Positions 1 through 52,085 of a DNA stretch of 52,085 bases are shown piece by piece. Location of the stretch: IMG/VR virus record IMGVR_UViG_3300047446_000276, positions 1 to 52,085 of that record. The stretch is one strand, 5' to 3'. A program made the position numbers and the translations under genes. Source of the DNA: a virus. The notes under the pieces are model-generated. The model was not told where the DNA came from, searched no databases, and saw only the letters and a list, made by a program, of their open reading frames with translations. Positions within the stretch are counted from its first letter, which is position 1; each line of letters starts with the position of its first letter.

Positions 1-306
1 ATGGGCACCGACTACGACGCCGAGAACGTGCAACTGATCGAAATTGAGAACGAGGTTCTGCGGGAAGAGGTAGGACGGCATCGCCAAAATGTTGAGCGAC
101 TAGTCGAGATGCTAACCGCCGTCACCGACGAGCGTGATCATTTACGGAGGCAGATCGCGGCAACGGGACAGACATCCTTAGTGATGCGGATCGGCGAGAT
201 GTCGAGCCTAAGCCAGACTACCCAGCAGCTGTATCAGCAGAACCGGCACCTTCAGGACATGGTGGTAAAGCTGGCCGATCCAAGCAACCAGCCACCGCCT
301 TTTTGA
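1..306 (+). CDS. Hypothetical coiled-coil protein (101 aa)
   Basis: I do not recognise this gene. The product is highly charged and rich in Glu, Gln, Arg and Leu. Residues about 8-55 have heptad-like spacing of Leu, Ile and Val between charged residues, which predicts a parallel coiled coil, and a second helical stretch covers about 68-92. There is no signal peptide or membrane segment. The frame begins with ATG at the first base of the window, so its promoter and ribosome binding site cannot be seen and the true start could lie upstream. It converges on the minus-strand UmuD'-like gene 30 bp away. It could be host DNA or end-of-prophage cargo. Confidence 0.6.
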   Translation: MGTDYDAENVQLIEIENEVLREEVGRHRQNVERLVEMLTAVTDERDHLRRQIAATGQTSLVMRIGEMSSLSQTTQQLYQQNRHLQDMVVKLADPSNQPPPF

Positions 307-335
307 AAGCGTTCATGAGTCCTTGATGCCCATGC

Positions 336-674
336 TCAATTTCTGTCGTGGTCCCGGATACTGTAGGTGACCACACCCCAAACCTCGAATTCGTTGTTCT
401 CCAGGATAAATCGCGGAGGGTACTTCGGGTTCGCAGATCGGAGCACCGGCATCCCGGCCGTAAACGTCAGATACTTCACCGTAGGCTCTCGGTCGATCAG
501 CGCAATAACGATGTCTCCGGCTGCGGGGTCCAGCCCTTTGTCGACAATAAGGATGTCGCCGGAAAAGATGCCGGCACCCTCCATGCTGTCGCCTTCAACC
601 CTTATCAGGTATGTGCCAGGCGCGCGGATGTTGAGCAGCTCATCGAGGGATATCTTCGCCTGATCTTCAAGCAT
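336..674 (-). CDS. UmuD'-like S24 family protein (orphan, no UmuC partner)
   Basis: The product is a short LexA/UmuD-fold serine-lysine peptidase domain of 112 aa. The Ser nucleophile lies in G-D-S-M (Ser30) and the general-base Lys in P-T-V-K (Lys67). Compared from memory with E. coli UmuD (139 aa), it starts about 10 residues after the point where UmuD is cut, so the N-terminal arm with the Cys-Gly cleavage site is absent. It therefore resembles processed UmuD', like HumD of phage P1. ATG at 674 was chosen because GAGGGAG lies just upstream; a longer frame to 707 lacks a good site. It follows the SOS-regulated small gene at 686-886 and has no umuC downstream. UmuD' normally pairs with UmuC in translesion DNA polymerase V. 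Confidence 0.8.
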   Translation of the reverse strand: MLEDQAKISLDELLNIRAPGTYLIRVEGDSMEGAGIFSGDILIVDKGLDPAAGDIVIALIDREPTVKYLTFTAGMPVLRSANPKYPPRFILENNEFEVWGVVTYSIRDHDRN

Positions 675-685
675 GGTCGGCTCCC

Positions 686-886
686 TCACGCAAAACGGCA
701 CCACCACGATTGGAAATAGAAAGCTCCGTCTACCTCCTCGACACCGGTGATGTTCAAGCCCGTCGTCCCCAGACCTGTTACCTTGGCGTCCAGCAGTCGC
801 GGCAGAATGTCAGGTCCGTCCCCCGTCTTCATGATGAATGCCTCGACCGTTACACGACCCAAGGTGCTGTTGGCCGATTCATTCAT
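686..886 (-). CDS. Small conserved hypothetical, SOS-regulated, upstream of the UmuD'-like gene
   Basis: A 66-aa soluble protein of unknown function ending in Q-S-W-W-C-R-F-A; it has no membrane segment. It is the first gene of a two-gene minus-strand unit with the UmuD'-like gene 12 bp further on. The start at 886 is preferred because AAAGGGTGA lies 7 bases before it. An in-frame ATG at 979 would add 31 residues but sits only 16 bases from the LexA box, leaving almost no leader. The LexA box at 995-1010 makes DNA-damage control likely. It may act with the UmuD'-like protein, but the sequence shows only co-transcription. Confidence 0.6.
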   Translation of the reverse strand: MNESANSTLGRVTVEAFIMKTGDGPDILPRLLDAKVTGLGTTGLNITGVEEVDGAFYFQSWWCRFA

Positions 887-994
887 CTGCACGTCACCCT
901 TTATAGGCGTGGCGTCTCTGACCTCTTTCGCAGTCAGTGCCACTCCAAGGCGTCGGCGAGGGGTTACAAGAAAATGCATGGCGGTCGCTCAATA

Positions 995-1010
995 CTGTAT
1001 ATGCGTCCAG
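995..1010 (-). promoter_or_regulatory. LexA (SOS) box
   Basis: The sequence ctgtatatgcgtccag fits the CTG-N10-CAG LexA consensus. Read on the minus strand, TTGACC about 17-18 bases upstream can act as -35, with the -10 overlapping the box. A second half-site-like direct repeat (ATACAGTATTGA) lies about 48 bp upstream near 1037-1048 but lacks the matching CTG arm. The box precedes the minus-strand genes at 686-886 and 336-674. Confidence 0.75.
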
Positions 1011-1068
1011 TTAATGAGAATCACAGGGCACGGGTCAATACTGTATGAGGTGATTTGCGACGGAGGGA

Positions 1069-1155
1069 TCAGACGTAGATCCAGAACAGGCTCAGGACGA
1101 TGCCTACCCAGGTGAGGGTCAGGAGAAAGGATAACCCAGCAAGTCGAAGGTCCAT
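1069..1155 (-). CDS. Putative 28-aa single-span membrane peptide
   Basis: This short frame would encode 28 residues. After a Met-Asp-Leu-Arg start, residues 5-28 are almost entirely hydrophobic and aromatic, like a single transmembrane helix. It starts at ATG 1155 and ends at TGA 1069. The upstream sequence has only a weak GGGCG ribosome-binding match, so translation is uncertain. It lies between the SOS unit and the unknown plus-strand gene at 1325. Support is limited to its composition and position. Confidence 0.3.
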   Translation of the reverse strand: MDLRLAGLSFLLTLTWVGIVLSLFWIYV

Positions 1156-1324
1156 GGTTTCGCCCAAATCCGTGTGGGCGGCATTTTATGTGTATGGATC
1201 GTGACGGCAATGCTGGCAATATGGGCGCGATAGCAGAGTGCCCGATATGCCGAGTGGTAACCGCAAAGCGCTCCAAATAGCCTATACCCACAGTACAACT
1301 CGATTCCTTCAAACGGAGGCAGCG

Positions 1325-1591
1325 ATGATCCTAGATCAAGATGACCTGCCAGGTTCAGTGAAGGCTGAGTGTCTCCGGATTTTAAAGTTAATAAATGACG
1401 CCAGTGATAACAATACTGTCGTTCAGTCTGGCTTGCTCGCCGAAGGTGTCGTGCGGGGCTTTGAGGTTTTAAGCGGGTTGTATGATTTTGAGATTGAAGC
1501 GCTGTATGTGCTATTCGAAAACGCCGTGAATTTACGATTAGGGGAGCTGAGTTGCACGGCATGCACTGAGCCGCAGAAGCTGATTTGGTGA
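1325..1591 (+). CDS. Hypothetical protein (88 aa)
   Basis: I do not recognise this protein. It is acidic and probably helical, with no signal peptide or membrane segment, and has a C-x-x-C pair near the C-terminus. ATG at 1325 was chosen because a perfect GGAGG ends 5 bases before it; the upstream extension of the frame lacks such a site. It lies between the SOS unit and the response regulator on the same strand as the latter, about 118 bp before it. Confidence 0.6.
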   Translation: MILDQDDLPGSVKAECLRILKLINDASDNNTVVQSGLLAEGVVRGFEVLSGLYDFEIEALYVLFENAVNLRLGELSCTACTEPQKLIW

Positions 1592-1709
1592 AAAGCCCTA
1601 ACTAGCACAGATTATTTGTCGGCAACATCGGTAGCTGACCGTCTGAAAGGCTGCTATTTTTCTCCCTGCGAGCTTTGAATCAGCCTGGCACACATGTTTG
1701 GAGGACGTC

Positions 1710-2114
1710 GTGAAACCGGACCGAACGGAGACTTTTCCCCCGGCCAGGGAGATCGTGATTGTCGAAGACGACCCCCTTCTACGAACGCTGATGACTGAGC
1801 TCCTCGTGGACGTTGAGGCAGAAACTGTGACGTTTGTTACAGCGGACGATGCATTGATGCATGTCGTGGAATCCCGCGGAAAATGCTCACTGCTCATCAC
1901 AGACCATGGCGTTCCGGGCCAGATTAAAGGTGCGGAGCTCGCGTCTATGGTTCGACATAAATGGCCTGACGTACCGGTCATTCTCACCAGCGGCTACGAA
2001 CTTGATACGTCATCCATTCCGGAGGGCGTGACCTACCTTCAGAAGCCATGGCCTATCAATACGCTGATAGAGGCTGTTCAATCTCTGTTACCCGCCACGA
2101 TCGCCCGCTACTGA
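1710..2114 (+). CDS. Stand-alone response-regulator receiver domain
   Basis: A 134-aa CheY-like protein with no output domain. Receiver landmarks are present: the acidic cluster E-D-D (19-21), phosphoacceptor Asp65 in I-T-D-H-G, Thr93 in L-T-S-G, and Lys112 in Q-K-P. The fold covers nearly the whole protein, so it would signal through a partner. GTG at 1710 is chosen because GGAGG ends 5 bases before it; TTG at 1698 is the alternative. Its 3' end overlaps the convergent inner-spanin gene by 27 bp, so any prophage boundary between them would have to lie inside coding sequence. It may be phage cargo or a flanking host gene. Confidence 0.85.
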   Translation: MKPDRTETFPPAREIVIVEDDPLLRTLMTELLVDVEAETVTFVTADDALMHVVESRGKCSLLITDHGVPGQIKGAELASMVRHKWPDVPVILTSGYELDTSSIPEGVTYLQKPWPINTLIEAVQSLLPATIARY

Positions 2115-2618
2115 CTTGTAAGATTGCTCGCAGGCCCATCCCGCTATTCGGGCGGCGTCATAAGCTTTTGCCAGTTCTCCCGCTCTTTTGTCAGCGCGCT
2201 GGAACAGGTCGGAGAGCACCATTGCGGCGCGAGTGGCTGTTTCGCTTCGCTGGGAAGCGCCGGGATCGCCGGTGGTGCAACTTGCGCTGGCAGCCAGTTT
2301 TCCTGCTTGGTCGCGCACCCGGTCGCCAGCAGCATCAGCACTGACAGCGTCAGCAGTCGCAACAGCCTGTTGTTGTCTCGCATCATTTCCCACCTGGTTG
2401 ACCGCCGTCTGGCGGCGCTGTTCTTCGGTTCGGTTTTCGGACGTAGCAGCGGCGAGGCCTTTGGCCTGAAGTGTCTGCTGATCGGCCCATTTCAGCTGCC
2501 AGCGCGCATCGGCCACCAATTCGCCGTGGTGATAGGCGCCGTAGAGAATCGCCGCGATGCTGAGGAGGACCGCCAGCGCGCCGCCGATCTTCAGATAAAG
2601 CGCAGCAGCTGGGCTCAT
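2088..2618 (-). CDS. Inner-membrane spanin, Rz-like (DUF2514)
   Basis: A 176-aa lysis protein expected to span the periplasm together with an outer-membrane lipoprotein and fuse the two membranes after peptidoglycan is cut. Residues 7-27 form one N-terminal membrane anchor; about 40-165 is a long Gln/Ala/Glu/Arg-rich helical region typical of i-spanins. The start ATG overlaps the endolysin stop by 4 nt, so the two are translationally coupled. The matching o-spanin lies entirely within this gene in another frame (2144-2386). A second spanin pair lies at 27335-27869. Confidence 0.85.
   Translation of the reverse strand: MSPAAALYLKIGGALAVLLSIAAILYGAYHHGELVADARWQLKWADQQTLQAKGLAAATSENRTEEQRRQTAVNQVGNDARQQQAVATADAVSADAAGDRVRDQAGKLAASASCTTGDPGASQRSETATRAAMVLSDLFQRADKRAGELAKAYDAARIAGWACEQSYKSVAGDRGG
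2144..2386 (-). CDS. Outer-membrane spanin lipoprotein, Rz1-like (nested in the i-spanin gene)
   Basis: An 80-aa lipoprotein nested in a different frame inside the Rz-like gene, as Rz1 lies within Rz in lambda. It has an N-terminal signal with hydrophobic residues about 8-20 and a lipobox L-A-T-G-C, the lipidated Cys at residue 24. The mature part is rich in Pro and Ala (about 31-53), as in Rz1 proteins. AGGTGGGAA precedes the first ATG. It should pair with the 2088-2618 product. Confidence 0.85.
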   Translation of the reverse strand: MMRDNNRLLRLLTLSVLMLLATGCATKQENWLPAQVAPPAIPALPSEAKQPLAPQWCSPTCSSALTKERENWQKLMTPPE

Positions 2619-3040
2619 GGCACGTCCCTGAAGAAGATGTGGTGCCCGAGCTTCAGCGTCTGCTTCGCCTTCGCAGCCCAGGCCGGTGGCTTCGGCATGG
2701 TGGTCGCGTAATAGTGAGTCGCGCCGCCGGTTGGGTCAGGCTTCAGCCCACCAATGACCTGCTCGGCAGCGAGACGACACATCGTGAACTCAGCCGCGGG
2801 GATCGGCTTCGCGCCACTCAGGTATGGATAGTTCGGGTCGTTCTTGTTCCAGCAGCTGAACTGGTATGGCTTCTGACAGACGCCGGCATAGCCCTCGCCC
2901 CACCATGATCTGTCCTTGCCGTCGTCGACCCGGTTGCGGATCGTCCAGGCTACGGCCACCATACCCGCCAGCCCCTCCCCGCGTGCTTCGCCCCACAGGG
3001 TTCGCGCCAGCACATCACGATCTTTTTCAGTCACGTCCAT
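2615..3040 (-). CDS. Endolysin, SleB-like cell-wall hydrolase (Hydrolase_2 family)
   Basis: A 141-aa peptidoglycan hydrolase. The N-terminal part has L-A-R-T-L-W-G-E-A-R-G-E (about 11-22), the signature of the SleB/CwlJ cell-wall hydrolase family, with Glu18 the likely catalytic acid, and the C-terminal half keeps G-G-A-T-H-Y-Y. There is no signal peptide, so it should depend on the holin to cross the membrane. ATG at 3040 is preferred because CTGGAGAAA precedes it. It follows a rho-independent terminator (3056-3079) and is coupled to the second spanin pair. The only holin recognised lies about 24 kb away at 27866. Confidence 0.85.
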   Translation of the reverse strand: MDVTEKDRDVLARTLWGEARGEGLAGMVAVAWTIRNRVDDGKDRSWWGEGYAGVCQKPYQFSCWNKNDPNYPYLSGAKPIPAAEFTMCRLAAEQVIGGLKPDPTGGATHYYATTMPKPPAWAAKAKQTLKLGHHIFFRDVP

Positions 3041-3055
3041 CACTTTCTCCAGACG

Positions 3056-3079
3056 AAAAAAAGCCCGCACTCGGCGGGC
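3056..3079 (-). terminator. Rho-independent terminator inside the late operon
   Basis: On the minus strand, GCCCGC-CGAGT-GCGGGC is followed by seven T. It sits between the 3097-3309 gene and the endolysin, and the endolysin ribosome binding site begins a few bases after the T run. Confidence 0.75.
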
Positions 3080-3096
3080 AGTGGGTCAGCGGGGCG

Positions 3097-3309
3097 TTAC
3101 TCGGCAGGCTGATCCTGCTCGGGAACGTCCTCGGCTGTGATGGTCACCTCGGCGCGATAGGTCTTGATGATCGAGACGACCGACATCGTCTGAGTTGGGT
3201 AAACGGCGAGGATGGACTTCACTCGCTCTTCGGCATCCTCGAAAGTGGCAAACCGGTCGTTGTTGACTGGGTCGAAATTGTTCGATGAGTTCACGATTGC
3301 GAATTGCAT
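3097..3309 (-). CDS. Hypothetical late protein (70 aa)
   Basis: I do not recognise this protein. It starts with M-Q-F-A-I-V-N-S and ends in an acidic Glu/Asp/Gln tail; it has no membrane segment. Its place after the tail-tip genes and before the endolysin suggests a virion-associated or lysis-timing protein, but no motif supports either. GGAGATTTAATATG gives a good start at 3309. Confidence 0.65.
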   Translation of the reverse strand: MQFAIVNSSNNFDPVNNDRFATFEDAEERVKSILAVYPTQTMSVVSIIKTYRAEVTITAEDVPEQDQPAE

Positions 3310-3351
3310 ATTAAATCTCCGGCGAGGCGACCGAAATGGTCAGTGTCTTGG

Positions 3352-4050
3352 TTAGAAATTGGAAACATCGACAACCATGTACGAAGACTGGGTTGATTCC
3401 GCAGACGGGTAGCCCTGAGAGTTCGCGGGCCGGTCGTTAAAGTTGTAATAACCTAGGTTCTTGTAAAAGTTACATTGGGTTGATGGGGTAGACACAAAAC
3501 TGGAAGTCCATCCGCCGACCGCAATAGTAGGAGCACCCGGTAAGATTTCTACCAACATTAGCCAGCCACGCTTGGCCTGAATGATAGCTGGTACTTTACC
3601 AGCGTAGTTCGCTGAATAAGGGTTAGGGTTCGCGTTGTTATTGATGTCTAGCTGGATAAAGTCGATAACCCGCATGTAGTTTAAGCGGGAGTCAAAAATT
3701 GTCCTTCCGTTACTGGGGTCTCTAACTATCAACTTTGGCCAGTTTGTAGGTCCAGCCGTGTACTGTGGAAGATCGAAGTGCCAGTAATCGACAACAGCAT
3801 TACCCCCCGTCGTGCAAATTTGGTAGGTGGCATTTCCGCCAGAATAGGTCACTCCGAATATGGCGCATGGGTTCTGACACCTGAAAGCTAAAACTCCTTG
3901 GTCGCAGGGTAGGGTCAAGTAAAACTGAGAAAGACCCTGAATACTTGTTGGAGTGGTAGTGATGCTCCCTTTGGCCCTCAACGCTAAATTTTGATAGGTG
4001 CCATCGATAGTCACGTTTCCGGTTTGGTTTCTGAACTTTACCGTTGGCAT
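3352..4050 (-). CDS. Probable tail-tip or receptor-binding accessory protein (232 aa)
   Basis: This 232-aa protein is rich in Asn, Thr, Tyr, Gly and Ser with a beta-sheet-like alternation, as in virion surface proteins. No catalytic motif is evident. It lies directly downstream of gene J and the 94-aa gene and shares a single base with that gene (start and stop overlap at 4050), so it is co-translated with tail-tip genes. The base composition is more AT-rich than the neighbouring tail genes, which fits a recently exchanged host-range module. Function is inferred from position. Confidence 0.7.
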   Translation of the reverse strand: MPTVKFRNQTGNVTIDGTYQNLALRAKGSITTTPTSIQGLSQFYLTLPCDQGVLAFRCQNPCAIFGVTYSGGNATYQICTTGGNAVVDYWHFDLPQYTAGPTNWPKLIVRDPSNGRTIFDSRLNYMRVIDFIQLDINNNANPNPYSANYAGKVPAIIQAKRGWLMLVEILPGAPTIAVGGWTSSFVSTPSTQCNFYKNLGYYNFNDRPANSQGYPSAESTQSSYMVVDVSNF

Positions 4051-4334
4051 TAATAGACTCCCACCAGTATCTGAGTCCCCACGGGCATGTTACTCCACGT
4101 CAACGCTGTACCAGACAGACCGATGGCTGTAGACGCAGGATAACCCCCCGACACATCTACGCCAGGGGGAAAGCGCATGAAGTACCAGGGGGTTCCCTCA
4201 ACGCCGGGGAAGTTATATCCAGAAGATACGTTCCCCGCGCTGATCAGTATTGTTCCGAAAATGCGGGTGATCCGGTCTGTGAGTTCCAGGATCACCGCCC
4301 CATTATCTGGCCTTCTTAGCCTTAATCCTGCCAC
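4050..4334 (-). CDS. Hypothetical tail-tip accessory protein (94 aa)
   Basis: A 94-aa protein starting M-A-G-L-R-L-R-R-P-D-N-G and rich in Gly, Thr, Val and Ile, suggestive of a small beta-rich virion protein. It follows J by 10 bp and precedes the 232-aa probable tail-tip protein. I recognise no domain. It may cap or decorate the tail tip. Confidence 0.65.
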   Translation of the reverse strand: MAGLRLRRPDNGAVILELTDRITRIFGTILISAGNVSSGYNFPGVEGTPWYFMRFPPGVDVSGGYPASTAIGLSGTALTWSNMPVGTQILVGVY

Positions 4335-4344
4335 AAAACCACCT

Positions 4345-7300
4345 CTAGTTAAGGCTCAGTTCAATAGCTGCTATACCGTTTGAAAAAAGGTACATTCCTG
4401 ACGGGTTCATCTGTATGTAGTTCCCGTTATTCGGGTGCCTCATAATGATGTTCGGGTCTCTCGTAATCAGCTGCATAACTGGCAGGCCTTGAGCCGTAAG
4501 GGTTGACGAGTTGATGTCCGCAGATACCAGCAGATTCGTAACAGTGGCCTGTTTGATCACTGCGTCCGATATGTATGTCTGCCCGTTTTCAATGATGAAT
4601 GGCGAGGTCACGTTGCCTGCGACATCGCGAATTACTGCGAATCGATCAGCCGCTACAACGAATTGTGACTGCACCACTCCGGCGTTATTGTCCAGACTGA
4701 TGCCGAATCCTGCCACGTACCGCAAGCCGTTCTGCGCCAAATTGAGACGGACGCTGACGGCTGCGGCAATTTTGCCCGCCGAATCGGCAGTGGTCGATTG
4801 AAGCGTCTGGATCTGCGAAGTCTGCGTGCCGACAGTCGACTGAAGCCCTGTAACGCTCGTGGCCTGAGCGCTGATTGTCGAGCCTTGCTGGGTCACGGTC
4901 GACGTAAGAGCAGACAATGCGCGGCTCGATGCAGCTGGGCCGACGCGACCTACCACGATCCAGTCAATGTCAAACGCGCCACCACTCGCAAGCCCCAGAT
5001 CGACGCGCAAGGTCGTGATCGTGCTTGAGGTCCAGTCCGCTCCCCCAACCGTTAGTGCTGCCATGTCGAACTCTAGGATCGTGCTTGCACCAATCGCGAG
5101 ATTGGGATTAGCGAGTACCTTGAGGAAAGACGACGTAAAACCATGACCGCTAGTGCCGTAAAACAGCCGCCCGTCCCAGTCGGTGGCTGCAGCTCCTGCG
5201 CGACGAGTAATAGACATCCTGATCTTTGTGAACAGACCACCATTAATCGATAAGCCGCCTATCTGGATGCTTGGATCAGCAGCGGTCGCCGTTTGGCGCA
5301 TTACTCCAGGAGAAGGGAATGACAGCGTTGAGTTATTACCCGTCCAACCTTCGGCGGTAGTGTCAAAGTTCCAAGTTGCATTTTCTGCCGGGTCCAGTCC
5401 CGAAGCGCCCAAGCTCCCCTGAATCGTCGACACCGAAGTTTGAAGGTCGGTGATGCTCGAAGACTGAGCAGTGTTCACCCCCTCCACGCTGGTGACGCGG
5501 TTCGTCAGCGCAGTAAGTGCCGAGGCGCTGGCCTTGGTCGCGAGTCCGTCAGTGGTGCTGTTTACGGCATTCTCAAGCGTCGTGGTGCGCGCCGCTACGC
5601 TAGTCAGCGTGGTGCCTTGCTGCGTGACAGTCGAAGTCAAGGAGTCCACGGCGGCAGAGGTTGCAGCCGCTTGCGTGGCGGTGGCCGAGCCGGAAGCCCG
5701 ATAACCAGTAACTGAAGCGCTCTGCTCGAACTGGACGTTATCGACCTCGATCCACATATCGGCGGTCGCCCCGGAGCGGTTCAGCAGGCGAGCAGCGAAA
5801 ATCACCGCCTTTACCGCTCCGGCTGGCGCCACTGCGGTAAACGAGAACCTCGTGAATGTCGTCCCCACCACTGTCTCTGCCAACTGGGCAGTAGATATCA
5901 CCGCGCCTGCGGTGTTCAACCACTGAACGTACATAGCCAGTCGCGCAGACGGGCTCGACAGGCGAACGTATGCGCTCAGCGTATAGCTCAGTCCAGCCAC
6001 GACGTTGGGGCGGTCAGCAGGCGTAGAACTGATGTTGATATCGATGTATGCCCCGTTAGTCAGCCCGGCCTTCGTAAGGCGCACAGCCTTAACGCTGGAC
6101 GGCAGAGGCGAATCAACCATGGTCAGGGTCGGAACCATTCCCGCGCTGCTACCAAGGCGCCAGGATGAAGGCACGCCATCAGTGCCAATCTGCTCAAACG
6201 AACTATTTGGCAGCAGGTTATCAGCGCCCATATCTCCGACGGTGTTGGTCAGCTGTGTCAGCTGGCCGCTCACGCTCGTCAGGCCTGTTTCGGTCTGCGT
6301 TACGCGCGCAGTGAGGGCTGTTGTTGCTGCGGCTTGCGCAGTAATGCTCGAAGCGTCGACCTGGCCGTTATCTTTCCAGCCTGTAGCGATTGCTGAAATC
6401 TCCAGCTGCGCGCGGTCCATCTCCACGAAGCCAGCCGCAATCGAGCCAGCTGCGTTAGGTCTTAGGCGTAACAGCGGCGTTGTCGCCACGGTGTCGGCAG
6501 GGAGCGCGGCACTGGTCAAGATGACGCGCTGCCAACCATCTGAAAGCAGATTGATGTTTTGAGAGGCGGTCGCCAAGACTGCCCCGGCAGCATTGCGGTG
6601 TTGCAGGAAAAGTTGAAATCCTAGACCCGCAGTGCCTCGCACATATGTAGACAGCGTGACAACCTGCCCGACGGATACGGAAGGCCGCTTAGTTACGACT
6701 GGAGTGGTGTCTACATAGGTCGAAGTAGTCATACCAGAGGCGTCAATGCGCAGCGCCTTGCCAGCAGGATCGAGCCCTGAAGTGACCTGTGTCGCGGTCC
6801 AAGCCGGACCAGCAGGAGTAGAGAAAAGCCAACCGTCAGGTGTGTTCGTGCTGCCACTGGTCAAGACTTCAAACGACGGGTTGTACAGAAGGTTCTCGCC
6901 GCCCACGCTCGACAGATTTGCGGTGATGTTGGTGATCGCATTCCCGGCCGCCGTCAGGTCTGTTCCCTGCTGGGTAACCGTGTTGCTCAACGCCTGGACA
7001 GTTGCAGCTTCGGCCTTGGTCGCCACCTGAGTCAGCGCACTTGCAGCAGCCGCTGCTGCATCCGTTGCGGCCTTGTCCGTAACAGCCGCCCACACGCTTC
7101 CCGTCCAGCGTTTTGGGGTGTTCGCGTTGTTGGTGGTGTCGATCCACAGGTTCTGCGCCAACTGATCGGCAGCCGCCGGCGCGGCCGACTGAACAATGAC
7201 CTTGCCCTTCCCGCCCGCCAGTGTGTTCGCCGCGTTGGCAGCGTTCTGCGCCGCGGTGACGTTCTGATTGGTGGTCGTCAGGCTGTTGTTCAGGCCGGTG

Positions 7301-10300
7301 ATTGCCGTGCCCTGGCTGCTAAGGCTGTTCTCGGCAGTGGTGACGCGGCTCGACAGGCTGCTGACCACGGACGAATCGGCCTTGCCGTCCAGCGAGGTTT
7401 GCAGGCCGGTGATCTGGCCCGCTTGCGCGGTGTTCACGCCCTCAATGCTGGTGATCTTGGTTTCGGCGGTCGTGACGCGCGCGGCCAAGCCGTTTGCTGT
7501 CTGCACCGCTTGACCAACGTTGAGCCAGTAGGTTGCGTTTGGCGGCGGCGTGTTGACCGGCACGTTCTGGATCGCCTGATAGATGACCCCGTCAGCGCCG
7601 AGCACGCCCTGCCCAGCCGTGTAGGTCTCATCCGCCTTGTACGGCATCGAGTCAGCCAGATCCGCGATCTGATCGATCTGCGCCTGCAGCTCGTTCTGCA
7701 CCTCGGTCACGGTGTTGCTGACGTCGGTGATCTGATCGCTCAGATCGGTTCTCACCTGGTCAAGACGTTCGTTCACCGAACCCGGGCCGTCGCCGCCGAT
7801 CTTGCCGATTTCACCCAGCAGTTCCTGTCCAAGCTGGCTGTCGGTGATCTTGCCGGTCAGGTAGTCCAGGATGTCATCGGCATCGGCGCTGGCCTGCCCG
7901 TTCACGACAGTTGGTGCTTGCGGGAACCACGGCCCGACGTTGCCGGTGCGGTCGACGAGGCGCGCCCAGAAGAAGAACGACTGGCCCGCGCGCAGGCCCT
8001 GCATGGTGTAGTCGGATTGTGGGTAGGCCAGATCGGCAAGCTTAGTGGCACTATCCAGCTGAGGCGCTTCGCTGTACCAAAGTTCGGTACGCTGAGTGTC
8101 CTCGGCTCCGGCTGGAAAAGTCCATTTCAGACCGATACCGAAGATCAGGCTTTCCGTCGTCAACGAAGTCACCGCCGGCGGCAAACCTTCCTTACCGTTC
8201 AACTGGGTCAGGATCGACGAGCGCCATATCGACGAAATGTCGTAAGCGCTGACCGCACGTACACGAGCCAGGTACGCGCCCGAGTAGATGCCGGTGATAT
8301 CGACGCTCGTGTTACCGGTGCGCTGCACCTTGATCCAGTTACCGTTGTCCTTCCGCCATTCGACGTCGTACCCGACAGCGCCGTTTACGGCACTCCAAGT
8401 GATGGTCATGGTGGTGACAGCGATACCCTGATCGATCGCCGAGTTAGAAGTCAGCGTAACGCTGGCAGGCGCGGGAACGACGGTGATCGGAATGACGCTG
8501 ATCGGGCGCTCTTCCAGTCGAGCCCCGGTGTCGATGTAGGCAAACTTGCTCGGCTCGTATTGCAGCGCCGAGATTTCATAATCGCCCTCGGTTGTGCGTT
8601 TGGTGCTCAGCACGCGATAAAGCGGAATCGCCAAATCATCGGCGTCGAGCGCCCATTGCAACTGCGGACTCGGGGTTTCGCTGTAGGCCGTGGTCACAGT
8701 AACCGCGCGTCCAGCGACCGACTGTACGGTGCGCCCTTCGGCCTTGCCGCTCGCCAGGTTGATGATCAGCCGATCTCCGGCCTTGGCTTGAGTGTCACGA
8801 TCCAGTGTCACAACTCGGCCAGCCGCAGTGGAGATACGTCCGCCGATTTCTCGGCCCGCAAGCAACGAGTCCGCAACCGGAATGATGTAGCCAGGCAGGG
8901 GGATTGCACCTTCCATCCCGGTCTTGAACGTAACGGTGCGATCCTGGTTGTTGCTCATCACCGCCCACTTACCGCGGCGCTGGGCTTCAGACGCGCGGGT
9001 GCAACCGATGGCGCTGATTTCGACAGGCTTGTCACCAAACCGACGCTGCAAGACCGGGTCGGCATAGGCCGTCACGTCGGTGTCGTAGTTGTTCGCTGGA
9101 TTGTCGTAGCTGACGATCGCCCGGGTATAGCGAGTCTGCGACGAGGCGCTGCCATAGGAAAACTTACCGTCGATGACATTGGCACGCGTGAAGACGTAGT
9201 CGAAGTCTTGCGCGCGCGGCATGTCGGCCTGCATCACAAGTTGGCCTTGCGCCCAGTACGTCATCCCACGGTATATCGCCGAGATGTCGCGCAGCAGCGT
9301 CCAGGCCTCGGCCTTACCTTGCAGGTTCATATCGCAGAGAAAGCGCGGCTCTAGTCCGCCGATGCCATTCGGCACCAACTGATCACAATACTGGGCGATT
9401 CGATAAAGCTCCCACTTGTCGACCATAAACGGCTTGATGCGCTTACCCAGGCCGAAACGATCTACCGTACAGACCCCGAATGTCGCCCACGCGGGATTGT
9501 TGGTCCACGCCGACTTGAAGGTGCCATCCCACACGCCTGAATAGCTGCGCGCGACAGGGTCATAGTTGCTTGGAACCTGCCATTTGCGCCCGTTGCAGTC
9601 CACCGTCACGGCCGGAATGTTTGTGAACTGCTCGGCGTCGAACTCGATGTAGAGGAGTGCCGTGTTCGGGTAACGCAGTTTCGCGTCGATAACTTCTGTG
9701 TAGCCGGCGACCAGCATGGTATCGGCGATCTTGTTGGTGTTCTGGTTTGGCGTGATGCGGCGGACGCGGATCTGCCAGCCGGACATAGCCGCTGGTAAAT
9801 CGATGCGGCGCGACCGCTCATAACGGGTGGTCGTCTTGCCGTCGACCGCCTCGTCCAGGACCTGCTGATAAGCGCCGCCGTCCGTGGCAACATCGACCGC
9901 GTATTCGATTCGGTAGCCACCCACGTTCCCATTTTCATCCTGCTGCTGGAGAGCTGGCCAAGCGAAACGCAAGCGTACGGCGGAAAGCTGGGTATTGGTT
10001 AGTGAGCGGACCCAAGAGGTGTCGCTGCGCAGCTCGACGTTCACCGTCGTTTCATTCTCGACCGACGGGATGCCTGGAATATAGGACTGGTCCACCGCGC
10101 CGGTACGCCATTCCCACTTCACGTTCGGGAAATTGACGTTGCCGCTGGCATCGTTGATCGGCGTGTTGTCCAAATAGAGGTTCGCAGCTGTCGGCGTTCC
10201 GTCGAACTCACCTTCGCCCACAGCGATCAGGAGTTTGGCGAGGTTAGTCGAGCGCAGGCTATCCGCAGCCTCGGTGGGAGTTTTGGGGCTGCTGCTGCCG

Positions 10301-10341
10301 CCCTTGGCGCCACGGATGTCGATTTGTTCAACTGCGCCCAT
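4345..10341 (-). CDS. J: Tail tip attachment protein, lambda J-like, with carbohydrate-binding-like modules (1998 aa)
   Basis: This is the central tail-tip protein that contacts the host receptor. The first ~600 residues match the J-type phage-tail core (recognisable around F-T-R-A-N-V-I-D and A-I-G-C-T-R-A), about 620-800 look like fibronectin type III domains, and the rest alternates coiled-coil segments of the form A-L-T-x-R-V-T with inserted modules. Two modules begin with N-L-L-x-N-x-S-F-E near residues 1150 and 1377, like CBM4/9 jelly-roll domains; a third related segment starts near 1657. The C-terminus near 1880 has a DUF1983-like Y-V-A-G-F-G-I-S. It is far longer than lambda J (1132 aa). 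CTGGAGAAAAGC precedes the ATG, just after a terminator. Confidence 0.92.
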   Translation of the reverse strand: MGAVEQIDIRGAKGGSSSPKTPTEAADSLRSTNLAKLLIAVGEGEFDGTPTAANLYLDNTPINDASGNVNFPNVKWEWRTGAVDQSYIPGIPSVENETTVNVELRSDTSWVRSLTNTQLSAVRLRFAWPALQQQDENGNVGGYRIEYAVDVATDGGAYQQVLDEAVDGKTTTRYERSRRIDLPAAMSGWQIRVRRITPNQNTNKIADTMLVAGYTEVIDAKLRYPNTALLYIEFDAEQFTNIPAVTVDCNGRKWQVPSNYDPVARSYSGVWDGTFKSAWTNNPAWATFGVCTVDRFGLGKRIKPFMVDKWELYRIAQYCDQLVPNGIGGLEPRFLCDMNLQGKAEAWTLLRDISAIYRGMTYWAQGQLVMQADMPRAQDFDYVFTRANVIDGKFSYGSASSQTRYTRAIVSYDNPANNYDTDVTAYADPVLQRRFGDKPVEISAIGCTRASEAQRRGKWAVMSNNQDRTVTFKTGMEGAIPLPGYIIPVADSLLAGREIGGRISTAAGRVVTLDRDTQAKAGDRLIINLASGKAEGRTVQSVAGRAVTVTTAYSETPSPQLQWALDADDLAIPLYRVLSTKRTTEGDYEISALQYEPSKFAYIDTGARLEERPISVIPITVVPAPASVTLTSNSAIDQGIAVTTMTITWSAVNGAVGYDVEWRKDNGNWIKVQRTGNTSVDITGIYSGAYLARVRAVSAYDISSIWRSSILTQLNGKEGLPPAVTSLTTESLIFGIGLKWTFPAGAEDTQRTELWYSEAPQLDSATKLADLAYPQSDYTMQGLRAGQSFFFWARLVDRTGNVGPWFPQAPTVVNGQASADADDILDYLTGKITDSQLGQELLGEIGKIGGDGPGSVNERLDQVRTDLSDQITDVSNTVTEVQNELQAQIDQIADLADSMPYKADETYTAGQGVLGADGVIYQAIQNVPVNTPPPNATYWLNVGQAVQTANGLAARVTTAETKITSIEGVNTAQAGQITGLQTSLDGKADSSVVSSLSSRVTTAENSLSSQGTAITGLNNSLTTTNQNVTAAQNAANAANTLAGGKGKVIVQSAAPAAADQLAQNLWIDTTNNANTPKRWTGSVWAAVTDKAATDAAAAAASALTQVATKAEAATVQALSNTVTQQGTDLTAAGNAITNITANLSSVGGENLLYNPSFEVLTSGSTNTPDGWLFSTPAGPAWTATQVTSGLDPAGKALRIDASGMTTSTYVDTTPVVTKRPSVSVGQVVTLSTYVRGTAGLGFQLFLQHRNAAGAVLATASQNINLLSDGWQRVILTSAALPADTVATTPLLRLRPNAAGSIAAGFVEMDRAQLEISAIATGWKDNGQVDASSITAQAAATTALTARVTQTETGLTSVSGQLTQLTNTVGDMGADNLLPNSSFEQIGTDGVPSSWRLGSSAGMVPTLTMVDSPLPSSVKAVRLTKAGLTNGAYIDINISSTPADRPNVVAGLSYTLSAYVRLSSPSARLAMYVQWLNTAGAVISTAQLAETVVGTTFTRFSFTAVAPAGAVKAVIFAARLLNRSGATADMWIEVDNVQFEQSASVTGYRASGSATATQAAATSAAVDSLTSTVTQQGTTLTSVAARTTTLENAVNSTTDGLATKASASALTALTNRVTSVEGVNTAQSSSITDLQTSVSTIQGSLGASGLDPAENATWNFDTTAEGWTGNNSTLSFPSPGVMRQTATAADPSIQIGGLSINGGLFTKIRMSITRRAGAAATDWDGRLFYGTSGHGFTSSFLKVLANPNLAIGASTILEFDMAALTVGGADWTSSTITTLRVDLGLASGGAFDIDWIVVGRVGPAASSRALSALTSTVTQQGSTISAQATSVTGLQSTVGTQTSQIQTLQSTTADSAGKIAAAVSVRLNLAQNGLRYVAGFGISLDNNAGVVQSQFVVAADRFAVIRDVAGNVTSPFIIENGQTYISDAVIKQATVTNLLVSADINSSTLTAQGLPVMQLITRDPNIIMRHPNNGNYIQMNPSGMYLFSNGIAAIELSLN

Positions 10342-10357
10342 GCTTTTCTCCAGGCAT

Positions 10358-10379
10358 AAAAAAACCGCCAGTCGGCGGT
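10358..10379 (-). terminator. Rho-independent terminator before J
   Basis: On the minus strand ACCGCC-GACT-GGCGGT is followed by a run of T. It lies between the tail assembly protein I gene and J, with the J ribosome binding site right behind it. Confidence 0.75.
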
Positions 10380-10398
10380 CGGGTAATCCAGTTCAGAA

Positions 10399-10983
10399 TC
10401 AGGTTTTGTCTTCGGCGTAGATCGATGCGGAAATGATCGCGCCACCCCATCGCCGGCGGCCGATGCAGATCGGAACCGGGTTGCCGCTGGCCGTAGTGTT
10501 CTTGGCAGAGCCGAAGGCGTAGGACGGGAGATTTTCCGGCGCGGCACTCTGACGAAGCCCTGATGCCTGAGGGCTAAGCATCTGGATCACGCCGCCAGCT
10601 ACAAGAGCGACACCAGCAGGAGCCAAAGAAGGAAACCAGATACTTGCCACAAGCAGCACTGCACCCAAAACAGTTTGCAGAATGCCTGCTCGCTTACTGC
10701 CCTCAAGCACTGGGGCGATCTTAACTTCCCTGGTGCCGCCCATATTTAAGCTGTCGACCCCAACGTTCTGCCCATTCCGGAAAACAGCAAACCTCATCCC
10801 TAGTCTGGCGAGTCGCTTAATCTCCTCCTCGAAGCCCTCAAGCGTGCAATTTAAAGCTTTAAGGGCCTCCCACGCGCGCCCGCTGTCAAGCTGACGGCGG
10901 TGCATGCGCCCAAACTTCTTTCGGAGCGGACCGGTGAGAATGATTGTGGTGACTGGGTCGAACTGCGCAGCTGTTGCGGCCAT
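10399..10983 (-). CDS. I: Tail assembly protein, lambda I-like
   Basis: A 194-aa lambda-gpI-family tail tip assembly protein. The N-terminal half is a soluble beta/alpha domain (T-I-I-L-T-G-P-L-R-K-K-F-G-R); residues about 105-140 form a hydrophobic Ala/Val/Leu/Gly segment that could insert in a membrane or pack in the tail tip, and the C-terminal part is rich in Ser, Ala and Gly. ATG at 10983 was chosen because GGAG lies 5 bases before it; the in-frame ATG at 10998 abuts the upstream T run. It lies in lambda order before J. Confidence 0.85.
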   Translation of the reverse strand: MAATAAQFDPVTTIILTGPLRKKFGRMHRRQLDSGRAWEALKALNCTLEGFEEEIKRLARLGMRFAVFRNGQNVGVDSLNMGGTREVKIAPVLEGSKRAGILQTVLGAVLLVASIWFPSLAPAGVALVAGGVIQMLSPQASGLRQSAAPENLPSYAFGSAKNTTASGNPVPICIGRRRWGGAIISASIYAEDKT

Positions 10984-10998
10984 GTTTGCTCCGGACAT

Positions 10999-11020
10999 AA
11001 AAAAACCGCCCTGAGGCGGC
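10999..11020 (-). terminator. Rho-independent terminator before the tail assembly protein I gene
   Basis: On the minus strand CCGCC-TCAG-GGCGG is followed by seven T. The I gene ribosome binding site overlaps the end of the T run. Confidence 0.75.
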
Positions 11021-11034
11021 TGTTTAAAATTCGT

Positions 11035-11379
11035 TTAAAGACAGGATCGCACTGCCGATTCGACCGCGCTGCGTCCCGGCATCATGGACCAAGCCATACG
11101 CTGGTGGAGAACAACTGAACTACCGGTTGAGGTCTTGGTGATGTCGAGCATCTCGTCTGCCATGTTGTTACTGGCTACAAGCAGTCGGTATCCGTTTTCG
11201 GTCTCAGACATCGTTGAATCGGTTCGAGCGTTCTGCCACTTGGGGAATACGCAAAGGGCGTAACGCTTCGGATCTTTCCTGGTGGAGGCTGTGATGCTTG
11301 GCTCGTTTTGCACCAGATCGCCCGGGCCGACGCAGCCAGCCAGCAGGGCAACAGCCAGCGCCCCTATCAAAATTCGCAT
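11035..11379 (-). CDS. Small lipoprotein inserted in the tail gene cluster
   Basis: A 114-aa exported lipoprotein: the N-terminus is M-R-I-L-I-G-A-L-A-V followed by the lipobox L-L-A-G-C, so the mature protein starts at Cys16 and should go to the envelope. The mature part has three more Cys or aromatic-rich stretches but no recognised domain. It interrupts the otherwise lambda-like K-I-J order with the plus-strand gene at 11559. This is typical of moron cargo, for example surface-exclusion or host-modifying proteins, but the actual role is unknown. Confidence 0.75.
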   Translation of the reverse strand: MRILIGALAVALLAGCVGPGDLVQNEPSITASTRKDPKRYALCVFPKWQNARTDSTMSETENGYRLLVASNNMADEMLDITKTSTGSSVVLHQRMAWSMMPGRSAVESAVRSCL

Positions 11380-11558
11380 GATGATCCCTCATTGAGAAAG
11401 GGCCGAGGGTAGCACCGGCCTGTCTACCCATCCAGTGTGGACAAAAGGCCAGTAACAGAAATGATACAGCCCGTAGTAGCGTTGCGCCTCCAACGAGCCG
11501 CGTCGGTCCGTTTGCGTGCAAGCCCATGGACCGGGGCACCATGACCTAGGAGGTCGAT

Positions 11559-11840
11559 GTGTCAGAAAAGTCACAACTCCAGCTTGAAGCGCAGATCAAC
11601 GCATTGAATCTTCTGCTCCAAGATGTGTATGCCAACATGTATGCCATGCAGCCGCAGAACATGGCACCGGCCAAAGCTGGGATCATAAACACCGTGAAAT
11701 TCAACTGGCGCCTGCCTGAAGGTGTGACCGAGGCTCACGCGGACCATACCCTCAAGCTCCAGCCATTAGTCGTCGGAGAGATAGAAAGATTTTTCTCAAA
11801 CGTGACTGAAGTGATGGCGAGCTTTCAGCATCACAAATAG
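11559..11840 (+). CDS. Hypothetical plus-strand protein within the minus-strand tail operon
   Basis: A 93-aa soluble protein, rich in Gln, Asn, Ala and Leu, with probable helices at about 1-30 and 70-90. I do not recognise it. GTG at 11559 is chosen because AGGAGG ends 5 bases earlier, an unusually strong site. It is divergent from the lipoprotein gene with 179 bp between starts, where each needs its own promoter. Its opposite orientation to the tail genes points to a moron that can be expressed in the lysogen. Confidence 0.65.
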   Translation: MSEKSQLQLEAQINALNLLLQDVYANMYAMQPQNMAPAKAGIINTVKFNWRLPEGVTEAHADHTLKLQPLVVGEIERFFSNVTEVMASFQHHK

Positions 11841-11931
11841 GATTCGAGAAATAGGCTACAGGTCCAGCTCGAAATCCGAGCTGAACCGTTTGAGTCTGGA
11901 TGCTCATTTAGAACCTCCGCGGCCTCGCCGC

Positions 11932-12690
11932 TTACTGTTTCGCGTCTTTGTGCCTGAGGATCAGGCGTGTTCGATCATGCCAGGGTCCGCCAAAGACGAT
12001 AACCTCGGACGGCTTGCCGTACATGTGGTGAAGCAGAAATGGTCCAGCGCCGTGCACTGCCGCTGACTCGCCTGGCAGCCCCGGATCAGAACCCAGATAG
12101 ATACCGGCATGGTTCGGGTGCTTCGTCCGCCCTACTTCCATCACGACCATGTCGCCGCGCCGTGGCGTGCCAACACGCTCGAAGCCCGCTGCCTCATAGG
12201 CCTGTTCATAAAGACTCGGCCCATCGGCCTGCTCCCACCAACCGTCCTCACGCTTGAAGGCATCGAACTCCAGCCCCCATTCGCGCTTATACCAGTCAGC
12301 GCAAACCTGCCAGCAGTCCCAAGCGCCGTGCACGAAGGGACGCCCTAGCAGCGGTGTGTGACCAGTGGGCAAGATGGTGCGCAGATCACCTTCCGGCCAG
12401 CTCAGAATGTGCCAAGGCAGCTCGGTCGCCTCACACATTGCGAGATCGCGCGGTGACGGCCTGCTGGTCGCGTCCGGGTGCGAGTGAACGATACCGATCA
12501 CCTCGCCTTGGTCTTCCGCTGCTGCGTAGTCTTCGGCAGCGATCCGGAACTCTTCGTTCGGGTCGGTAGCGGTATTGGCGCATGGTATGTATTGCTGCTT
12601 GCGGCCAATGCTGATCAGCAGTCCGCAGCTCTCGCGCGGATATTCTGCGGTAGCATGTGTCTGCACCGCTTTAAGAATGTGTTTGAGCAT
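11932..12690 (-). CDS. K: Tail tip assembly protein, lambda K-like (JAB plus NlpC/P60 domains)
   Basis: A 252-aa protein with two peptidase-like domains in the order of lambda gpK. The N-terminal JAB/MPN domain has H-S-H-P (His69, His71) and Asp82 in P-S-P-R-D, the zinc-binding JAMM pattern. The C-terminal NlpC/P60 domain has Cys126 in W-D-C-W-Q and a His in N-H-A-G. These proteins take part in tail-tip assembly and possibly peptidoglycan digestion at entry. ATG at 12690 follows GGAG by 6 bases; a TTG at 12696 would overlap the stop of gene L. Confidence 0.88.
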   Translation of the reverse strand: MLKHILKAVQTHATAEYPRESCGLLISIGRKQQYIPCANTATDPNEEFRIAAEDYAAAEDQGEVIGIVHSHPDATSRPSPRDLAMCEATELPWHILSWPEGDLRTILPTGHTPLLGRPFVHGAWDCWQVCADWYKREWGLEFDAFKREDGWWEQADGPSLYEQAYEAAGFERVGTPRRGDMVVMEVGRTKHPNHAGIYLGSDPGLPGESAAVHGAGPFLLHHMYGKPSEVIVFGGPWHDRTRLILRHKDAKQ

Positions 12691-12692
12691 AA

Positions 12693-13442
12693 TCAACTCC
12701 GCGCAATCAGCGAGACAGCCGGGAAGCCGCCGAAGGGCAATTCGTTGTTGGCGCCCCAGCGCGGTTCACAGCCGGTGGTGAGCAACCCATTGCACTCATC
12801 GAGTTCAGGGTCGCCAGTCGGATTACCGTCCTTGTCGACGTACGGACCGGTGTAGCCGCAGTTTGGCCCACGATATCCGCCGGTGAGGCACCAATGGCAT
12901 AGCGTGGTCATCTGGCGCCCGATCGATTCGCCACCCACATCACCCGGGCTGGCGAGCTCCCACGAAACAGTTTCGCCGTCCTCGTTGGTCTTCTGGTCCA
13001 AGTACCAGACTTCGATGGATTCCTGAGTTGGGTCAGCCTCAGCATTGCCTGCGGGGAAGTTGGCCGCGTCGATGTAGCGAGCCAACGTGTGCCGCATGGT
13101 CAACTTGAACTCAAGCAAGTCCTCGAAAGCCAGGCACAGCGCAGTAATTCGGCCATTCACGTTGCCAACTGACAACGTGGGACGCACTGCGGTCCCATCG
13201 CCGTTTGCCTCGATGCCGTCGATCTGCATCGGCCAGGCGCCGTATTCTTCTCCCTGCCACCAGATTGATTTCGCCGGCATTTGGTCGGCATCGGCACCAG
13301 CGGCGAGCAGCTCTGCTGCGGTGTACGGGATCGCATGGCCGTGGAAACGGAGCACATCGGCTCCGTAGTCAGACCCATCCAGTTCAAAAAGAAGGATTTC
13401 GGCACCAGGCTCTAACTGCTGCAGTTCAGTGATCAAGCTCAT
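12693..13442 (-). CDS. L: Minor tail protein, lambda L-like
   Basis: A 249-aa tail-tip protein with the lambda gpL layout: a beta-rich N-terminal domain and a Cys-rich C-terminal domain with C-H-W-C near 182 and further Cys in P-N-C-G, E-C-N and T-G-C-E. In lambda, related Cys bind an iron-sulfur cluster that matures the tail tip. The gene overlaps M by 4 nt and abuts K. Confidence 0.87.
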   Translation of the reverse strand: MSLITELQQLEPGAEILLFELDGSDYGADVLRFHGHAIPYTAAELLAAGADADQMPAKSIWWQGEEYGAWPMQIDGIEANGDGTAVRPTLSVGNVNGRITALCLAFEDLLEFKLTMRHTLARYIDAANFPAGNAEADPTQESIEVWYLDQKTNEDGETVSWELASPGDVGGESIGRQMTTLCHWCLTGGYRGPNCGYTGPYVDKDGNPTGDPELDECNGLLTTGCEPRWGANNELPFGGFPAVSLIARS

Positions 13443-13777
13443 GGGTGATACGCCCTTTCAAAGGTTGCCGTGAGCGCAACGATCCCGCCGGGTTTACGCT
13501 GTTGCCGGAATGTCTCGCAGCGGTACATCCCCAGCACGCCCTCAGGCGTGGTCCAGAGAAACGACTTGGCACCGCCATGCCGCCGTATAAAAGCGAGAAT
13601 GGGGACGACCTCATCGCTTACCCCCCCAAAGGTCAGATCCCAGCTCTCTTGCTCGCTGTTCAGTCCATCAGTTGAAACTTGAACGTATCCGTCGCCGAAT
13701 TGAGACTTCCTTGTCTTGAGAGTGGTGTCGCTGCTGGGCTCATCGTCGGGCGACCAGGTGAATGTCTCGATAGCCAT
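13439..13777 (-). CDS. M: Minor tail protein, lambda M-like
   Basis: A 112-aa tail-tip protein of the gpM family. The opening M-A-I-E-T-F-T-W-S-P and the pattern Q-F-G-D-G-Y with W-x-L-x-F are typical of M. It lies between the tape measure and L, sharing one base with the tape measure start-stop region, as in lambda-type tail clusters. Confidence 0.87.
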   Translation of the reverse strand: MAIETFTWSPDDEPSSDTTLKTRKSQFGDGYVQVSTDGLNSEQESWDLTFGGVSDEVVPILAFIRRHGGAKSFLWTTPEGVLGMYRCETFRQQRKPGGIVALTATFERAYHP

Positions 13778-16700
13778 CAGCCTCTCCCGATACTATTTCG
13801 GTGGCTGGTACCGCCGGGACGCCAGGAATCGGCAATCGCCTTTTGAGCAGTGGCCACCATTTGCTTCTGCATATTTTGTTGAAGCGCAGCGGGATCCAGC
13901 TCCATCCCATCAGAACTTCGATCCGGCACCGTGAGGTACAACGGCGCATCGACCTGTACTACCGTTCCGCTGGCGGTAGCCCCACCAACCATACGCACGC
14001 CTAGGGACCCGTCCGAAGATCGCACCAAAGGCATGATCGCCTCGGGCCCGGCCTCGCCCATGACTCCAGTGCCGCCTCCAGCCATACCGAACGCCGTTGG
14101 CGTGTTTACGATGCCGTTGGTGAACGCCGCGCCGTTGGCGAACATCTGTATGCCGTTGAGCCAGGCGCCGCCGTCGGCCTGCTGAAAGTAGGTAGATGAG
14201 TAACCTGCTTGGGAGGCGCCCAAATTAGACGACGTAGCCCCAGCAGACCCGGCCGCCAGTCCGTTACCGCCCCCACCGGTGAAGTAGTTGAGACCTGCCC
14301 CGAATAATGAACTGAGCAAAGAACTCGATGCTTGTCGTGCGGCGATTTTGGCCATGTCGGCCAGGATCGAGCGAGTGAAATCACTGAAGCTGAATTTACC
14401 CGTCGTCACGAAAGTATCGATGGCGTCATCCATGGAGCTGAACGCCGAAGTAAACGCAGATTTTGTTTGTCCTGCGACATCTCTCGCAGCATCGGCGTAG
14501 TCCTGAAATGCTGACCTCGCCCCCAGTCTCCAGTCGCCCTGCGCCTCATCGACTTTCTGATAGCCTTCCACCATCGCGTCGACCTGCAACGCACCATACT
14601 TCTGCGTCAGCGCAATCTGATTCTCCAGCTCCTTTTGCTGCTTGTCCGTGGTAGCCGTGGCCAACTCCGTGCGCAGGCTCAGGACCTTGTCGTTGGTTTC
14701 TTTTTCCAGCGCGAGCCGTGCCTGGGCCCTTTCGGATTCCTTGCTGCCCATCCCGACAGATGCGACCAGCTGATCGTAAGATGCTTGCGCATTGGCGAGT
14801 TGCCGCTGCAAGTCGGCTTCATATTTCAACGCTTCCGCCATGCCGTTGGCAGAAGCAACAGCCTGGTCGTACTGCTTCTGCAGCCAGTTGAGGCCTTGGC
14901 CGTACTCTTCCGTCGACACCTTCCCGTTTTGGTAGAGCAGCCGAAGCTCCGCGATCTTCTTCGCTTGCTCGTCTGCTGCCGCGCCAATAGGGTCGAATTG
15001 CTCTTTCAGCTTGGCATAGCCGTCAGCGGACGCCTTGAGTTGCTGCTCTAGCTTACTCTGCGCCTCCTTGCTCTTCTGAGTCGCATCAGTGGCATCCTTG
15101 TCGGCTTGCTTCTGAGCGTCGACGGCCTTGGCGGTTTCGCGGATCTGCTGCGCTAACTCGCTCTGGGGATCAATTTTGTTTTCGGTGATGAACCGGTCAG
15201 CTTCCTCCAGCTTGGTCTTGTCTTTCAGCGTATTGAGCTGTTTGTCCAAGGTCTGCTGGTAGTTTTTCGCTGCGTTCTCGGCGGCAATATCAGCGTCGGT
15301 CTTTCCCGTGGTCGACTTGGTGCTGCCGTCCAGTTGCTTGCGATACAGGTCCTGACGATCTGTCAGCAACTTGGTTTCGACATCGAGGCTGCTGACGCTG
15401 TCGGCTTGCTTCACCCACCCATCCAGAGTGGACTGGGGAATATTCAGTTGCCTGCCGACCTGCAGGATGGTGTCCGACAATGGCTTACCGGCGGATCTGG
15501 CCTTGTCGAGGCTGTCCGCCAGCGCGGTGAACTGTTTCGATCCTGTCTCGCTGGAGCGAGGGCCAATCAGGGCCCGTTGCATCGACGTTCGCAAATCACC
15601 AAACGCATCACTTGCGCGCTTCGCTGAGTCCCTCTGCTGCTCGGTTACACGAATCAAAGCCCCTTGCTGCTGGTCGCGCGTGAGCTGGTTGAATTCCTTG
15701 CGAACTTCTTCCACCGACCGTTTCAGGTCGTTGATGTCCGCACGGGCTGCCTGGGCGTGCGACCCCATGGTCAGGAATGCGACGCCGACGCCGATGGCAA
15801 GCGCGGCAATACCGGCAGGGCCGCCTAACAGCGACAACAGAGAAGCACCGGCGCGGGCCAGAACGTTTTTGGCCGCCGCTGCCTGTGTCTGAGCAGCCGC
15901 GTTTGCAGTTGTAGCCGCAGTATCGCGGGCCATTGCAGCACTGGAAGCGGCTGTCGCCGCAGCGAGCTGGTTCGATGCGGTGGCGGCCGCGGCCTTTGCC
16001 GCAGCCAAGTCACGTTCGATGGCCGCCAGCGCTGCCGAAAAGCGAGTCTCCTCGGCGGTACCTACTGCCAATCGTGCCTGGTAACCAATCTGCTGCTGCG
16101 CCACCTGTAGGCTTGCAAGCCGTGCAGCGGCCTCAGCCTCGATAGCCTGTGCAGCACTGTATGCGGCGACCGACTCTTTCAGCTTGGCCGCAGCCGAACT
16201 GGCCGAGGCTGCTGTTTCTTCCGCTTTCGCGATGGCCGACGCTTTGGTTGCTGCGATGTTGGTTAGCATGGCCTTGGTGGCCACGCCAGCAGACGTCACA
16301 GCATCAATAGCGAACTTCGCAAATGCGGCCGCCAGCTTTCCGCCCAGTGCAGCCACCAGTACGTCGACATTTTCTGCGAGGAAACTTATCGTTTCGCCGA
16401 GCTGCTTCGCACCACCGTTGTCCCGCATTTTTTGCAGGCTGTCAGTAGCCTGCTCGATACCCGGCAGAAGGCCGATGGTGATTTGGTTGGTCACACCGGC
16501 AAATGTCGCTTTTAGCCCTGAGATCGCCTGCCCGGCCGTTACCAAGCGGTTGATGTTGAACTCCGAGATTACCGAGCCAGCATTTTCAGCCTGGTCTCCA
16601 AGAGCCTGAAACTCTTTGCCGTTATTCCGAAGCAACGGAATTAGGGCGGTGGCCTCGTCAGCCATCGACTCCATATAGGTCGTGACTTGCTGTTGATTCA

Positions 16701-17268
16701 GCCCTGCCTTTTCCAATGAGGTGTAGTACAGCTGCAAGGCCTGCGGACCAGATAGATTGGCGAACTGCCCCGCAGTCACCCCGATCTGAGGCGCGATTTC
16801 CTTGAAGAAATCGGCCATTTCACCGCTGCCACGCTGAAGGAATTCACCGACGCGGTCGTTCGTGTCCTTCAGGATGTCAGAAAGCTTTTCCTGTTCAACA
16901 CCGACTGATTTCGCACCGTATGCCAGGCGCTGAAAGTCCTCGACGGAAGTATTTGAAAGCTGTGCGAGATTTTTCACCTCGCGTGCGTAGTCGATCGTAC
17001 TACTGGTGAGTGCTACAAGACCGGCAATCGATCCCGCAGCCGCAATGTTACCCGCGCCGATCTTCTCGAAAGTCGATGAAACGGTTTCGCCAACTTTATC
17101 TGCGCTGCTATTCAGCCGATCAAAAGCACCATCAACGTCTGCAAGACTGCGATCAATCTTTTGAGCCGTGCTGGCAACAGCACTTTCCGACCGAGAAAGC
17201 TCTTGCCGCAGTTGCGCGGTAGTGGCCTCGATCCGAACGAGCATGCCTTGGACGTCAGAATCCGCCAC
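13777..17268 (-). CDS. H: Tail length tape measure protein
   Basis: A 1163-aa tape measure protein that sets tail length. It is almost entirely helical with many Ala/Gln/Lys/Glu coiled stretches (about 320-470 and 690-900). Hydrophobic stretches near 75-95 and about 470-500 (A-L-L-S-L-L-G-G-P-A-G) can insert in the host membrane on ejection. The C-terminal 250 residues contain the Gly-rich G-E-A-G-P-E-A-I-M-P motif seen in many tape measure proteins. GTG at 17268 follows GGAGG by 8 bases. It is preceded by the frameshifted chaperone pair, the standard position. Confidence 0.92.
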   Translation of the reverse strand: MADSDVQGMLVRIEATTAQLRQELSRSESAVASTAQKIDRSLADVDGAFDRLNSSADKVGETVSSTFEKIGAGNIAAAGSIAGLVALTSSTIDYAREVKNLAQLSNTSVEDFQRLAYGAKSVGVEQEKLSDILKDTNDRVGEFLQRGSGEMADFFKEIAPQIGVTAGQFANLSGPQALQLYYTSLEKAGLNQQQVTTYMESMADEATALIPLLRNNGKEFQALGDQAENAGSVISEFNINRLVTAGQAISGLKATFAGVTNQITIGLLPGIEQATDSLQKMRDNGGAKQLGETISFLAENVDVLVAALGGKLAAAFAKFAIDAVTSAGVATKAMLTNIAATKASAIAKAEETAASASSAAAKLKESVAAYSAAQAIEAEAAARLASLQVAQQQIGYQARLAVGTAEETRFSAALAAIERDLAAAKAAAATASNQLAAATAASSAAMARDTAATTANAAAQTQAAAAKNVLARAGASLLSLLGGPAGIAALAIGVGVAFLTMGSHAQAARADINDLKRSVEEVRKEFNQLTRDQQQGALIRVTEQQRDSAKRASDAFGDLRTSMQRALIGPRSSETGSKQFTALADSLDKARSAGKPLSDTILQVGRQLNIPQSTLDGWVKQADSVSSLDVETKLLTDRQDLYRKQLDGSTKSTTGKTDADIAAENAAKNYQQTLDKQLNTLKDKTKLEEADRFITENKIDPQSELAQQIRETAKAVDAQKQADKDATDATQKSKEAQSKLEQQLKASADGYAKLKEQFDPIGAAADEQAKKIAELRLLYQNGKVSTEEYGQGLNWLQKQYDQAVASANGMAEALKYEADLQRQLANAQASYDQLVASVGMGSKESERAQARLALEKETNDKVLSLRTELATATTDKQQKELENQIALTQKYGALQVDAMVEGYQKVDEAQGDWRLGARSAFQDYADAARDVAGQTKSAFTSAFSSMDDAIDTFVTTGKFSFSDFTRSILADMAKIAARQASSSLLSSLFGAGLNYFTGGGGNGLAAGSAGATSSNLGASQAGYSSTYFQQADGGAWLNGIQMFANGAAFTNGIVNTPTAFGMAGGGTGVMGEAGPEAIMPLVRSSDGSLGVRMVGGATASGTVVQVDAPLYLTVPDRSSDGMELDPAALQQNMQKQMVATAQKAIADSWRPGGTSHRNSIGRG

Positions 17269-17292
17269 CTATCGGTCCTCCAATCAAAAATA

Positions 17293-17867
17293 TCAGCCGT
17301 TGCGCCGACCTGTGAGTGCGGCGCGCAGCTTTTGCGCCACGTCGACAGGCTTCTGCGGTGGTGGGGGTTGTGTGGAAGCACTAGCAAAGGGGCTAGTCAT
17401 ACGCGCCCATTCAATCTTCGCGTCCATCGCGATGAACAACTCAGGGAGAGGCGTATGCCAAGCAACATCAGGAGTCCAGCCGAGCCAGCCGGTGGCCACC
17501 GAGTACAACCGATCAACGTAGCTCCCTTCCTCTACGGCGCTGATGCCCTCGGCAGCTACTTTCCCAGCTTACCGCCGCGCGGGTTGTACAAGGCGCCGAG
17601 GAATTCAATCAGTCGCGGTGTGAGCTCAGCTACGCCGTGTTGCCAGACGGCCTCAGGAAGCCCTTCCGTCTTATCAACGGCGAGATTCGCGCCAGCTGCG
17701 ATGACAATCGCGGCGGCGTCGACACTCACCGCATGCAGCGCGGCGGACGCACCGCGCAGGCCGTTCAGGCGCGACTCAATCGCCCGAACGGCCGCCAGCG
17801 TTGGGCGAAGCTCGTAGGTGACGTCGCCAACGACGACGTCAATGTGTCCATGAAGAGTTTTGCTCAT
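17293..17867 (-). CDS. Tail assembly chaperone GT fusion, made by -1 frameshift
   Basis: The G frame ends at 17556, but a -1 slip at 17559-17565 lets the ribosome continue into a second frame to 17293. The extension reads V-A-A-E-G-I-S-A-V and then Y-S-V-A-T-G-W. This joins G to a T-like tail that is rich in Pro and Lys near its C-terminus (P-P-P-P-Q-K-P). In lambda the analogous G and GT products coat the tape measure protein and recruit tail tube subunits. The T part has no ribosome binding site of its own. Confidence 0.85.
17556..17867 (-). CDS. G: Tail assembly chaperone, G-like
   Basis: The unshifted 103-aa product that ends in N-P-R-G-G-K-L-G-K. It lies between the tail tube gene and the tape measure gene, is helical in its second half and has no recognisable catalytic motif. 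Together with the frameshifted GT product (17293-17867) it should act as chaperone for tail assembly in excess over GT. The start ATG is 8 bp downstream of the tail tube stop. Confidence 0.85.
   Translation of the reverse strand: MSKTLHGHIDVVVGDVTYELRPTLAAVRAIESRLNGLRGASAALHAVSVDAAAIVIAAGANLAVDKTEGLPEAVWQHGVAELTPRLIEFLGALYNPRGGKLGK
17559..17565 (-). other. Programmed -1 frameshift slippery site (GGGAAAG)
   Basis: The minus strand carries the heptamer G-GGA-AAG immediately before the G stop codon TAG at 17558-17556. This is the same heptamer used by lambda G-T. The -1 frame is open from here to 17293 and continues into the T-like sequence. Confidence 0.88.
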
Positions 17868-17875
17868 GCATCACC

Positions 17876-18373
17876 TCACGCGGCTGGACCGGCTGCTATC
17901 TCCAGCACATCCGAGTTGATGCCGATGGTGATGTTGCGACGCACCACGTTGTCGGCCGCACCTGCTGCCACAGTATTGTTCATGACCTTCCCACGGTAGT
18001 AGTAGGTGGTAGGAAGAATCGCCGGGGTTGCCGCTGGATCGCCATCGTTCAGAGTGATTTTGAAGTTGTAGTCACCCTTGCTTCGATCTTTGTGCGCAGT
18101 CTTCACCGCGTTTTGGCCAGCGTCACCATTGTCCAGGCCTACAGCCAAAGTCATGTCGCCGGCATCGGCCGTGCCCTTGTACTTGCGAACGCGACCGTCA
18201 CGCAGGGAGGTAAACGTAACGGAGCTGAACGTGTCGCCAAACTCACCAAGGTCTTCGATCTCGCCGATCTCGACATAGGTGTCAGCTTTGAACTCGGTCT
18301 CAGTTGTTGCAGCAGTCTTGCCACCAATCGAGATTCGGCAGCCGGCGGCTGTGTTCAGATTGTCATCGGCCAT
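17876..18373 (-). CDS. V: Major tail tube protein, lambda V-like
   Basis: A 165-aa beta-rich protein with the lambda gpV-type layout, about two thirds of the gpV length and lacking the extra C-terminal Ig-like domain. Features include R-I-S-I-G near the start, E-I-G-E-I and F-T-S-L-R-D-G in the middle, and G-K-V-M-N-N in the second half. It polymerises to form the tail tube. Position before G/GT supports it. Confidence 0.85.
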   Translation of the reverse strand: MADDNLNTAAGCRISIGGKTAATTETEFKADTYVEIGEIEDLGEFGDTFSSVTFTSLRDGRVRKYKGTADAGDMTLAVGLDNGDAGQNAVKTAHKDRSKGDYNFKITLNDGDPAATPAILPTTYYYRGKVMNNTVAAGAADNVVRRNITIGINSDVLEIAAGPAA

Positions 18374-18418
18374 GGGTAGTCCTCCAAAGGCGCATTGGAT
18401 AAGCCAAAATCGGCTGGG

Positions 18419-18805
18419 TTAGTGAGTGGTGATCACGCGAACGGTCACAGAGCCTTGATAAGTCACCCCATCTGGCTCTCTCTGTGTTCCTGCTTGGATA
18501 ACGCGGACAGATACGGCTCGACCGATGGCGAGTGCCATCGGTCGCTCATCCAGAGCATCGACGACCTGCCCCACAATGAGTTTGGCCTCAGCCTGGCCAT
18601 GGGCATCCGACCAAACGCTCAGGTAAATCAGCCGTGACTCACGCTTGCGGCCTGCAATGGGCCGCTCGTTCGTGGCGATTTCGCGATCAATCGAAACGTA
18701 CGGCATTGGCGAATCCATGGGTGCCCCGTCGTAGACGGGAGCGGAAACTTCAGCAGTCAAGCGCTCGTATAGCGCCTGCTGCAGGGCCACCGAAGGATCA
18801 GGCAT
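18419..18805 (-). CDS. Tail completion protein (DUF3168 family)
   Basis: A 128-aa protein with the DUF3168 pattern: a helical N-terminus with L-Q-Q-A-L-Y-E-R-L, then V-Y-D-G-A-P, P-Y-V-S-I-D and S-V-W-S-D. DUF3168 proteins are tail terminator or completion proteins, related to HK97 gp10-neighbour genes and lambda U, that join tail to head. The gene overlaps the HK97 gp10-like gene by 8 bp. Confidence 0.85.
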   Translation of the reverse strand: MPDPSVALQQALYERLTAEVSAPVYDGAPMDSPMPYVSIDREIATNERPIAGRKRESRLIYLSVWSDAHGQAEAKLIVGQVVDALDERPMALAIGRAVSVRVIQAGTQREPDGVTYQGSVTVRVITTH

Positions 18806-19289
18806 CGCTGGTGGCCCTCCTCAACGTTTCATTCACGGCGGCTCTGATGTCAGCCAAGACCACCTCCCGGTTTACCTGATAGGCAGGCCGCAACCATGGA
18901 TGGGCCGGGCGTGCGGGAATGTCCGGATGCTTGCCGAACCAATGAGAGCCGTCTGTTTTAACAGTGTCTCGCTGATTGCGGTTTCCCGCCCGCTTGCCGC
19001 CGATGTATCCCTTCGTTCCGTACTCAAGAAACCGAAGGTAGAAAAAGCGCCGGTAATTCTTTTTCCCGCGCAGTCCGATTTCGGCGTTTAAACCACTTCG
19101 AGAGACAAAAACCGAAAGTGCAGCAGCAGCCTCACCAGTATCGCGCGGTACCAGTTCTTTCATCGTGGCCAACACTCGCTGTCCAGCCTGTTCCATGGCA
19201 GGTTTGAGATGGTTGTCCATGGTTTGGTGAATGGCGCGAAGCGTTTTTCGCAACTTGAAATCGCCGGAGAGGCGGGATCGCCGCGCCAT
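18798..19289 (-). CDS. HK97 gp10-like tail completion or neck protein
   Basis: A 163-aa basic protein with R-R-S-R-L-S-G-D-F, a helical stretch with H-L-K-P-A-M-E-Q-A and L-V-P-R-D-T-G-E, then R-F-L-E-Y-G-T-K-G and A-R-P-A-H-P-W-L-R. These are typical of the HK97 gp10 family, which connects the head and tail. It lies between the connector genes and the tail terminator in HK97 order. Confidence 0.87.
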   Translation of the reverse strand: MARRSRLSGDFKLRKTLRAIHQTMDNHLKPAMEQAGQRVLATMKELVPRDTGEAAAALSVFVSRSGLNAEIGLRGKKNYRRFFYLRFLEYGTKGYIGGKRAGNRNQRDTVKTDGSHWFGKHPDIPARPAHPWLRPAYQVNREVVLADIRAAVNETLRRATSDA

Positions 19290-19291
19290 GA

Positions 19292-19462
19292 TCAGCCCTT
19301 CTCTTGGGTTTTCTCGGGCTTCGTTTCCTTCGGCTGCTCTACTTTTTCAACCAGCCCGCGCCCAACCAGGTCGTCGGCAGTCTTAGCGTCAACCGTGAAC
19401 TCCTCGCCAGGCACACGATCGCCGACAGCGCCAGAAAGATTTGCTTTGGCAATTACTTTCAT
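19292..19462 (-). CDS. Small conserved structural-region protein (56 aa)
   Basis: This short gene encodes 56 residues with a beta-rich first half (M-K-V-I-A-K-A-N-L-S-G) and a Lys/Glu/Pro-rich tail ending T-Q-E-K-G. The pattern V-P-G-E-E-F-T-V-D and L-V-G-R-G-L-V-E resembles small proteins found between connector genes in HK97-like phages. It lies 2 bp before the HK97 gp10-like gene and 9 bp after the head closure gene. Its role is likely in head-tail connection, inferred from position. Confidence 0.7.
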   Translation of the reverse strand: MKVIAKANLSGAVGDRVPGEEFTVDAKTADDLVGRGLVEKVEQPKETKPEKTQEKG

Positions 19463-19471
19463 CTGATACCC

Positions 19472-19792
19472 CTATGGGTTAGGAACATTTGAACAGAGAA
19501 GCCGCGTCATGCTCAGATCGTTATCTGGCAGAACGGCTTCGATGAGATAGGTCACCGCTTTACCGACAAGCCGCTGCCCCGCCAGAACATCTCGCTTTGT
19601 CCTGATTCTGATCTCAGCGGTGATGACGGCTGAAATCGACTCGGCAACTGGAGCCGTACGCCCGGTTGGTAGGGTGATTTCAGCCCATAGCTTTCCGACA
19701 TCTTCCCAGCCTTCAGCGAAACCGCCGGAACCGTTTGGCGACCGGGTAACAGCCTGGCGCATGAGATGATGCCGTAGCCCCCCGGCCCTCAT
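19472..19792 (-). CDS. Head-tail adaptor / head closure protein
   Basis: A 106-aa protein of the head-tail joining type: it starts M-R-A-G-G-L-R-H and has the signature E-I-T-L-P-T-G-R and A-E-I-R-I-R-T-K-R. It closes the head after packaging and provides the tail attachment site. ATG at 19792 overlaps the stop codon of the upstream connector gene by one base, so the longer frame to 19918 is rejected. Confidence 0.85.
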   Translation of the reverse strand: MRAGGLRHHLMRQAVTRSPNGSGGFAEGWEDVGKLWAEITLPTGRTAPVAESISAVITAEIRIRTKRDVLAGQRLVGKAVTYLIEAVLPDNDLSMTRLLCSNVPNP

Positions 19793-20133
19793 CAGACACC
19801 CATCCCGATTCGATACGGTGTAAGCAGCGACCGAGACCCGAGTGGCAGTTCGGTTGAGCCAGCACCAACCACCACATCCTCCCGGTTCGAGTAAAGGCTG
19901 CCCAAGATGAGCAAGCAAGCTGCTCGGACTGAGGGGTTGATCACGATCGGATCAACGCCGGCAGTTCCATCCAATACGGCTTCGCCCAATAAATCAGGGT
20001 CCGCATAGAACCGGCGATTCATGAACTGCGCGGCGCTATCCTCGGCGGCGGAAAGGAGCAACTCCACATAATCGCGGTCATCATCATCAGCGCGCAGGTG
20101 CTGCATGCCTTGATCAGTAGGAATGGCGTTCAT
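19792..20133 (-). CDS. Head-tail connector protein (HK97 gp6-like)
   Basis: A 113-aa mostly helical protein. The pattern of an N-terminal acidic helix (D-D-D-D-R-D-Y-V-E-L-L-L), A-Q-F-M-N-R-R-F-Y and the C-terminal L-I-L-G-S-L-Y-S-N-R-E is typical of the gp6-like connector family that forms the ring below the portal. Its place next to the head closure gene agrees. Confidence 0.85.
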   Translation of the reverse strand: MNAIPTDQGMQHLRADDDDRDYVELLLSAAEDSAAQFMNRRFYADPDLLGEAVLDGTAGVDPIVINPSVRAACLLILGSLYSNREDVVVGAGSTELPLGSRSLLTPYRIGMGV

Positions 20134-20134
20134 G

Positions 20135-20380
20135 TCAGGCCTTTGGATTTTTGTCCGTAGCTAGGCTGGCAAGGATCAGCTGGTCGGCATGACGTTTGGG
20201 AACGCTGTAGCCGGGCCCACCTCGGCGCTTGATCTCGCCATCGTCCTGGTACGAGCGCAGCGGAAAGACTTCGACTGTCGTGACCGCCTGCTCCCCTGCG
20301 GGCTGACTCTTCGGCTCGTCCTCGGGCTTGGCAACAGAGCGACGGGCGGCTGCTTTCTTTTCTTCGGTATCAGTAGCCAT
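20135..20380 (-). CDS. Small charged protein between capsid and connector genes
   Basis: An 81-aa protein with a Lys/Glu/Ala-rich disordered N-terminal half and a beta-like C-terminal half containing V-F-P-L-R-S-Y and R-H-A-D-Q-L-I-L-A. ATG at 20380 follows GGAGAA; a TTG at 20395 would add five residues. It lies 1 bp before the connector gene and 46 bp after the capsid gene stop. Its role is probably structural, but no domain is recognised. Confidence 0.7.
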   Translation of the reverse strand: MATDTEEKKAAARRSVAKPEDEPKSQPAGEQAVTTVEVFPLRSYQDDGEIKRRGGPGYSVPKRHADQLILASLATDKNPKA

Positions 20381-20393
20381 AAACAAGTTCTCC

Positions 20394-20415
20394 AAAAGGC
20401 GCCACTCGGGCGCCT
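20394..20415 (-). terminator. Weak rho-independent terminator behind the capsid gene
   Basis: On the minus strand AGGCGC-CCGAGTG-GCGCCT is followed by only four T. It stands between the capsid gene and the 81-aa gene and could reduce read-through so that capsid mRNA is in excess. Confidence 0.55.
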
Positions 20416-20426
20416 AGGTGGTTGGG

Positions 20427-21635
20427 TTAACCGCCAGCCGCTTCGGTGAGCGAGCCGGTGACGAACGCTTCTGGACGATACACGGCGAACGCTAGACGCT
20501 CTTCCGCGCGGATGGTGACCATGTTCTTCTCGAAGTCGTCGGCGTTCTCGGTCGAGATCAGGATTTCGATCTCCATACGATCGAGGATCTGCGCGCCCAG
20601 GCGGAAAGCGCCGGTGAGGAAGTCGTCCTGCTGCATGGCCTGAGTCGAAACGACCGGTCGATTCCACAAACGAGCGGCGGTACCCTCCTGCGGCTGACCC
20701 ACGATGTAGCGACCTTCGCCGTCTTTGGTCAGCTCGATTGCCGCCCAGTCAATCGGGTTCAGAACGATGCCGTCGGCTGGGAACTCGGACAGTTCTGCTT
20801 GCAGGAGTGCCAAGCGGATGCGGTCAATACGCTGCTCGCCAGCCACGACGATACCTGCCGGGGCGGCGTAGGCTTCGGCCAGTGTCATCAGCCCTTGCAG
20901 GTTGGCACCGGTGCCGTTTCCGTACAGCAGCTGGACCTCTTCAACAGTCAGCAGACCGTAGCGTGCACGGGCATCGATGTAGCTCTGCAACGCAGCGGCA
21001 TCGTCGAGGATCTGACGACTCGCTTTGAACAGGTGCGCCAGTGTGCGGACAGGCGCATTCACCAGTTCGAACGTGAGTTCGGAATACGGCTTGGCCGTGT
21101 TCTCCGCTACCGACTTGGCGTTGTTGGTAAAACCGGTCTCGCGAACGTACTCGTACGAGTTGCTGGTGGTCGTACCTGGTGCGATCAGGTCCCGAATCGT
21201 CAGGCGGCGTTCAGGCGGCATGATGATTTCCTGCCGGCGATCAGGCGCAACCAGAGAACCACCGGAGGCCGGTACGGACGTAATGGCGGCGCGCGGCACG
21301 GAGACTCGGCGGGAGCCACGAAACGAGGCATTTACGTCCTGCATCTGCTCGCTTGCCACTACCAGCTCACCAGCAGATTGCTGCCGCTCACCACGATCAC
21401 GACCAGAGTTTGCGTTGAGCAGCTTTTGCTCCGCTTCAAGCATACGAGCCTGTAGCTCGCCCTGCTTGTTCAGAAGTTCATCCACCTTAGTACGGGTTTC
21501 AGCCTGCATTTCGCCCGAGGCCTTGATTTCCTTCTCGGTGCGCTCGGCGTAGGTTTTGATCTGATCGCCGACGGCTTTCAGATCGGCTTGGGTTTGCTTC
21601 TGCGAGGCTTCGATTGCAGAAAGATCTTGAGGCAT
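20427..21635 (-). CDS. Major capsid protein, HK97 family
   Basis: A 402-aa HK97-fold capsid subunit. Residues about 1-100 are a Gln/Lys/Glu-rich coiled coil that matches the delta/scaffold domain removed by the head protease. After it come the loop and shell domains with R-R-L-T-I-R-D-L, the T-N-S-Y-E-Y segment, A-Q-I-L-D and the terminal V-Y-R-P-E-A-F-V. It is directly downstream of the ClpP-like protease, the standard HK97 order of portal-protease-capsid. AAAGGACAAAACC precedes the ATG. Confidence 0.93.
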   Translation of the reverse strand: MPQDLSAIEASQKQTQADLKAVGDQIKTYAERTEKEIKASGEMQAETRTKVDELLNKQGELQARMLEAEQKLLNANSGRDRGERQQSAGELVVASEQMQDVNASFRGSRRVSVPRAAITSVPASGGSLVAPDRRQEIIMPPERRLTIRDLIAPGTTTSNSYEYVRETGFTNNAKSVAENTAKPYSELTFELVNAPVRTLAHLFKASRQILDDAAALQSYIDARARYGLLTVEEVQLLYGNGTGANLQGLMTLAEAYAAPAGIVVAGEQRIDRIRLALLQAELSEFPADGIVLNPIDWAAIELTKDGEGRYIVGQPQEGTAARLWNRPVVSTQAMQQDDFLTGAFRLGAQILDRMEIEILISTENADDFEKNMVTIRAEERLAFAVYRPEAFVTGSLTEAAGG

Positions 21636-21657
21636 GGTTTTGTCCTTTTAGAAATGA

Positions 21658-21677
21658 AAAAACCGCCATTAGGCGGT
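21658..21677 (-). terminator. Rho-independent terminator between head protease and capsid
   Basis: On the minus strand ACCGCC-TAAT-GGCGGT is followed by a T run. The capsid ribosome binding site follows 15-20 bases later. Confidence 0.75.
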
Positions 21678-21703
21678 CGATGATCAGTGGCGTTGTCAGC
21701 CGT

Positions 21704-22567
21704 TTAGCAGCTAGGGATAAGTCCCCGGAGTGCCGACGCCTGGTTTGCGGTTTCTTCAAACGCGGATACATCAAGGGCAGCGCTAGGCATGCCCGGCACG
21801 ACAGCGCGAAGCGTGTCGCCGCCAGCAGCTTTATGCGTGCTGGTCTTGATTTCAGAAATCAGCTTACGGCGCTCGCTACGGGGCATGCCGGATTTGGCCA
21901 GCGCAGCGTCTAGCCTGCGAGCGGAATGCGCCTGAGCTCCGTCCTCGCTTGGAGCTTGCTCAATCTCCTCAGCAGAGATCAGGCCGGTAGCGAAGCCCTT
22001 CTCGACGGCGTTCGATCCATTCATGTAGGTCTCGGCGTCAAGCATCTTTTCCACTGCCGCTTCGTCCAGGCCGCTGGTGTCTGCATACAGGCTGATCATG
22101 GCGCGGTCGAACTCTTCCATCGTGTCCGCCAGTTCGCGAATCGCATGACGGTTACCGGCAAAGTAGGTCCAGCAGTTGTGGATCATCAAGAATGCTGTCT
22201 TGGCAACCTCACGCTTAGCACCCGCCATCGCAATGACGGAAGCTGCCGAAGCGGCAAGACCGAGAACCTTGACCGTCACCTCCTGGGAATGGTCCAGCAG
22301 GCGGTTGTAAATCGCGATGCCTTCGAACATGTCTCCACCCGGGGAGTTGATATAGACAGTGAGCGGATTATCGCCGATGGCCCGTAATGCAGCGTCGACG
22401 CGCTTCAGAGTCACACCCTCGCCATACCAGTCCTCGCCGATCACCCCATACATGGTGATGGTGTTGGTCCCTGCCTCCAGCGCCGCGCGCAGGTCAGGGT
22501 TCCAAAGATCGAGCGCACGCGGGCTCAGCTCACAGTTGAAACTGCGCGCTTTCACATTCAGAGGCAT
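21704..22567 (-). CDS. Head maturation protease, ClpP-like
   Basis: A 287-aa serine protease of the ClpP/S14 type. The N-terminal part has N-S-P-G-G-D (75-80), the nucleophile Ser107 lies in L-A-A-S-A-A-S, and His130 in M-I-H-N-C-W. It cuts away the capsid scaffold domain during head maturation. The C-terminal ~90 residues are a variable tail. It lies between portal and capsid in HK97 order. Confidence 0.92.
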   Translation of the reverse strand: MPLNVKARSFNCELSPRALDLWNPDLRAALEAGTNTITMYGVIGEDWYGEGVTLKRVDAALRAIGDNPLTVYINSPGGDMFEGIAIYNRLLDHSQEVTVKVLGLAASAASVIAMAGAKREVAKTAFLMIHNCWTYFAGNRHAIRELADTMEEFDRAMISLYADTSGLDEAAVEKMLDAETYMNGSNAVEKGFATGLISAEEIEQAPSEDGAQAHSARRLDAALAKSGMPRSERRKLISEIKTSTHKAAGGDTLRAVVPGMPSAALDVSAFEETANQASALRGLIPSC

Positions 22568-22569
22568 GG

Positions 22570-23871
22570 TTACTCCTGCGTCTGGCCAAGCCAGTTTTTG
22601 AGGGCTGCTTGAGCGGCCTGCCCATCAGATGACTGGCCGAGTTGATCAATTGGCGCCAGGTTGGTTTGCACGGTGAGGACCGAAGCATTGCCGCCGTGGC
22701 GCGGGAGATTTTCCTTAACGCGGCATTCGTCACGGGTCATGATCCCGTTCTGCGTCATTTTGCTATACCACTCCGCGCGCCCGGTGCTGTCGGCCTTCAG
22801 GAAAGCTTCCAAAGAGAACTCTGAGTAATACGTGCGCCGATCAACAGGACTCAACAGCCTCTTGTTGACGCATTGCTGGATCTGACTGGTGACAGAACTG
22901 ATGCAGAAGGTCAGGAAAGCAATCATCTGCTGCTCAAGCCCGGTTCCCCAATTGCTGCCCGCGTCGGTCTTACCCACCATCCAAGGGGGAACGCCGAACC
23001 ACCGGCAAATTTCCTCGATGCTATGGCCCCGCGACTCCAGCAACTGCGCATCCACTGGATTGATCCCGATCGTTTCAGCTTTCACGCCCTGCTCAAGTAC
23101 CGGGGATTTACCCGCGTTCATGGCGCCGGAGACGGTTTTTACGTATTCGCGGAACTCGTCGCGCTGATCGGGCTTGAGGATGCGATCAACGCTGAAAGCA
23201 ACCGTGGGCAGCAATCCGTTCTTGAAGGTGCCGTTCGCCGCATCATCGGCAGACATCGCCGAGCCGAACACGTCTGCACCGAAGCGGATTGCCGACATAC
23301 CTACTCGACCATCTATGCTAAACGCCGGAATATGCAGCATATCCACACGAGCAATCTGCCTGCGGGCGCCTTTCTTCGGGCGGTACCAATATTCAAGACG
23401 CCCATCGTCGTCGACCTCAAGATCGACGCGGGAAGGCATCAGGAAGTCCAGCGCGATGACGCGGGTGCCGGAGCGGTGAATCTCGCAGTACGCGTTGCCC
23501 CAAAGCAACATCGAAGCAACGACGGCCTGCCAGAACTGAAACGCAGTCATGTCCTCATTGGGGCTGTTGTGGATGACGTCATACAACGAAAAATCACGCG
23601 CATCTTCACGATCGCCATCGCCCTTACGCCGATAAATTCCCAGCGGCAACCCGGCAACCGAAGTCGAAATAATGCGCACGCAGGCCCAGACAGTGGACAG
23701 TCGCATCACGTTGTCGACGTTTACCGCTTTGCCGGAGCTCGACTGTCCACCAAGCCAAGATCCCCAGAAACCTCCGTCGCTCAGGCGTATGGCCTTTCCG
23801 GTCCAGTCGCCGAGCGACTTCATCGGCTTGGCTGCAGCCCTACCGAGAACCAGCGAAAGAGATTTATTCAC
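22570..23871 (-). CDS. Portal protein, HK97 family
   Basis: A 433-aa portal protein that forms the dodecameric ring for DNA passage. It has A-K-P-M-K-S-L-G near the start, the motif V-W-A-C-V-R-I-I (about 63-70), the D-F-L-M-P-S-R segment, and W-F-G-V-P-P-W-M-V-G-K near the C-terminal third. GTG at 23871 overlaps the upstream small membrane gene (GTGAATAA). It is the standard neighbour of terminase and head protease. Confidence 0.93.
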   Translation of the reverse strand: MNKSLSLVLGRAAAKPMKSLGDWTGKAIRLSDGGFWGSWLGGQSSSGKAVNVDNVMRLSTVWACVRIISTSVAGLPLGIYRRKGDGDREDARDFSLYDVIHNSPNEDMTAFQFWQAVVASMLLWGNAYCEIHRSGTRVIALDFLMPSRVDLEVDDDGRLEYWYRPKKGARRQIARVDMLHIPAFSIDGRVGMSAIRFGADVFGSAMSADDAANGTFKNGLLPTVAFSVDRILKPDQRDEFREYVKTVSGAMNAGKSPVLEQGVKAETIGINPVDAQLLESRGHSIEEICRWFGVPPWMVGKTDAGSNWGTGLEQQMIAFLTFCISSVTSQIQQCVNKRLLSPVDRRTYYSEFSLEAFLKADSTGRAEWYSKMTQNGIMTRDECRVKENLPRHGGNASVLTVQTNLAPIDQLGQSSDGQAAQAALKNWLGQTQE

Positions 23872-24028
23872 CTGCCAGTCCTTTCTTGATGAAGCCGGAA
23901 ATCATGAACAGCGATGCTGCGGCAGCGATCAATGCCCAGCCGGTGCCGAGCAGCGTAAACACGCCACCGACAAGCAGGCCGAACCCGCCCAATGCAGTGA
24001 GGATAAAAAAAGCCAGTGGCAAGCTCAT
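23864..24028 (-). CDS. Small membrane protein between terminase and portal (54 aa)
   Basis: A 54-aa protein with two hydrophobic segments: about 3-28 ([10 protein letters not shown]) and 30-46 (W-A-L-I-A-A-A), then a basic tail I-K-K-G-L-A-G-E. Its ATG overlaps the terminase stop by 4 nt and its end overlaps the portal start by 8 nt, so it is translated within the packaging operon. It may be membrane-associated during DNA packaging; function unknown. Confidence 0.75.
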
Positions 24029-25752
24029 GCGATGATCGGATTCCGAATTGAGTCCATGAATGAGTCGGTCGTGTTTTGTGCTGCATCAATGAGCACTCGA
24101 CCGATCGCCATAATCAGCGCCACTGCGCCATCTATCTTGTTGTCGTCGCCCTGTTTGATTGGCCGGACGACGTCGTTGTTGCCCGGTAGGTTCTTGCCGA
24201 TCACATTTGCCACGCACCAGGTCATGATCGGATTCCCGTCATGATGGAAACGTCCCGACTCTATCGCTGCTTCGAGCTCTTTCATCGGGTCAGACATGTT
24301 GGTGTAGTTCTGGGTGATCGTGATCGGACTGAACCCCTCATCGTCGAGTTCATGGCTCAACCCCGTCGCGCCGAATGGGTCGATTGGTGATTCCCGGAGC
24401 GGCGCGTGGTGATTGGCTTCTTTGGTGTCTTCGAGGATTTCTCGATAATCGACTTCGGCACCTTCGGTGACATCAAGATGCTGGGAGTTGATCCAGGCTT
24501 GGAACCGCTCGCTCATCCGCTTGTTGTCACTGTTGAAAGCAGTATCCTCGGGGACCCAAAACTTTGGGCCGACGCTGTAGTAGTGAATCCGCCCATCAAT
24601 GACTCGCCAAAACAAACGAGCGCGTGAGTTCATATCGAGCTTGCGCGCCAGGTCGAAGCCCGCGATCCACTCTTGCCCCGCGAACTGGTCCAAGGTCAGC
24701 GAGGTGTCTTCGCAGGATTTCCAGCTTTCCATGTTGAAGAAGCCGGACTTCGCACTCACCCACAGGTTCAGATGCTTGGTCTTGAAAGTGTTGGTGAAGC
24801 GCGCAGATCGAATCGCCCTGGCCTGCTGGCTCTCCAAGTACTCCTGGAACACCGAGACGCCATGATTTGGGTTGGCCTTGGCCAACATCTTTGGATCGGT
24901 CCAGTCGTCCCCTTCATCCAGGGTCCAGATCCATCCGAACAACTCGTCATCGGGAACCGTGCCTTCGAGCATTTCGATGACCTGGCGGCGCTTGTCGTAG
25001 CAAGGGCCCTCGATATCCGCGCCTGACGTTGTGATGATGAACATCAGCGGCTGTCGTCTTGCACCCATGCCAGTCAGCATGGTGTCGTACTGCGCAGAGG
25101 TACGATGTTCATGGTACTCGTCGACTATCGCGCAACTAGGTGAAGCACCATCGCCAGGGTCACCAATCAGTGGCTCGAACCGGCTGAAGTCCGATGGTAT
25201 GTTCATGTTCGAGGCGTTAACCTCGATGCCCGCCGCCTGAATCAGCATGGGCGACTTGCTCACCATCAGTTTGGCCGGGCGGAACACCTCCCACGCCTGC
25301 TTCTCGGTGGTTGCGCCGGCATAGACCTCAGCGCCAAATTCACCATCGGCAACGAACATGCTGATGCCGACGCCAGCCGCGATCACCGACTTGCCGTTCT
25401 TGCGCGGCACCTCCCAGTAGCTTTCGCGGAACCGACGGTGCCCGCCCTTCTTCTTCACCCAGCCGAAGGTGACGGCCATCCCAAATAGCTGCCACGGCTC
25501 AAGCGTGATGAGCTGGCGCTTGAATGCCCATTCGCCTTTGGTGTGAGGCAGGAGCTGAATCAGCTTCAGCTTTTTCTCAGCCTTGGCCGGGTCGAACTTG
25601 AACCGATATCCGCGCTTGCGGCTGGCAGCAAGGTCGTCGAAATGCCGCTGTATGGCCTGGTGAATGTAGCGGCAGGCGGGCACTTTCCCCCTGAGCACAG
25701 ATCTACCCCACGCCATCGCCCGGTCGACGTTGGGGTGCAGGGCTTTGGTCAT
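24025..25752 (-). CDS. Terminase large subunit (TerL)
   Basis: A 575-aa ATPase-nuclease that drives DNA into the prohead and cuts it. The Walker A motif is V-P-R-K-N-G-K-S (115-122) and Walker B C-A-I-V-D-E (207-212). The nuclease domain starts with I-A-G-F-D-L-A-R (around 370) and has further conserved acidic residues. The gene follows the small subunit by one base and precedes the portal block. Confidence 0.94.
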
Positions 25753-26241
25753 TTATGAGCTCAGTAGTTGGGCAAATTCGTTCGTGGCTTTCTCTTTGTT
25801 TCCTCCGATGATGCGTGAGCGACTCGCGGGGTCCAGTCCCAGCATGGAGCCGAACGTCACCATCTGCCGCATCGATTCATTGGCTGCGGTCAGCGCTGGA
25901 TTCTTCATCGGACTGCCTTGGGACGATGAGACCACGATGCCGAACTCTTGCACCGATTCTTCAGCCATGCGCCACTTGTCGTAGGCCGTGCAAAACGCCT
26001 CGACGTTGTGCAGATCGGTAAGCGCGATGACGTGCTCCCGCAACAATTCAGGCACCAACATTTTCCACATCGTGGCGGCGCGATCACTCAGCCACTCCGG
26101 CGGATCGATGTCCTTGGTTACCTCAGAGAATTTCGGTTCAGCCGTATTCAACGCCCGTTTGCCGGGGTTTCCGGCCAATGCTTTTTTGGCCGTCGGCTTG
26201 GGTTTGCGACCACGGCCGGCGACCGTGGCGGTGCCTCCCAT
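25753..26241 (-). CDS. Terminase small subunit (P27 family)
   Basis: A 162-aa protein with a basic, Gly-rich start (G-R-G-R-K-P-K-P), then N-P-G-K-R and P-P-E-W-L-S, typical of P27-family small terminases. It recognises packaging-site DNA and positions TerL. The reading frame begins with ATG at 26241, 182 bp from the HNH gene; that spacer is a candidate cos region. Confidence 0.9.
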   Translation of the reverse strand: MGGTATVAGRGRKPKPTAKKALAGNPGKRALNTAEPKFSEVTKDIDPPEWLSDRAATMWKMLVPELLREHVIALTDLHNVEAFCTAYDKWRMAEESVQEFGIVVSSSQGSPMKNPALTAANESMRQMVTFGSMLGLDPASRSRIIGGNKEKATNEFAQLLSS

Positions 26242-26423
26242 CGCGCAACTCCTGAACTTTTAATTTCGCGGGTGTGAAAATCAGGTTCGGGGGACGGTGT
26301 CCGTATGAATAGCCCCTAACTTTTGGACCGCCCCCCACCATAGGCATCACCTATCGCACCATATCGGTGCGAGCTGCGCCATGTTTCCGTCGGGTTGCGG
26401 ACCAGAGGTTGCCACCCTTCGGG
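26242..26423. other. Candidate packaging (cos) region
   Basis: A 182-bp gap without a gene sits just before the small terminase gene. It contains ggaccgccccccacc at 26325-26339 and a perfect 7-bp dyad tcgcacc-atatc-ggtgcga at 26354-26372. In HK97-type phages the cos site often lies between HNH and terminase. This is inferred from position and structure only. Confidence 0.35.
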
Positions 26424-26789
26424 TTACGACGGTTTCCCGCCGGCGCCGAAGCGCGCCTCTCGTTTGGTCTTTGCCTCATGGCAATCGTGATTGATCGCGC
26501 GCAGGTTCGACGGTGTGTCGGTCCCACCCTGCGCAAGCGGAACGATATGGTCCACCTCATGCGCCGGTCGGATTCGGTCGAGCGATTTGCACTCCTCGCA
26601 TTGGCAGATGTAATGGTCGCGCTTCAGTACCTGGTCACGCAGCCTTCGCCACGGCCTGCCACCACGACCGGAACCGTTACGAGTCGACCACGGCTTGGCA
26701 AGGTGGGCATGCTCATCGCAATACCGCGCATTGCGGGTCAGCGTGTTGCACCCTTGGGCGTTACAGGGCTTCTGGGGTCGCAGGGGCAT
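26424..26789 (-). CDS. HNH endonuclease for DNA packaging
   Basis: A 121-aa HNH nuclease with zinc-like Cys pairs at the N-terminus (C-N-A-Q-G-C and Y-C-D-E-H), C-Q-C-E-E-C, then V-D-H-I-V-P-L-A-Q-G-G and N-H-D-C-H of the HNH fold. This is the HK97 gp74 family, which assists terminase in cos cleavage. Its position upstream of the terminase genes matches HK97-like phages. Confidence 0.9.
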   Translation of the reverse strand: MPLRPQKPCNAQGCNTLTRNARYCDEHAHLAKPWSTRNGSGRGGRPWRRLRDQVLKRDHYICQCEECKSLDRIRPAHEVDHIVPLAQGGTDTPSNLRAINHDCHEAKTKREARFGAGGKPS

Positions 26790-26800
26790 GAAAACCTCAG

Positions 26801-27004
26801 TTAACCGAGTAACAGCTGCGTCTGCTTCAGCGCGTGAGCGTGGAGCACTGCGACGATATAGCCGTTGGGTAGGCCGCCAGCCTTCGCTGCATCGAGCGCG
26901 GTGGTGATGGCTCGGTCGAGATGACCGACCTCAGCGTTCACATCTACAGCGGGCGGCGTGACTGGGGCTGGCGGAGGCAACATTTCTTTGGGTTTTCTTG
27001 GCAT
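26801..27004 (-). CDS. Hypothetical late protein (67 aa)
   Basis: A 67-aa protein with a Pro-rich first third (L-P-P-P-A-P-V-T-P-P) followed by a helical Ala/Leu-rich part (A-I-T-T-A-L-D-A-A-K). I do not recognise it. It lies 11 bp before the packaging HNH gene and ends the stretch between the first lysis cassette and the packaging module. Confidence 0.6.
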   Translation of the reverse strand: MPRKPKEMLPPPAPVTPPAVDVNAEVGHLDRAITTALDAAKAGGLPNGYIVAVLHAHALKQTQLLLG

Positions 27005-27115
27005 GTCTGATACTCACTATGTTCTCGCGCCATGAAACGGGAGCCTCTGAAAACGTGACGCGACTTGCTATGCTCATCGCTACATCGAGAGGTTGGCATC
27101 ATTAAGGAAATCGTT

Positions 27116-27322
27116 ATGGCATTGGATTGGCACTCGGTCGCTCTCACCCGCAGCACCCCGCTCGACGGGCACTACCGCAACACTCAAAACGTCCGGCGAT
27201 TCCTGATCTCGCAATGCGGGAACGGATTCAAATTTGATCGGCCGTTCATGGCATGGATCAAGGGCAATAAAAACCTGACCATGGGTGAAGTTGCTGATGA
27301 ATGGATGCGCCGGAATCGCTAA
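27116..27322 (+). CDS. DUF6434-like protein, plus strand inside the late operon
   Basis: A 68-aa protein with the DUF6434 pattern: D-W-H-S, then T-P-L-D-G-H-Y-R-N-T-Q-N-V-R-R-F, F-K-F-D-R-x-F-M-A-W and E-W-M-R-R. The family assignment is from memory. ATG at 27116 is chosen because AAGGAAATCG lies directly before it. It is in the opposite direction to all its neighbours, so it has its own promoter and may be expressed in the lysogen. Function unknown. Confidence 0.75.
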   Translation: MALDWHSVALTRSTPLDGHYRNTQNVRRFLISQCGNGFKFDRPFMAWIKGNKNLTMGEVADEWMRRNR

Positions 27323-27334
27323 TCTCCGTCCGGC

Positions 27335-27607
27335 CTACTTGCTCTTGCTGCGCTGGATCTGCGCGTCGACCTGATCAGCGCAGGTGTCGAGCAGGTTCAC
27401 CGCCCGATCCTTCAGTGCCCAGAGGTCACCGTTTAGTGCCAGGTCATTATCGCTGTCGCTGATGCGCTCGCACGGGACAAGCTCAGGGGGCTCGATCCTT
27501 ACCGTTGTTGTCTTTACCGGTGCTGGCGGGTTTGCCCCGCAGGCCGTCAGGCAAAGGCTGATCAGCCCACTTGCGAACAGCCGGGCTTTTGCGCTTGAGG
27601 TCTTCAA
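27335..27607 (-). CDS. Outer-membrane spanin lipoprotein (first lysis cassette)
   Basis: A 90-aa lipoprotein with hydrophobic signal residues about 9-22 and lipobox L-T-A-C, the mature protein starting at Cys23. The mature part has Pro-rich stretches (N-P-P-A-P-V, P-P-E-L-V-P) as in Rz1-type o-spanins. It starts with TTG at 27607, with GAGGAAAG upstream, and overlaps the Rz-like gene by 125 bp. It pairs with the 27483-27869 product. Confidence 0.8.
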   Translation of the reverse strand: MKTSSAKARLFASGLISLCLTACGANPPAPVKTTTVRIEPPELVPCERISDSDNDLALNGDLWALKDRAVNLLDTCADQVDAQIQRSKSK

Positions 27608-27869
27608 AGTCTTTCCTCGCCTTCAGGGCTTTCTGTTCGCTGGCCTTGAGCCGGTTATTGAGGTCAGCCTGGTAGGCAACGTTTCTTGCAGCCTCGGCGC
27701 GCAAGGTGGTGATCGTGGCTTGGCTTTCGACGTTGGCGGCAAGCGCTTCGGTCTTCGCCTTGGTCTCGATTGCCACCTCGCCTCGCAGCGCGATAACGCG
27801 GTACTGCTGGATGCCCACAAGGAGCAATGCAACCAACGCGATGATCACAGCGGTAGCGAAGGCCTTCAT
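27483..27869 (-). CDS. Inner-membrane spanin, Rz-like (first lysis cassette)
   Basis: A 128-aa protein with an N-terminal membrane anchor (residues 4-20, A-T-A-V-I-I-A-L-V-A-L-L-L-V) followed by a Lys/Glu/Ala/Arg-rich coiled coil to about 95 and a basic tail. This is the usual layout of Rz-type i-spanins. It starts at ATG 27869, overlapping the holin stop by 4 nt. The frame runs through the o-spanin gene. Confidence 0.82.
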   Translation of the reverse strand: MKAFATAVIIALVALLLVGIQQYRVIALRGEVAIETKAKTEALAANVESQATITTLRAEAARNVAYQADLNNRLKASEQKALKARKDFEDLKRKSPAVRKWADQPLPDGLRGKPASTGKDNNGKDRAP

Positions 27870-28195
27870 GGCGTTTCTGCCTTGCGTCCAAGGAACTTGA
27901 TGATCAGTTCCCGGATCGCAGTCACGCCGATAAAACCGATCGCACCGCCGGCGCCGACTGACAGGCTGGACGGCCAGGCCATCCACTCAATCACGCTGCT
28001 GGCCGACAGGCTCAGGCCACCGCACATCAACGCCTCAAGCAGCACGCGCCACTTATTCGCTTCCTTGCCCTCATAGAGCACACGAAGCATCGAGATGGTT
28101 GCGGCCATGATTGCCCCCTGCCAAAGCGGCGTAGAGAGGATCAGCCAGACGTGCGCCCAGAAGTCAGGTGTTTTTTCTGGCATGTTCGTCGACAT
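27866..28195 (-). CDS. Holin
   Basis: A 109-aa membrane protein. Segments 12-35, 54-72 and 78-95 are hydrophobic (A-H-V-W-L-I-L, E-A-L-M-C-G-G-L-S-L and G-A-G-G-A-I-G-F-I-G), so two to three transmembrane helices are likely, with a basic C-terminal tail K-F-L-G-R-K. It is the first gene of the lysis cassette with the Rz/Rz1 pair. It forms the pores that release endolysin. ATG at 28195 was chosen as the first good start; an upstream ATG at 28240 lacks a site. Confidence 0.82.
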   Translation of the reverse strand: MSTNMPEKTPDFWAHVWLILSTPLWQGAIMAATISMLRVLYEGKEANKWRVLLEALMCGGLSLSASSVIEWMAWPSSLSVGAGGAIGFIGVTAIRELIIKFLGRKAETP

Positions 28196-28228
28196 CCGAC
28201 AGACCACCCTTTCGGGATCGGAAAAATG

Positions 28229-28249
28229 AAAAACCCGCACTTGGCGGGG
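28229..28249 (-). terminator. Rho-independent terminator upstream of the holin
   Basis: On the minus strand CCCGC-CAAGT-GCGGG is followed by five T. It separates the DUF1983-like gene (28270-29136) from the holin. Confidence 0.7.
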
Positions 28250-28269
28250 ATTGGTATTCGGTAAGCGGA

Positions 28270-29136
28270 TCAGCGGCGATACAGCATTCCGCCTGGGCGA
28301 AGCTCGCGGATGATGGCGCTTCGAATCTGATCCTGTATCGCGACCGTTTTTTGAAGCTGATCGATCTTCGCAAGGCGAGCGGCTACAACGCCCTCCAAGG
28401 AGGCTACTCGGCTTTCCAGAGCTTGCACGGTTGCTGAATCCGCCTTTTCAATTTTGTCGATCTGGGCGGTGAGTTCTTTACCAAGTGCAGTTTCGCTGAT
28501 GGTTCCGGCGAGCATGTCCAGGATCTTTCCGGCATCTCCCTCGGCCAGAGCCTTCTCGAAATCGCTGGCGGGCTCGTTGTTTTCGCCCGTCACCCTTGAT
28601 GTAAGCACTGACGTAGCGTGTGCAGCACACTTGCCGTCACCGGCCAGGCCTACCCCAAAACCTGCGACATAACTTTGGCCGGCAGGAGAGACCGCAATCT
28701 TTGCCGCATAACCCGGTAATGTGTTGCTCAGTGCCGTCACGCCAGCATCCTTGACCAAGGCATCGTTGATGAAGACCTGATCGCCCGAAACAACGAAAGG
28801 CTTATCGATATTGCCCATGCGGATCACCACATGGCCGTCTCGCCAGAGCTCTATTTGCTCATTGCCGAACAGGATTCGGGTTCCCGCATTCGCGGCTTTC
28901 GCTTCACGCTCAGATTGCTCCTCTGCCGTTTCAAGGCGGGAGTATTCCAAAGTGGTGCGCCACTCGTCCCAGTCACCTTCATAGCTCACGTTGAACCGCT
29001 TGATCTCTGCCGACTCGCGAAACTCAGCCGGAACCTTCTGCAGTTCCGCTTCCCAGAACGCGAGAAGGTCACTTGCATTGGTAGGCAGGCTGGAGTCCGA
29101 GTAGTCGGCAACTTCAATCGAAACGGTCTTCTGCAT
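28270..29136 (-). CDS. DUF1983-like protein built from J tail-tip pieces, next to lysis genes
   Basis: A 288-aa protein. Residues about 95-150 contain the short I-E-L-W-R-D-G and K-P-F-V-V-S-G-D-Q, and then Y-V-A-G-F-G-V-G-L, echoing the C-terminal DUF1983 region of J (4345-10341). Residues about 195-230 repeat the J segment I-L-D-x-L-x-G-x-I, and the C-terminus is coiled coil. The pieces occur in a different order from J. It lies between the late promoter and the holin rather than with the tail genes. Its role may be tail-tip decoration or superinfection interference, but neither is shown. Confidence 0.75.
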   Translation of the reverse strand: MQKTVSIEVADYSDSSLPTNASDLLAFWEAELQKVPAEFRESAEIKRFNVSYEGDWDEWRTTLEYSRLETAEEQSEREAKAANAGTRILFGNEQIELWRDGHVVIRMGNIDKPFVVSGDQVFINDALVKDAGVTALSNTLPGYAAKIAVSPAGQSYVAGFGVGLAGDGKCAAHATSVLTSRVTGENNEPASDFEKALAEGDAGKILDMLAGTISETALGKELTAQIDKIEKADSATVQALESRVASLEGVVAARLAKIDQLQKTVAIQDQIRSAIIRELRPGGMLYRR

Positions 29137-29153
29137 GATGTGCTCCAGAAACG

Positions 29154-29178
29154 AAAAAGCCCCGGCAAATGCCGAGGC
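29154..29178 (-). terminator. Rho-independent terminator, second after the late promoter
   Basis: On the minus strand an imperfect stem GCCTCGGCA-TTT-GCCGGGGC is followed by five T. The ribosome binding site of the DUF1983-like gene (CTGGAG) lies right behind it. Confidence 0.7.
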
Positions 29179-29285
29179 TCGAAATGGTTTGCGTGTCTTC
29201 CCACGCTGCCCGCCAAAGCCACCCGGAGCATCAGAGCTGCGGGCGCTTTGACTGCCGGTGTTATTTCCGTTCGCCGCACTTCCGG

Positions 29286-29369
29286 CTATCGACGTCCAGG
29301 CCTTGCCCGAGGGCCCACCCTGGCTGTGGTTCCGCACACCGTCAGGTGATCGGTAGAGATCAGCGTCAT
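29286..29369 (-). CDS. Putative small peptide between the two late terminators (27 aa)
   Basis: A 27-residue frame rich in Thr, Arg, Gly and Pro follows GGAG with 8 bases spacing. It lies between the two terminators behind the late promoter. The start is good but the peptide has no recognisable motif, and the region may only be leader RNA. It is listed because the site is strong; expression is doubtful. Confidence 0.25.
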   Translation of the reverse strand: MTLISTDHLTVCGTTARVGPRARPGRR

Positions 29370-29388
29370 TCGCAGAACTCCAGAAACG

Positions 29389-29412
29389 AAAAACCCGGCG
29401 CGAGGGCCGGGT
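29389..29412 (-). terminator. Terminator directly after the late promoter (tR'-like)
   Basis: On the minus strand ACCCGGC-CCTCGC-GCCGGGT is followed by five T, about 55 bases behind the expected late transcription start. This is the layout of lambda pR' and tR', where Q must act to pass the terminator. Confidence 0.72.
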
Positions 29413-29470
29413 TCGGTATGTTTTGACTGTCGCCGCGTATCACCGCACGCAAGATCGACATGATGGAAGG

Positions 29471-29500
29471 AATTTACGGCCAAACGGCCATCTTGGTCAA
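29471..29500 (-). promoter_or_regulatory. Candidate late promoter (pR'-like)
   Basis: On the minus strand TTGACC (29500-29495) and TAAATT (29476-29471) are separated by 18 bases, a good sigma-70 fit. The -35 overlaps the stop codon of the Q-like gene, and a terminator follows. The start site would be near 29463. Confidence 0.6.
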
Positions 29501-30060
29501 GCGGCGTCCACGAATATTTGTTCTGCGTCGAATATCTCGGTGGCATGGATGACGGCAGCTTCCTCCAGAGCTTCCAAGCGCTTATGAATGCCGGTGCGCC
29601 AGTTGCGACGAGTGCGTTCAGGCGAACCAGCCGGATCCCAGGTGTTCATGTCGTAGAACTCGGTGGGCAGCACGATCATGTCAGTGGAGCGCTTGCCGGT
29701 CTGCACGCCTTTGAGCTTTGGGATCGCCCAAGCCGTGAGCGCCTTATAGATGAACAACTGGGGCGCTGGCGAGCTCATGCGGGATACAAGCCTGCCGATC
29801 GATGCGACTTTGTTCGCCTTGTGCGTCGAGTACCTGGCCACCAGAACATCCCAGTGAGCCTGATCCAACTCTCGATGCAGCAGCGCATACAGGCAGCAGT
29901 CATAGTCGAACTTGTCGCGGACCGAGATGGTGCTTCCAGTACCACCTTGGCGCGCGTCTGCGTCGATCAGTTTTTGCCATGACTGCTTCGTGCTGTTGTC
30001 GATGTTGTCAGCAGCCAGCACCCGGACCAAAGTCCCCATCACGTCTTTATAGATGCCCAT
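29497..30060 (-). CDS. Candidate Q-type late antiterminator
   Basis: A 187-aa basic protein. The N-terminal half contains D-Y-D-C-C-L-Y-A-L-L-H-R-E and W-D-V-L-V-A-R-Y-S-T-H-K-A-N-K-V; the middle has P-K-L-K-G-V-Q-T-G-K-R-S; the C-terminus is helical and acidic. I know no catalytic motif. Position decides the call: it is the last early gene, the late promoter overlaps its stop codon, and a terminator follows directly, as Q-pR'-tR' in lambda. It may bind DNA at the late promoter and modify RNA polymerase. Confidence 0.6.
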   Translation of the reverse strand: MGIYKDVMGTLVRVLAADNIDNSTKQSWQKLIDADARQGGTGSTISVRDKFDYDCCLYALLHRELDQAHWDVLVARYSTHKANKVASIGRLVSRMSSPAPQLFIYKALTAWAIPKLKGVQTGKRSTDMIVLPTEFYDMNTWDPAGSPERTRRNWRTGIHKRLEALEEAAVIHATEIFDAEQIFVDAA

Positions 30061-30063
30061 CGA

Positions 30064-30378
30064 TCAATCCCCCGTCCAATTCGTGCCGCCGGCGCCGCGG
30101 CGGTTATTCTGTTCGTACTGTTCGTGCGCGCCGCCTTGGGCATGGCGTGCACGGTTCAATTCGGCGGCCATGTTGCGCAGCTTCATGTTCAGCTGTGTCA
30201 CCAAGTCCTCGAGCGGCAACGCATCGCCGGTCGCCTGACATACCCAGCCCGATGCATGACAGTTGGCGCAATCGAGCTGGTGAAACACACCACTGATGAC
30301 GCCAGTGCCACGGCAGGCACCGCACTCCATCAGCGGCTTCAATTCCTTGCCGAAGGCCGGGCCGTGAGTCTTCTTCAT
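30064..30378 (-). CDS. DnaJ-type zinc-finger-like protein (104 aa)
   Basis: A small protein with two Cys pairs resembling DnaJ central zinc fingers: C-G-A-C-R-G-T-G (about 19-26) and C-A-N-C-H-A-S-G (36-43). A helical segment with M-K-L-R-N-M-A-A-E-L-N-R follows. In several phages such proteins sit just before Q. ATG at 30378 follows GAGGTGGGCA, and its first four bases overlap the preceding 57-aa gene. It could help Q or late expression; this is inference. Confidence 0.75.
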   Translation of the reverse strand: MKKTHGPAFGKELKPLMECGACRGTGVISGVFHQLDCANCHASGWVCQATGDALPLEDLVTQLNMKLRNMAAELNRARHAQGGAHEQYEQNNRRGAGGTNWTGD

Positions 30379-30548
30379 TGCCCACCTCGGCCTTTCTTTC
30401 TGTTGAGCCACGGCCGCGGGGCTGGGCCACTGGTGAGCGGAATGCTCCAGCCTTGAACGGCACGGCCAGCACTTAAAGCAGCGAGGCCAGCCCCGGAAAG
30501 AGATACCGCCAGCGAGGCCAGCAGAAGTGCAGATCGACCATTTTTCAT
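30375..30548 (-). CDS. Small exported or membrane-anchored peptide (57 aa)
   Basis: A 57-aa product starting M-K-N-G-R-S-A-L-L-L-A-S-L-A-V-S: a basic start and a hydrophobic segment (about 7-27) that is either a signal peptide or membrane anchor, then a short basic C-terminus. It is linked on both sides by 4-nt ATGA overlaps, with the recombinase gene before and the zinc-finger gene after, so it is translated within the early operon. Function unknown. Confidence 0.65.
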   Translation of the reverse strand: MKNGRSALLLASLAVSLSGAGLAALSAGRAVQGWSIPLTSGPAPRPWLNRKKGRGGQ

Positions 30549-31846
30549 GCTTTTGAAACCTCGCCATTCACAATGTTAGAAACTGTCTCGCGTCCCGCGC
30601 CGTTTGCGGCCTGCGCTGGGTTTTGCGAATCTTCATATTGGGCGTCTGTCAGGTTGTGGATTGCTTTGAATCCACGCTCATCTAACCAGTTGTGCCACTT
30701 CTCCAGAGCCGCCAGACGCTGCGCCCGAGCCTGCGTATTGATGTAGGTGCTTGCGATCTTGCCCAGCGAGTGGTTCAGCAACATCTCCCCGATGTGCCCG
30801 TCGATGCCTAGGTCAGTCCACGCGGTGCGGGCTACCTTGCGCAGGTCGTGGCTGGTCCACTCGCCTTTCCCAATCCGGGTGAACACACTGCTGGCCTGCC
30901 CTTCGCTCAGCGCCCGCCCGCGACGTGACGGGAACAGGTAGATGCCTTCGTAGCCTTGGGCGAGCTGGGCGGCGCGGTACCGGCTCAGCATGGCCTTGGC
31001 CTGGGCGGTCAGAGGCAGACGGTGCTCGGTGCGAGTCTTGGTGTTCTCGGCGGGGATGAACCACTCGGCATCAGTGATCGAGATGTCGCTCCAGCGGGTC
31101 AACCGGGTCTCACCGACGCGCGTGCCGTGGCACAGCATCATCAGAGCCAGCATGGCCTCGGCCGGAATCTGCTCGAACAGGTCGGCCAGCATCGGCACCA
31201 CATCCACCAGGTGCACGCCGCGCAGGCGGGCAGCCTTGGGCACGATGCGTGCCTTGGTGAAGTCGACGAACTTCATGCCGGCCATGGGGTTGCTGTCGAT
31301 CAGGCCCAGCTTCAGCGCCTGGCGGAACGCGACCACCAGCAGGCCGAACAGCTGCCGTACGTAGGACAGGGACAGTTCCTGCTGCGCGGGCCACATCAGC
31401 TCCTTGTCGAGCACGGCGGCGGTCAAGCTGCGGATCGGCGTCGAGTCGAGCCGTGGTTTCAGGTGGCACTTGATCGCGGACAGCGCTCCGGTCTTGCGCT
31501 TGGTGGAAAGCGAACGGTCCCGACCCATACGATCGCCGTACCAGTCCAGCATCTGACCGCACGTAGCCAGGCCGCCGACGGCGACAGCCGCCTCCGGATC
31601 ATGCAGCAGGCGTTGACGCAGCGCGGGCAGCTCAGCCACCACAGCAGCGGCACCCAGATCAGGCCAACGGGCGATGTGATTCCACGCCTTGCCCTTCACC
31701 AGATACCACGACCCGCGTTGGCGATCCTGCCCGAAGCGGAGGTACAGGCCCGGGTGGCGTGGATCACGCAGGTCATGCACGGCCAGATCGGCGGCCTGCC
31801 GACGGATCTCGGCATCGGACAGTTTCACGGCGCGGGTTTTGCTCAT
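30545..31846 (-). CDS. Second tyrosine recombinase, inside the early right operon
   Basis: A 433-aa tyrosine recombinase. The C-terminal catalytic domain is complete: Arg243 in C-H-G-T-R-V-G-E, Lys270 in E-N-T-K, His333/Arg336 in S-H-D-L-R, His359 in L-N-H-S, and the nucleophile Tyr368 in S-T-Y-I-N. The first ~100 residues resemble an arm-type DNA-binding domain. It is not the prophage integrase (50970-52085) but lies among nuclease genes, with 4-nt overlaps on both sides (start ATG 31846 over the VRR-NUC stop). It may resolve replication products or joint molecules, or use its own sites. Confidence 0.85.
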   Translation of the reverse strand: MSKTRAVKLSDAEIRRQAADLAVHDLRDPRHPGLYLRFGQDRQRGSWYLVKGKAWNHIARWPDLGAAAVVAELPALRQRLLHDPEAAVAVGGLATCGQMLDWYGDRMGRDRSLSTKRKTGALSAIKCHLKPRLDSTPIRSLTAAVLDKELMWPAQQELSLSYVRQLFGLLVVAFRQALKLGLIDSNPMAGMKFVDFTKARIVPKAARLRGVHLVDVVPMLADLFEQIPAEAMLALMMLCHGTRVGETRLTRWSDISITDAEWFIPAENTKTRTEHRLPLTAQAKAMLSRYRAAQLAQGYEGIYLFPSRRGRALSEGQASSVFTRIGKGEWTSHDLRKVARTAWTDLGIDGHIGEMLLNHSLGKIASTYINTQARAQRLAALEKWHNWLDERGFKAIHNLTDAQYEDSQNPAQAANGAGRETVSNIVNGEVSKA

Positions 31847-32274
31847 GCGGCGGCCCTCGTTGGTGGCTGAAGAAGGTAGGACCGAATCGCTTCGAGTGCG
31901 TCGAGCTGCCCGCGACACACGATCGCCAGATAGCCCTGCTCGATCAGCAGGTGCAGATAGGCATCCTGCTCTGAAGAAACATCGGCGTCGTACGGCGGCT
32001 CGGCCTTGAACTCGATGTACAACCCGAAGTAACCGCCGCGCGCCATCGGCAGCACCAGGTCAGGCACGCCAGCGCGTACGCCCTGCTTTTTCAGCTCCAT
32101 CGCAACCTTAACGTGCCGGTGGCCGCCGTTCGGAACGTGATAGATCAGCTTCGAGGCTTCGGGATGGCGGATCTTCAACACAAGGATCAGCGCGGCTTGC
32201 TCCAGCCCCTCCCGGTCAATCCGTGGCTTGAGAGGTTTCTTCGCTTTGAACGGCTTCAGCTTTACCGGCATCAC
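31843..32274 (-). CDS. VRR-NUC domain nuclease
   Basis: A 143-aa protein with the VRR-NUC pattern: H-V-P-N-G-G-H-R, then G-V-R-A-G-V-P-D-L-V and I-E-F-K-A-E, the E-x-K/D-type active site of PD-(D/E)XK-like nucleases. Phage VRR-NUC proteins are found in the place of Holliday-junction resolvases, and this protein sits in the NinR-like region. The start could be GTG 32274 (4-nt overlap) or ATG 32271. Confidence 0.88.
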   Translation of the reverse strand: MMPVKLKPFKAKKPLKPRIDREGLEQAALILVLKIRHPEASKLIYHVPNGGHRHVKVAMELKKQGVRAGVPDLVLPMARGGYFGLYIEFKAEPPYDADVSSEQDAYLHLLIEQGYLAIVCRGQLDALEAIRSYLLQPPTRAAA

Positions 32275-32576
32275 GCGGCCACCTTCCCTTCCGCCACGAG
32301 GATGTCGAGCGTGCGAATGATGCCTTCGAGGTGCATCCGGCGCAGTTCGTCGTGGCTGAACTCGGTCCGGCTGCGCGCATCAACAGCGTCGTGGCAAGCC
32401 GAGCATGCCCAAGCGGCCTGCAGGTCGTTTGGCTTGATCCCCATGCCGCTGCGCGTGCCTGCCAGGCGGAAGTGGGCCAGCACAGTGGTTTCGGGCTTGC
32501 CATTGCACACGCCCGGCACCCGGATCTGGCAGTCACGCCCGCGGGCGGCCTTGGTCAGCTTGGTCTGCTTACTCAA
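32271..32576 (-). CDS. YbcO-like nuclease (DUF1364)
   Basis: A 101-aa protein with A-A-R-G-R-D-C-Q-I-R, L-A-H-F-R-L-A-G-T and W-A-C-S-A-C-H-D, matching the YbcO family of phage nucleases in the NinR position. The Cys/His pairs suggest a zinc-supported HNH-like fold. The start is TTG at 32576, with its first 4 bases overlapping the stop of the 35-aa gene. Confidence 0.88.
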   Translation of the reverse strand: MSKQTKLTKAARGRDCQIRVPGVCNGKPETTVLAHFRLAGTRSGMGIKPNDLQAAWACSACHDAVDARSRTEFSHDELRRMHLEGIIRTLDILVAEGKVAA

Positions 32577-32680
32577 AGGCCGCCCCCGAACTGATATTCA
32601 AACGGTGCCACCTGGTTGGAGTAGGCGCACTCCAGCAGGAGGAGTGCGTAACGCAGCGTTGTAGCGATAAGCAAGATCAT
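32573..32680 (-). CDS. 35-aa protein of the NinR-like region
   Basis: A short protein with a hydrophobic N-terminal half (M-I-L-L-I-A-T-T-L-R-Y-A-L-L-L-L). It starts at ATG 32680, overlapping the NinX stop by one base, and ends with a 4-nt overlap to the YbcO-like gene. Both junctions are typical of real phage genes, although it is short. Function unknown. Confidence 0.5.
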   Translation of the reverse strand: MILLIATTLRYALLLLECAYSNQVAPFEYQFGGGL

Positions 32681-33051
32681 CAGATCAACTCCGTTGGAAT
32701 ATTCACTGTCGGGCCATGCTTGTGGGCAACAACCGCACGGCAAATCGCGACTAGGGGCTCGGTTGAGTGATGCCAATCGGTCGGCTCATCAGCATGACCC
32801 GAATGAGCCGCCCAGCCGCCGCGGACGGGCCCAAAGCCGACGTCGTTCTGCTCAATGATCGGGCCCGCCTGCGCCCATTCAGTGCTAGGTGAGTACTTGG
32901 CTTGGGAGTGCAGCAATTCGTACCGGACGCGCCAACCATTGCCATACGCGGGCGGGCACAACGCAACGCTCACTCCCTCGACCGCTGCCACAGCCCAATC
33001 CAAAGCAGCACATGCCAACTCAGCGGTCTTAACCTCGACACAGCCGCCCAT
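32680..33051 (-). CDS. NinX-like protein (DUF2591)
   Basis: A 123-aa protein with V-K-T-A-E-L, A-L-D-W-A-V-A, Y-S-P-S-T-E-W-A-Q-A-G-P-I-I and a final V-N-I-P-T-E-L. This agrees with the P22 NinX family (DUF2591), a NinR-region gene of unknown role. It starts at ATG 33051, overlapping the upstream gene stop by one base. Confidence 0.85.
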   Translation of the reverse strand: MGGCVEVKTAELACAALDWAVAAVEGVSVALCPPAYGNGWRVRYELLHSQAKYSPSTEWAQAGPIIEQNDVGFGPVRGGWAAHSGHADEPTDWHHSTEPLVAICRAVVAHKHGPTVNIPTELI

Positions 33052-33569
33052 TACGCAGCACCTCCAATTTCCTTGAGCAGGCTCTGCAGCTGTTTCAGCT
33101 TGGCTGTGGCCTGAGCACTGCCCTCGCGTTCAGCCTCGACAGAGAGAGCAACTTCCTCAATGCGGGTGGCCATGGTCTTCATCCGGGCGCTGAAGTCATT
33201 GGCCACGGTCACGACCTCGGCCGACAGTCCCGCGAGGGCGTCAAACGGATTGATTTCGGCCTTTTTGATGGGGGTGACGACTTCGATTGCTGGTTTCGGC
33301 ATGGTCGTTTCAATCCTGACTTTGACTGTGGTGGCATCGCGCTGATATTTGCTGCCAGCAGGTTCGCGAATAATTCCGGCGTCTTTCAGCTCGCCGAGTG
33401 CACGTCGCACCGCATGGACGGAAACGCAGGTCGCGTTCACCTTCAGCGCTGCGCGATGAATGTCATGAGCGCTCCATGGTTCCTGGATCGGGACGTGCTG
33501 ATAGATCTTCTGGGCGGTTGAAGACTGGCCCGCGAGCAGCTGCTGGATACGGGATTCGGTGAATGCCAT
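33051..33569 (-). CDS. Winged-helix DNA-binding protein (172 aa)
   Basis: The N-terminal ~80 residues look like a winged helix: W-S-A-H-D-I-H-R-A-A-L and V-S-V-H-A-V-R-R-A-L-G-E-L-K-D-A-G-I-I. Residues about 115-170 form a helical, coiled-coil-like region with L-K-Q-L-Q-S-L-L-K-E. It lies directly before the DnaB gene in expression order after it (shared base at 33569). It may be a replication accessory protein or helicase loader, but no loader motif is seen. Confidence 0.65.
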   Translation of the reverse strand: MAFTESRIQQLLAGQSSTAQKIYQHVPIQEPWSAHDIHRAALKVNATCVSVHAVRRALGELKDAGIIREPAGSKYQRDATTVKVRIETTMPKPAIEVVTPIKKAEINPFDALAGLSAEVVTVANDFSARMKTMATRIEEVALSVEAEREGSAQATAKLKQLQSLLKEIGGAA

Positions 33570-34939
33570 CAGTACCGCTCCTTTCTGGCGTAGCGGTCGG
33601 CGAGGCTGGTCACCTTTTCCTGCTTGGGCTGTTCAACCCAGCCGCCGGCAAGCTGTTCAAACCGGCTGTACTGCCCGAGGAATGCGGTGCGGACGGTGCC
33701 GGTTTCGATATCTCGGCCCTTGCCGATGATGATTTCCGCAATGCCCTTGGCTTCGGTGTTTTCGTTGTAAACCTCATCCCGATAGACGAAGAGGATGATG
33801 TCGGCGTCTTGCTCGATAGCTCCCGATTCGCGGAGGTCGGAATTGATCGGGCGTTTGTTCGGGCGCTCTTCGCACTTGCGCGAAAGCTGGCTGAGCAGCA
33901 CAACTGGCACCTGGAGTTCGCGCGCCATGTTCTTCGCGCTACGGGTCATGTAGCTGATCTCCTGCTCACGGATGGCACCGGACAGGTCAGAATCCAGGAG
34001 TTGCAGGTAGTCAATGGCGATCAGGTCAAGGCCGTAACGTCGCTTGTGCCGACGCGCCGCTGACCGGATGCGGTTGATCGTCATGCCGGATCGGTCGGAG
34101 ATGAACAGGTTCGCGCTCTTGAGCTTGCCGGCGGCAGACATGAGATTCGCGCCATAGTCATGAGGGGCTGTGCCGTTCTTGATCATCTGCAACGGCACAC
34201 GGCCTTCAGAAGCCATGAACCGATCCATCAGTTGGGTTTTGCTCATCTCCAGGCTGAACACCATGACGCTCTTGTTCTGACGGATTGCCGCATCAGAAAC
34301 GATGTTCATGGCAAGAGTGGTTTTGCCCATTGCCGGGCGCCCTGCAATGATCAGCAGCTGCTCAGGCTTGAGGCCTTGAAGCTTGGCGTCCAGATCGTCA
34401 ATACCAGTGGACAGCCCATCGATACCTTCTCCCCGGTCGGCGCGAGCCTGCAGAACTTCGATGTAATCGTCCAGGATGTCTTCTGCCTTGATCACCTCGG
34501 CGGTTGCTGACTCGCCTTCCAGCGCCAGCGCTTCAGACTGGGCATACGCAATCTTGTCTGCGGTCGGCTGGTCGCCAAACGCGATTTCGTTGATGCGCGC
34601 GCCCAGGCTGATCAATGCACGATCCAGACTGCGCTCACGCACGGTCTCCGCATACGCCCGGGCGTTGGCCACGCTTGGTGTGTTCCTAACGATTTCGGCC
34701 GCGTAGGCCAAAGCGCTGCCGCCCTCGATGAAATCGCCGATACGTGAGCCGACCGTGAGCGCGTCGACAGGCTTACTATCCGAGTGCAGCGCCATGATTG
34801 CTCGGAATATCTCCGAGTGGTCCGCAAGGTAGAAATCTTCGGCTGAAAGATCGGCGGAGAGGACGTCGATGAGTTCAGGCCGGAGCATCATTGCGCCCAG
34901 TACGCTCTGCTCGGATTCGATGCTGTAGGGATCACGCAC
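33569..34939 (-). CDS. Replicative DNA helicase, DnaB-like
   Basis: A 456-aa hexameric helicase. The N-terminal domain (E-Q-S-V-L-G-A-M-M) is followed by the RecA-fold domain with Walker A G-R-P-A-M-G-K-T (200-207), Walker B around L-I-A-I-D-Y-L-Q-L (about 314-322) and the arginine-rich K-G-R-D region near the C-terminus. It loads on the phage origin with the initiator (34932-35636) and unwinds DNA for replication. Overlap with the initiator is 8 bp. Confidence 0.93.
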   Translation of the reverse strand: MRDPYSIESEQSVLGAMMLRPELIDVLSADLSAEDFYLADHSEIFRAIMALHSDSKPVDALTVGSRIGDFIEGGSALAYAAEIVRNTPSVANARAYAETVRERSLDRALISLGARINEIAFGDQPTADKIAYAQSEALALEGESATAEVIKAEDILDDYIEVLQARADRGEGIDGLSTGIDDLDAKLQGLKPEQLLIIAGRPAMGKTTLAMNIVSDAAIRQNKSVMVFSLEMSKTQLMDRFMASEGRVPLQMIKNGTAPHDYGANLMSAAGKLKSANLFISDRSGMTINRIRSAARRHKRRYGLDLIAIDYLQLLDSDLSGAIREQEISYMTRSAKNMARELQVPVVLLSQLSRKCEERPNKRPINSDLRESGAIEQDADIILFVYRDEVYNENTEAKGIAEIIIGKGRDIETGTVRTAFLGQYSRFEQLAGGWVEQPKQEKVTSLADRYARKERY

Positions 34940-35636
34940 GGTAGTTGCCCTCGACGACTTTCACGAAGTTGGATGGCAGTACCAGCCAGTCGAAGTTGCA
35001 GCGAAACGGTTTGTCCTTGCCAGTGACGGCGCCCATCAAGAACGGACTCGCCCGGACCAGATCGAAGAAATCAGACCAGAAGCCCATGTCCTGGTGAACA
35101 GGGCTCTGGTTCCAGCGAGCAGTGATCTTGGCAATGCGGTCTGGGGTGAGCATCACGACACGAGGGAATTCAGGAAGCTTCTCGTTGAACAAGTCGACGA
35201 TTGCTTGAGGCGAGCATTTCGGTTTTGCCTGCCCTTCCGATTTCGACCCTTCGTCAAGAGGTGATGGTTCACTTGATGGTTCTATTACGGTTCTGGGTGC
35301 GGCTGCTGCGGGGGTTTCTGTCGTGAGCTGCGGGGGTGGCGGTGCATCTGGTGCGGGGTGCATCTCCTGCGGGGGTGCATAAGATGCAGGGGTCAGCGTG
35401 TAAACGGTGGACCGTCCCATGCGTTCACGGATTTCCAGCAGGCCCACCTGTGTCAGCCACTTGATAGCGGTCTGAACGGTGCGCTCACCCAGGCACGTTC
35501 TCTGAGCGATTCGAGCCACGGAAGGCCAGCACACGCCCTCATCGTTGGCATTGTCCGCCAGCGAGATCAAGACAGCCTTTTGTGGCCCGCTCATGCCTTG
35601 CAGCGGCCAGCAGGCGCTCATGATGATCGTGCTCAA
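34932..35636 (-). CDS. Replication initiator, helix-turn-helix, lambda O-like in role
   Basis: A 234-aa protein: an N-terminal winged helix (P-Q-K-A-V-L-I-S-L-A-D-N-A-N-D-E-G and V-C-W-P-S-V-A-R-I-A-Q) is followed by a Pro/Ala/Thr linker (about 85-140) and a C-terminal domain that may contact the helicase. The linker DNA carries iteron-like repeats (35307-35392), as lambda O has its origin inside its gene. TTG at 35636 has GGAG 8 bases before it and overlaps the Rha gene stop; the ATG at 35621 is an alternative. Confidence 0.78.
   Translation of the reverse strand: MSTIIMSACWPLQGMSGPQKAVLISLADNANDEGVCWPSVARIAQRTCLGERTVQTAIKWLTQVGLLEIRERMGRSTVYTLTPASYAPPQEMHPAPDAPPPPQLTTETPAAAAPRTVIEPSSEPSPLDEGSKSEGQAKPKCSPQAIVDLFNEKLPEFPRVVMLTPDRIAKITARWNQSPVHQDMGFWSDFFDLVRASPFLMGAVTGKDKPFRCNFDWLVLPSNFVKVVEGNYRA
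35307..35392 (-). repeat. Iteron-like repeats, candidate replication origin inside the initiator gene
   Basis: The core tgcggggg(t) starts at 35307, 35329, 35352 (tgcggggt) and 35368, at spacings of 22, 23 and 16 bp. From 35341 the copies alternate with ggtgcat. The repeats fall in the part that codes for the Pro/Ala linker of the initiator, as in the lambda origin. Codon bias of the linker is an alternative explanation. Confidence 0.5.
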
Positions 35637-36370
35637 TTACGTTGCTCCAGCTGATACGCGGCCCATACACTTGCGATCCACTGCACGCCTTTTGCGGTGA
35701 ACCGCGCCTGGGCGAATGCATGGCCGTTGGTTTCACTGGTGCCGGTTTTGAGTTCGAAACGTTTCGCTGCCTGGTGCTGGCTGCATGGGGTAAGCACGCC
35801 GCCGAGGTAGTACATGACGCCTTTGTCCAGAAGCATCTGGCGGAACTGGCGCTCCTTGGCGTTCAGCAGCTTCGCGACTTGGCGGAAGCTCATCGAGCCA
35901 GACGCCTCGACGTACTGGTCAACGAAAGCAACCTTGGGAGCCGCGATCCGAAGCTCTTGTGCCGCCGCTTGCTGCAGCTCGAATTGCTCGGCCCACGCGC
36001 GAGCAGCTGCTGCCGGGTTTGAGAAGTCAGGGAGCGAAGGCATGTGTTGTGATTCCAACTCTGCCCAACGATCAACCAAAGCGGCGGTAAATTCGGGGCT
36101 GAGCTGCGCGACGATGACGAAGCTGTCACGTTTGCAGATTTGGTATTCGGTTGCCGGGCGGCCAAGCCCGTCTCGGTATTCCACCGCTGGTGGAACACTT
36201 ACTGTTCGCCTTTCTGCGAGACGCTCGATGGTTCTCTTCACGCTGTCATGGCGAGAACCGACCAGGTCGGCAATCTCGCGAGACGACATAACCTGACGCG
36301 ACATATTGCGTACCCCTGCCAAAACTGACGAATCAGGCGGGCTCTTGCTCTGGGTGGTCGTGGTGTGCAT
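35633..36370 (-). CDS. Rha-type phage regulatory protein with KilA-C domain
   Basis: A 245-aa protein. The N-terminal ~100 residues match the Rha (pRha) domain: M-S-S-R-E-I-A-D-L-V-G-S-R-H-D-S-V and E-Y-Q-I-C-K-R-D. The C-terminal ~110 residues, with P-K-V-A-F-V-D-Q-Y, F-R-Q-V-A-K-L-L-N-A-K-E-R-Q-F and H-A-F-A-Q-A-R-F-T, match KilA-C. Such antirepressor-like proteins act in host or phage gene control. ATG at 36370 follows GAGGTCAG. It lies between the CII-like and initiator genes in the early operon. Confidence 0.85.
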   Translation of the reverse strand: MHTTTTQSKSPPDSSVLAGVRNMSRQVMSSREIADLVGSRHDSVKRTIERLAERRTVSVPPAVEYRDGLGRPATEYQICKRDSFVIVAQLSPEFTAALVDRWAELESQHMPSLPDFSNPAAAARAWAEQFELQQAAAQELRIAAPKVAFVDQYVEASGSMSFRQVAKLLNAKERQFRQMLLDKGVMYYLGGVLTPCSQHQAAKRFELKTGTSETNGHAFAQARFTAKGVQWIASVWAAYQLEQRN

Positions 36371-36397
36371 AATCTGACCTCACAAGTGTTGTTGAAG

Positions 36398-36424
36398 AAG
36401 CCGGGCCGCAATCCCGGCTTTTTT
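36398..36424 (+). terminator. Hairpin with T run between CII-like and Rha genes
   Basis: The sequence aagccggg-ccgcaat-cccggctt continues into T, forming a plus-oriented rho-independent terminator; on the minus strand the stem is followed by a weaker TTCTTC. In the minus direction it lies between two early genes, like lambda tR1. The last part is in a 21-bp repeat that recurs at 39544-39564. Confidence 0.55.
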
Positions 36425-36436
36425 GTGCCTGCGATT
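36416..36436 (+). repeat. 21-bp direct repeat, copy 1 (immunity left edge)
   Basis: Identical to 39544-39564 (from ggcttttttg to gcctgcgatt) in the same direction. It covers the end of the terminator hairpin and the last base of the CII-like stop codon. Together the two copies bracket CII-like, Cro, CI, the HipA-like kinase and DUF3037. Confidence 0.8.
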
Positions 36437-36858
36437 CAGGCGACCCTTACCGACGCCTTGAGCGTTGCCAGCGCTTCTTCGGCGTGGGCAATCTCTTTCA
36501 GAATTCGAGCGCGCTCGACCTGATCAACTCGACCGTCCAGCATCGCTGTGGTGGTTTCGACCGTGACCTCGGCAAACTCAAACGCTGCCCGGCCCAGCGC
36601 CTGGTGCACATCGATAGCTGCTGGCTGCACCAACGGCACGATCGCGTAGCCGAACTCGCCCGCCAGCGCTTCAAGCGGGCGCATGTCGTTCGTGTGCAGC
36701 AGTAGCGCGTAGAGGTGTTTCACGTTGAACCAGTGCTTGTCGTAGTTCGCATTTGCTCGCTGGAGCAGGCTGACGGGGGGCATACCCATCAACGTCGCGA
36801 GGTTCTTGGTGTCCGCTTCGTCTACAACCGCGTCACACGCCTTCAGAAAATCCTGCAT
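36436..36858 (-). CDS. CII-like regulator (Phage_CP76 family)
   Basis: A 140-aa DNA-binding regulator. The N-terminal part has A-C-D-A-V-V-D-E-A and L-A-T-L-M-G-M-P-P-V-S-L-L-Q-R-A-N, a helix-turn-helix region as in the CP76/CII family, followed by H-W-F-N-V-K-H-L-Y-A-L-L and an Ala/Glu-rich helical C-terminus. ATG at 36858 follows GAGG by 8 bases. It is second in the early right operon after Cro, the lambda order, and would help lysogeny choice. Confidence 0.8.
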   Translation of the reverse strand: MQDFLKACDAVVDEADTKNLATLMGMPPVSLLQRANANYDKHWFNVKHLYALLLHTNDMRPLEALAGEFGYAIVPLVQPAAIDVHQALGRAAFEFAEVTVETTTAMLDGRVDQVERARILKEIAHAEEALATLKASVRVA

Positions 36859-36931
36859 CCCTAAAACCTCAAATTTGTTTAAGTGGCTCACTGCCAGCAC
36901 GCGTTGCAAAATGTTTCCAGCAGGCGAAGAC

Positions 36932-37141
36932 CTATGCGGCATGACCTGGGATAGAGGGACGGAGGTCGCGCGCTTTGATCTCACCTTTCGTCGCGATCTC
37001 CGCACGCATTGCTACCTCGGCCGCCATTCCGTGAACGCCGCGAACCCAGCCGCTTACCGTGCCTTGCTTCACGCCGAGAGCGGCGGCTGTCGCGTTCTGC
37101 GAACCAAAGTGCTCAACAAGCTTTTCAAATGGATTTTTCAT
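36932..37141 (-). CDS. Cro-like repressor
   Basis: A 69-aa helix-turn-helix protein with V-E-H-F-G-S-Q-N-A-T-A-A-A-L-G-V-K-Q-G-T-V-S-G-W, the Cro/YdaS pattern. It is divergent from the CI repressor, with 90 bp between their starts, and is the first gene of the early right operon. It should compete with CI at the operators in between and favour lytic growth. Confidence 0.85.
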   Translation of the reverse strand: MKNPFEKLVEHFGSQNATAAALGVKQGTVSGWVRGVHGMAAEVAMRAEIATKGEIKARDLRPSIPGHAA

Positions 37142-37231
37142 GACTCTCCGCCCAAATAAAGGGATGCCTGTATGCTAGAGGAAAGGAACACCTTTTTGCA
37201 AGGTGAAAGGCTGGCCTTTATTGTCGCGGGC
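37142..37231. promoter_or_regulatory. Divergent Cro/CI promoter-operator region
   Basis: Plus strand: TTGCAA (37196-37201), 17 bases, TATTGT (37219-37224), then the CI ATG at 37232. The same palindromic TTGCAA read on the minus strand can act as -35 for Cro with TAGCAT about 18 bases on. A 6-bp dyad cacctt-tttgc-aaggtg covers 37189-37205. The motif AATAAAGG occurs at 37155-37162 (plus) and 37215-37222 (minus); it recurs twice at the left promoter near 39955 and 39980. Confidence 0.6.
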
Positions 37232-37879
37232 ATGGAACTTAAAGATCGTCTAAAGCAAGCCCGGAAACATGCGAATCTGACTCAGTCAGAGCTGGCAGAG
37301 CGCGCGGGGATAAAACAGGCCTCAATCTCAGAAATAGAGCGGGGGTTGACCAGAACGAGCGGATACCTCGTGAAGCTTGCCACCATTCTTGAGGTCAGTC
37401 CGGTTTGGTTGTCCGAAGGGATTGGGTCAATGCTTGCCAGCGACCAATCCAACGTAGAGCCAGGCCCTCCTATAACTACTGCGGCTCGAAGGATCGACAT
37501 CATGGGCACCGCGCAGATGGGCCCGGACGGGCATTGGGTAGGCCTCGAGGACGCTGGAGGCTGGGTTGAAACCTGGTCCCGCGACACCGATGCTTACGCC
37601 CTACTGCTCCGCGGCGACTCGATGGCACCAGCGATCCGCAGCGGCTGGGTGGCTGTGTGCGAGCCAAATCACAGGCTCGTGCCAGGCGAATACGTGATGG
37701 TTACGACAGTCGATGAGCAGAGCATGGTCAAGGAGCTGCTGTTTCAGAACGATGAGGGCGTGAGCCTGATGTCGATCAACTCTGCGTACGAGCGGGTGAC
37801 GATCCCATGGACGAAGATACAGACGATCCACTATGTAGGTGCCATTCTCGGGCCTAGCAAAGTACTGGGCAGAATTTAG
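37232..37879 (+). CDS. cI: CI-type repressor with S24 peptidase domain
   Basis: A 215-aa repressor that maintains lysogeny. Residues about 5-65 are a helix-turn-helix (L-T-Q-S-E-L-A-E-R-A-G-I-K-Q-A-S-I-S), then a linker, and from about 85 the LexA-like peptidase with Ser130 in R-G-D-S-M and Lys167 in M-V-K-E. The usual Ala-Gly cleavage pair is not at the expected place: the sequence there is M-G-T-A-Q-M-G. The ATG at 37232 lies only 7 bases behind the -10, so the mRNA is probably leaderless. It is followed by the HipA-like gene. Confidence 0.92.
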   Translation: MELKDRLKQARKHANLTQSELAERAGIKQASISEIERGLTRTSGYLVKLATILEVSPVWLSEGIGSMLASDQSNVEPGPPITTAARRIDIMGTAQMGPDGHWVGLEDAGGWVETWSRDTDAYALLLRGDSMAPAIRSGWVAVCEPNHRLVPGEYVMVTTVDEQSMVKELLFQNDEGVSLMSINSAYERVTIPWTKIQTIHYVGAILGPSKVLGRI

Positions 37880-37943
37880 CTAGCAGGCGGAATCCACGCC
37901 TGGCTACCAAACGGCAAAGCGCTACGAGCATGGAAGGTCACTA

Positions 37944-38687
37944 ATGCCTTTGAGCATTACAGCTGTAGAGATAATCAGACAAAGCCAGCAAGGTTATTCG
38001 ATCAAGCCTTTTATCGTCCGAGGCGACGACGGGTTTACCTATTTCGTGAAGGGACTAGCTAAGGCTGGCGGTCCCGCCCTCATCTCGGAGGTATTAGGTG
38101 CAGAGCTGGGCGGAATGTTAGGCCTTCCGATACCACCTTGGGGTTTGATGCATATCCCAGAGGAGCTGATAGCGTTTAGTGCAATTCCCAATGTCGGAGA
38201 TCTGAGAGGCGGGACAGCATTTGCCTCACGAGCAGTCGAAAACGCCTCTGACTTTGTGCTTAGCCATATCGACCGAACACCTATCGAACTGCGCCGCCGG
38301 GTTTTGCTATTCGACTGGTGGGTCCGAAATGGCGATCGCTGCTTAGGTGAGCGTGGTGGCAACGTCAACCTGATCCTCGACGCGAGGGGAGAATTGGGCG
38401 TTATTGATCACAACCTCGCATTTGACCGAGCCTTTGACTGCGACGATTTTATCGAGGGGCACGTTTTCCGAGAGTGCAGGTCCTTCTTTAGGGACTATGT
38501 TGTTCGTCAGGAATACGTCCAAATGCTTGGCGAGACCCTGGAAATATGGGATACGATCACGGCCCTTTTACCTGAAGACTGGCTATATCGGGACGCCGAC
38601 AATATTGACCTCACCGAGCCTACCGTGGCTGAAAGGCTAGCGATGCTGGAAGTGTTCAAGGAAGAGCGGTTCTGGGGAGCATTATGA
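37944..38687 (+). CDS. HipA-like kinase domain protein (HipA_2 type)
   Basis: A 247-aa protein that is about half the length of HipA. It keeps kinase-like landmarks: Lys36 in Y-F-V-K-G-L, N-G-D-R (129-132) with Asp131 as candidate catalytic base, N-V-N (140-142), and V-I-D-H (153-156) with Asp155 as metal ligand. The substrate of related small kinases is not known to me; HipA itself phosphorylates glutamyl-tRNA synthetase. There is no HipB-like gene next to it; its partner is the DUF3037 gene, overlapped by 4 nt. Its place behind CI means expression in the lysogen. Confidence 0.82.
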   Translation: MPLSITAVEIIRQSQQGYSIKPFIVRGDDGFTYFVKGLAKAGGPALISEVLGAELGGMLGLPIPPWGLMHIPEELIAFSAIPNVGDLRGGTAFASRAVENASDFVLSHIDRTPIELRRRVLLFDWWVRNGDRCLGERGGNVNLILDARGELGVIDHNLAFDRAFDCDDFIEGHVFRECRSFFRDYVVRQEYVQMLGETLEIWDTITALLPEDWLYRDADNIDLTEPTVAERLAMLEVFKEERFWGAL

Positions 38688-39520
38688 AATATATCTGTAA
38701 CTACTCGATTTTGCGGTTTTTGCCTTACCCAGAAACAGGCGAGTTTGTGAACATTGGCATCGTTCTAGTTGCCAATAACGGCGACTTTCGCTTCAAAATC
38801 GAGAAAAAAAGGCAGCGCATCACCAATTTCTTCCCGAGCCTTGATTCGAAAATTCTGATTCGCGCGCGAAATGAAGTAGAGCGTGAGCTTGACCGCTTAA
38901 GCGGCTTTTTCACCGCTAACCGGGACGACGTCACGACGTTGCTGGGCGCGTTTCAGCATCTCACTCATCCTCGTGAGACGATGATGAGGTTCAGCGATCC
39001 TGGCACTCTCGCGACTGACAACTCGAACGATGCGCTAACCAGGCTTTTCGATCACTACGTCAACCATAGTTTTGCCACGAAGGAATACCAGGAAACTCAA
39101 CTTGAACGCCAGTTGGGTAAACTGCTGACGTCATACAACCTCAAGCAGCGGTATACGGAGCAAAAACTTGGTACCGCGGACTATCCGGTTAAATTCCCGT
39201 TCGTCATGATGCTGGGAGCCTCACCAATCCAAGCGCTTAAGCCTCTCCACTTGGGTCACGACGAGTCTTCAAAGATCATCGAGCATGGGGACGCATGGAT
39301 CTCGAAGATGAGACGCTTGAACTCCGCCGGTCAATTGGCGCAGGACACGCTTTTTGTTGCAGGTCCTCCAGAGCAAGGCAAACCGAAGCTCCTCAAGGCG
39401 TACCGGGAGATCTGCGAAGAGCTCAAGCAATTCCCTGGCGTAAGGGTCACTAGCACTGCGGAAAGCCGCTCGACTCTGCTCCATCAGATTCAGATAGGTC
39501 TTCCTGATACTGTCCACTGA
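38684..39520 (+). CDS. DUF3037 protein, partner of the HipA-like kinase
   Basis: A 278-aa soluble protein of the DUF3037 family: the N-terminal Y-S-I-L-R-F-L-P-Y-P-E-T-G-E-F-V-N-I-G-I-V-L-V is its hallmark; the middle is helical with R-A-R-N-E-V-E-R-E-L and the C-terminus beta-like. DUF3037 genes are commonly found next to HipA-like genes. ATG overlaps the kinase stop by 4 nt, so the two are translated together. A terminator follows within 11 bp. It could be the regulator, substrate or toxin of the pair; the sequence does not decide. Confidence 0.85.
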   Translation: MKYICNYSILRFLPYPETGEFVNIGIVLVANNGDFRFKIEKKRQRITNFFPSLDSKILIRARNEVERELDRLSGFFTANRDDVTTLLGAFQHLTHPRETMMRFSDPGTLATDNSNDALTRLFDHYVNHSFATKEYQETQLERQLGKLLTSYNLKQRYTEQKLGTADYPVKFPFVMMLGASPIQALKPLHLGHDESSKIIEHGDAWISKMRRLNSAGQLAQDTLFVAGPPEQGKPKLLKAYREICEELKQFPGVRVTSTAESRSTLLHQIQIGLPDTVH

Positions 39521-39530
39521 ATCAAATGAA

Positions 39531-39552
39531 GCCCGCGAAAGCGGGCTTTTTT
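39531..39552 (+). terminator. Terminator of the CI-HipA-DUF3037 operon
   Basis: The stem gcccgc-gaaa-gcgggc is followed by six T. It closes the lysogenic operon and begins the second copy of the 21-bp direct repeat. Confidence 0.85.
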
Positions 39553-39564
39553 GTGCCTGCGATT
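39544..39564 (+). repeat. 21-bp direct repeat, copy 2 (immunity right edge)
   Basis: Identical to 36416-36436. It includes the end of the terminator stem, the T run and the following gtgcctgcgatt. The distance between copies is 3128 bp. Confidence 0.8.
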
Positions 39565-39593
39565 GAGAAGAGCACATTTGTACTCCATCCGTA

Positions 39594-39636
39594 TTGCGAA
39601 ATTTTCCTCTCTGAAATACTGTATGCGCATACAGTA
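39594..39636 (+). promoter_or_regulatory. SOS promoter with palindromic LexA box
   Basis: TTGCGA (39594-39599), 17 bases, TACTGT (39617-39622) form a sigma-70 promoter. The -10 is part of a perfect 20-bp palindrome, tactgtatgcgcatacagta (39617-39636), which includes CTG-N10-CAG at 39619-39634. LexA binding would block the DUF1654 gene directly. Confidence 0.85.
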
Positions 39637-39649
39637 AACGGAGGTACAC

Positions 39650-39901
39650 ATGGCAAAGGCAAACTCGATTCCACCAGCAGCTCAGACCACTTACGGCATG
39701 CTCGGCATGCGCGTCCAGGCGATCATCAACTCTCCCAAAGCGCAGAAAGCCAAGGCCGCGCTGCTGGAGCGATTACCTACGGACAGGCCTGAGGATTGGG
39801 ATCAACTGCTGGACGAGATTGCCGAGAACGACAACGTGACCATCGCTCACCGGGACGACGGTAACGTGCAGATCTTCTGGACTGTGCCCAAAGAAGACTG
39901 A
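39650..39901 (+). CDS. DUF1654 family protein, SOS-induced
   Basis: An 83-aa protein of the DUF1654 family: Y-G-M-L-G-M-R-V-Q-A-I-I-N-S-P-K-A-Q, then W-D-Q-L-L-D-E-I-A-E-N-D-N and H-R-D-D-G-N-V-Q-I-F-W. It begins at ATG 39650 behind a perfect GGAGG with 5 bases spacing. It is a single-gene unit between two terminators, with a LexA box at the promoter, so it should rise on DNA damage before or with prophage induction. The molecular role of DUF1654 is not known to me. Confidence 0.85.
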   Translation: MAKANSIPPAAQTTYGMLGMRVQAIINSPKAQKAKAALLERLPTDRPEDWDQLLDEIAENDNVTIAHRDDGNVQIFWTVPKED

Positions 39902-39918
39902 GGATCAAATCCCTCTTT

Positions 39919-39941
39919 GCCCGCCATGTGCGGGCTTTTTT
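39919..39941 (+). terminator. Terminator of the DUF1654 gene
   Basis: The stem gcccgc-catgt-gcgggc is followed by six T. It isolates this SOS unit from the left promoter 30 bp on. Confidence 0.85.
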
Positions 39942-39953
39942 ACGCCTCAAGAA

Positions 39954-39999
39954 AAATAAAGGCATACCTGTTGACTTCAAATAAAGGCTTCCCTATATT
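39954..39999 (+). promoter_or_regulatory. Early left promoter (pL-like) with two operator-like motifs
   Basis: TTGACT (39971-39976), 17 bases and TATATT (39994-39999) make a near-consensus sigma-70 promoter. Two copies of AAATAAAGG lie over it: 39954-39970 (aaataaaggcatacctg) and 39979-39994 (aaataaaggcttccct). The former closely resembles the copy in the CI/Cro region at 37154-37170, so both may be repressor sites. Confidence 0.72.
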
Positions 40000-40518
40000 T
40001 TACCCATCGCCAGCGACATCACGGCGACAGCCCTAACGCTCTTTAAAAACCAGCGCAACAAATCAACAGACCGCTTTGCCTCTACCGGCGACCGGTGATC
40101 AGACAGGCGAACGAGGAAAGCCTGCCAACGACAGGGAAAACCCTGGACGGCTGATCAAGGGCGAAATGCCCGAACCGCGTGAATGACCCGGCAAGCGATG
40201 CGCCCCGCCACTCCGGCGGCAATGGAGAAGATTTAAAGAATTAGCGGTCCCGATAGCCTCGGCTGGGAGCGCCGGACCTCATGCACCCTGCCCCAATCCC
40301 CCGGGCACATCGCGCTGCAGCGTGCATGTTGTATGGACCTGTGATCCGCCACCTACAGATGCTGATTTAGGTGACGAGGAGGAAGCGCAACGCCCAACCA
40401 ACGAGAACCTACGACCTGCAATCAGCAGCGGGTACGAGGCGCGCAGACAGAGCGAGTCTTTCCTGATGCAGCTTGGCGACAGGCTGCATTGGGAAATCCC
40501 CCAACCTGAGGCATCACC
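40000..40518 (+). other. Structured early-left leader with boxA and hairpins
   Basis: About 520 bp without a convincing gene. CGCTCTTTA at 40037-40045 is a good boxA, as used for antitermination. Hairpins follow: accgg-cga-ccggt (40085-40097), caggg-aaaa-ccctg (40132-40145) and gggc-gaaat-gccc (40159-40171). They resemble boxB-like elements by position but no N protein is recognised. A low-scoring frame starts with GTG at 40322 and ends inside the next gene; it is not called as a gene. Confidence 0.5.
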
Positions 40519-40953
40519 ATGTTAGGCAAATTGTTTGGCAAGAAATCTGGTCAGGCCCGTGCTGCCGTTTCCAAGCTGGCGAACCGCGATTTGATGGAGG
40601 CTGTGGTCTACGGCGCAATTTACGTGGCCGCCGCCGACGGCGATCTCGAAGACGTTGAGCTGCAGAAGGTCGAAACAATCCTGAGCAACAACCCGGCGCT
40701 GCAAGGCTTCGGCGCCGAGCTGTCCAACACCATCGACCGGGCAAAGACCGACTTCAAATCCGGTCCGCGCATTCTTCGCCAGAACGCCGAGAAAGAACTG
40801 AGCGACCTCGCTCACAGCCCGCAAGAAGCGCTGACCGTGCTCAACGTGATGCTGACCGTGGCCGAAGCCGACGGCGAAATCGAAGACGCTGAGCTGAAAG
40901 CCCTGGAGCGCAGCGCCAAGCTGTTGGGCCTGAACCTGAAAGACAATCTGTAA
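40519..40953 (+). CDS. TerB-like protein
   Basis: A 144-aa helical protein with two TerB-type acidic loops: A-A-D-G-D-L-E-D-V-E-L and A-E-A-D-G-E-I-E-D-A-E-L, each followed by a helix. TerB-family proteins are linked to tellurite resistance and phage inhibition in bacteria; in phages the role is unknown. It is the first recognised gene of the early left operon, starting at ATG 40519. Confidence 0.85.
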   Translation: MLGKLFGKKSGQARAAVSKLANRDLMEAVVYGAIYVAAADGDLEDVELQKVETILSNNPALQGFGAELSNTIDRAKTDFKSGPRILRQNAEKELSDLAHSPQEALTVLNVMLTVAEADGEIEDAELKALERSAKLLGLNLKDNL

Positions 40954-41124
40954 ATGTACCTGGTCCGGGAAATGGTGGAACGCCTACGGGCGTTTCTCAT
41001 CGTCGCCCTGCTCATCGGTGTAGTGGTGATCGATTCGGTATCTCGAATCATCAGCATGTGTGCCGATGGGTTCCTCGCGGTGCTGATCTTCTTGCTGATC
41101 TGGCCGCTGATCAAAAAGCCCTGA
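40954..41124 (+). CDS. Small membrane protein (56 aa)
   Basis: It starts directly after the TerB-like stop and codes for 56 residues with two hydrophobic segments, about 14-28 (F-L-I-V-A-L-L-I-G-V-V-V) and 40-53 (F-L-A-V-L-I-F-L-L-I-W). A charged start (R-E-M-V-E-R-L-R) and basic end (K-K-P) fit a two-span membrane protein. It may work with the TerB-like protein, as the genes are adjacent. Confidence 0.75.
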   Translation: MYLVREMVERLRAFLIVALLIGVVVIDSVSRIISMCADGFLAVLIFLLIWPLIKKP

Positions 41125-41318
41125 CTCATCTTTCTGCCCATTCAACGAGTGGGCAGCGGGATGCGGACGTAACTGCGGCCCATAACCGCCCACCTGCATT
41201 GTGTCTTTCAACTTCAGAGGATTTGCAGCCATGTAAACGACAGCCTGCCGGCCTTGCCTCATGCAACGCCGAGCGAAGAGGTTCACGTACAGAGGTGTAT
41301 TGAACCAGCAACAAGAAA

Positions 41319-41344
41319 AGCCCGGGCACGACCGGGCTTTTTTT
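41319..41344 (+). terminator. Rho-independent terminator in the early left operon
   Basis: The stem gcccgg-gcacga-ccgggc runs into seven T. It lies before the 41415 gene, so later genes need antitermination or their own promoter. The 195 bp before it hold no gene that I can see. Confidence 0.85.
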
Positions 41345-41414
41345 CACCCTGCGTTTACTCGCGAGCTCTCGTATCGAGCGCTGGCGAATACACGTAACCA
41401 TCTGAGGAAAGGAC

Positions 41415-41702
41415 ATGCACCCCAACATTCAGCAGCGCGTGGATGGCCTGAACGCCATGCGCGCCCGCACTCATCTCGCCACTGCGGAGTTCTACGCCAT
41501 GATCGGAAAGGAACAGCCAGCCCAGCCCGTGCGCTTCCAGGTGGTTGCCAAAGGCAAACACGCTTTCCACATCGTTGATCGCACCACCGACAAGGTGCGC
41601 GGCTTCCGCTTCGACTTCGCCCGCGCCGTCGAGTACGCCCAGGCACTGGAAGATCGCGCCGCCGGTGTGACCGTCAACCTGTCCAGCGAGGTGCGCCAGT
41701 GA
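41415..41702 (+). CDS. Hypothetical early protein (95 aa)
   Basis: A 95-aa soluble protein with a helical N-terminus (Q-Q-R-V-D-G-L-N-A-M-R-A-R) and a beta-like middle V-R-F-Q-V-V-A-K-G-K-H-A-F-H-I-V-D, then F-R-F-D-F-A-R-A-V-E-Y-A. I do not recognise the domain. ATG 41415 follows GAGGAAAGGAC. Its end overlaps the next gene (GTGA). Confidence 0.75.
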   Translation: MHPNIQQRVDGLNAMRARTHLATAEFYAMIGKEQPAQPVRFQVVAKGKHAFHIVDRTTDKVRGFRFDFARAVEYAQALEDRAAGVTVNLSSEVRQ

Positions 41703-42013
41703 ACTTCGCCCCGCAGGCTGATCCCCGGCAACAGATCATCGCCAACCTGAGCGCACAGATTGAGCACTACCTGTCCACAGGCAAGCGCGTTCACGACGTA
41801 CCGGCAGGCGTAAGTGGTGAGGTGCCGTTCACTGCGATCGGCAATCACCCGAAGAACCTCAAAGCGCGGCGCGATAAGCACGAGCCTCGCGTTCGGGAGC
41901 TGGCCGCCGTGGGCGGCACCGCATCAGCAATCGCCACTGCCATCGGCATCGATAGCCGGACTGTCCGGCGCATCGCCAAAGAGCACGGCATCACCCTGGC
42001 CGAACCGACCTGA
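41699..42013 (+). CDS. HTH DNA-binding early protein (104 aa)
   Basis: The C-terminal third is a helix-turn-helix: G-G-T-A-S-A-I-A-T-A-I-G-I-D-S-R-T-V-R-R. The N-terminal half is a Leu/Gln-rich helix. The start is GTG 41699 with a 4-nt overlap to the upstream gene. It may regulate early or host genes; no family is recognised. Confidence 0.7.
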   Translation: MNFAPQADPRQQIIANLSAQIEHYLSTGKRVHDVPAGVSGEVPFTAIGNHPKNLKARRDKHEPRVRELAAVGGTASAIATAIGIDSRTVRRIAKEHGITLAEPT

Positions 42014-42097
42014 TGCGCAGGATCAACAAACGCATACACCAACGCCGCCGGCAAGCCTGGCTGGACTTGCCAGCGCACAAGCTCGGAGAAACACCTA

Positions 42098-42442
42098 ATG
42101 GAAAAGACAGCAGCCGCGAAACACTCGGCGGCGTATCGCGAACGGCAGAACACCATCAAAGCGAAGATGGGAATCGAAGTGATGAAGATCGAGGCGCCTG
42201 CGGGCACACGGTCAGGCATCAGCACAGCGATGAAGGATCACGGCTACAGCCAGATTCAGGAACTGTGGCAGGACTTGGCGCTATCGTTCCTGGCAGCGCC
42301 CCGCGAAGAACAGGCGCGCCGATTGAGAAAGCCTGACGCGTCAGCTTTCGTAGTGACGCCAAGGCTGGCGCGTCATTATCTCGAGAAAGCTCAGTCTGAG
42401 TTAGCTTCGAATCCAGGCGACGAAATTATTGCTCCCAGATAA
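42098..42442 (+). CDS. Hypothetical early protein (114 aa)
   Basis: A basic helical protein: K-H-S-A-A-Y-R-E-R-Q at the start, then A-G-T-R-S-G-I-S-T-A-M-K and helix L-W-Q-D-L-A-L-S-F-L, ending N-P-G-D-E-I-I-A-P-R. The middle could be a ribbon-helix-helix-like DNA-binding region, but I cannot assign it. GGAGAAACACCTA precedes the ATG. Confidence 0.65.
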   Translation: MEKTAAAKHSAAYRERQNTIKAKMGIEVMKIEAPAGTRSGISTAMKDHGYSQIQELWQDLALSFLAAPREEQARRLRKPDASAFVVTPRLARHYLEKAQSELASNPGDEIIAPR

Positions 42443-42800
42443 ATCCAACTCTGTAAGCGGTCGCACCTATTTTGGGTAGCGCAACCAACAGAAAGCTAAG
42501 TTGCGAGACATGCTGAACCAAGTTCACTTTGTCGCCGCTGTCTGTCACCCCAGTAAACGAAAGAAGTGAGGGCGGTGAGTAGCCAACACCTTGGACGTGG
42601 ATAGTGATGGAGTTGCCAAAGCTCACCAGCCTTGCACCAATCTCATGCTCACTATCCAGATCTTCCTCGAACTTTTTGACATACTTCCCAAGCGATTCAA
42701 AAGCAGCCACCACAGGGTTGTCTCTACGAAAATCGATATCCGCTTTCAGCTGCATCTGATCGAGCATTGATTGCATCGCATTGTGACCGTCAAAACTCAT
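42426..42800 (-). CDS. DUF6173 family protein, minus strand in the early left operon
   Basis: A 124-aa protein with the DUF6173-like pattern: F-E-S-L-G-K-Y-V-K-K-F-E-E-D-L-D-S-E-H-E-I-G-A-R-L-V-S-F-G and L-V-Q-H-V-S-Q-L-S-F-L-L. ATG at 42800 follows AAGGAGTG, a good site. Its 3' end overlaps the preceding plus-strand gene by 17 bp. The opposite orientation implies its own promoter and possible expression in the lysogen. Confidence 0.8.
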   Translation of the reverse strand: MSFDGHNAMQSMLDQMQLKADIDFRRDNPVVAAFESLGKYVKKFEEDLDSEHEIGARLVSFGNSITIHVQGVGYSPPSLLSFTGVTDSGDKVNLVQHVSQLSFLLVALPKIGATAYRVGFIWEQ

Positions 42801-42903
42801 ATTCACTCCTTGACCCGGCCCCATGCCGGTCACCACGTATAGCCCACCACCAACCTATTCGCCACCGAACTTTCGGAGGCTTTCGAATGCGTGGAGCATT
42901 TCT

Positions 42904-43449
42904 ATGAAGGTCGAAACGTCCACTGTCACCAAGCTGTTGATCACCGGAGCTGACGGGCTCGACCCGATCACGGTTTTTCTCGAAGACCTTGCCCCTTGCA
43001 AAGGAAAAATCACGGTGAACTGCTGGGGCAAAAGCTGGACAGCTTACTGGGGCGGCATGTGGGATGGTCTGACCGTGGGCCAGTTCTTCTGCAAGCTCAA
43101 TACCGCGTACATCATCGGCTACTTTGACCAGCAGATGAGCGCGCGTCGATTCAGTGGCGATGCTCTGGCAGAGAAGGCAAAGCGCCTGGTGCTTAAAGAG
43201 AGGCGCACGTTCTGCCATGACCGGGATGAAGCCCGCGAGATGTACGAAGATGCCGAGGATTTACGCGACTCACCTTCGATTGATCACCTGCATGGCGCTC
43301 ACAGCGAGCTCATGCACAAACTTTTCGGAGATGAATGGTGGCATCTGAGAAACGACGCCACCGAGCCAAACCCTGATTACGTTTACCTGGAGCGGATTGT
43401 TGTCGCGGTCCAGGCAGCGCTGTCACCTTCTGAATCAGCAGCAGCCTGA
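42904..43449 (+). CDS. Hypothetical phage protein (181 aa)
   Basis: A 181-aa soluble protein starting M-K-V-E-T-S-T-V-T with Y-W-G-G-M-W-D-G-L-T-V-G-Q-F-F and a helical C-terminal half with H-L-H-G-A-H-S-E-L-M. I recall such early proteins in Pseudomonas phages but know no function. ATG 42904 was chosen because GGAG lies 7 bases before it; the frame extends to 42823 without a good start. Confidence 0.7.
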   Translation: MKVETSTVTKLLITGADGLDPITVFLEDLAPCKGKITVNCWGKSWTAYWGGMWDGLTVGQFFCKLNTAYIIGYFDQQMSARRFSGDALAEKAKRLVLKERRTFCHDRDEAREMYEDAEDLRDSPSIDHLHGAHSELMHKLFGDEWWHLRNDATEPNPDYVYLERIVVAVQAALSPSESAAA

Positions 43450-43472
43450 TCACATCAGCGCATCAGCCGCCA
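43444..43472 (+). repeat. 29-bp imperfect direct repeat flanking the DUF1652 gene, copy 1
   Basis: The sequence gcctgatcac...gccgcca matches 43862-43890 in 27 of 29 bases. It starts within the stop region of the preceding gene and lies 5 bp before the DUF1652 gene end. Confidence 0.75.
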
Positions 43473-43476
43473 GACC

Positions 43477-43755
43477 TCATCCTTCGCTCTCTCGGTGCTT
43501 GGAAATATTGCGATACCCTCCCTGCACCATGCGGCTTAGCTGGTATTCCTCCCGGATCTGCGCAATGAGGTCGGAAATAAACCTGATAGACGTCAGGTCG
43601 GACACCGGGATACCTGGCACCGTCATGCCAATCTCATGGGTATCGGGATCGATCAATTGAATTGTCATGACTCTCGTCGGGGAAATGCTGCAAATGCATT
43701 TCACTGGCAAAAAACCTGACTCGACGATGTGTCGCAGCTCCAAATCGGAAATCAT
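43477..43755 (-). CDS. DUF1652 family protein
   Basis: A 92-aa protein with the DUF1652 pattern: M-I-S-D-L-E-L-R-H-I-V-E-S-G-F-L-P, then a beta part with M-T-I-Q-L-I-D-P, and I-R-F-I-S-D-L-I-A-Q-I-R. This family is usually a chromosomal Pseudomonas protein of unknown function. ATG at 43755 is chosen because the family starts M-I-S-D-L-E. It is in opposite direction to the operon and is flanked by 29-bp imperfect direct repeats. Confidence 0.8.
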   Translation of the reverse strand: MISDLELRHIVESGFLPVKCICSISPTRVMTIQLIDPDTHEIGMTVPGIPVSDLTSIRFISDLIAQIREEYQLSRMVQGGYRNISKHRESEG

Positions 43756-43861
43756 CTCTGTGCCCTTAATGCGTGGGTGTATAGAGACGACAAAACCCGC
43801 CACTTGGCATTCGCCCTAATGGACGAGTGGTCAGAAATTACCAGACGACCCAACCATGCCG

Positions 43862-43890
43862 GCCTAATCACACCAGCGCATCAGCCGCCA
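43862..43890 (+). repeat. 29-bp imperfect direct repeat flanking the DUF1652 gene, copy 2
   Basis: Matches 43444-43472 with two mismatches. The period of 418 bp contains exactly the DUF1652 gene plus its upstream region. Confidence 0.75.
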
Positions 43891-43919
43891 CTTCAATAGC
43901 AATTACAGCTTGAGCGACA

Positions 43920-44120
43920 TCATTTGCGCAATGCAAGGTGCTGAGACAGACCCTTCACGGTCCTGTAGGCCACGTCTCGATATTGCTCAACGTCTGGCAG
44001 CTCTGCAATAAGATGCGCCGCGCCGTCGCATAGCGCCTCAATATGAATACCCTGATCTTTCGCCGTCATTAGCACAGCGACCAGTGCAATCTCAAGCGCG
44101 CGTTCTTTGCTCTCCGCCAT
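43920..44120 (-). CDS. Small helical protein, paralogue of 44181-44390
   Basis: A 66-aa protein: M-A-E-S-K-E-R-A-L-E-I-A-L-V-A-V-L, then H-I-E-A-L-C-D-G-A-A, and a helical end. Its first 40 residues follow the same pattern as the next gene (E-R-A-L-E-I-A-L-x-A-V-L with I-E-A-L-C vs R-E-L-A-L-S-I-A-L-E-A-V-L with V-D-E-L-C). Function unknown. Both are on the minus strand inside the plus-strand operon. Confidence 0.7.
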   Translation of the reverse strand: MAESKERALEIALVAVLMTAKDQGIHIEALCDGAAHLIAELPDVEQYRDVAYRTVKGLSQHLALRK

Positions 44121-44180
44121 TGCTCATCCTCCTTTGGCAAAGAAATGAGCGTAGGCGAACTGTCGGCTGAACACACTGAT

Positions 44181-44390
44181 TTACTCATTTTCGCCAAAGT
44201 CGAGCGCATCAACGGCTACCTCGATTTCTCTGATAGCCGCAGCTACAGACGGCGATACGCTCTTAGGCAGAAGCGTCAGCGACCCAATTGCCTGCTCGCA
44301 AAGCTCATCGACATCAACGTGAAGCTCGCGCGCTGCGTTCAGTACAGCTTCAAGCGCGATAGATAGCGCCAATTCCCTGTTCTCGCTCAT
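44181..44390 (-). CDS. Small helical protein, paralogue of 43920-44120
   Basis: A 69-aa acidic helical protein: M-S-E-N-R-E-L-A-L-S-I-A-L-E-A-V-L, then D-V-D-E-L-C-E-Q-A. ATG at 44390 follows GGGAGAAGG. It resembles the neighbouring 66-aa protein over about 40 residues, which suggests tandem duplication. It is divergent from the methyltransferase gene, with 76 bp between the two starts. Confidence 0.7.
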   Translation of the reverse strand: MSENRELALSIALEAVLNAARELHVDVDELCEQAIGSLTLLPKSVSPSVAAAIREIEVAVDALDFGENE

Positions 44391-44466
44391 GACCTTCTCC
44401 CTTCCTGTGGAGAGGTAAGCGTAGGCCATTCCCAACTTTGAATCACGCCACTGGCGAGGATCCTCT

Positions 44467-46560
44467 ATGTCTGCACATCAGAAGAAACGCCCCTTCGATT
44501 TCAAAACGCAGTACGGCCTTGGCTTCGACCCGCAAGACGATGAGATCGTCGTGGACTTCTTCTGCGGTGGTGGCGGCGCCGGTACCGGGCTGGAGATGGG
44601 CTTGGGTCGCAAGGTGAACGTGGCGAAGAACCACAGCGCCAAGGCGATCAGCATGCACACCATCAACCACCCGGGCGCCAAGCACTTCACCACCGACGTG
44701 TTCGAGGGTGATCCGGATACGGAGTGCGGGGGCAAGGCGGTCGGCTGGTTCCATATGAGCCCTGACTGCACCCACCACAGCCAGGCAGCCGGCGGACAGC
44801 CGCGTAAGCGGGAGATCCGCAACCTGTCGTGGATCGGTTTGAAGTGGGGAGGCAAGAAGAAACCCCGCGTAATCAGCCTGGAAAACGTGAAGCAGATCCT
44901 GCAGTGGGGCCCGCTGATCGCCAAGCGCGACAAGGCGACCGGGCGCGCCATCAAGTTGGTGACGGTCCTGAATGCCAAGGGTAAGGAGGTCATCGAGAAG
45001 GTTGTCGCCGAGCCTGGAGAGGTTGTCCCCGTCGGCCAGCAGTTTCTGGTGCCTGACCCAAAACGCCGCGGCACTACGTGGCGCCGGTTCGTACAGTTAC
45101 TGGAAGGCATGGGCTATGCCGTCGAGTGGCGTGTCATCAAGGCTTGCGACTTCGGCGCTCCAACCAGCCGGGAACGCCTTTTCATGATCGCCCGCTGTGA
45201 TGGTCAGCCGATCGTGTGGCCGGAGCCGACCCACGCCAAGAAGCCCTGCAAGGGCCAGCACAAGTACCGAACCGCCGCCGAGTGCATCGACTTCAGCGAT
45301 CTGGGAAAAAGCATCTTCGGGCGCAAGGATGAACTGGCCGACGCCACCAAGCGCCGCATCGCCAAGGGTATGAAGAAGTTCGTCATCGATAACCCGGCGC
45401 CGTTCATTGTGCCGATCGCGAACTGGTCAACCGAGACGGTTCAATCGTTGGATGAGCCGCTGCGCACAATCACGTCATTTCCGAAAGGCGGTTCGTTCTC
45501 TGTCGTCAGCCCAGTGATCGCGCCAGCAACGCACCAAGGCAGCGACCGCATTAACGATCCGCTCGAACCGCTGCCCACCGTGACCTGCGCCAACCGCGGC
45601 GAACTGACATTGATCAGCCCTACCCTCGTGCAAACGGGTTACGGGGAACGCGATGGCCAGCAGCCGCGTACGCAGGATCTGGATCAGCCTCTCGGAACTG
45701 TAGTCGCCGGAGGCGTGAAACATGCTCTTGCCGCTGCGCACCTGGTCAAATTTCGATTCGACGATGAAGGCAAAGCGCTGGACGAACCGCTGCCGACCAT
45801 CACCAGTGGTGGCAACTACCAGCGTCCCGCCGGTGCCGCGCACGCCATGGGCATCGCGACTGCATTCATGGCGCAGATGAACGGCGGGTTCAACACCACC
45901 GACGCAAAAAGCCTCAACGATCCGATGACCACGGTGACGAACACCGGCAGCCAGCAGCAGCTGGTTACCGCCAGCCTCCTGCATCTGCGCGGCAACTGCG
46001 ACGCCCGGGCGGCAGATGAGCCCCTGCATACCGTCAGTGCCGGCGGAACGCACCACGGCCTAATGACTGCCTTCATGGAACGGCAGTTCGGCGCCAGCGT
46101 CGGCCAGGCACTGACCGACCCATCGCCGACGATCACGGCCGGTGGTGGCGGAAAGAGTTCGCTGGTCAGCTTTGAGCTTTCGCCCGAGCATGAAGAAGGC
46201 GCGCTGCGCGTTGCTGCGTTCCTGATCAGCTATTACGGCACCGAGAACATGAGCAGCTGCGATCAGCCGGCGCCCACGATCACCACAAAGGACCGACTCG
46301 GTCTGGTCACCGTCATGGTCAAGGGCACGCCCTATGTGATCGTCGACATCCGCCTACGCATGCTGCAACCGGCCGAGCTGTACCGGGCGCAGGGCTTCCC
46401 GCCTGATTACATCATCACGCACGGCGCCGACGGCAAACCGTTCACGAAGACCGAGCAGGTCCACATGTGCGGTAACAGCGTCAGCCCGCCGCCAATGGCC
46501 GCCCTCGCCCGCGCCAACGATCCATGGCGCGCTGCTCAACGCCAGGCCGTAGCCGCCTGA
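44467..46560 (+). CDS. C5 cytosine DNA methyltransferase with repeat-rich target-recognition region
   Basis: A 697-aa methyltransferase expected to add a methyl group to C5 of cytosine from S-adenosylmethionine. Motif I is D-F-F-C-G-G-G-G (30-37); motif IV is S-P-D-C (98-101) with Cys101 as nucleophile, where most enzymes have P-P-C; motif VI is L-E-N-V (138-141); motif VIII is S-R-E-R-L (234-238); the end has Q-G-F-P (642-645) and C-G-N-S-V (668-672). About 300 residues between VIII and IX carry eight copies of D-x-P-L-x-T-[IV]-[TV]. No endonuclease is next to it, so it may protect phage DNA or act as orphan. Confidence 0.9.
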   Translation: MSAHQKKRPFDFKTQYGLGFDPQDDEIVVDFFCGGGGAGTGLEMGLGRKVNVAKNHSAKAISMHTINHPGAKHFTTDVFEGDPDTECGGKAVGWFHMSPDCTHHSQAAGGQPRKREIRNLSWIGLKWGGKKKPRVISLENVKQILQWGPLIAKRDKATGRAIKLVTVLNAKGKEVIEKVVAEPGEVVPVGQQFLVPDPKRRGTTWRRFVQLLEGMGYAVEWRVIKACDFGAPTSRERLFMIARCDGQPIVWPEPTHAKKPCKGQHKYRTAAECIDFSDLGKSIFGRKDELADATKRRIAKGMKKFVIDNPAPFIVPIANWSTETVQSLDEPLRTITSFPKGGSFSVVSPVIAPATHQGSDRINDPLEPLPTVTCANRGELTLISPTLVQTGYGERDGQQPRTQDLDQPLGTVVAGGVKHALAAAHLVKFRFDDEGKALDEPLPTITSGGNYQRPAGAAHAMGIATAFMAQMNGGFNTTDAKSLNDPMTTVTNTGSQQQLVTASLLHLRGNCDARAADEPLHTVSAGGTHHGLMTAFMERQFGASVGQALTDPSPTITAGGGGKSSLVSFELSPEHEEGALRVAAFLISYYGTENMSSCDQPAPTITTKDRLGLVTVMVKGTPYVIVDIRLRMLQPAELYRAQGFPPDYIITHGADGKPFTKTEQVHMCGNSVSPPPMAALARANDPWRAAQRQAVAA

Positions 46561-46571
46561 CCAACCCCAAA

Positions 46572-46617
46572 GTAACCTCCAGAGGTTACATCTCGAAAAG
46601 TAACCTGATTGGGTTAC
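46572..46617. promoter_or_regulatory. Two 18-bp dyads GTAACC-N6-GGTTAC
   Basis: Copy 1 is 46572-46589, gtaacc-tccaga-ggttac, which is also a near-perfect 18-bp palindrome (gtaacctc-ca-gaggttac). Copy 2 is 46600-46617, gtaacc-tgattg-ggttac. Starts are 28 bp apart. They lie between the methyltransferase stop and the next gene, and may be operators for a dimeric protein. Confidence 0.6.
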
Positions 46618-46629
46618 AGGGATATCGCC

Positions 46630-46833
46630 ATGCCTGAATCGCCAAGCGCTCAGCACCAGGTGCGAGCAACCATCATCAGTCCCTCGGAAGGCAGCACGGT
46701 GATCAGCTTTCGCCATCTGCCTTTCGAGCCAGTAACGCCAGCACAGGCCCGCGACATAGGCCGCCAAATCATCCAAGCCGCCAACGCCGCCGACCAGGGC
46801 GAAGTGGGCACGTATCCGCAGGAGGGGTTATGA
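46630..46833 (+). CDS. Hypothetical early protein (67 aa)
   Basis: A 67-aa protein: a beta-like half with V-R-A-T-I-I-S-P and V-I-S-F-R-H-L, then a helix A-R-D-I-G-R-Q-I-I-Q-A-A. I do not recognise it. ATG 46630 lies 12 bp behind the second GTAACC dyad, so binding there would affect this gene and the next, which overlaps by 4 nt. Confidence 0.65.
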   Translation: MPESPSAQHQVRATIISPSEGSTVISFRHLPFEPVTPAQARDIGRQIIQAANAADQGEVGTYPQEGL

Positions 46834-47444
46834 GTCAGGAATGGAAATTGGTTCCGGTCGAGCCGACCGAGAACATGGTCATAAACGGATTCGAATCGGT
46901 TCCAGATGAGGGCTTCACCGATGAGGAAGTCTGGGAGCGTTACCAAGATATGAGCGGCTGCCAACAAGCGGCGTTCCGTGCAAAGCTGTGCTGGGCCGCC
47001 ATGCTCGCGTCCGCGCCATTACCGGCCGCCAACGTAGACCCGGCGGTTGTCGGCCACTTCTATGAAGGCGACGTCACGGGTGATCAGTTCAGCAAGCTGA
47101 GCCTCAGGCACTACTATCGAAGGCATGGTGCCGCTGAGCACGAATACATTCAGCCGGTTGCCTTGATCAGGCAGGAAGACCACCGCACGCACATGATTCG
47201 CCTGCAGGCCGAGAACGCCGCACTCCAGCAGCGCCTGACCATCGCCGATCAGCGGATAGATGATCTGACCACGCTGGCGAAACAGGCCTACATGGAAGGC
47301 TGGGAACTAGGATGGGTCGAGCGCCACACCGACGCCAACAATGAAAAGCGCGTCTCGCCCTGGGCGCCGCCGAGGAACGTCATGGAGAGGGAGTGGCTGA
47401 CCTCGGAAGCTTATACGGAGCTCAAAGGAATTTCTAAGAAGTAA
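46830..47444 (+). CDS. Hypothetical phage protein with coiled coil (204 aa)
   Basis: A 204-aa early protein. The N-terminal W-K-L-V-P-V-E-P-T-E-N-M resembles the start found in many phage early proteins; W-A-A-M-L-A-S-A-P-L follows (about 55-65), and about 120-155 is a coiled coil with E-N-A-A-L-Q-Q-R-L. The start overlaps the preceding stop (ATGA). Function unknown. Confidence 0.78.
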   Translation: MSQEWKLVPVEPTENMVINGFESVPDEGFTDEEVWERYQDMSGCQQAAFRAKLCWAAMLASAPLPAANVDPAVVGHFYEGDVTGDQFSKLSLRHYYRRHGAAEHEYIQPVALIRQEDHRTHMIRLQAENAALQQRLTIADQRIDDLTTLAKQAYMEGWELGWVERHTDANNEKRVSPWAPPRNVMEREWLTSEAYTELKGISKK

Positions 47445-47673
47445 GCGGATCATCAGGGGGTCGAGCATCGAGCACCGGCATCGGATCGATGCGAATGCCC
47501 GCAACGGCAGTCATCCAGGCTTCATAGGCCGAGCTCTGGAGAGCGAGAGCTTCATCCCACCGGTTGCCTGAGAGCTCACCAGCCACGACTAACATCATCA
47601 ATTTGGTTGTCGCAGCATCTAATTCCACGAGAAGTAGATGTGAGTGGAAACGAAAATCCTCATTGGGATTCAT
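47434..47673 (-). CDS. Hypothetical minus-strand protein (79 aa)
   Basis: A 79-aa protein starting M-N-P-N-E-D-F-R-F-H-S-H-L-L-L-V-E-L-D-A-A-T-T. A helical middle includes L-M-M-L-V-V-A-G-E-L. I know similar small Pseudomonas proteins but no function. Its 3' end overlaps the preceding plus-strand gene by 11 bp. The ~80 bp before its start hold an AT-rich 7-bp dyad (ctataca ... tgtatag, 47753-47778) that could regulate it. The remaining gap to 47891 holds no gene I can support. Confidence 0.6.
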   Translation of the reverse strand: MNPNEDFRFHSHLLLVELDAATTKLMMLVVAGELSGNRWDEALALQSSAYEAWMTAVAGIRIDPMPVLDARPPDDPLTS

Positions 47674-47890
47674 GATAATTCTCGGTGTTTGGCATAGCTG
47701 ATAAGCGTGCAGTCTCACGCCGGTTTCACCCTTCATCAGTATGGCGCAAAACCTATACATAGACATTTTTTTGTATAGAAATCTTGGGCAGATGGCGCCA
47801 CAAAGCGCGCCCTCAACTCTCACTTCTTTTCACATTCATGCCGGTACCCCTATCCCAGTTGCCTGCTGCGTATGCGGCGAGGAGATCAAT

Positions 47891-48538
47891 GTGTCCGCAA
47901 TAAAAGAACGACCGATCCTGTTCTCGGCGCCGATGGTGCGTGCCATCCAGGAAGGCCGGAAGACAATCACGCGGCGGACGGTGAAGGTTCAGCCGCGATC
48001 AAGGGCCGATATCGGCAGCTATGGTCTGGGCCAGCCTTTCATTCGCAACCCTGACGTGACGAAGCCAAATCCAGAATGCCCATACGGCAGACCCGGCGAC
48101 CGGCTTTGGCTGCGCGAGACGCATTTCATCAATGACTATCGCGAGGCAAACGTGCCTGAGGCAGAACGCGCGGAGACGGAGATCGTCTACCGAGCCGATC
48201 CACTGCCGTGCTGGGAGGGTGAAGAAAGCGAAATCAGGTGGCGGCCCAGCATCTTTATGCCTCGCTGGGCGTGCCGCATCCTGCTGGAGATCACCGACGT
48301 ACGCGTCGAGCGGCTGCAGGACATCAGCGATGCGCAAATCGAAGCCGAGGGCATCGATCTCGATGCGCTAGCCGACGGGCAGGAACGGTATGACATGTGT
48401 CATGCGGGCTCAGGCGCTGGCGCCAGGCCTACGCTGCTGAGCGCTTGGCGCGACCTGTGGCAATCCATCAACGGCCCTGAGTCTTGGGACGCTAATCCAT
48501 GGGTCTGGTGCGTTTCTTTTCGAAGGGTAGAGCAATGA
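47891..48538 (+). CDS. ASCH/PUA-like phage protein (215 aa)
   Basis: A 215-aa protein of a family that is common in siphophages: [11 protein letters not shown] and [32 protein letters not shown], and N-P-W-V-W at the end. The fold resembles ASCH RNA-binding domains. The start is GTG 47891, with GAGGAG 6 bases before it; the frame is open further upstream to 47741 but that part does not match the family. Confidence 0.85.
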
Positions 48539-49092
48539 AGCCGTGCCCTTCATTTCCCGGATACTCAGCAACAGATGACGGCCGGGTGTTTTCTCACCGT
48601 CGTCGGGGTAAAGGAACTCAGCGAGGATCAGTTTCAACCATTGATCTTGACTTCATGTATGAACTTGCACAGCAGACTACTAGCAAGGGCTACAGGACGG
48701 CTTCGATCATGCTGCCGACCGGGAAGTCTCGGCCCGTAGGTGTTCACCAGCTAGTGGCGGATGCTTTTCACGGGCCATGCCCCCATGGCCTAGTAGTTCG
48801 CCATTTGAACGGCGTGCCGTCGGACAACTCCCCCGAAAACCTGAAATACGGCACCAATGCTGAAAATGCCGAGGATCGAAAACGACACGGTACCTACCTC
48901 GGCGGGAGCAATCACCACAGTGCCAAATTGACTGGTAGCCAGGCGGTGGCGATTCGTACGGGGCGAAGACGCGGCGCGCGCGTTAAGGATCTTGCGGCCG
49001 AGTTTGGCGTGAGCGTAGCTACCATCGAATCCATTATTTACAACCGGAGCTATTTGGCGCCCGGCGTCGAATTCAAGCGGGTGACAGGATGA
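48535..49092 (+). CDS. Homing-type HNH endonuclease (NUMOD4-HNH-HTH)
   Basis: A 185-aa protein. The N-terminal [13 protein letters not shown] matches NUMOD4; the middle [18 protein letters not shown] and [10 protein letters not shown] matches HNH_3; the C-terminus has a helix-turn-helix ([14 protein letters not shown]). This is the layout of free-standing phage homing nucleases. ATG 48535 overlaps the previous stop by 4 nt. It would cut cognate phages lacking it and spread. Confidence 0.88.
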
Positions 49093-49110
49093 CCACAGGC
49101 CCGCGGTAAT

Positions 49111-49386
49111 TCATCCGGCCTGATTTACATGCGCTTTCATTGCCTGTTCCGCCATATACAAGGACCAAGTTACCGCCGTTTGATGGTCCTTATGGAGCGT
49201 GCCATAGCACTCTTCGAAAATGCGATCGCCATTGTTCGCGTATACACCGATGAAAATCATCGTCACCCCGTCAGAGAGTTTGACCTGAACGTCCACTTGG
49301 ACCCCCGACCATACGATCACAGAGTGGCGAAAAGGGCTGAGTTCGCTGCTCGCCCACTGTTTAAATTTCGGTCCTCGAAGTCGCAT
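49111..49386 (-). CDS. Hypothetical minus-strand protein (91 aa)
   Basis: A 91-aa protein with an alternating beta-like middle (V-D-V-Q-V-K-L-S-D-G-V-T-M-I-F-I-G-V-Y) and helix A-V-T-W-S-L-Y-M-A-E-Q-A. No family recognised. A perfect GGAGG lies 5 bases before ATG 49386, so it is very likely translated. It is opposite to the operon direction. Confidence 0.7.
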   Translation of the reverse strand: MRLRGPKFKQWASSELSPFRHSVIVWSGVQVDVQVKLSDGVTMIFIGVYANNGDRIFEECYGTLHKDHQTAVTWSLYMAEQAMKAHVNQAG

Positions 49387-49505
49387 ATAACCTCCTGTCT
49401 GTCGAAAGACCGTAGGACATACAAAGGACTCATGCCAGCCAAGTCGACAGCTGGCTACCGGTTAAACCCGAAGCGGTAACTGCCCCCTTCCCCATCTATC
49501 CACAT

Positions 49506-49522
49506 GCCTGCCGGTGTACGGC
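49506..49522 (+). repeat. 17-bp direct repeat flanking the excalibur gene, copy 1
   Basis: gcctgccggtgtacggc here matches gcctgccggtgttcggc at 49896-49912 with one mismatch. It ends 5 bp before the excalibur gene. Confidence 0.6.
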
Positions 49523-49526
49523 ATGC

Positions 49527-49826
49527 CTACTTGCACCACTGCGACTCACAAGGGACGCCGTCTCCATCACCGTCCATTTCGGTCCCAGGACAGTTTTGCA
49601 AGAAGCTCTTTGCTTCGGCGCAGGACGTCATCTGCGAACAATACTTGCGCCCGTCGCATTTGAAAGTGATCGCTGTTGGCTTGGCGCCCAGCTGCAAGAC
49701 AGGTGCAGCTTGCGGCGTAGCACTCAACGGCGCCATGTAATCACCGGTCCAGCGCTTGATGACTGGCGAAGTCGAGACTACAAATCCGGCCACGACTATC
49801 AGAAAAACCCAAAGAATCCGTTTCAT
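49527..49826 (-). CDS. Excalibur calcium-binding domain protein
   Basis: A 99-aa exported or membrane-anchored protein. Residues 3-20 are hydrophobic (I-L-W-V-F-L-I-V-V-A-G-F-V-V). The C-terminus is an excalibur domain: F-K-C-D-G-R-K-Y-C-S-Q-M, C-A-E-A, and D-G-D-G-D-G-V-P-C-E, the calcium-loop with paired Cys. GGAGTGATGA precedes ATG 49826. Its minus orientation and the flanking 17-bp repeats suggest an inserted cargo gene. Confidence 0.85.
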   Translation of the reverse strand: MKRILWVFLIVVAGFVVSTSPVIKRWTGDYMAPLSATPQAAPVLQLGAKPTAITFKCDGRKYCSQMTSCAEAKSFLQNCPGTEMDGDGDGVPCESQWCK

Positions 49827-49895
49827 TCATCACTCCATGTTGGGCGCTCATTCTCTCGTCGGGCGACCCACAACGCAAACTTCCCATATCACAGA

Positions 49896-49912
49896 GCCTG
49901 CCGGTGTTCGGC
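49896..49912 (+). repeat. 17-bp direct repeat flanking the excalibur gene, copy 2
   Basis: One mismatch to 49506-49522, distance 390 bp. It lies upstream of the ribosome binding site of the Ea22-like gene. Confidence 0.6.
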
Positions 49913-49927
49913 GGGCGAGGTATCGCT

Positions 49928-50743
49928 ATGTCTGTAGACAATCTTCAAGCATTGAAAGAGCTGGCTGAGGCTGCTCCACCTGGCCCGTGGATAAACGAAA
50001 ACGACTCCCTGTACTTCAAAGATGACGGCTATACGCGGCACCTGCTGGATGCTGATTCAGGTAGCGATGTCGAGGAAGGCTCCTATTACGCAGCGCTCAA
50101 GTTCATTGCAGCCGCCAACCCTGCCGCAGTGTCGGAGATGATTAAAGAAGTAGAGCGCGGCCAGCGTATGCTCGTTGCTGCATGCCAAGACCTTGGCGCA
50201 ATCGGCGAAGCTCTAGGCGCTGACATGGACGACGACGGAGACGCATTGCTTGGGATGGTCAACGACCTGAAACAGAATTATCTGGCTGCCAGAGACAGGA
50301 AGAATTCGATCACGGCCTTGAAGGCTGAAAACAAAGCATTACAAGAAGATCTGGTCACGTTCAAAGGAGGGATATCAGCTCTTGGTGAGGCATGCAAGAA
50401 GCTCACATTCTGCGCACGCACCTCTGGGGGGATCGCTGGTCCTGATACTGGTCTGATGGAGGCTTGCGACTCTGCAGAGAAAGCTCTATCGCTTGTTGGT
50501 GTGTCGCGTGCAATCGACTACATCGAGGGCCTCAAGTCCGAGAATGAGGCGCTGCGTAAGGACGCGGAGCGGTATCGGTGGACAAGCATCGAAGGCAACT
50601 GGGTTGCTCGCATGTTCGGCAAGTGGCGCGCTCACGTCGGCGAGTATGGCGATGCTTCGCCTACTGACTGGTACGCAACTCGCGAAGAGGCCATTGACGC
50701 CGCAATGGCTCATGAAGCAACCCAGCCACTCAACCCCGCATAG
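49928..50743 (+). CDS. Ea22-like phage protein (271 aa)
   Basis: A 271-aa protein with the Ead/Ea22 layout: an N-terminal L-K-E-L-A-E-A-A-P-P-G-P-W, then F-I-A-A-A-N-P-A-A-V, and a long coiled coil with two A-L-K-A-E-N-K-A-L-Q type segments (about 125-150 and 205-225) and a C-terminal W-Y-A-T-R-E-E-A. GAGG lies 7 bases before ATG 49928. In lambdoid phages such genes occur between xis and the early-left region; function is unclear. Confidence 0.85.
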   Translation: MSVDNLQALKELAEAAPPGPWINENDSLYFKDDGYTRHLLDADSGSDVEEGSYYAALKFIAAANPAAVSEMIKEVERGQRMLVAACQDLGAIGEALGADMDDDGDALLGMVNDLKQNYLAARDRKNSITALKAENKALQEDLVTFKGGISALGEACKKLTFCARTSGGIAGPDTGLMEACDSAEKALSLVGVSRAIDYIEGLKSENEALRKDAERYRWTSIEGNWVARMFGKWRAHVGEYGDASPTDWYATREEAIDAAMAHEATQPLNPA

Positions 50744-50760
50744 ACCCCCCGAGGTATCCA

Positions 50761-50973
50761 ATGAAGCGCGAACTGATCAAGATCAGCGAGTTTCAACGCC
50801 GGCGCTGGGGCGAGAACGGCACACCGCCCTGCCCCCAGGCAATCCGCAACTACATCCGAGACGGCAAGCTTCCGGGCGAGCAGATCGGGAAACTTTGGTA
50901 TATCGACTGGGCCGCTTTCAACAAGTCGGCCGGCAACGAACTCGTCGCGATGGTATTGAAAGGAGCTGCATGA
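50761..50973 (+). CDS. xis: Excisionase
   Basis: A 70-aa winged-helix protein: I-S-E-F-Q-R-R-R-W, P-Q-A-I-R-N-Y-I-R-D-G-K-L-P-G-E-Q-I-G-K-L-W-Y-I-D-W, the typical phage Xis pattern. It directs integrase towards excision. Its stop overlaps the integrase start (ATGA). GAGGTATCCA precedes ATG 50761. Confidence 0.88.
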   Translation: MKRELIKISEFQRRRWGENGTPPCPQAIRNYIRDGKLPGEQIGKLWYIDWAAFNKSAGNELVAMVLKGAA

Positions 50974-52085
50974 TGGTCCCACGGCCGCGCAACAAGTCGA
51001 ACAAAGGCTTGCCGCAGAACCTGTACCTGGACGACCGGCGCGGCACGTACCGGTACCGGAGACCCACGGATGGGAAGTGGTTCCAGTTCGGGACCGACCG
51101 GGTGAAGGCGGTAGACGCGGCGAAGCAGCTGAACCTGGCATTCATGCAGGGCGCCGACCTGGTTGGTGCTGTGCTGGGCGAATCACCTGAGCTGTTCACC
51201 ACGTTCCTCGATGACTACGAACAGAAAGTGCTGCCGCCGCGCGAGCTCTCCAAAGGGACACTCGGGCTGTATGCCGTGCACTTTCGCCGGTTCCGCAAGC
51301 AGTTCGAAGGGAAAGCAGTGGATCAGATATCGATCCGCATGGTGGCCGAGATGCTGGACGGGGCGACGCCGCGGACTGCCAACCAGTGCCGGGCGCTGCT
51401 GATCGACATCTTCAATCACGCCGCCGCCAAGGGCCTGTGTCCGGACAACCCGGCGACCAGCACCATCAGCCGTATCGAGAAAAAGACCCGCAAGCGCCAC
51501 ACGGTCGAGGGACTCAAGGCCATACGCGAGAAATCACCTGTTTGGCTGCAGAATGCCATCGACCTGGCACTGATCACTGCGCAGCGCCGCACCGACATCG
51601 TCGCGATGAAGTTCGAGGACGTGAAGGATGGCTTCCTGTACGTGGTCCAGCAGAAAACGGCCAAGGCCAGCGACGCCGCATGGATTCGGTTCAGGGTCAC
51701 GCCGCAGCTGCAGCGAGTCATCAGCAAGTGCCGCGACAACATCGCCTCGCCATTCCTGGTGCACCGCCGGCCAGATCGTAAAAAGCAGAAGCAGGCGGAA
51801 ACGAAAGAGCACTGGACCAAGATCGAGGAACGCTACCTGACCCGGGCGTTCAAGGAGGCCAGAGAGACGGCGGATTGTTACAAGGGCTGGAAGGAAGAAG
51901 AGATGCCGGGCTTCCACGAAGTCAGGGCGCTGTCGCTGCACCTGTACAAGAAAGCCGGAAAGGATGGGCAGAGGATCGCGGGGCACGCCAGCGAGGAGAT
52001 GACGAAAAACTATCAAAAGGAGCATGCCGAGGTGGTTTGGTCAGACGCCGTTCCGGACCTCGATATCAGCGAAATCGCAGGATAG
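50970..52085 (+). CDS. int: Prophage integrase (lambda-type tyrosine recombinase)
   Basis: A 371-aa integrase. The N-terminus has an arm-binding region (N-L-Y-L-D-D-R-R-G-T-Y-R-Y-R-R-P), the core domain covers about 75-165, and the catalytic domain has Arg206 in T-A-Q-R-R-T-D, Lys229, His316/Arg319 in F-H-E-V-R, His339 in G-H-A-S and Tyr348 in K-N-Y-Q-K. It ends at the last base of the window, so the adjoining attachment site is outside. It is coupled to xis by a 4-nt overlap. Confidence 0.93.
   Translation: MMVPRPRNKSNKGLPQNLYLDDRRGTYRYRRPTDGKWFQFGTDRVKAVDAAKQLNLAFMQGADLVGAVLGESPELFTTFLDDYEQKVLPPRELSKGTLGLYAVHFRRFRKQFEGKAVDQISIRMVAEMLDGATPRTANQCRALLIDIFNHAAAKGLCPDNPATSTISRIEKKTRKRHTVEGLKAIREKSPVWLQNAIDLALITAQRRTDIVAMKFEDVKDGFLYVVQQKTAKASDAAWIRFRVTPQLQRVISKCRDNIASPFLVHRRPDRKKQKQAETKEHWTKIEERYLTRAFKEARETADCYKGWKEEEMPGFHEVRALSLHLYKKAGKDGQRIAGHASEEMTKNYQKEHAEVVWSDAVPDLDISEIAG

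Follow-up and report, generated by a model that had tools for sequence, protein, structure and literature searches.

A temperate phage cytosine methyltransferase with eight putative target-recognition modules from a widely shared, exchangeable pool

In temperate Bacillus phages, several target-recognition domains can occur in tandem within one C5-methyltransferase, which protects against several restriction systems (PMC12707154, PMC8936443). In SPR, phi3T, SPbeta MtbP and M.H2I, motifs VIII and IX of a single catalytic core enclose several consecutive recognition domains. These multispecific Bacillus phage enzymes are orphans of temperate phages, and their presumed use is anti-restriction. M.HhaI and M.HaeIII have the same catalytic fold and motif order with one recognition domain, whose two loops surround a T-[LI] hinge (loops: PMC4090504). 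Other m5C enzymes are described as having relaxed specificity. Published descriptions state that JCM7686_0772 and JCM7686_2655 of Paracoccus give partial protection of many sites, that ARM81mr_p29 and ARM81ld_p31 of Aeromonas are also called relaxed, and that phi2LM21_p23 is inactive in E. coli (the latter two statements: PMC5537653). Pyei1 is about 69% identical to the Paracoccus enzymes (PMC6536676). The phage methyltransferase described here is related to the relaxed enzymes by homology and appears to resemble the Bacillus phage enzymes in how it works.

The window (the whole stretch of DNA analysed, 52,085 nt) is a temperate phage with a lambda-like tail. It encodes a CI/S24-type repressor, CII-like and Rha/KilAC-type regulators, a terminase, a major head protein, a tape measure protein and a tail tip protein, as well as an integrase. 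The nearest phage records are mostly Pseudomonas phages, with DNA similarity in short patches only; a Pseudomonas host is therefore likely. Features outside the module array are located in the window as follows.

37172-37879, CI/S24-type repressor gene
44467-46560, plus strand, C5-cytosine DNA methyltransferase gene, 697 aa, stop codon included in the coordinates (ORF, Pfam, PHROG)
44467-45393, plus strand, N-terminal catalytic part, residues 1-309, with motifs I-VIII and a Foldseek match to the catalytic fold
46315-46557, plus strand, C-terminal catalytic part, residues 617-697, with motif IX at 631-644 and motif X at 669-675
50493-52085, integrase, at the right end of the window

The methyltransferase gene is surrounded by genes for hypothetical proteins, Ead/Ea22 and the integrase, with an HNH_3 gene 2 kb downstream, and no restriction endonuclease gene was recognised beside it among the annotated neighbouring genes. 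Because no recognised restriction gene adjoins it, the methyltransferase is taken as an orphan; a restriction-modification pair was rejected, as there is no restriction partner next door. Just upstream, on the minus strand, are genes for DUF6173 (42426-42836) and DUF1652 (43477-43803) proteins. Further upstream (37944-39520, plus strand), a HipA_2-type kinase gene (PF20613) and a DUF3037 gene have a 4-base overlap and directly follow the CI/S24-type repressor gene; this pair is possibly a toxin-antitoxin system or a lysogeny-borne defence. The product of 40519-40953 (plus strand) matches PHROG 632, annotated as tellurite resistance, and may be encoded by a moron gene.

Identification of the 44467-46560 product as a C5 methyltransferase, proposed in the initial annotation, is confirmed by family matches and motif order. 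The ORF is preceded by a GAGGA sequence, and the 697-aa protein matches Pfam PF00145 (C-5 cytosine methylase) in three stretches (E=7e-24) and the phage DNA methyltransferase families PHROG 116 and PHROG 23072. Motifs I (residues 30-37), IV (98-101), VI (ENV, 139-141), VIII (T233-R237), IX (R631-F644) and X (669-675) occur in the usual order. Motif IV is indeed SPDC rather than PPC, and its predicted catalytic residue, Cys101, is invariant in the family alignment. However, SPDC is not peculiar to this protein: 384 of 419 relatives have SPDC and the other 35 have SPEC. These relatives were chosen for SP[DE]C, yet every locus in a set of 401 also had SP[DE]C. Cytosine C5 methyl transfer by the window protein is putative, by analogy with relatives for which activity has been reported.

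Structure prediction with AlphaFold2 gave a good model of the catalytic domain within a whole protein of mean pLDDT 58.6, and Foldseek matched catalytic domains to plant MET1, DNMT1, CmoX, M.HaeIII and M.HhaI. In the repeats (residues 320-620, for which the initial annotation had suggested structure prediction), pLDDT was mostly below 50, and one predicted strand recurs in most modules at low confidence. A relative with two modules (L280) reached a mean pLDDT of 76.8, again with a good catalytic domain but with its first module below 50. Both models establish the catalytic fold only. Over the catalytic domain, the best structural match of this two-module relative is CmoX (PDB 8YF3), a DNA cytosine carboxymethyltransferase with an SPPC motif and a diagnostic Arg350 that reads GC (PMC12783734). 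Membership of the CmoX class was rejected for the window protein on the basis of motif IV (SPDC versus SPPC).

Target-recognition domains in C5-methyltransferases are located between motifs VIII and IX, and this is where eight repeats had been reported in the window protein. An iterated profile of the module, built from relatives, finds exactly eight modules there, with hinge threonines at 334, 371, 411, 444, 489, 522, 555 and 604. The repeat positions first reported are correct to about 2 residues, and their spacing, given as about 32-48, is 33-49 when measured from hinge to hinge. The strict pattern D-[EQ]-P-L-x-T-[IV]-[TV], proposed for all eight repeats, holds at 329, 406 and 439, but the remaining five read LEPLPTVT, NDPMTTVT, DEPLHTVS, TDPSPTIT and DQPAPTIT. 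The regular expression D-x-P-x-x-T-[VI] has five matches compared to a mean of 0.016 in shuffled sequences (maximum 2 in 10,000 shuffles); this recurrence is not due to chance. Mutual identity among the eight modules is just 22-38%, and their types form the string J-G-B-C-H-L-D-A.

45394-45504, plus strand, module 1, type J, residues 310-346, hinge T334 (profile, clustering)
45505-45615, plus strand, module 2, type G, residues 347-383, hinge T371 (profile, clustering)
45616-45735, plus strand, module 3, type B, residues 384-423, hinge T411; P, U or Q here in close relatives
45736-45834, plus strand, module 4, type C, residues 424-456, hinge T444 (profile, clustering)
45835-45969, plus strand, module 5, type H, residues 457-501, hinge T489 (profile, clustering)
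45970-46068, plus strand, module 6, type L, residues 502-534, hinge T522; preceded by an extra S in some relatives
46069-46167, plus strand, module 7, type D, residues 535-567, hinge T555; in the alignment, SPbeta MtbP has its first recognition domain here
46168-46314, plus strand, module 8, type A, residues 568-616, hinge T604; in the alignment, SPbeta MtbP has its C-terminal recognition domain here

All modules have a common hinge, P-x-x-T-[IV], flanked by two blocks. Positions -20 to -8 and +4 to +9 relative to the hinge are conserved within types and differ between types, whereas positions -7 to +3 are largely common to types or vary regardless of type. Because these residues also entered the module clustering, part of the block effect's size is built in; what is informative is how the blocks differ from the hinge. 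From an alignment by eye, we take Thr250 of M.HhaI to be the hinge equivalent. If this holds, the M.HhaI recognition loops (233-240 and 252-258; PMC4090504) lie at -17 to -10 and +2 to +8, matching the module blocks. The module profile alone matched no PDB chain and no Pfam family, nor any solved or curated recognition domain. It also gave no match to the M.HhaI sequence.

Multispecific enzymes of Bacillus phages are useful for comparison with this array. The alignment of SPbeta MtbP with the window protein runs from module D via A to motif X and has 28% identity across 136 residues (E=3e-5 as a single comparison). Two hinges lie between motifs VIII and IX in SPbeta (SPTLTT, EPAFTVN) and three in SPR (SPTITT, SHTLSA, EPAFTVN), counts that omit other T-[ILV] pairs outside the P/x-x-T-[ILV] context. 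We take the specificities of SPbeta to be two, GGCC and GCNGC, and those of SPR to be three, GGCC, CCGG and CCWGG; in both enzymes, hinges and specificities are then equal in number. GGCC should accordingly be read by the C-terminal domain that SPbeta and SPR share. Module A resembles that domain, yet types W and V score higher, and GGCC as the target of module A is a guess. The window protein is outside the SPbeta-group sequence family, as similarity is local only and motif IV differs (GFPC in SPbeta and GSPC in SPR, compared to SP[DE]C in the window family). SPbeta and SPR also have two or three domains, while members of the window family have 2-10 modules; M.HhaI and M.HaeIII have PC in motif IV and one recognition domain compared to eight. 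With eight tandem modules of presumed recognition function between motifs VIII and IX, the window protein may work like the SPbeta-group enzymes without being a close member. A "hypothetical" protein of Bacillus phage SPbetaL3 (L464, 101-1630) is an SPbeta/SPR-type methyltransferase. Its recognition region between motifs VIII and IX has 293 residues, compared to 193 and 222 in the SPbeta and SPR enzymes; thus, the classical multispecific enzymes also differ in domain number.

The alignment of type A with the SPbeta C-terminal recognition domain could also mean that only this last module recognises DNA and that the others are adaptors, for example for binding host proteins or for blocking restriction enzymes directly. 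Type A is the family's commonest last module (last in 118 of 183 architectures), which would agree with such a role. However, module D likewise aligns with an SPbeta recognition domain, the layout of hinge and two blocks is common to all modules, and tested relatives protect several unrelated sites, which makes recognition by module A alone very unlikely.

The window protein belongs to a large family. Used as a query, it finds similar proteins in 279 phage records, 246 plasmid records and 473 viral contig stretches, with hosts ranging from Proteobacteria to Firmicutes, Actinobacteria and Cyanobacteria. The module census included 419 distinct complete proteins from the fetched loci, which contain 2,681 modules (2-10 each, mostly seven or eight) in 183 architectures. 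At the working cut-off, average-linkage clustering sorted the module cores into 100 types, with 42 to 146 obtained across a wide range of cut-offs. About 47 types are shared by three or more architectures, and further types keep appearing as sampling grows. Both orders were seen for 55 of the 213 type pairs that co-occur in four or more architectures. For the modules of the window protein, the best matches of the same type in phages whose catalytic part is only about 50% identical are 51-76% identical and often have other positions in the row; for type L, this comparison gave a same-type match in nearer relatives only.

Repetition of types is nearly absent from these arrays. Among modules between the first and the last (internal modules), no type was repeated within any of the 419 proteins, compared to 170-271 repeats expected by shuffling (cut-offs 0.50-0.66). 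After thinning to 138 proteins with less than 90% catalytic identity, there were zero repeats compared to 66 expected, and the thinned set without first and last modules gave zero repeats compared to 56.6 expected. At the coarsest cut-off (0.70), there were three internal repeats compared to 301 expected. Counting end modules as well gives zero repeats for cut-offs of 0.58 and below, then six at both 0.62 and 0.66 and ninety at 0.70. Loss of duplicates by recombination could be partly behind the missing repeats, but it should affect mainly copies that are nearly identical. It would leave unexplained the lack of co-occurrence even between diverged members of the same type.

With tandem units of about 35 residues, the array is reminiscent of modular DNA readers, and the initial annotation had proposed long targets as well as several targets. 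If the modules jointly read one long site, at one or a few bases each, types would need to be repeated, but no internal type occurs twice in one protein. In addition, a one- or two-base code would require far fewer types than about 100, arrays in this single family range from 2 to 10 modules, and the relatives that have been tested protect several short sites. A single long target is scarcely credible on this comparative evidence and was dropped. Recognition of several targets is well supported at the sequence level by module types, shuffling, non-repetition, exchange, selection and the SPbeta/SPR hinge counts, together with the broad protection by relatives.

Exchange of modules can be followed among close relatives. 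Those with arrays that start with J and end with D-A have twelve architectures, which differ by whole modules. Slot 3 is the main point of difference (B, P, U, Q, BP or UB), and an S module is optional ahead of L. One relative (L015) has U in place of B, with 79-94% DNA identity in the remaining gene; in another (L013), the B module is 53% identical, while the adjoining G and C modules are 77% and 90% identical. Close relatives swap or insert whole modules in frame, as cassettes. The dN/dS ratios of all eight modules are 0.008-0.13, compared to 0.034 for the catalytic parts; all eight are under purifying selection, and therefore none is decaying.

Some relatives have distinctive gene neighbourhoods. 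In phage F116 (L082, 2150-5867), a cytosine methyltransferase with the string J-B-G-Q-C-H-R-A is encoded with an annotated adenine methyltransferase gene on either side; the genes overlap at their ends and form a three-methyltransferase cluster. In the unrelated phages Flotzy (L086, 680-3944) and RR1-A (L404, 615-3181), the methyltransferase overlaps an annotated phosphoadenosine phosphosulfate reductase gene. This overlap could point to an additional DNA modification, or the reductase gene could simply be a frequent neighbour in phages.

Enzymes described as relaxed are part of this family. ARM81mr_p29 and ARM81ld_p31 are matches of the window protein with five modules each (K-D-F-E-A), while Pyei1_p05 has eight modules and phi2LM21_p23 has six. 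The window protein is placed with the relaxed enzymes by homology and module architecture, using the ARM81 enzymes and, standing in for the Paracoccus enzymes, Pyei1. The module strings of these enzymes differ from that of the window protein, and the descriptions consulted contain no module model. A row of discrete modules is a natural explanation for their apparent sloppiness. This account was not found in the part of the literature that could be searched.

Relaxed relatives with many partly protected sites could also indicate that the repeats form a general DNA-binding scaffold of broadly relaxed specificity, whose single modules have no target of their own. The low-confidence fold of the repeat region is in keeping with this view, and the Paracoccus enzymes' partial protection could be explained equally well by sloppy recognition and by many weak modules. 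However, a scaffold would not be expected to have two type-specific blocks per module or discrete types kept across phages with diverged catalytic parts. Copies of one good unit would serve a scaffold, yet internal types are not repeated. We consider a scaffold unlikely.

The preferred reading, to which we assign a probability of roughly three in four, is that the window protein is an orphan phage multispecific anti-restriction C5-methyltransferase with a combinatorial array of target-recognition modules. The array is modular, non-repeating and exchangeable, and it corresponds to the recognition region of SPbeta and SPR. In this model, the linear array of eight modules would serve one catalytic core (motifs I-VIII and IX-X). 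Each module of 33-49 residues would recognise its own short DNA site through two type-specific loops flanking the P-x-x-T-[IV] hinge. The modules would take turns in docking DNA at the common active site, for attack by Cys101 on the flipped-out cytosine. Methylation of many different sites would allow the phage to evade many host restriction enzymes with one protein, and the array would evolve by gain, loss and exchange of whole modules from a phage-wide pool. It is probable, by inference, that each module has one site, that the role is anti-restriction and that the window protein is active. In published work, relatives protect several different sites. Points against this reading are the low-confidence AlphaFold2 models of the repeats, the module profile without a recognition-domain match, and the inactivity of phi2LM21_p23 in E. 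coli.

Multispecific phage enzymes with tandem domains are known; in our judgement, the array size, the pool of about 100 types across phyla and their shuffling are new. Nothing comparable to a pool of about 100 interchangeable types across phyla was found described in the portion of the literature that could be reached. We lean towards the broader view that this is a phage-wide combinatorial system, in which at least about 100 interchangeable types, each for one restriction-type site, are combined, as many as ten in a row, on a shared methyltransferase core. If so, the module string of a phage could reveal which restriction enzymes it evades, and modules could be reused to build methyltransferases of chosen specificity. 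The module model makes testable predictions and offers a structural reason for the "relaxed specificity" of phage m5C enzymes, which would be decodable from module string to protected sites. It would also provide a large natural set of short C5 recognition modules, and it would show that anti-restriction evolves through exchange of recognition cassettes.
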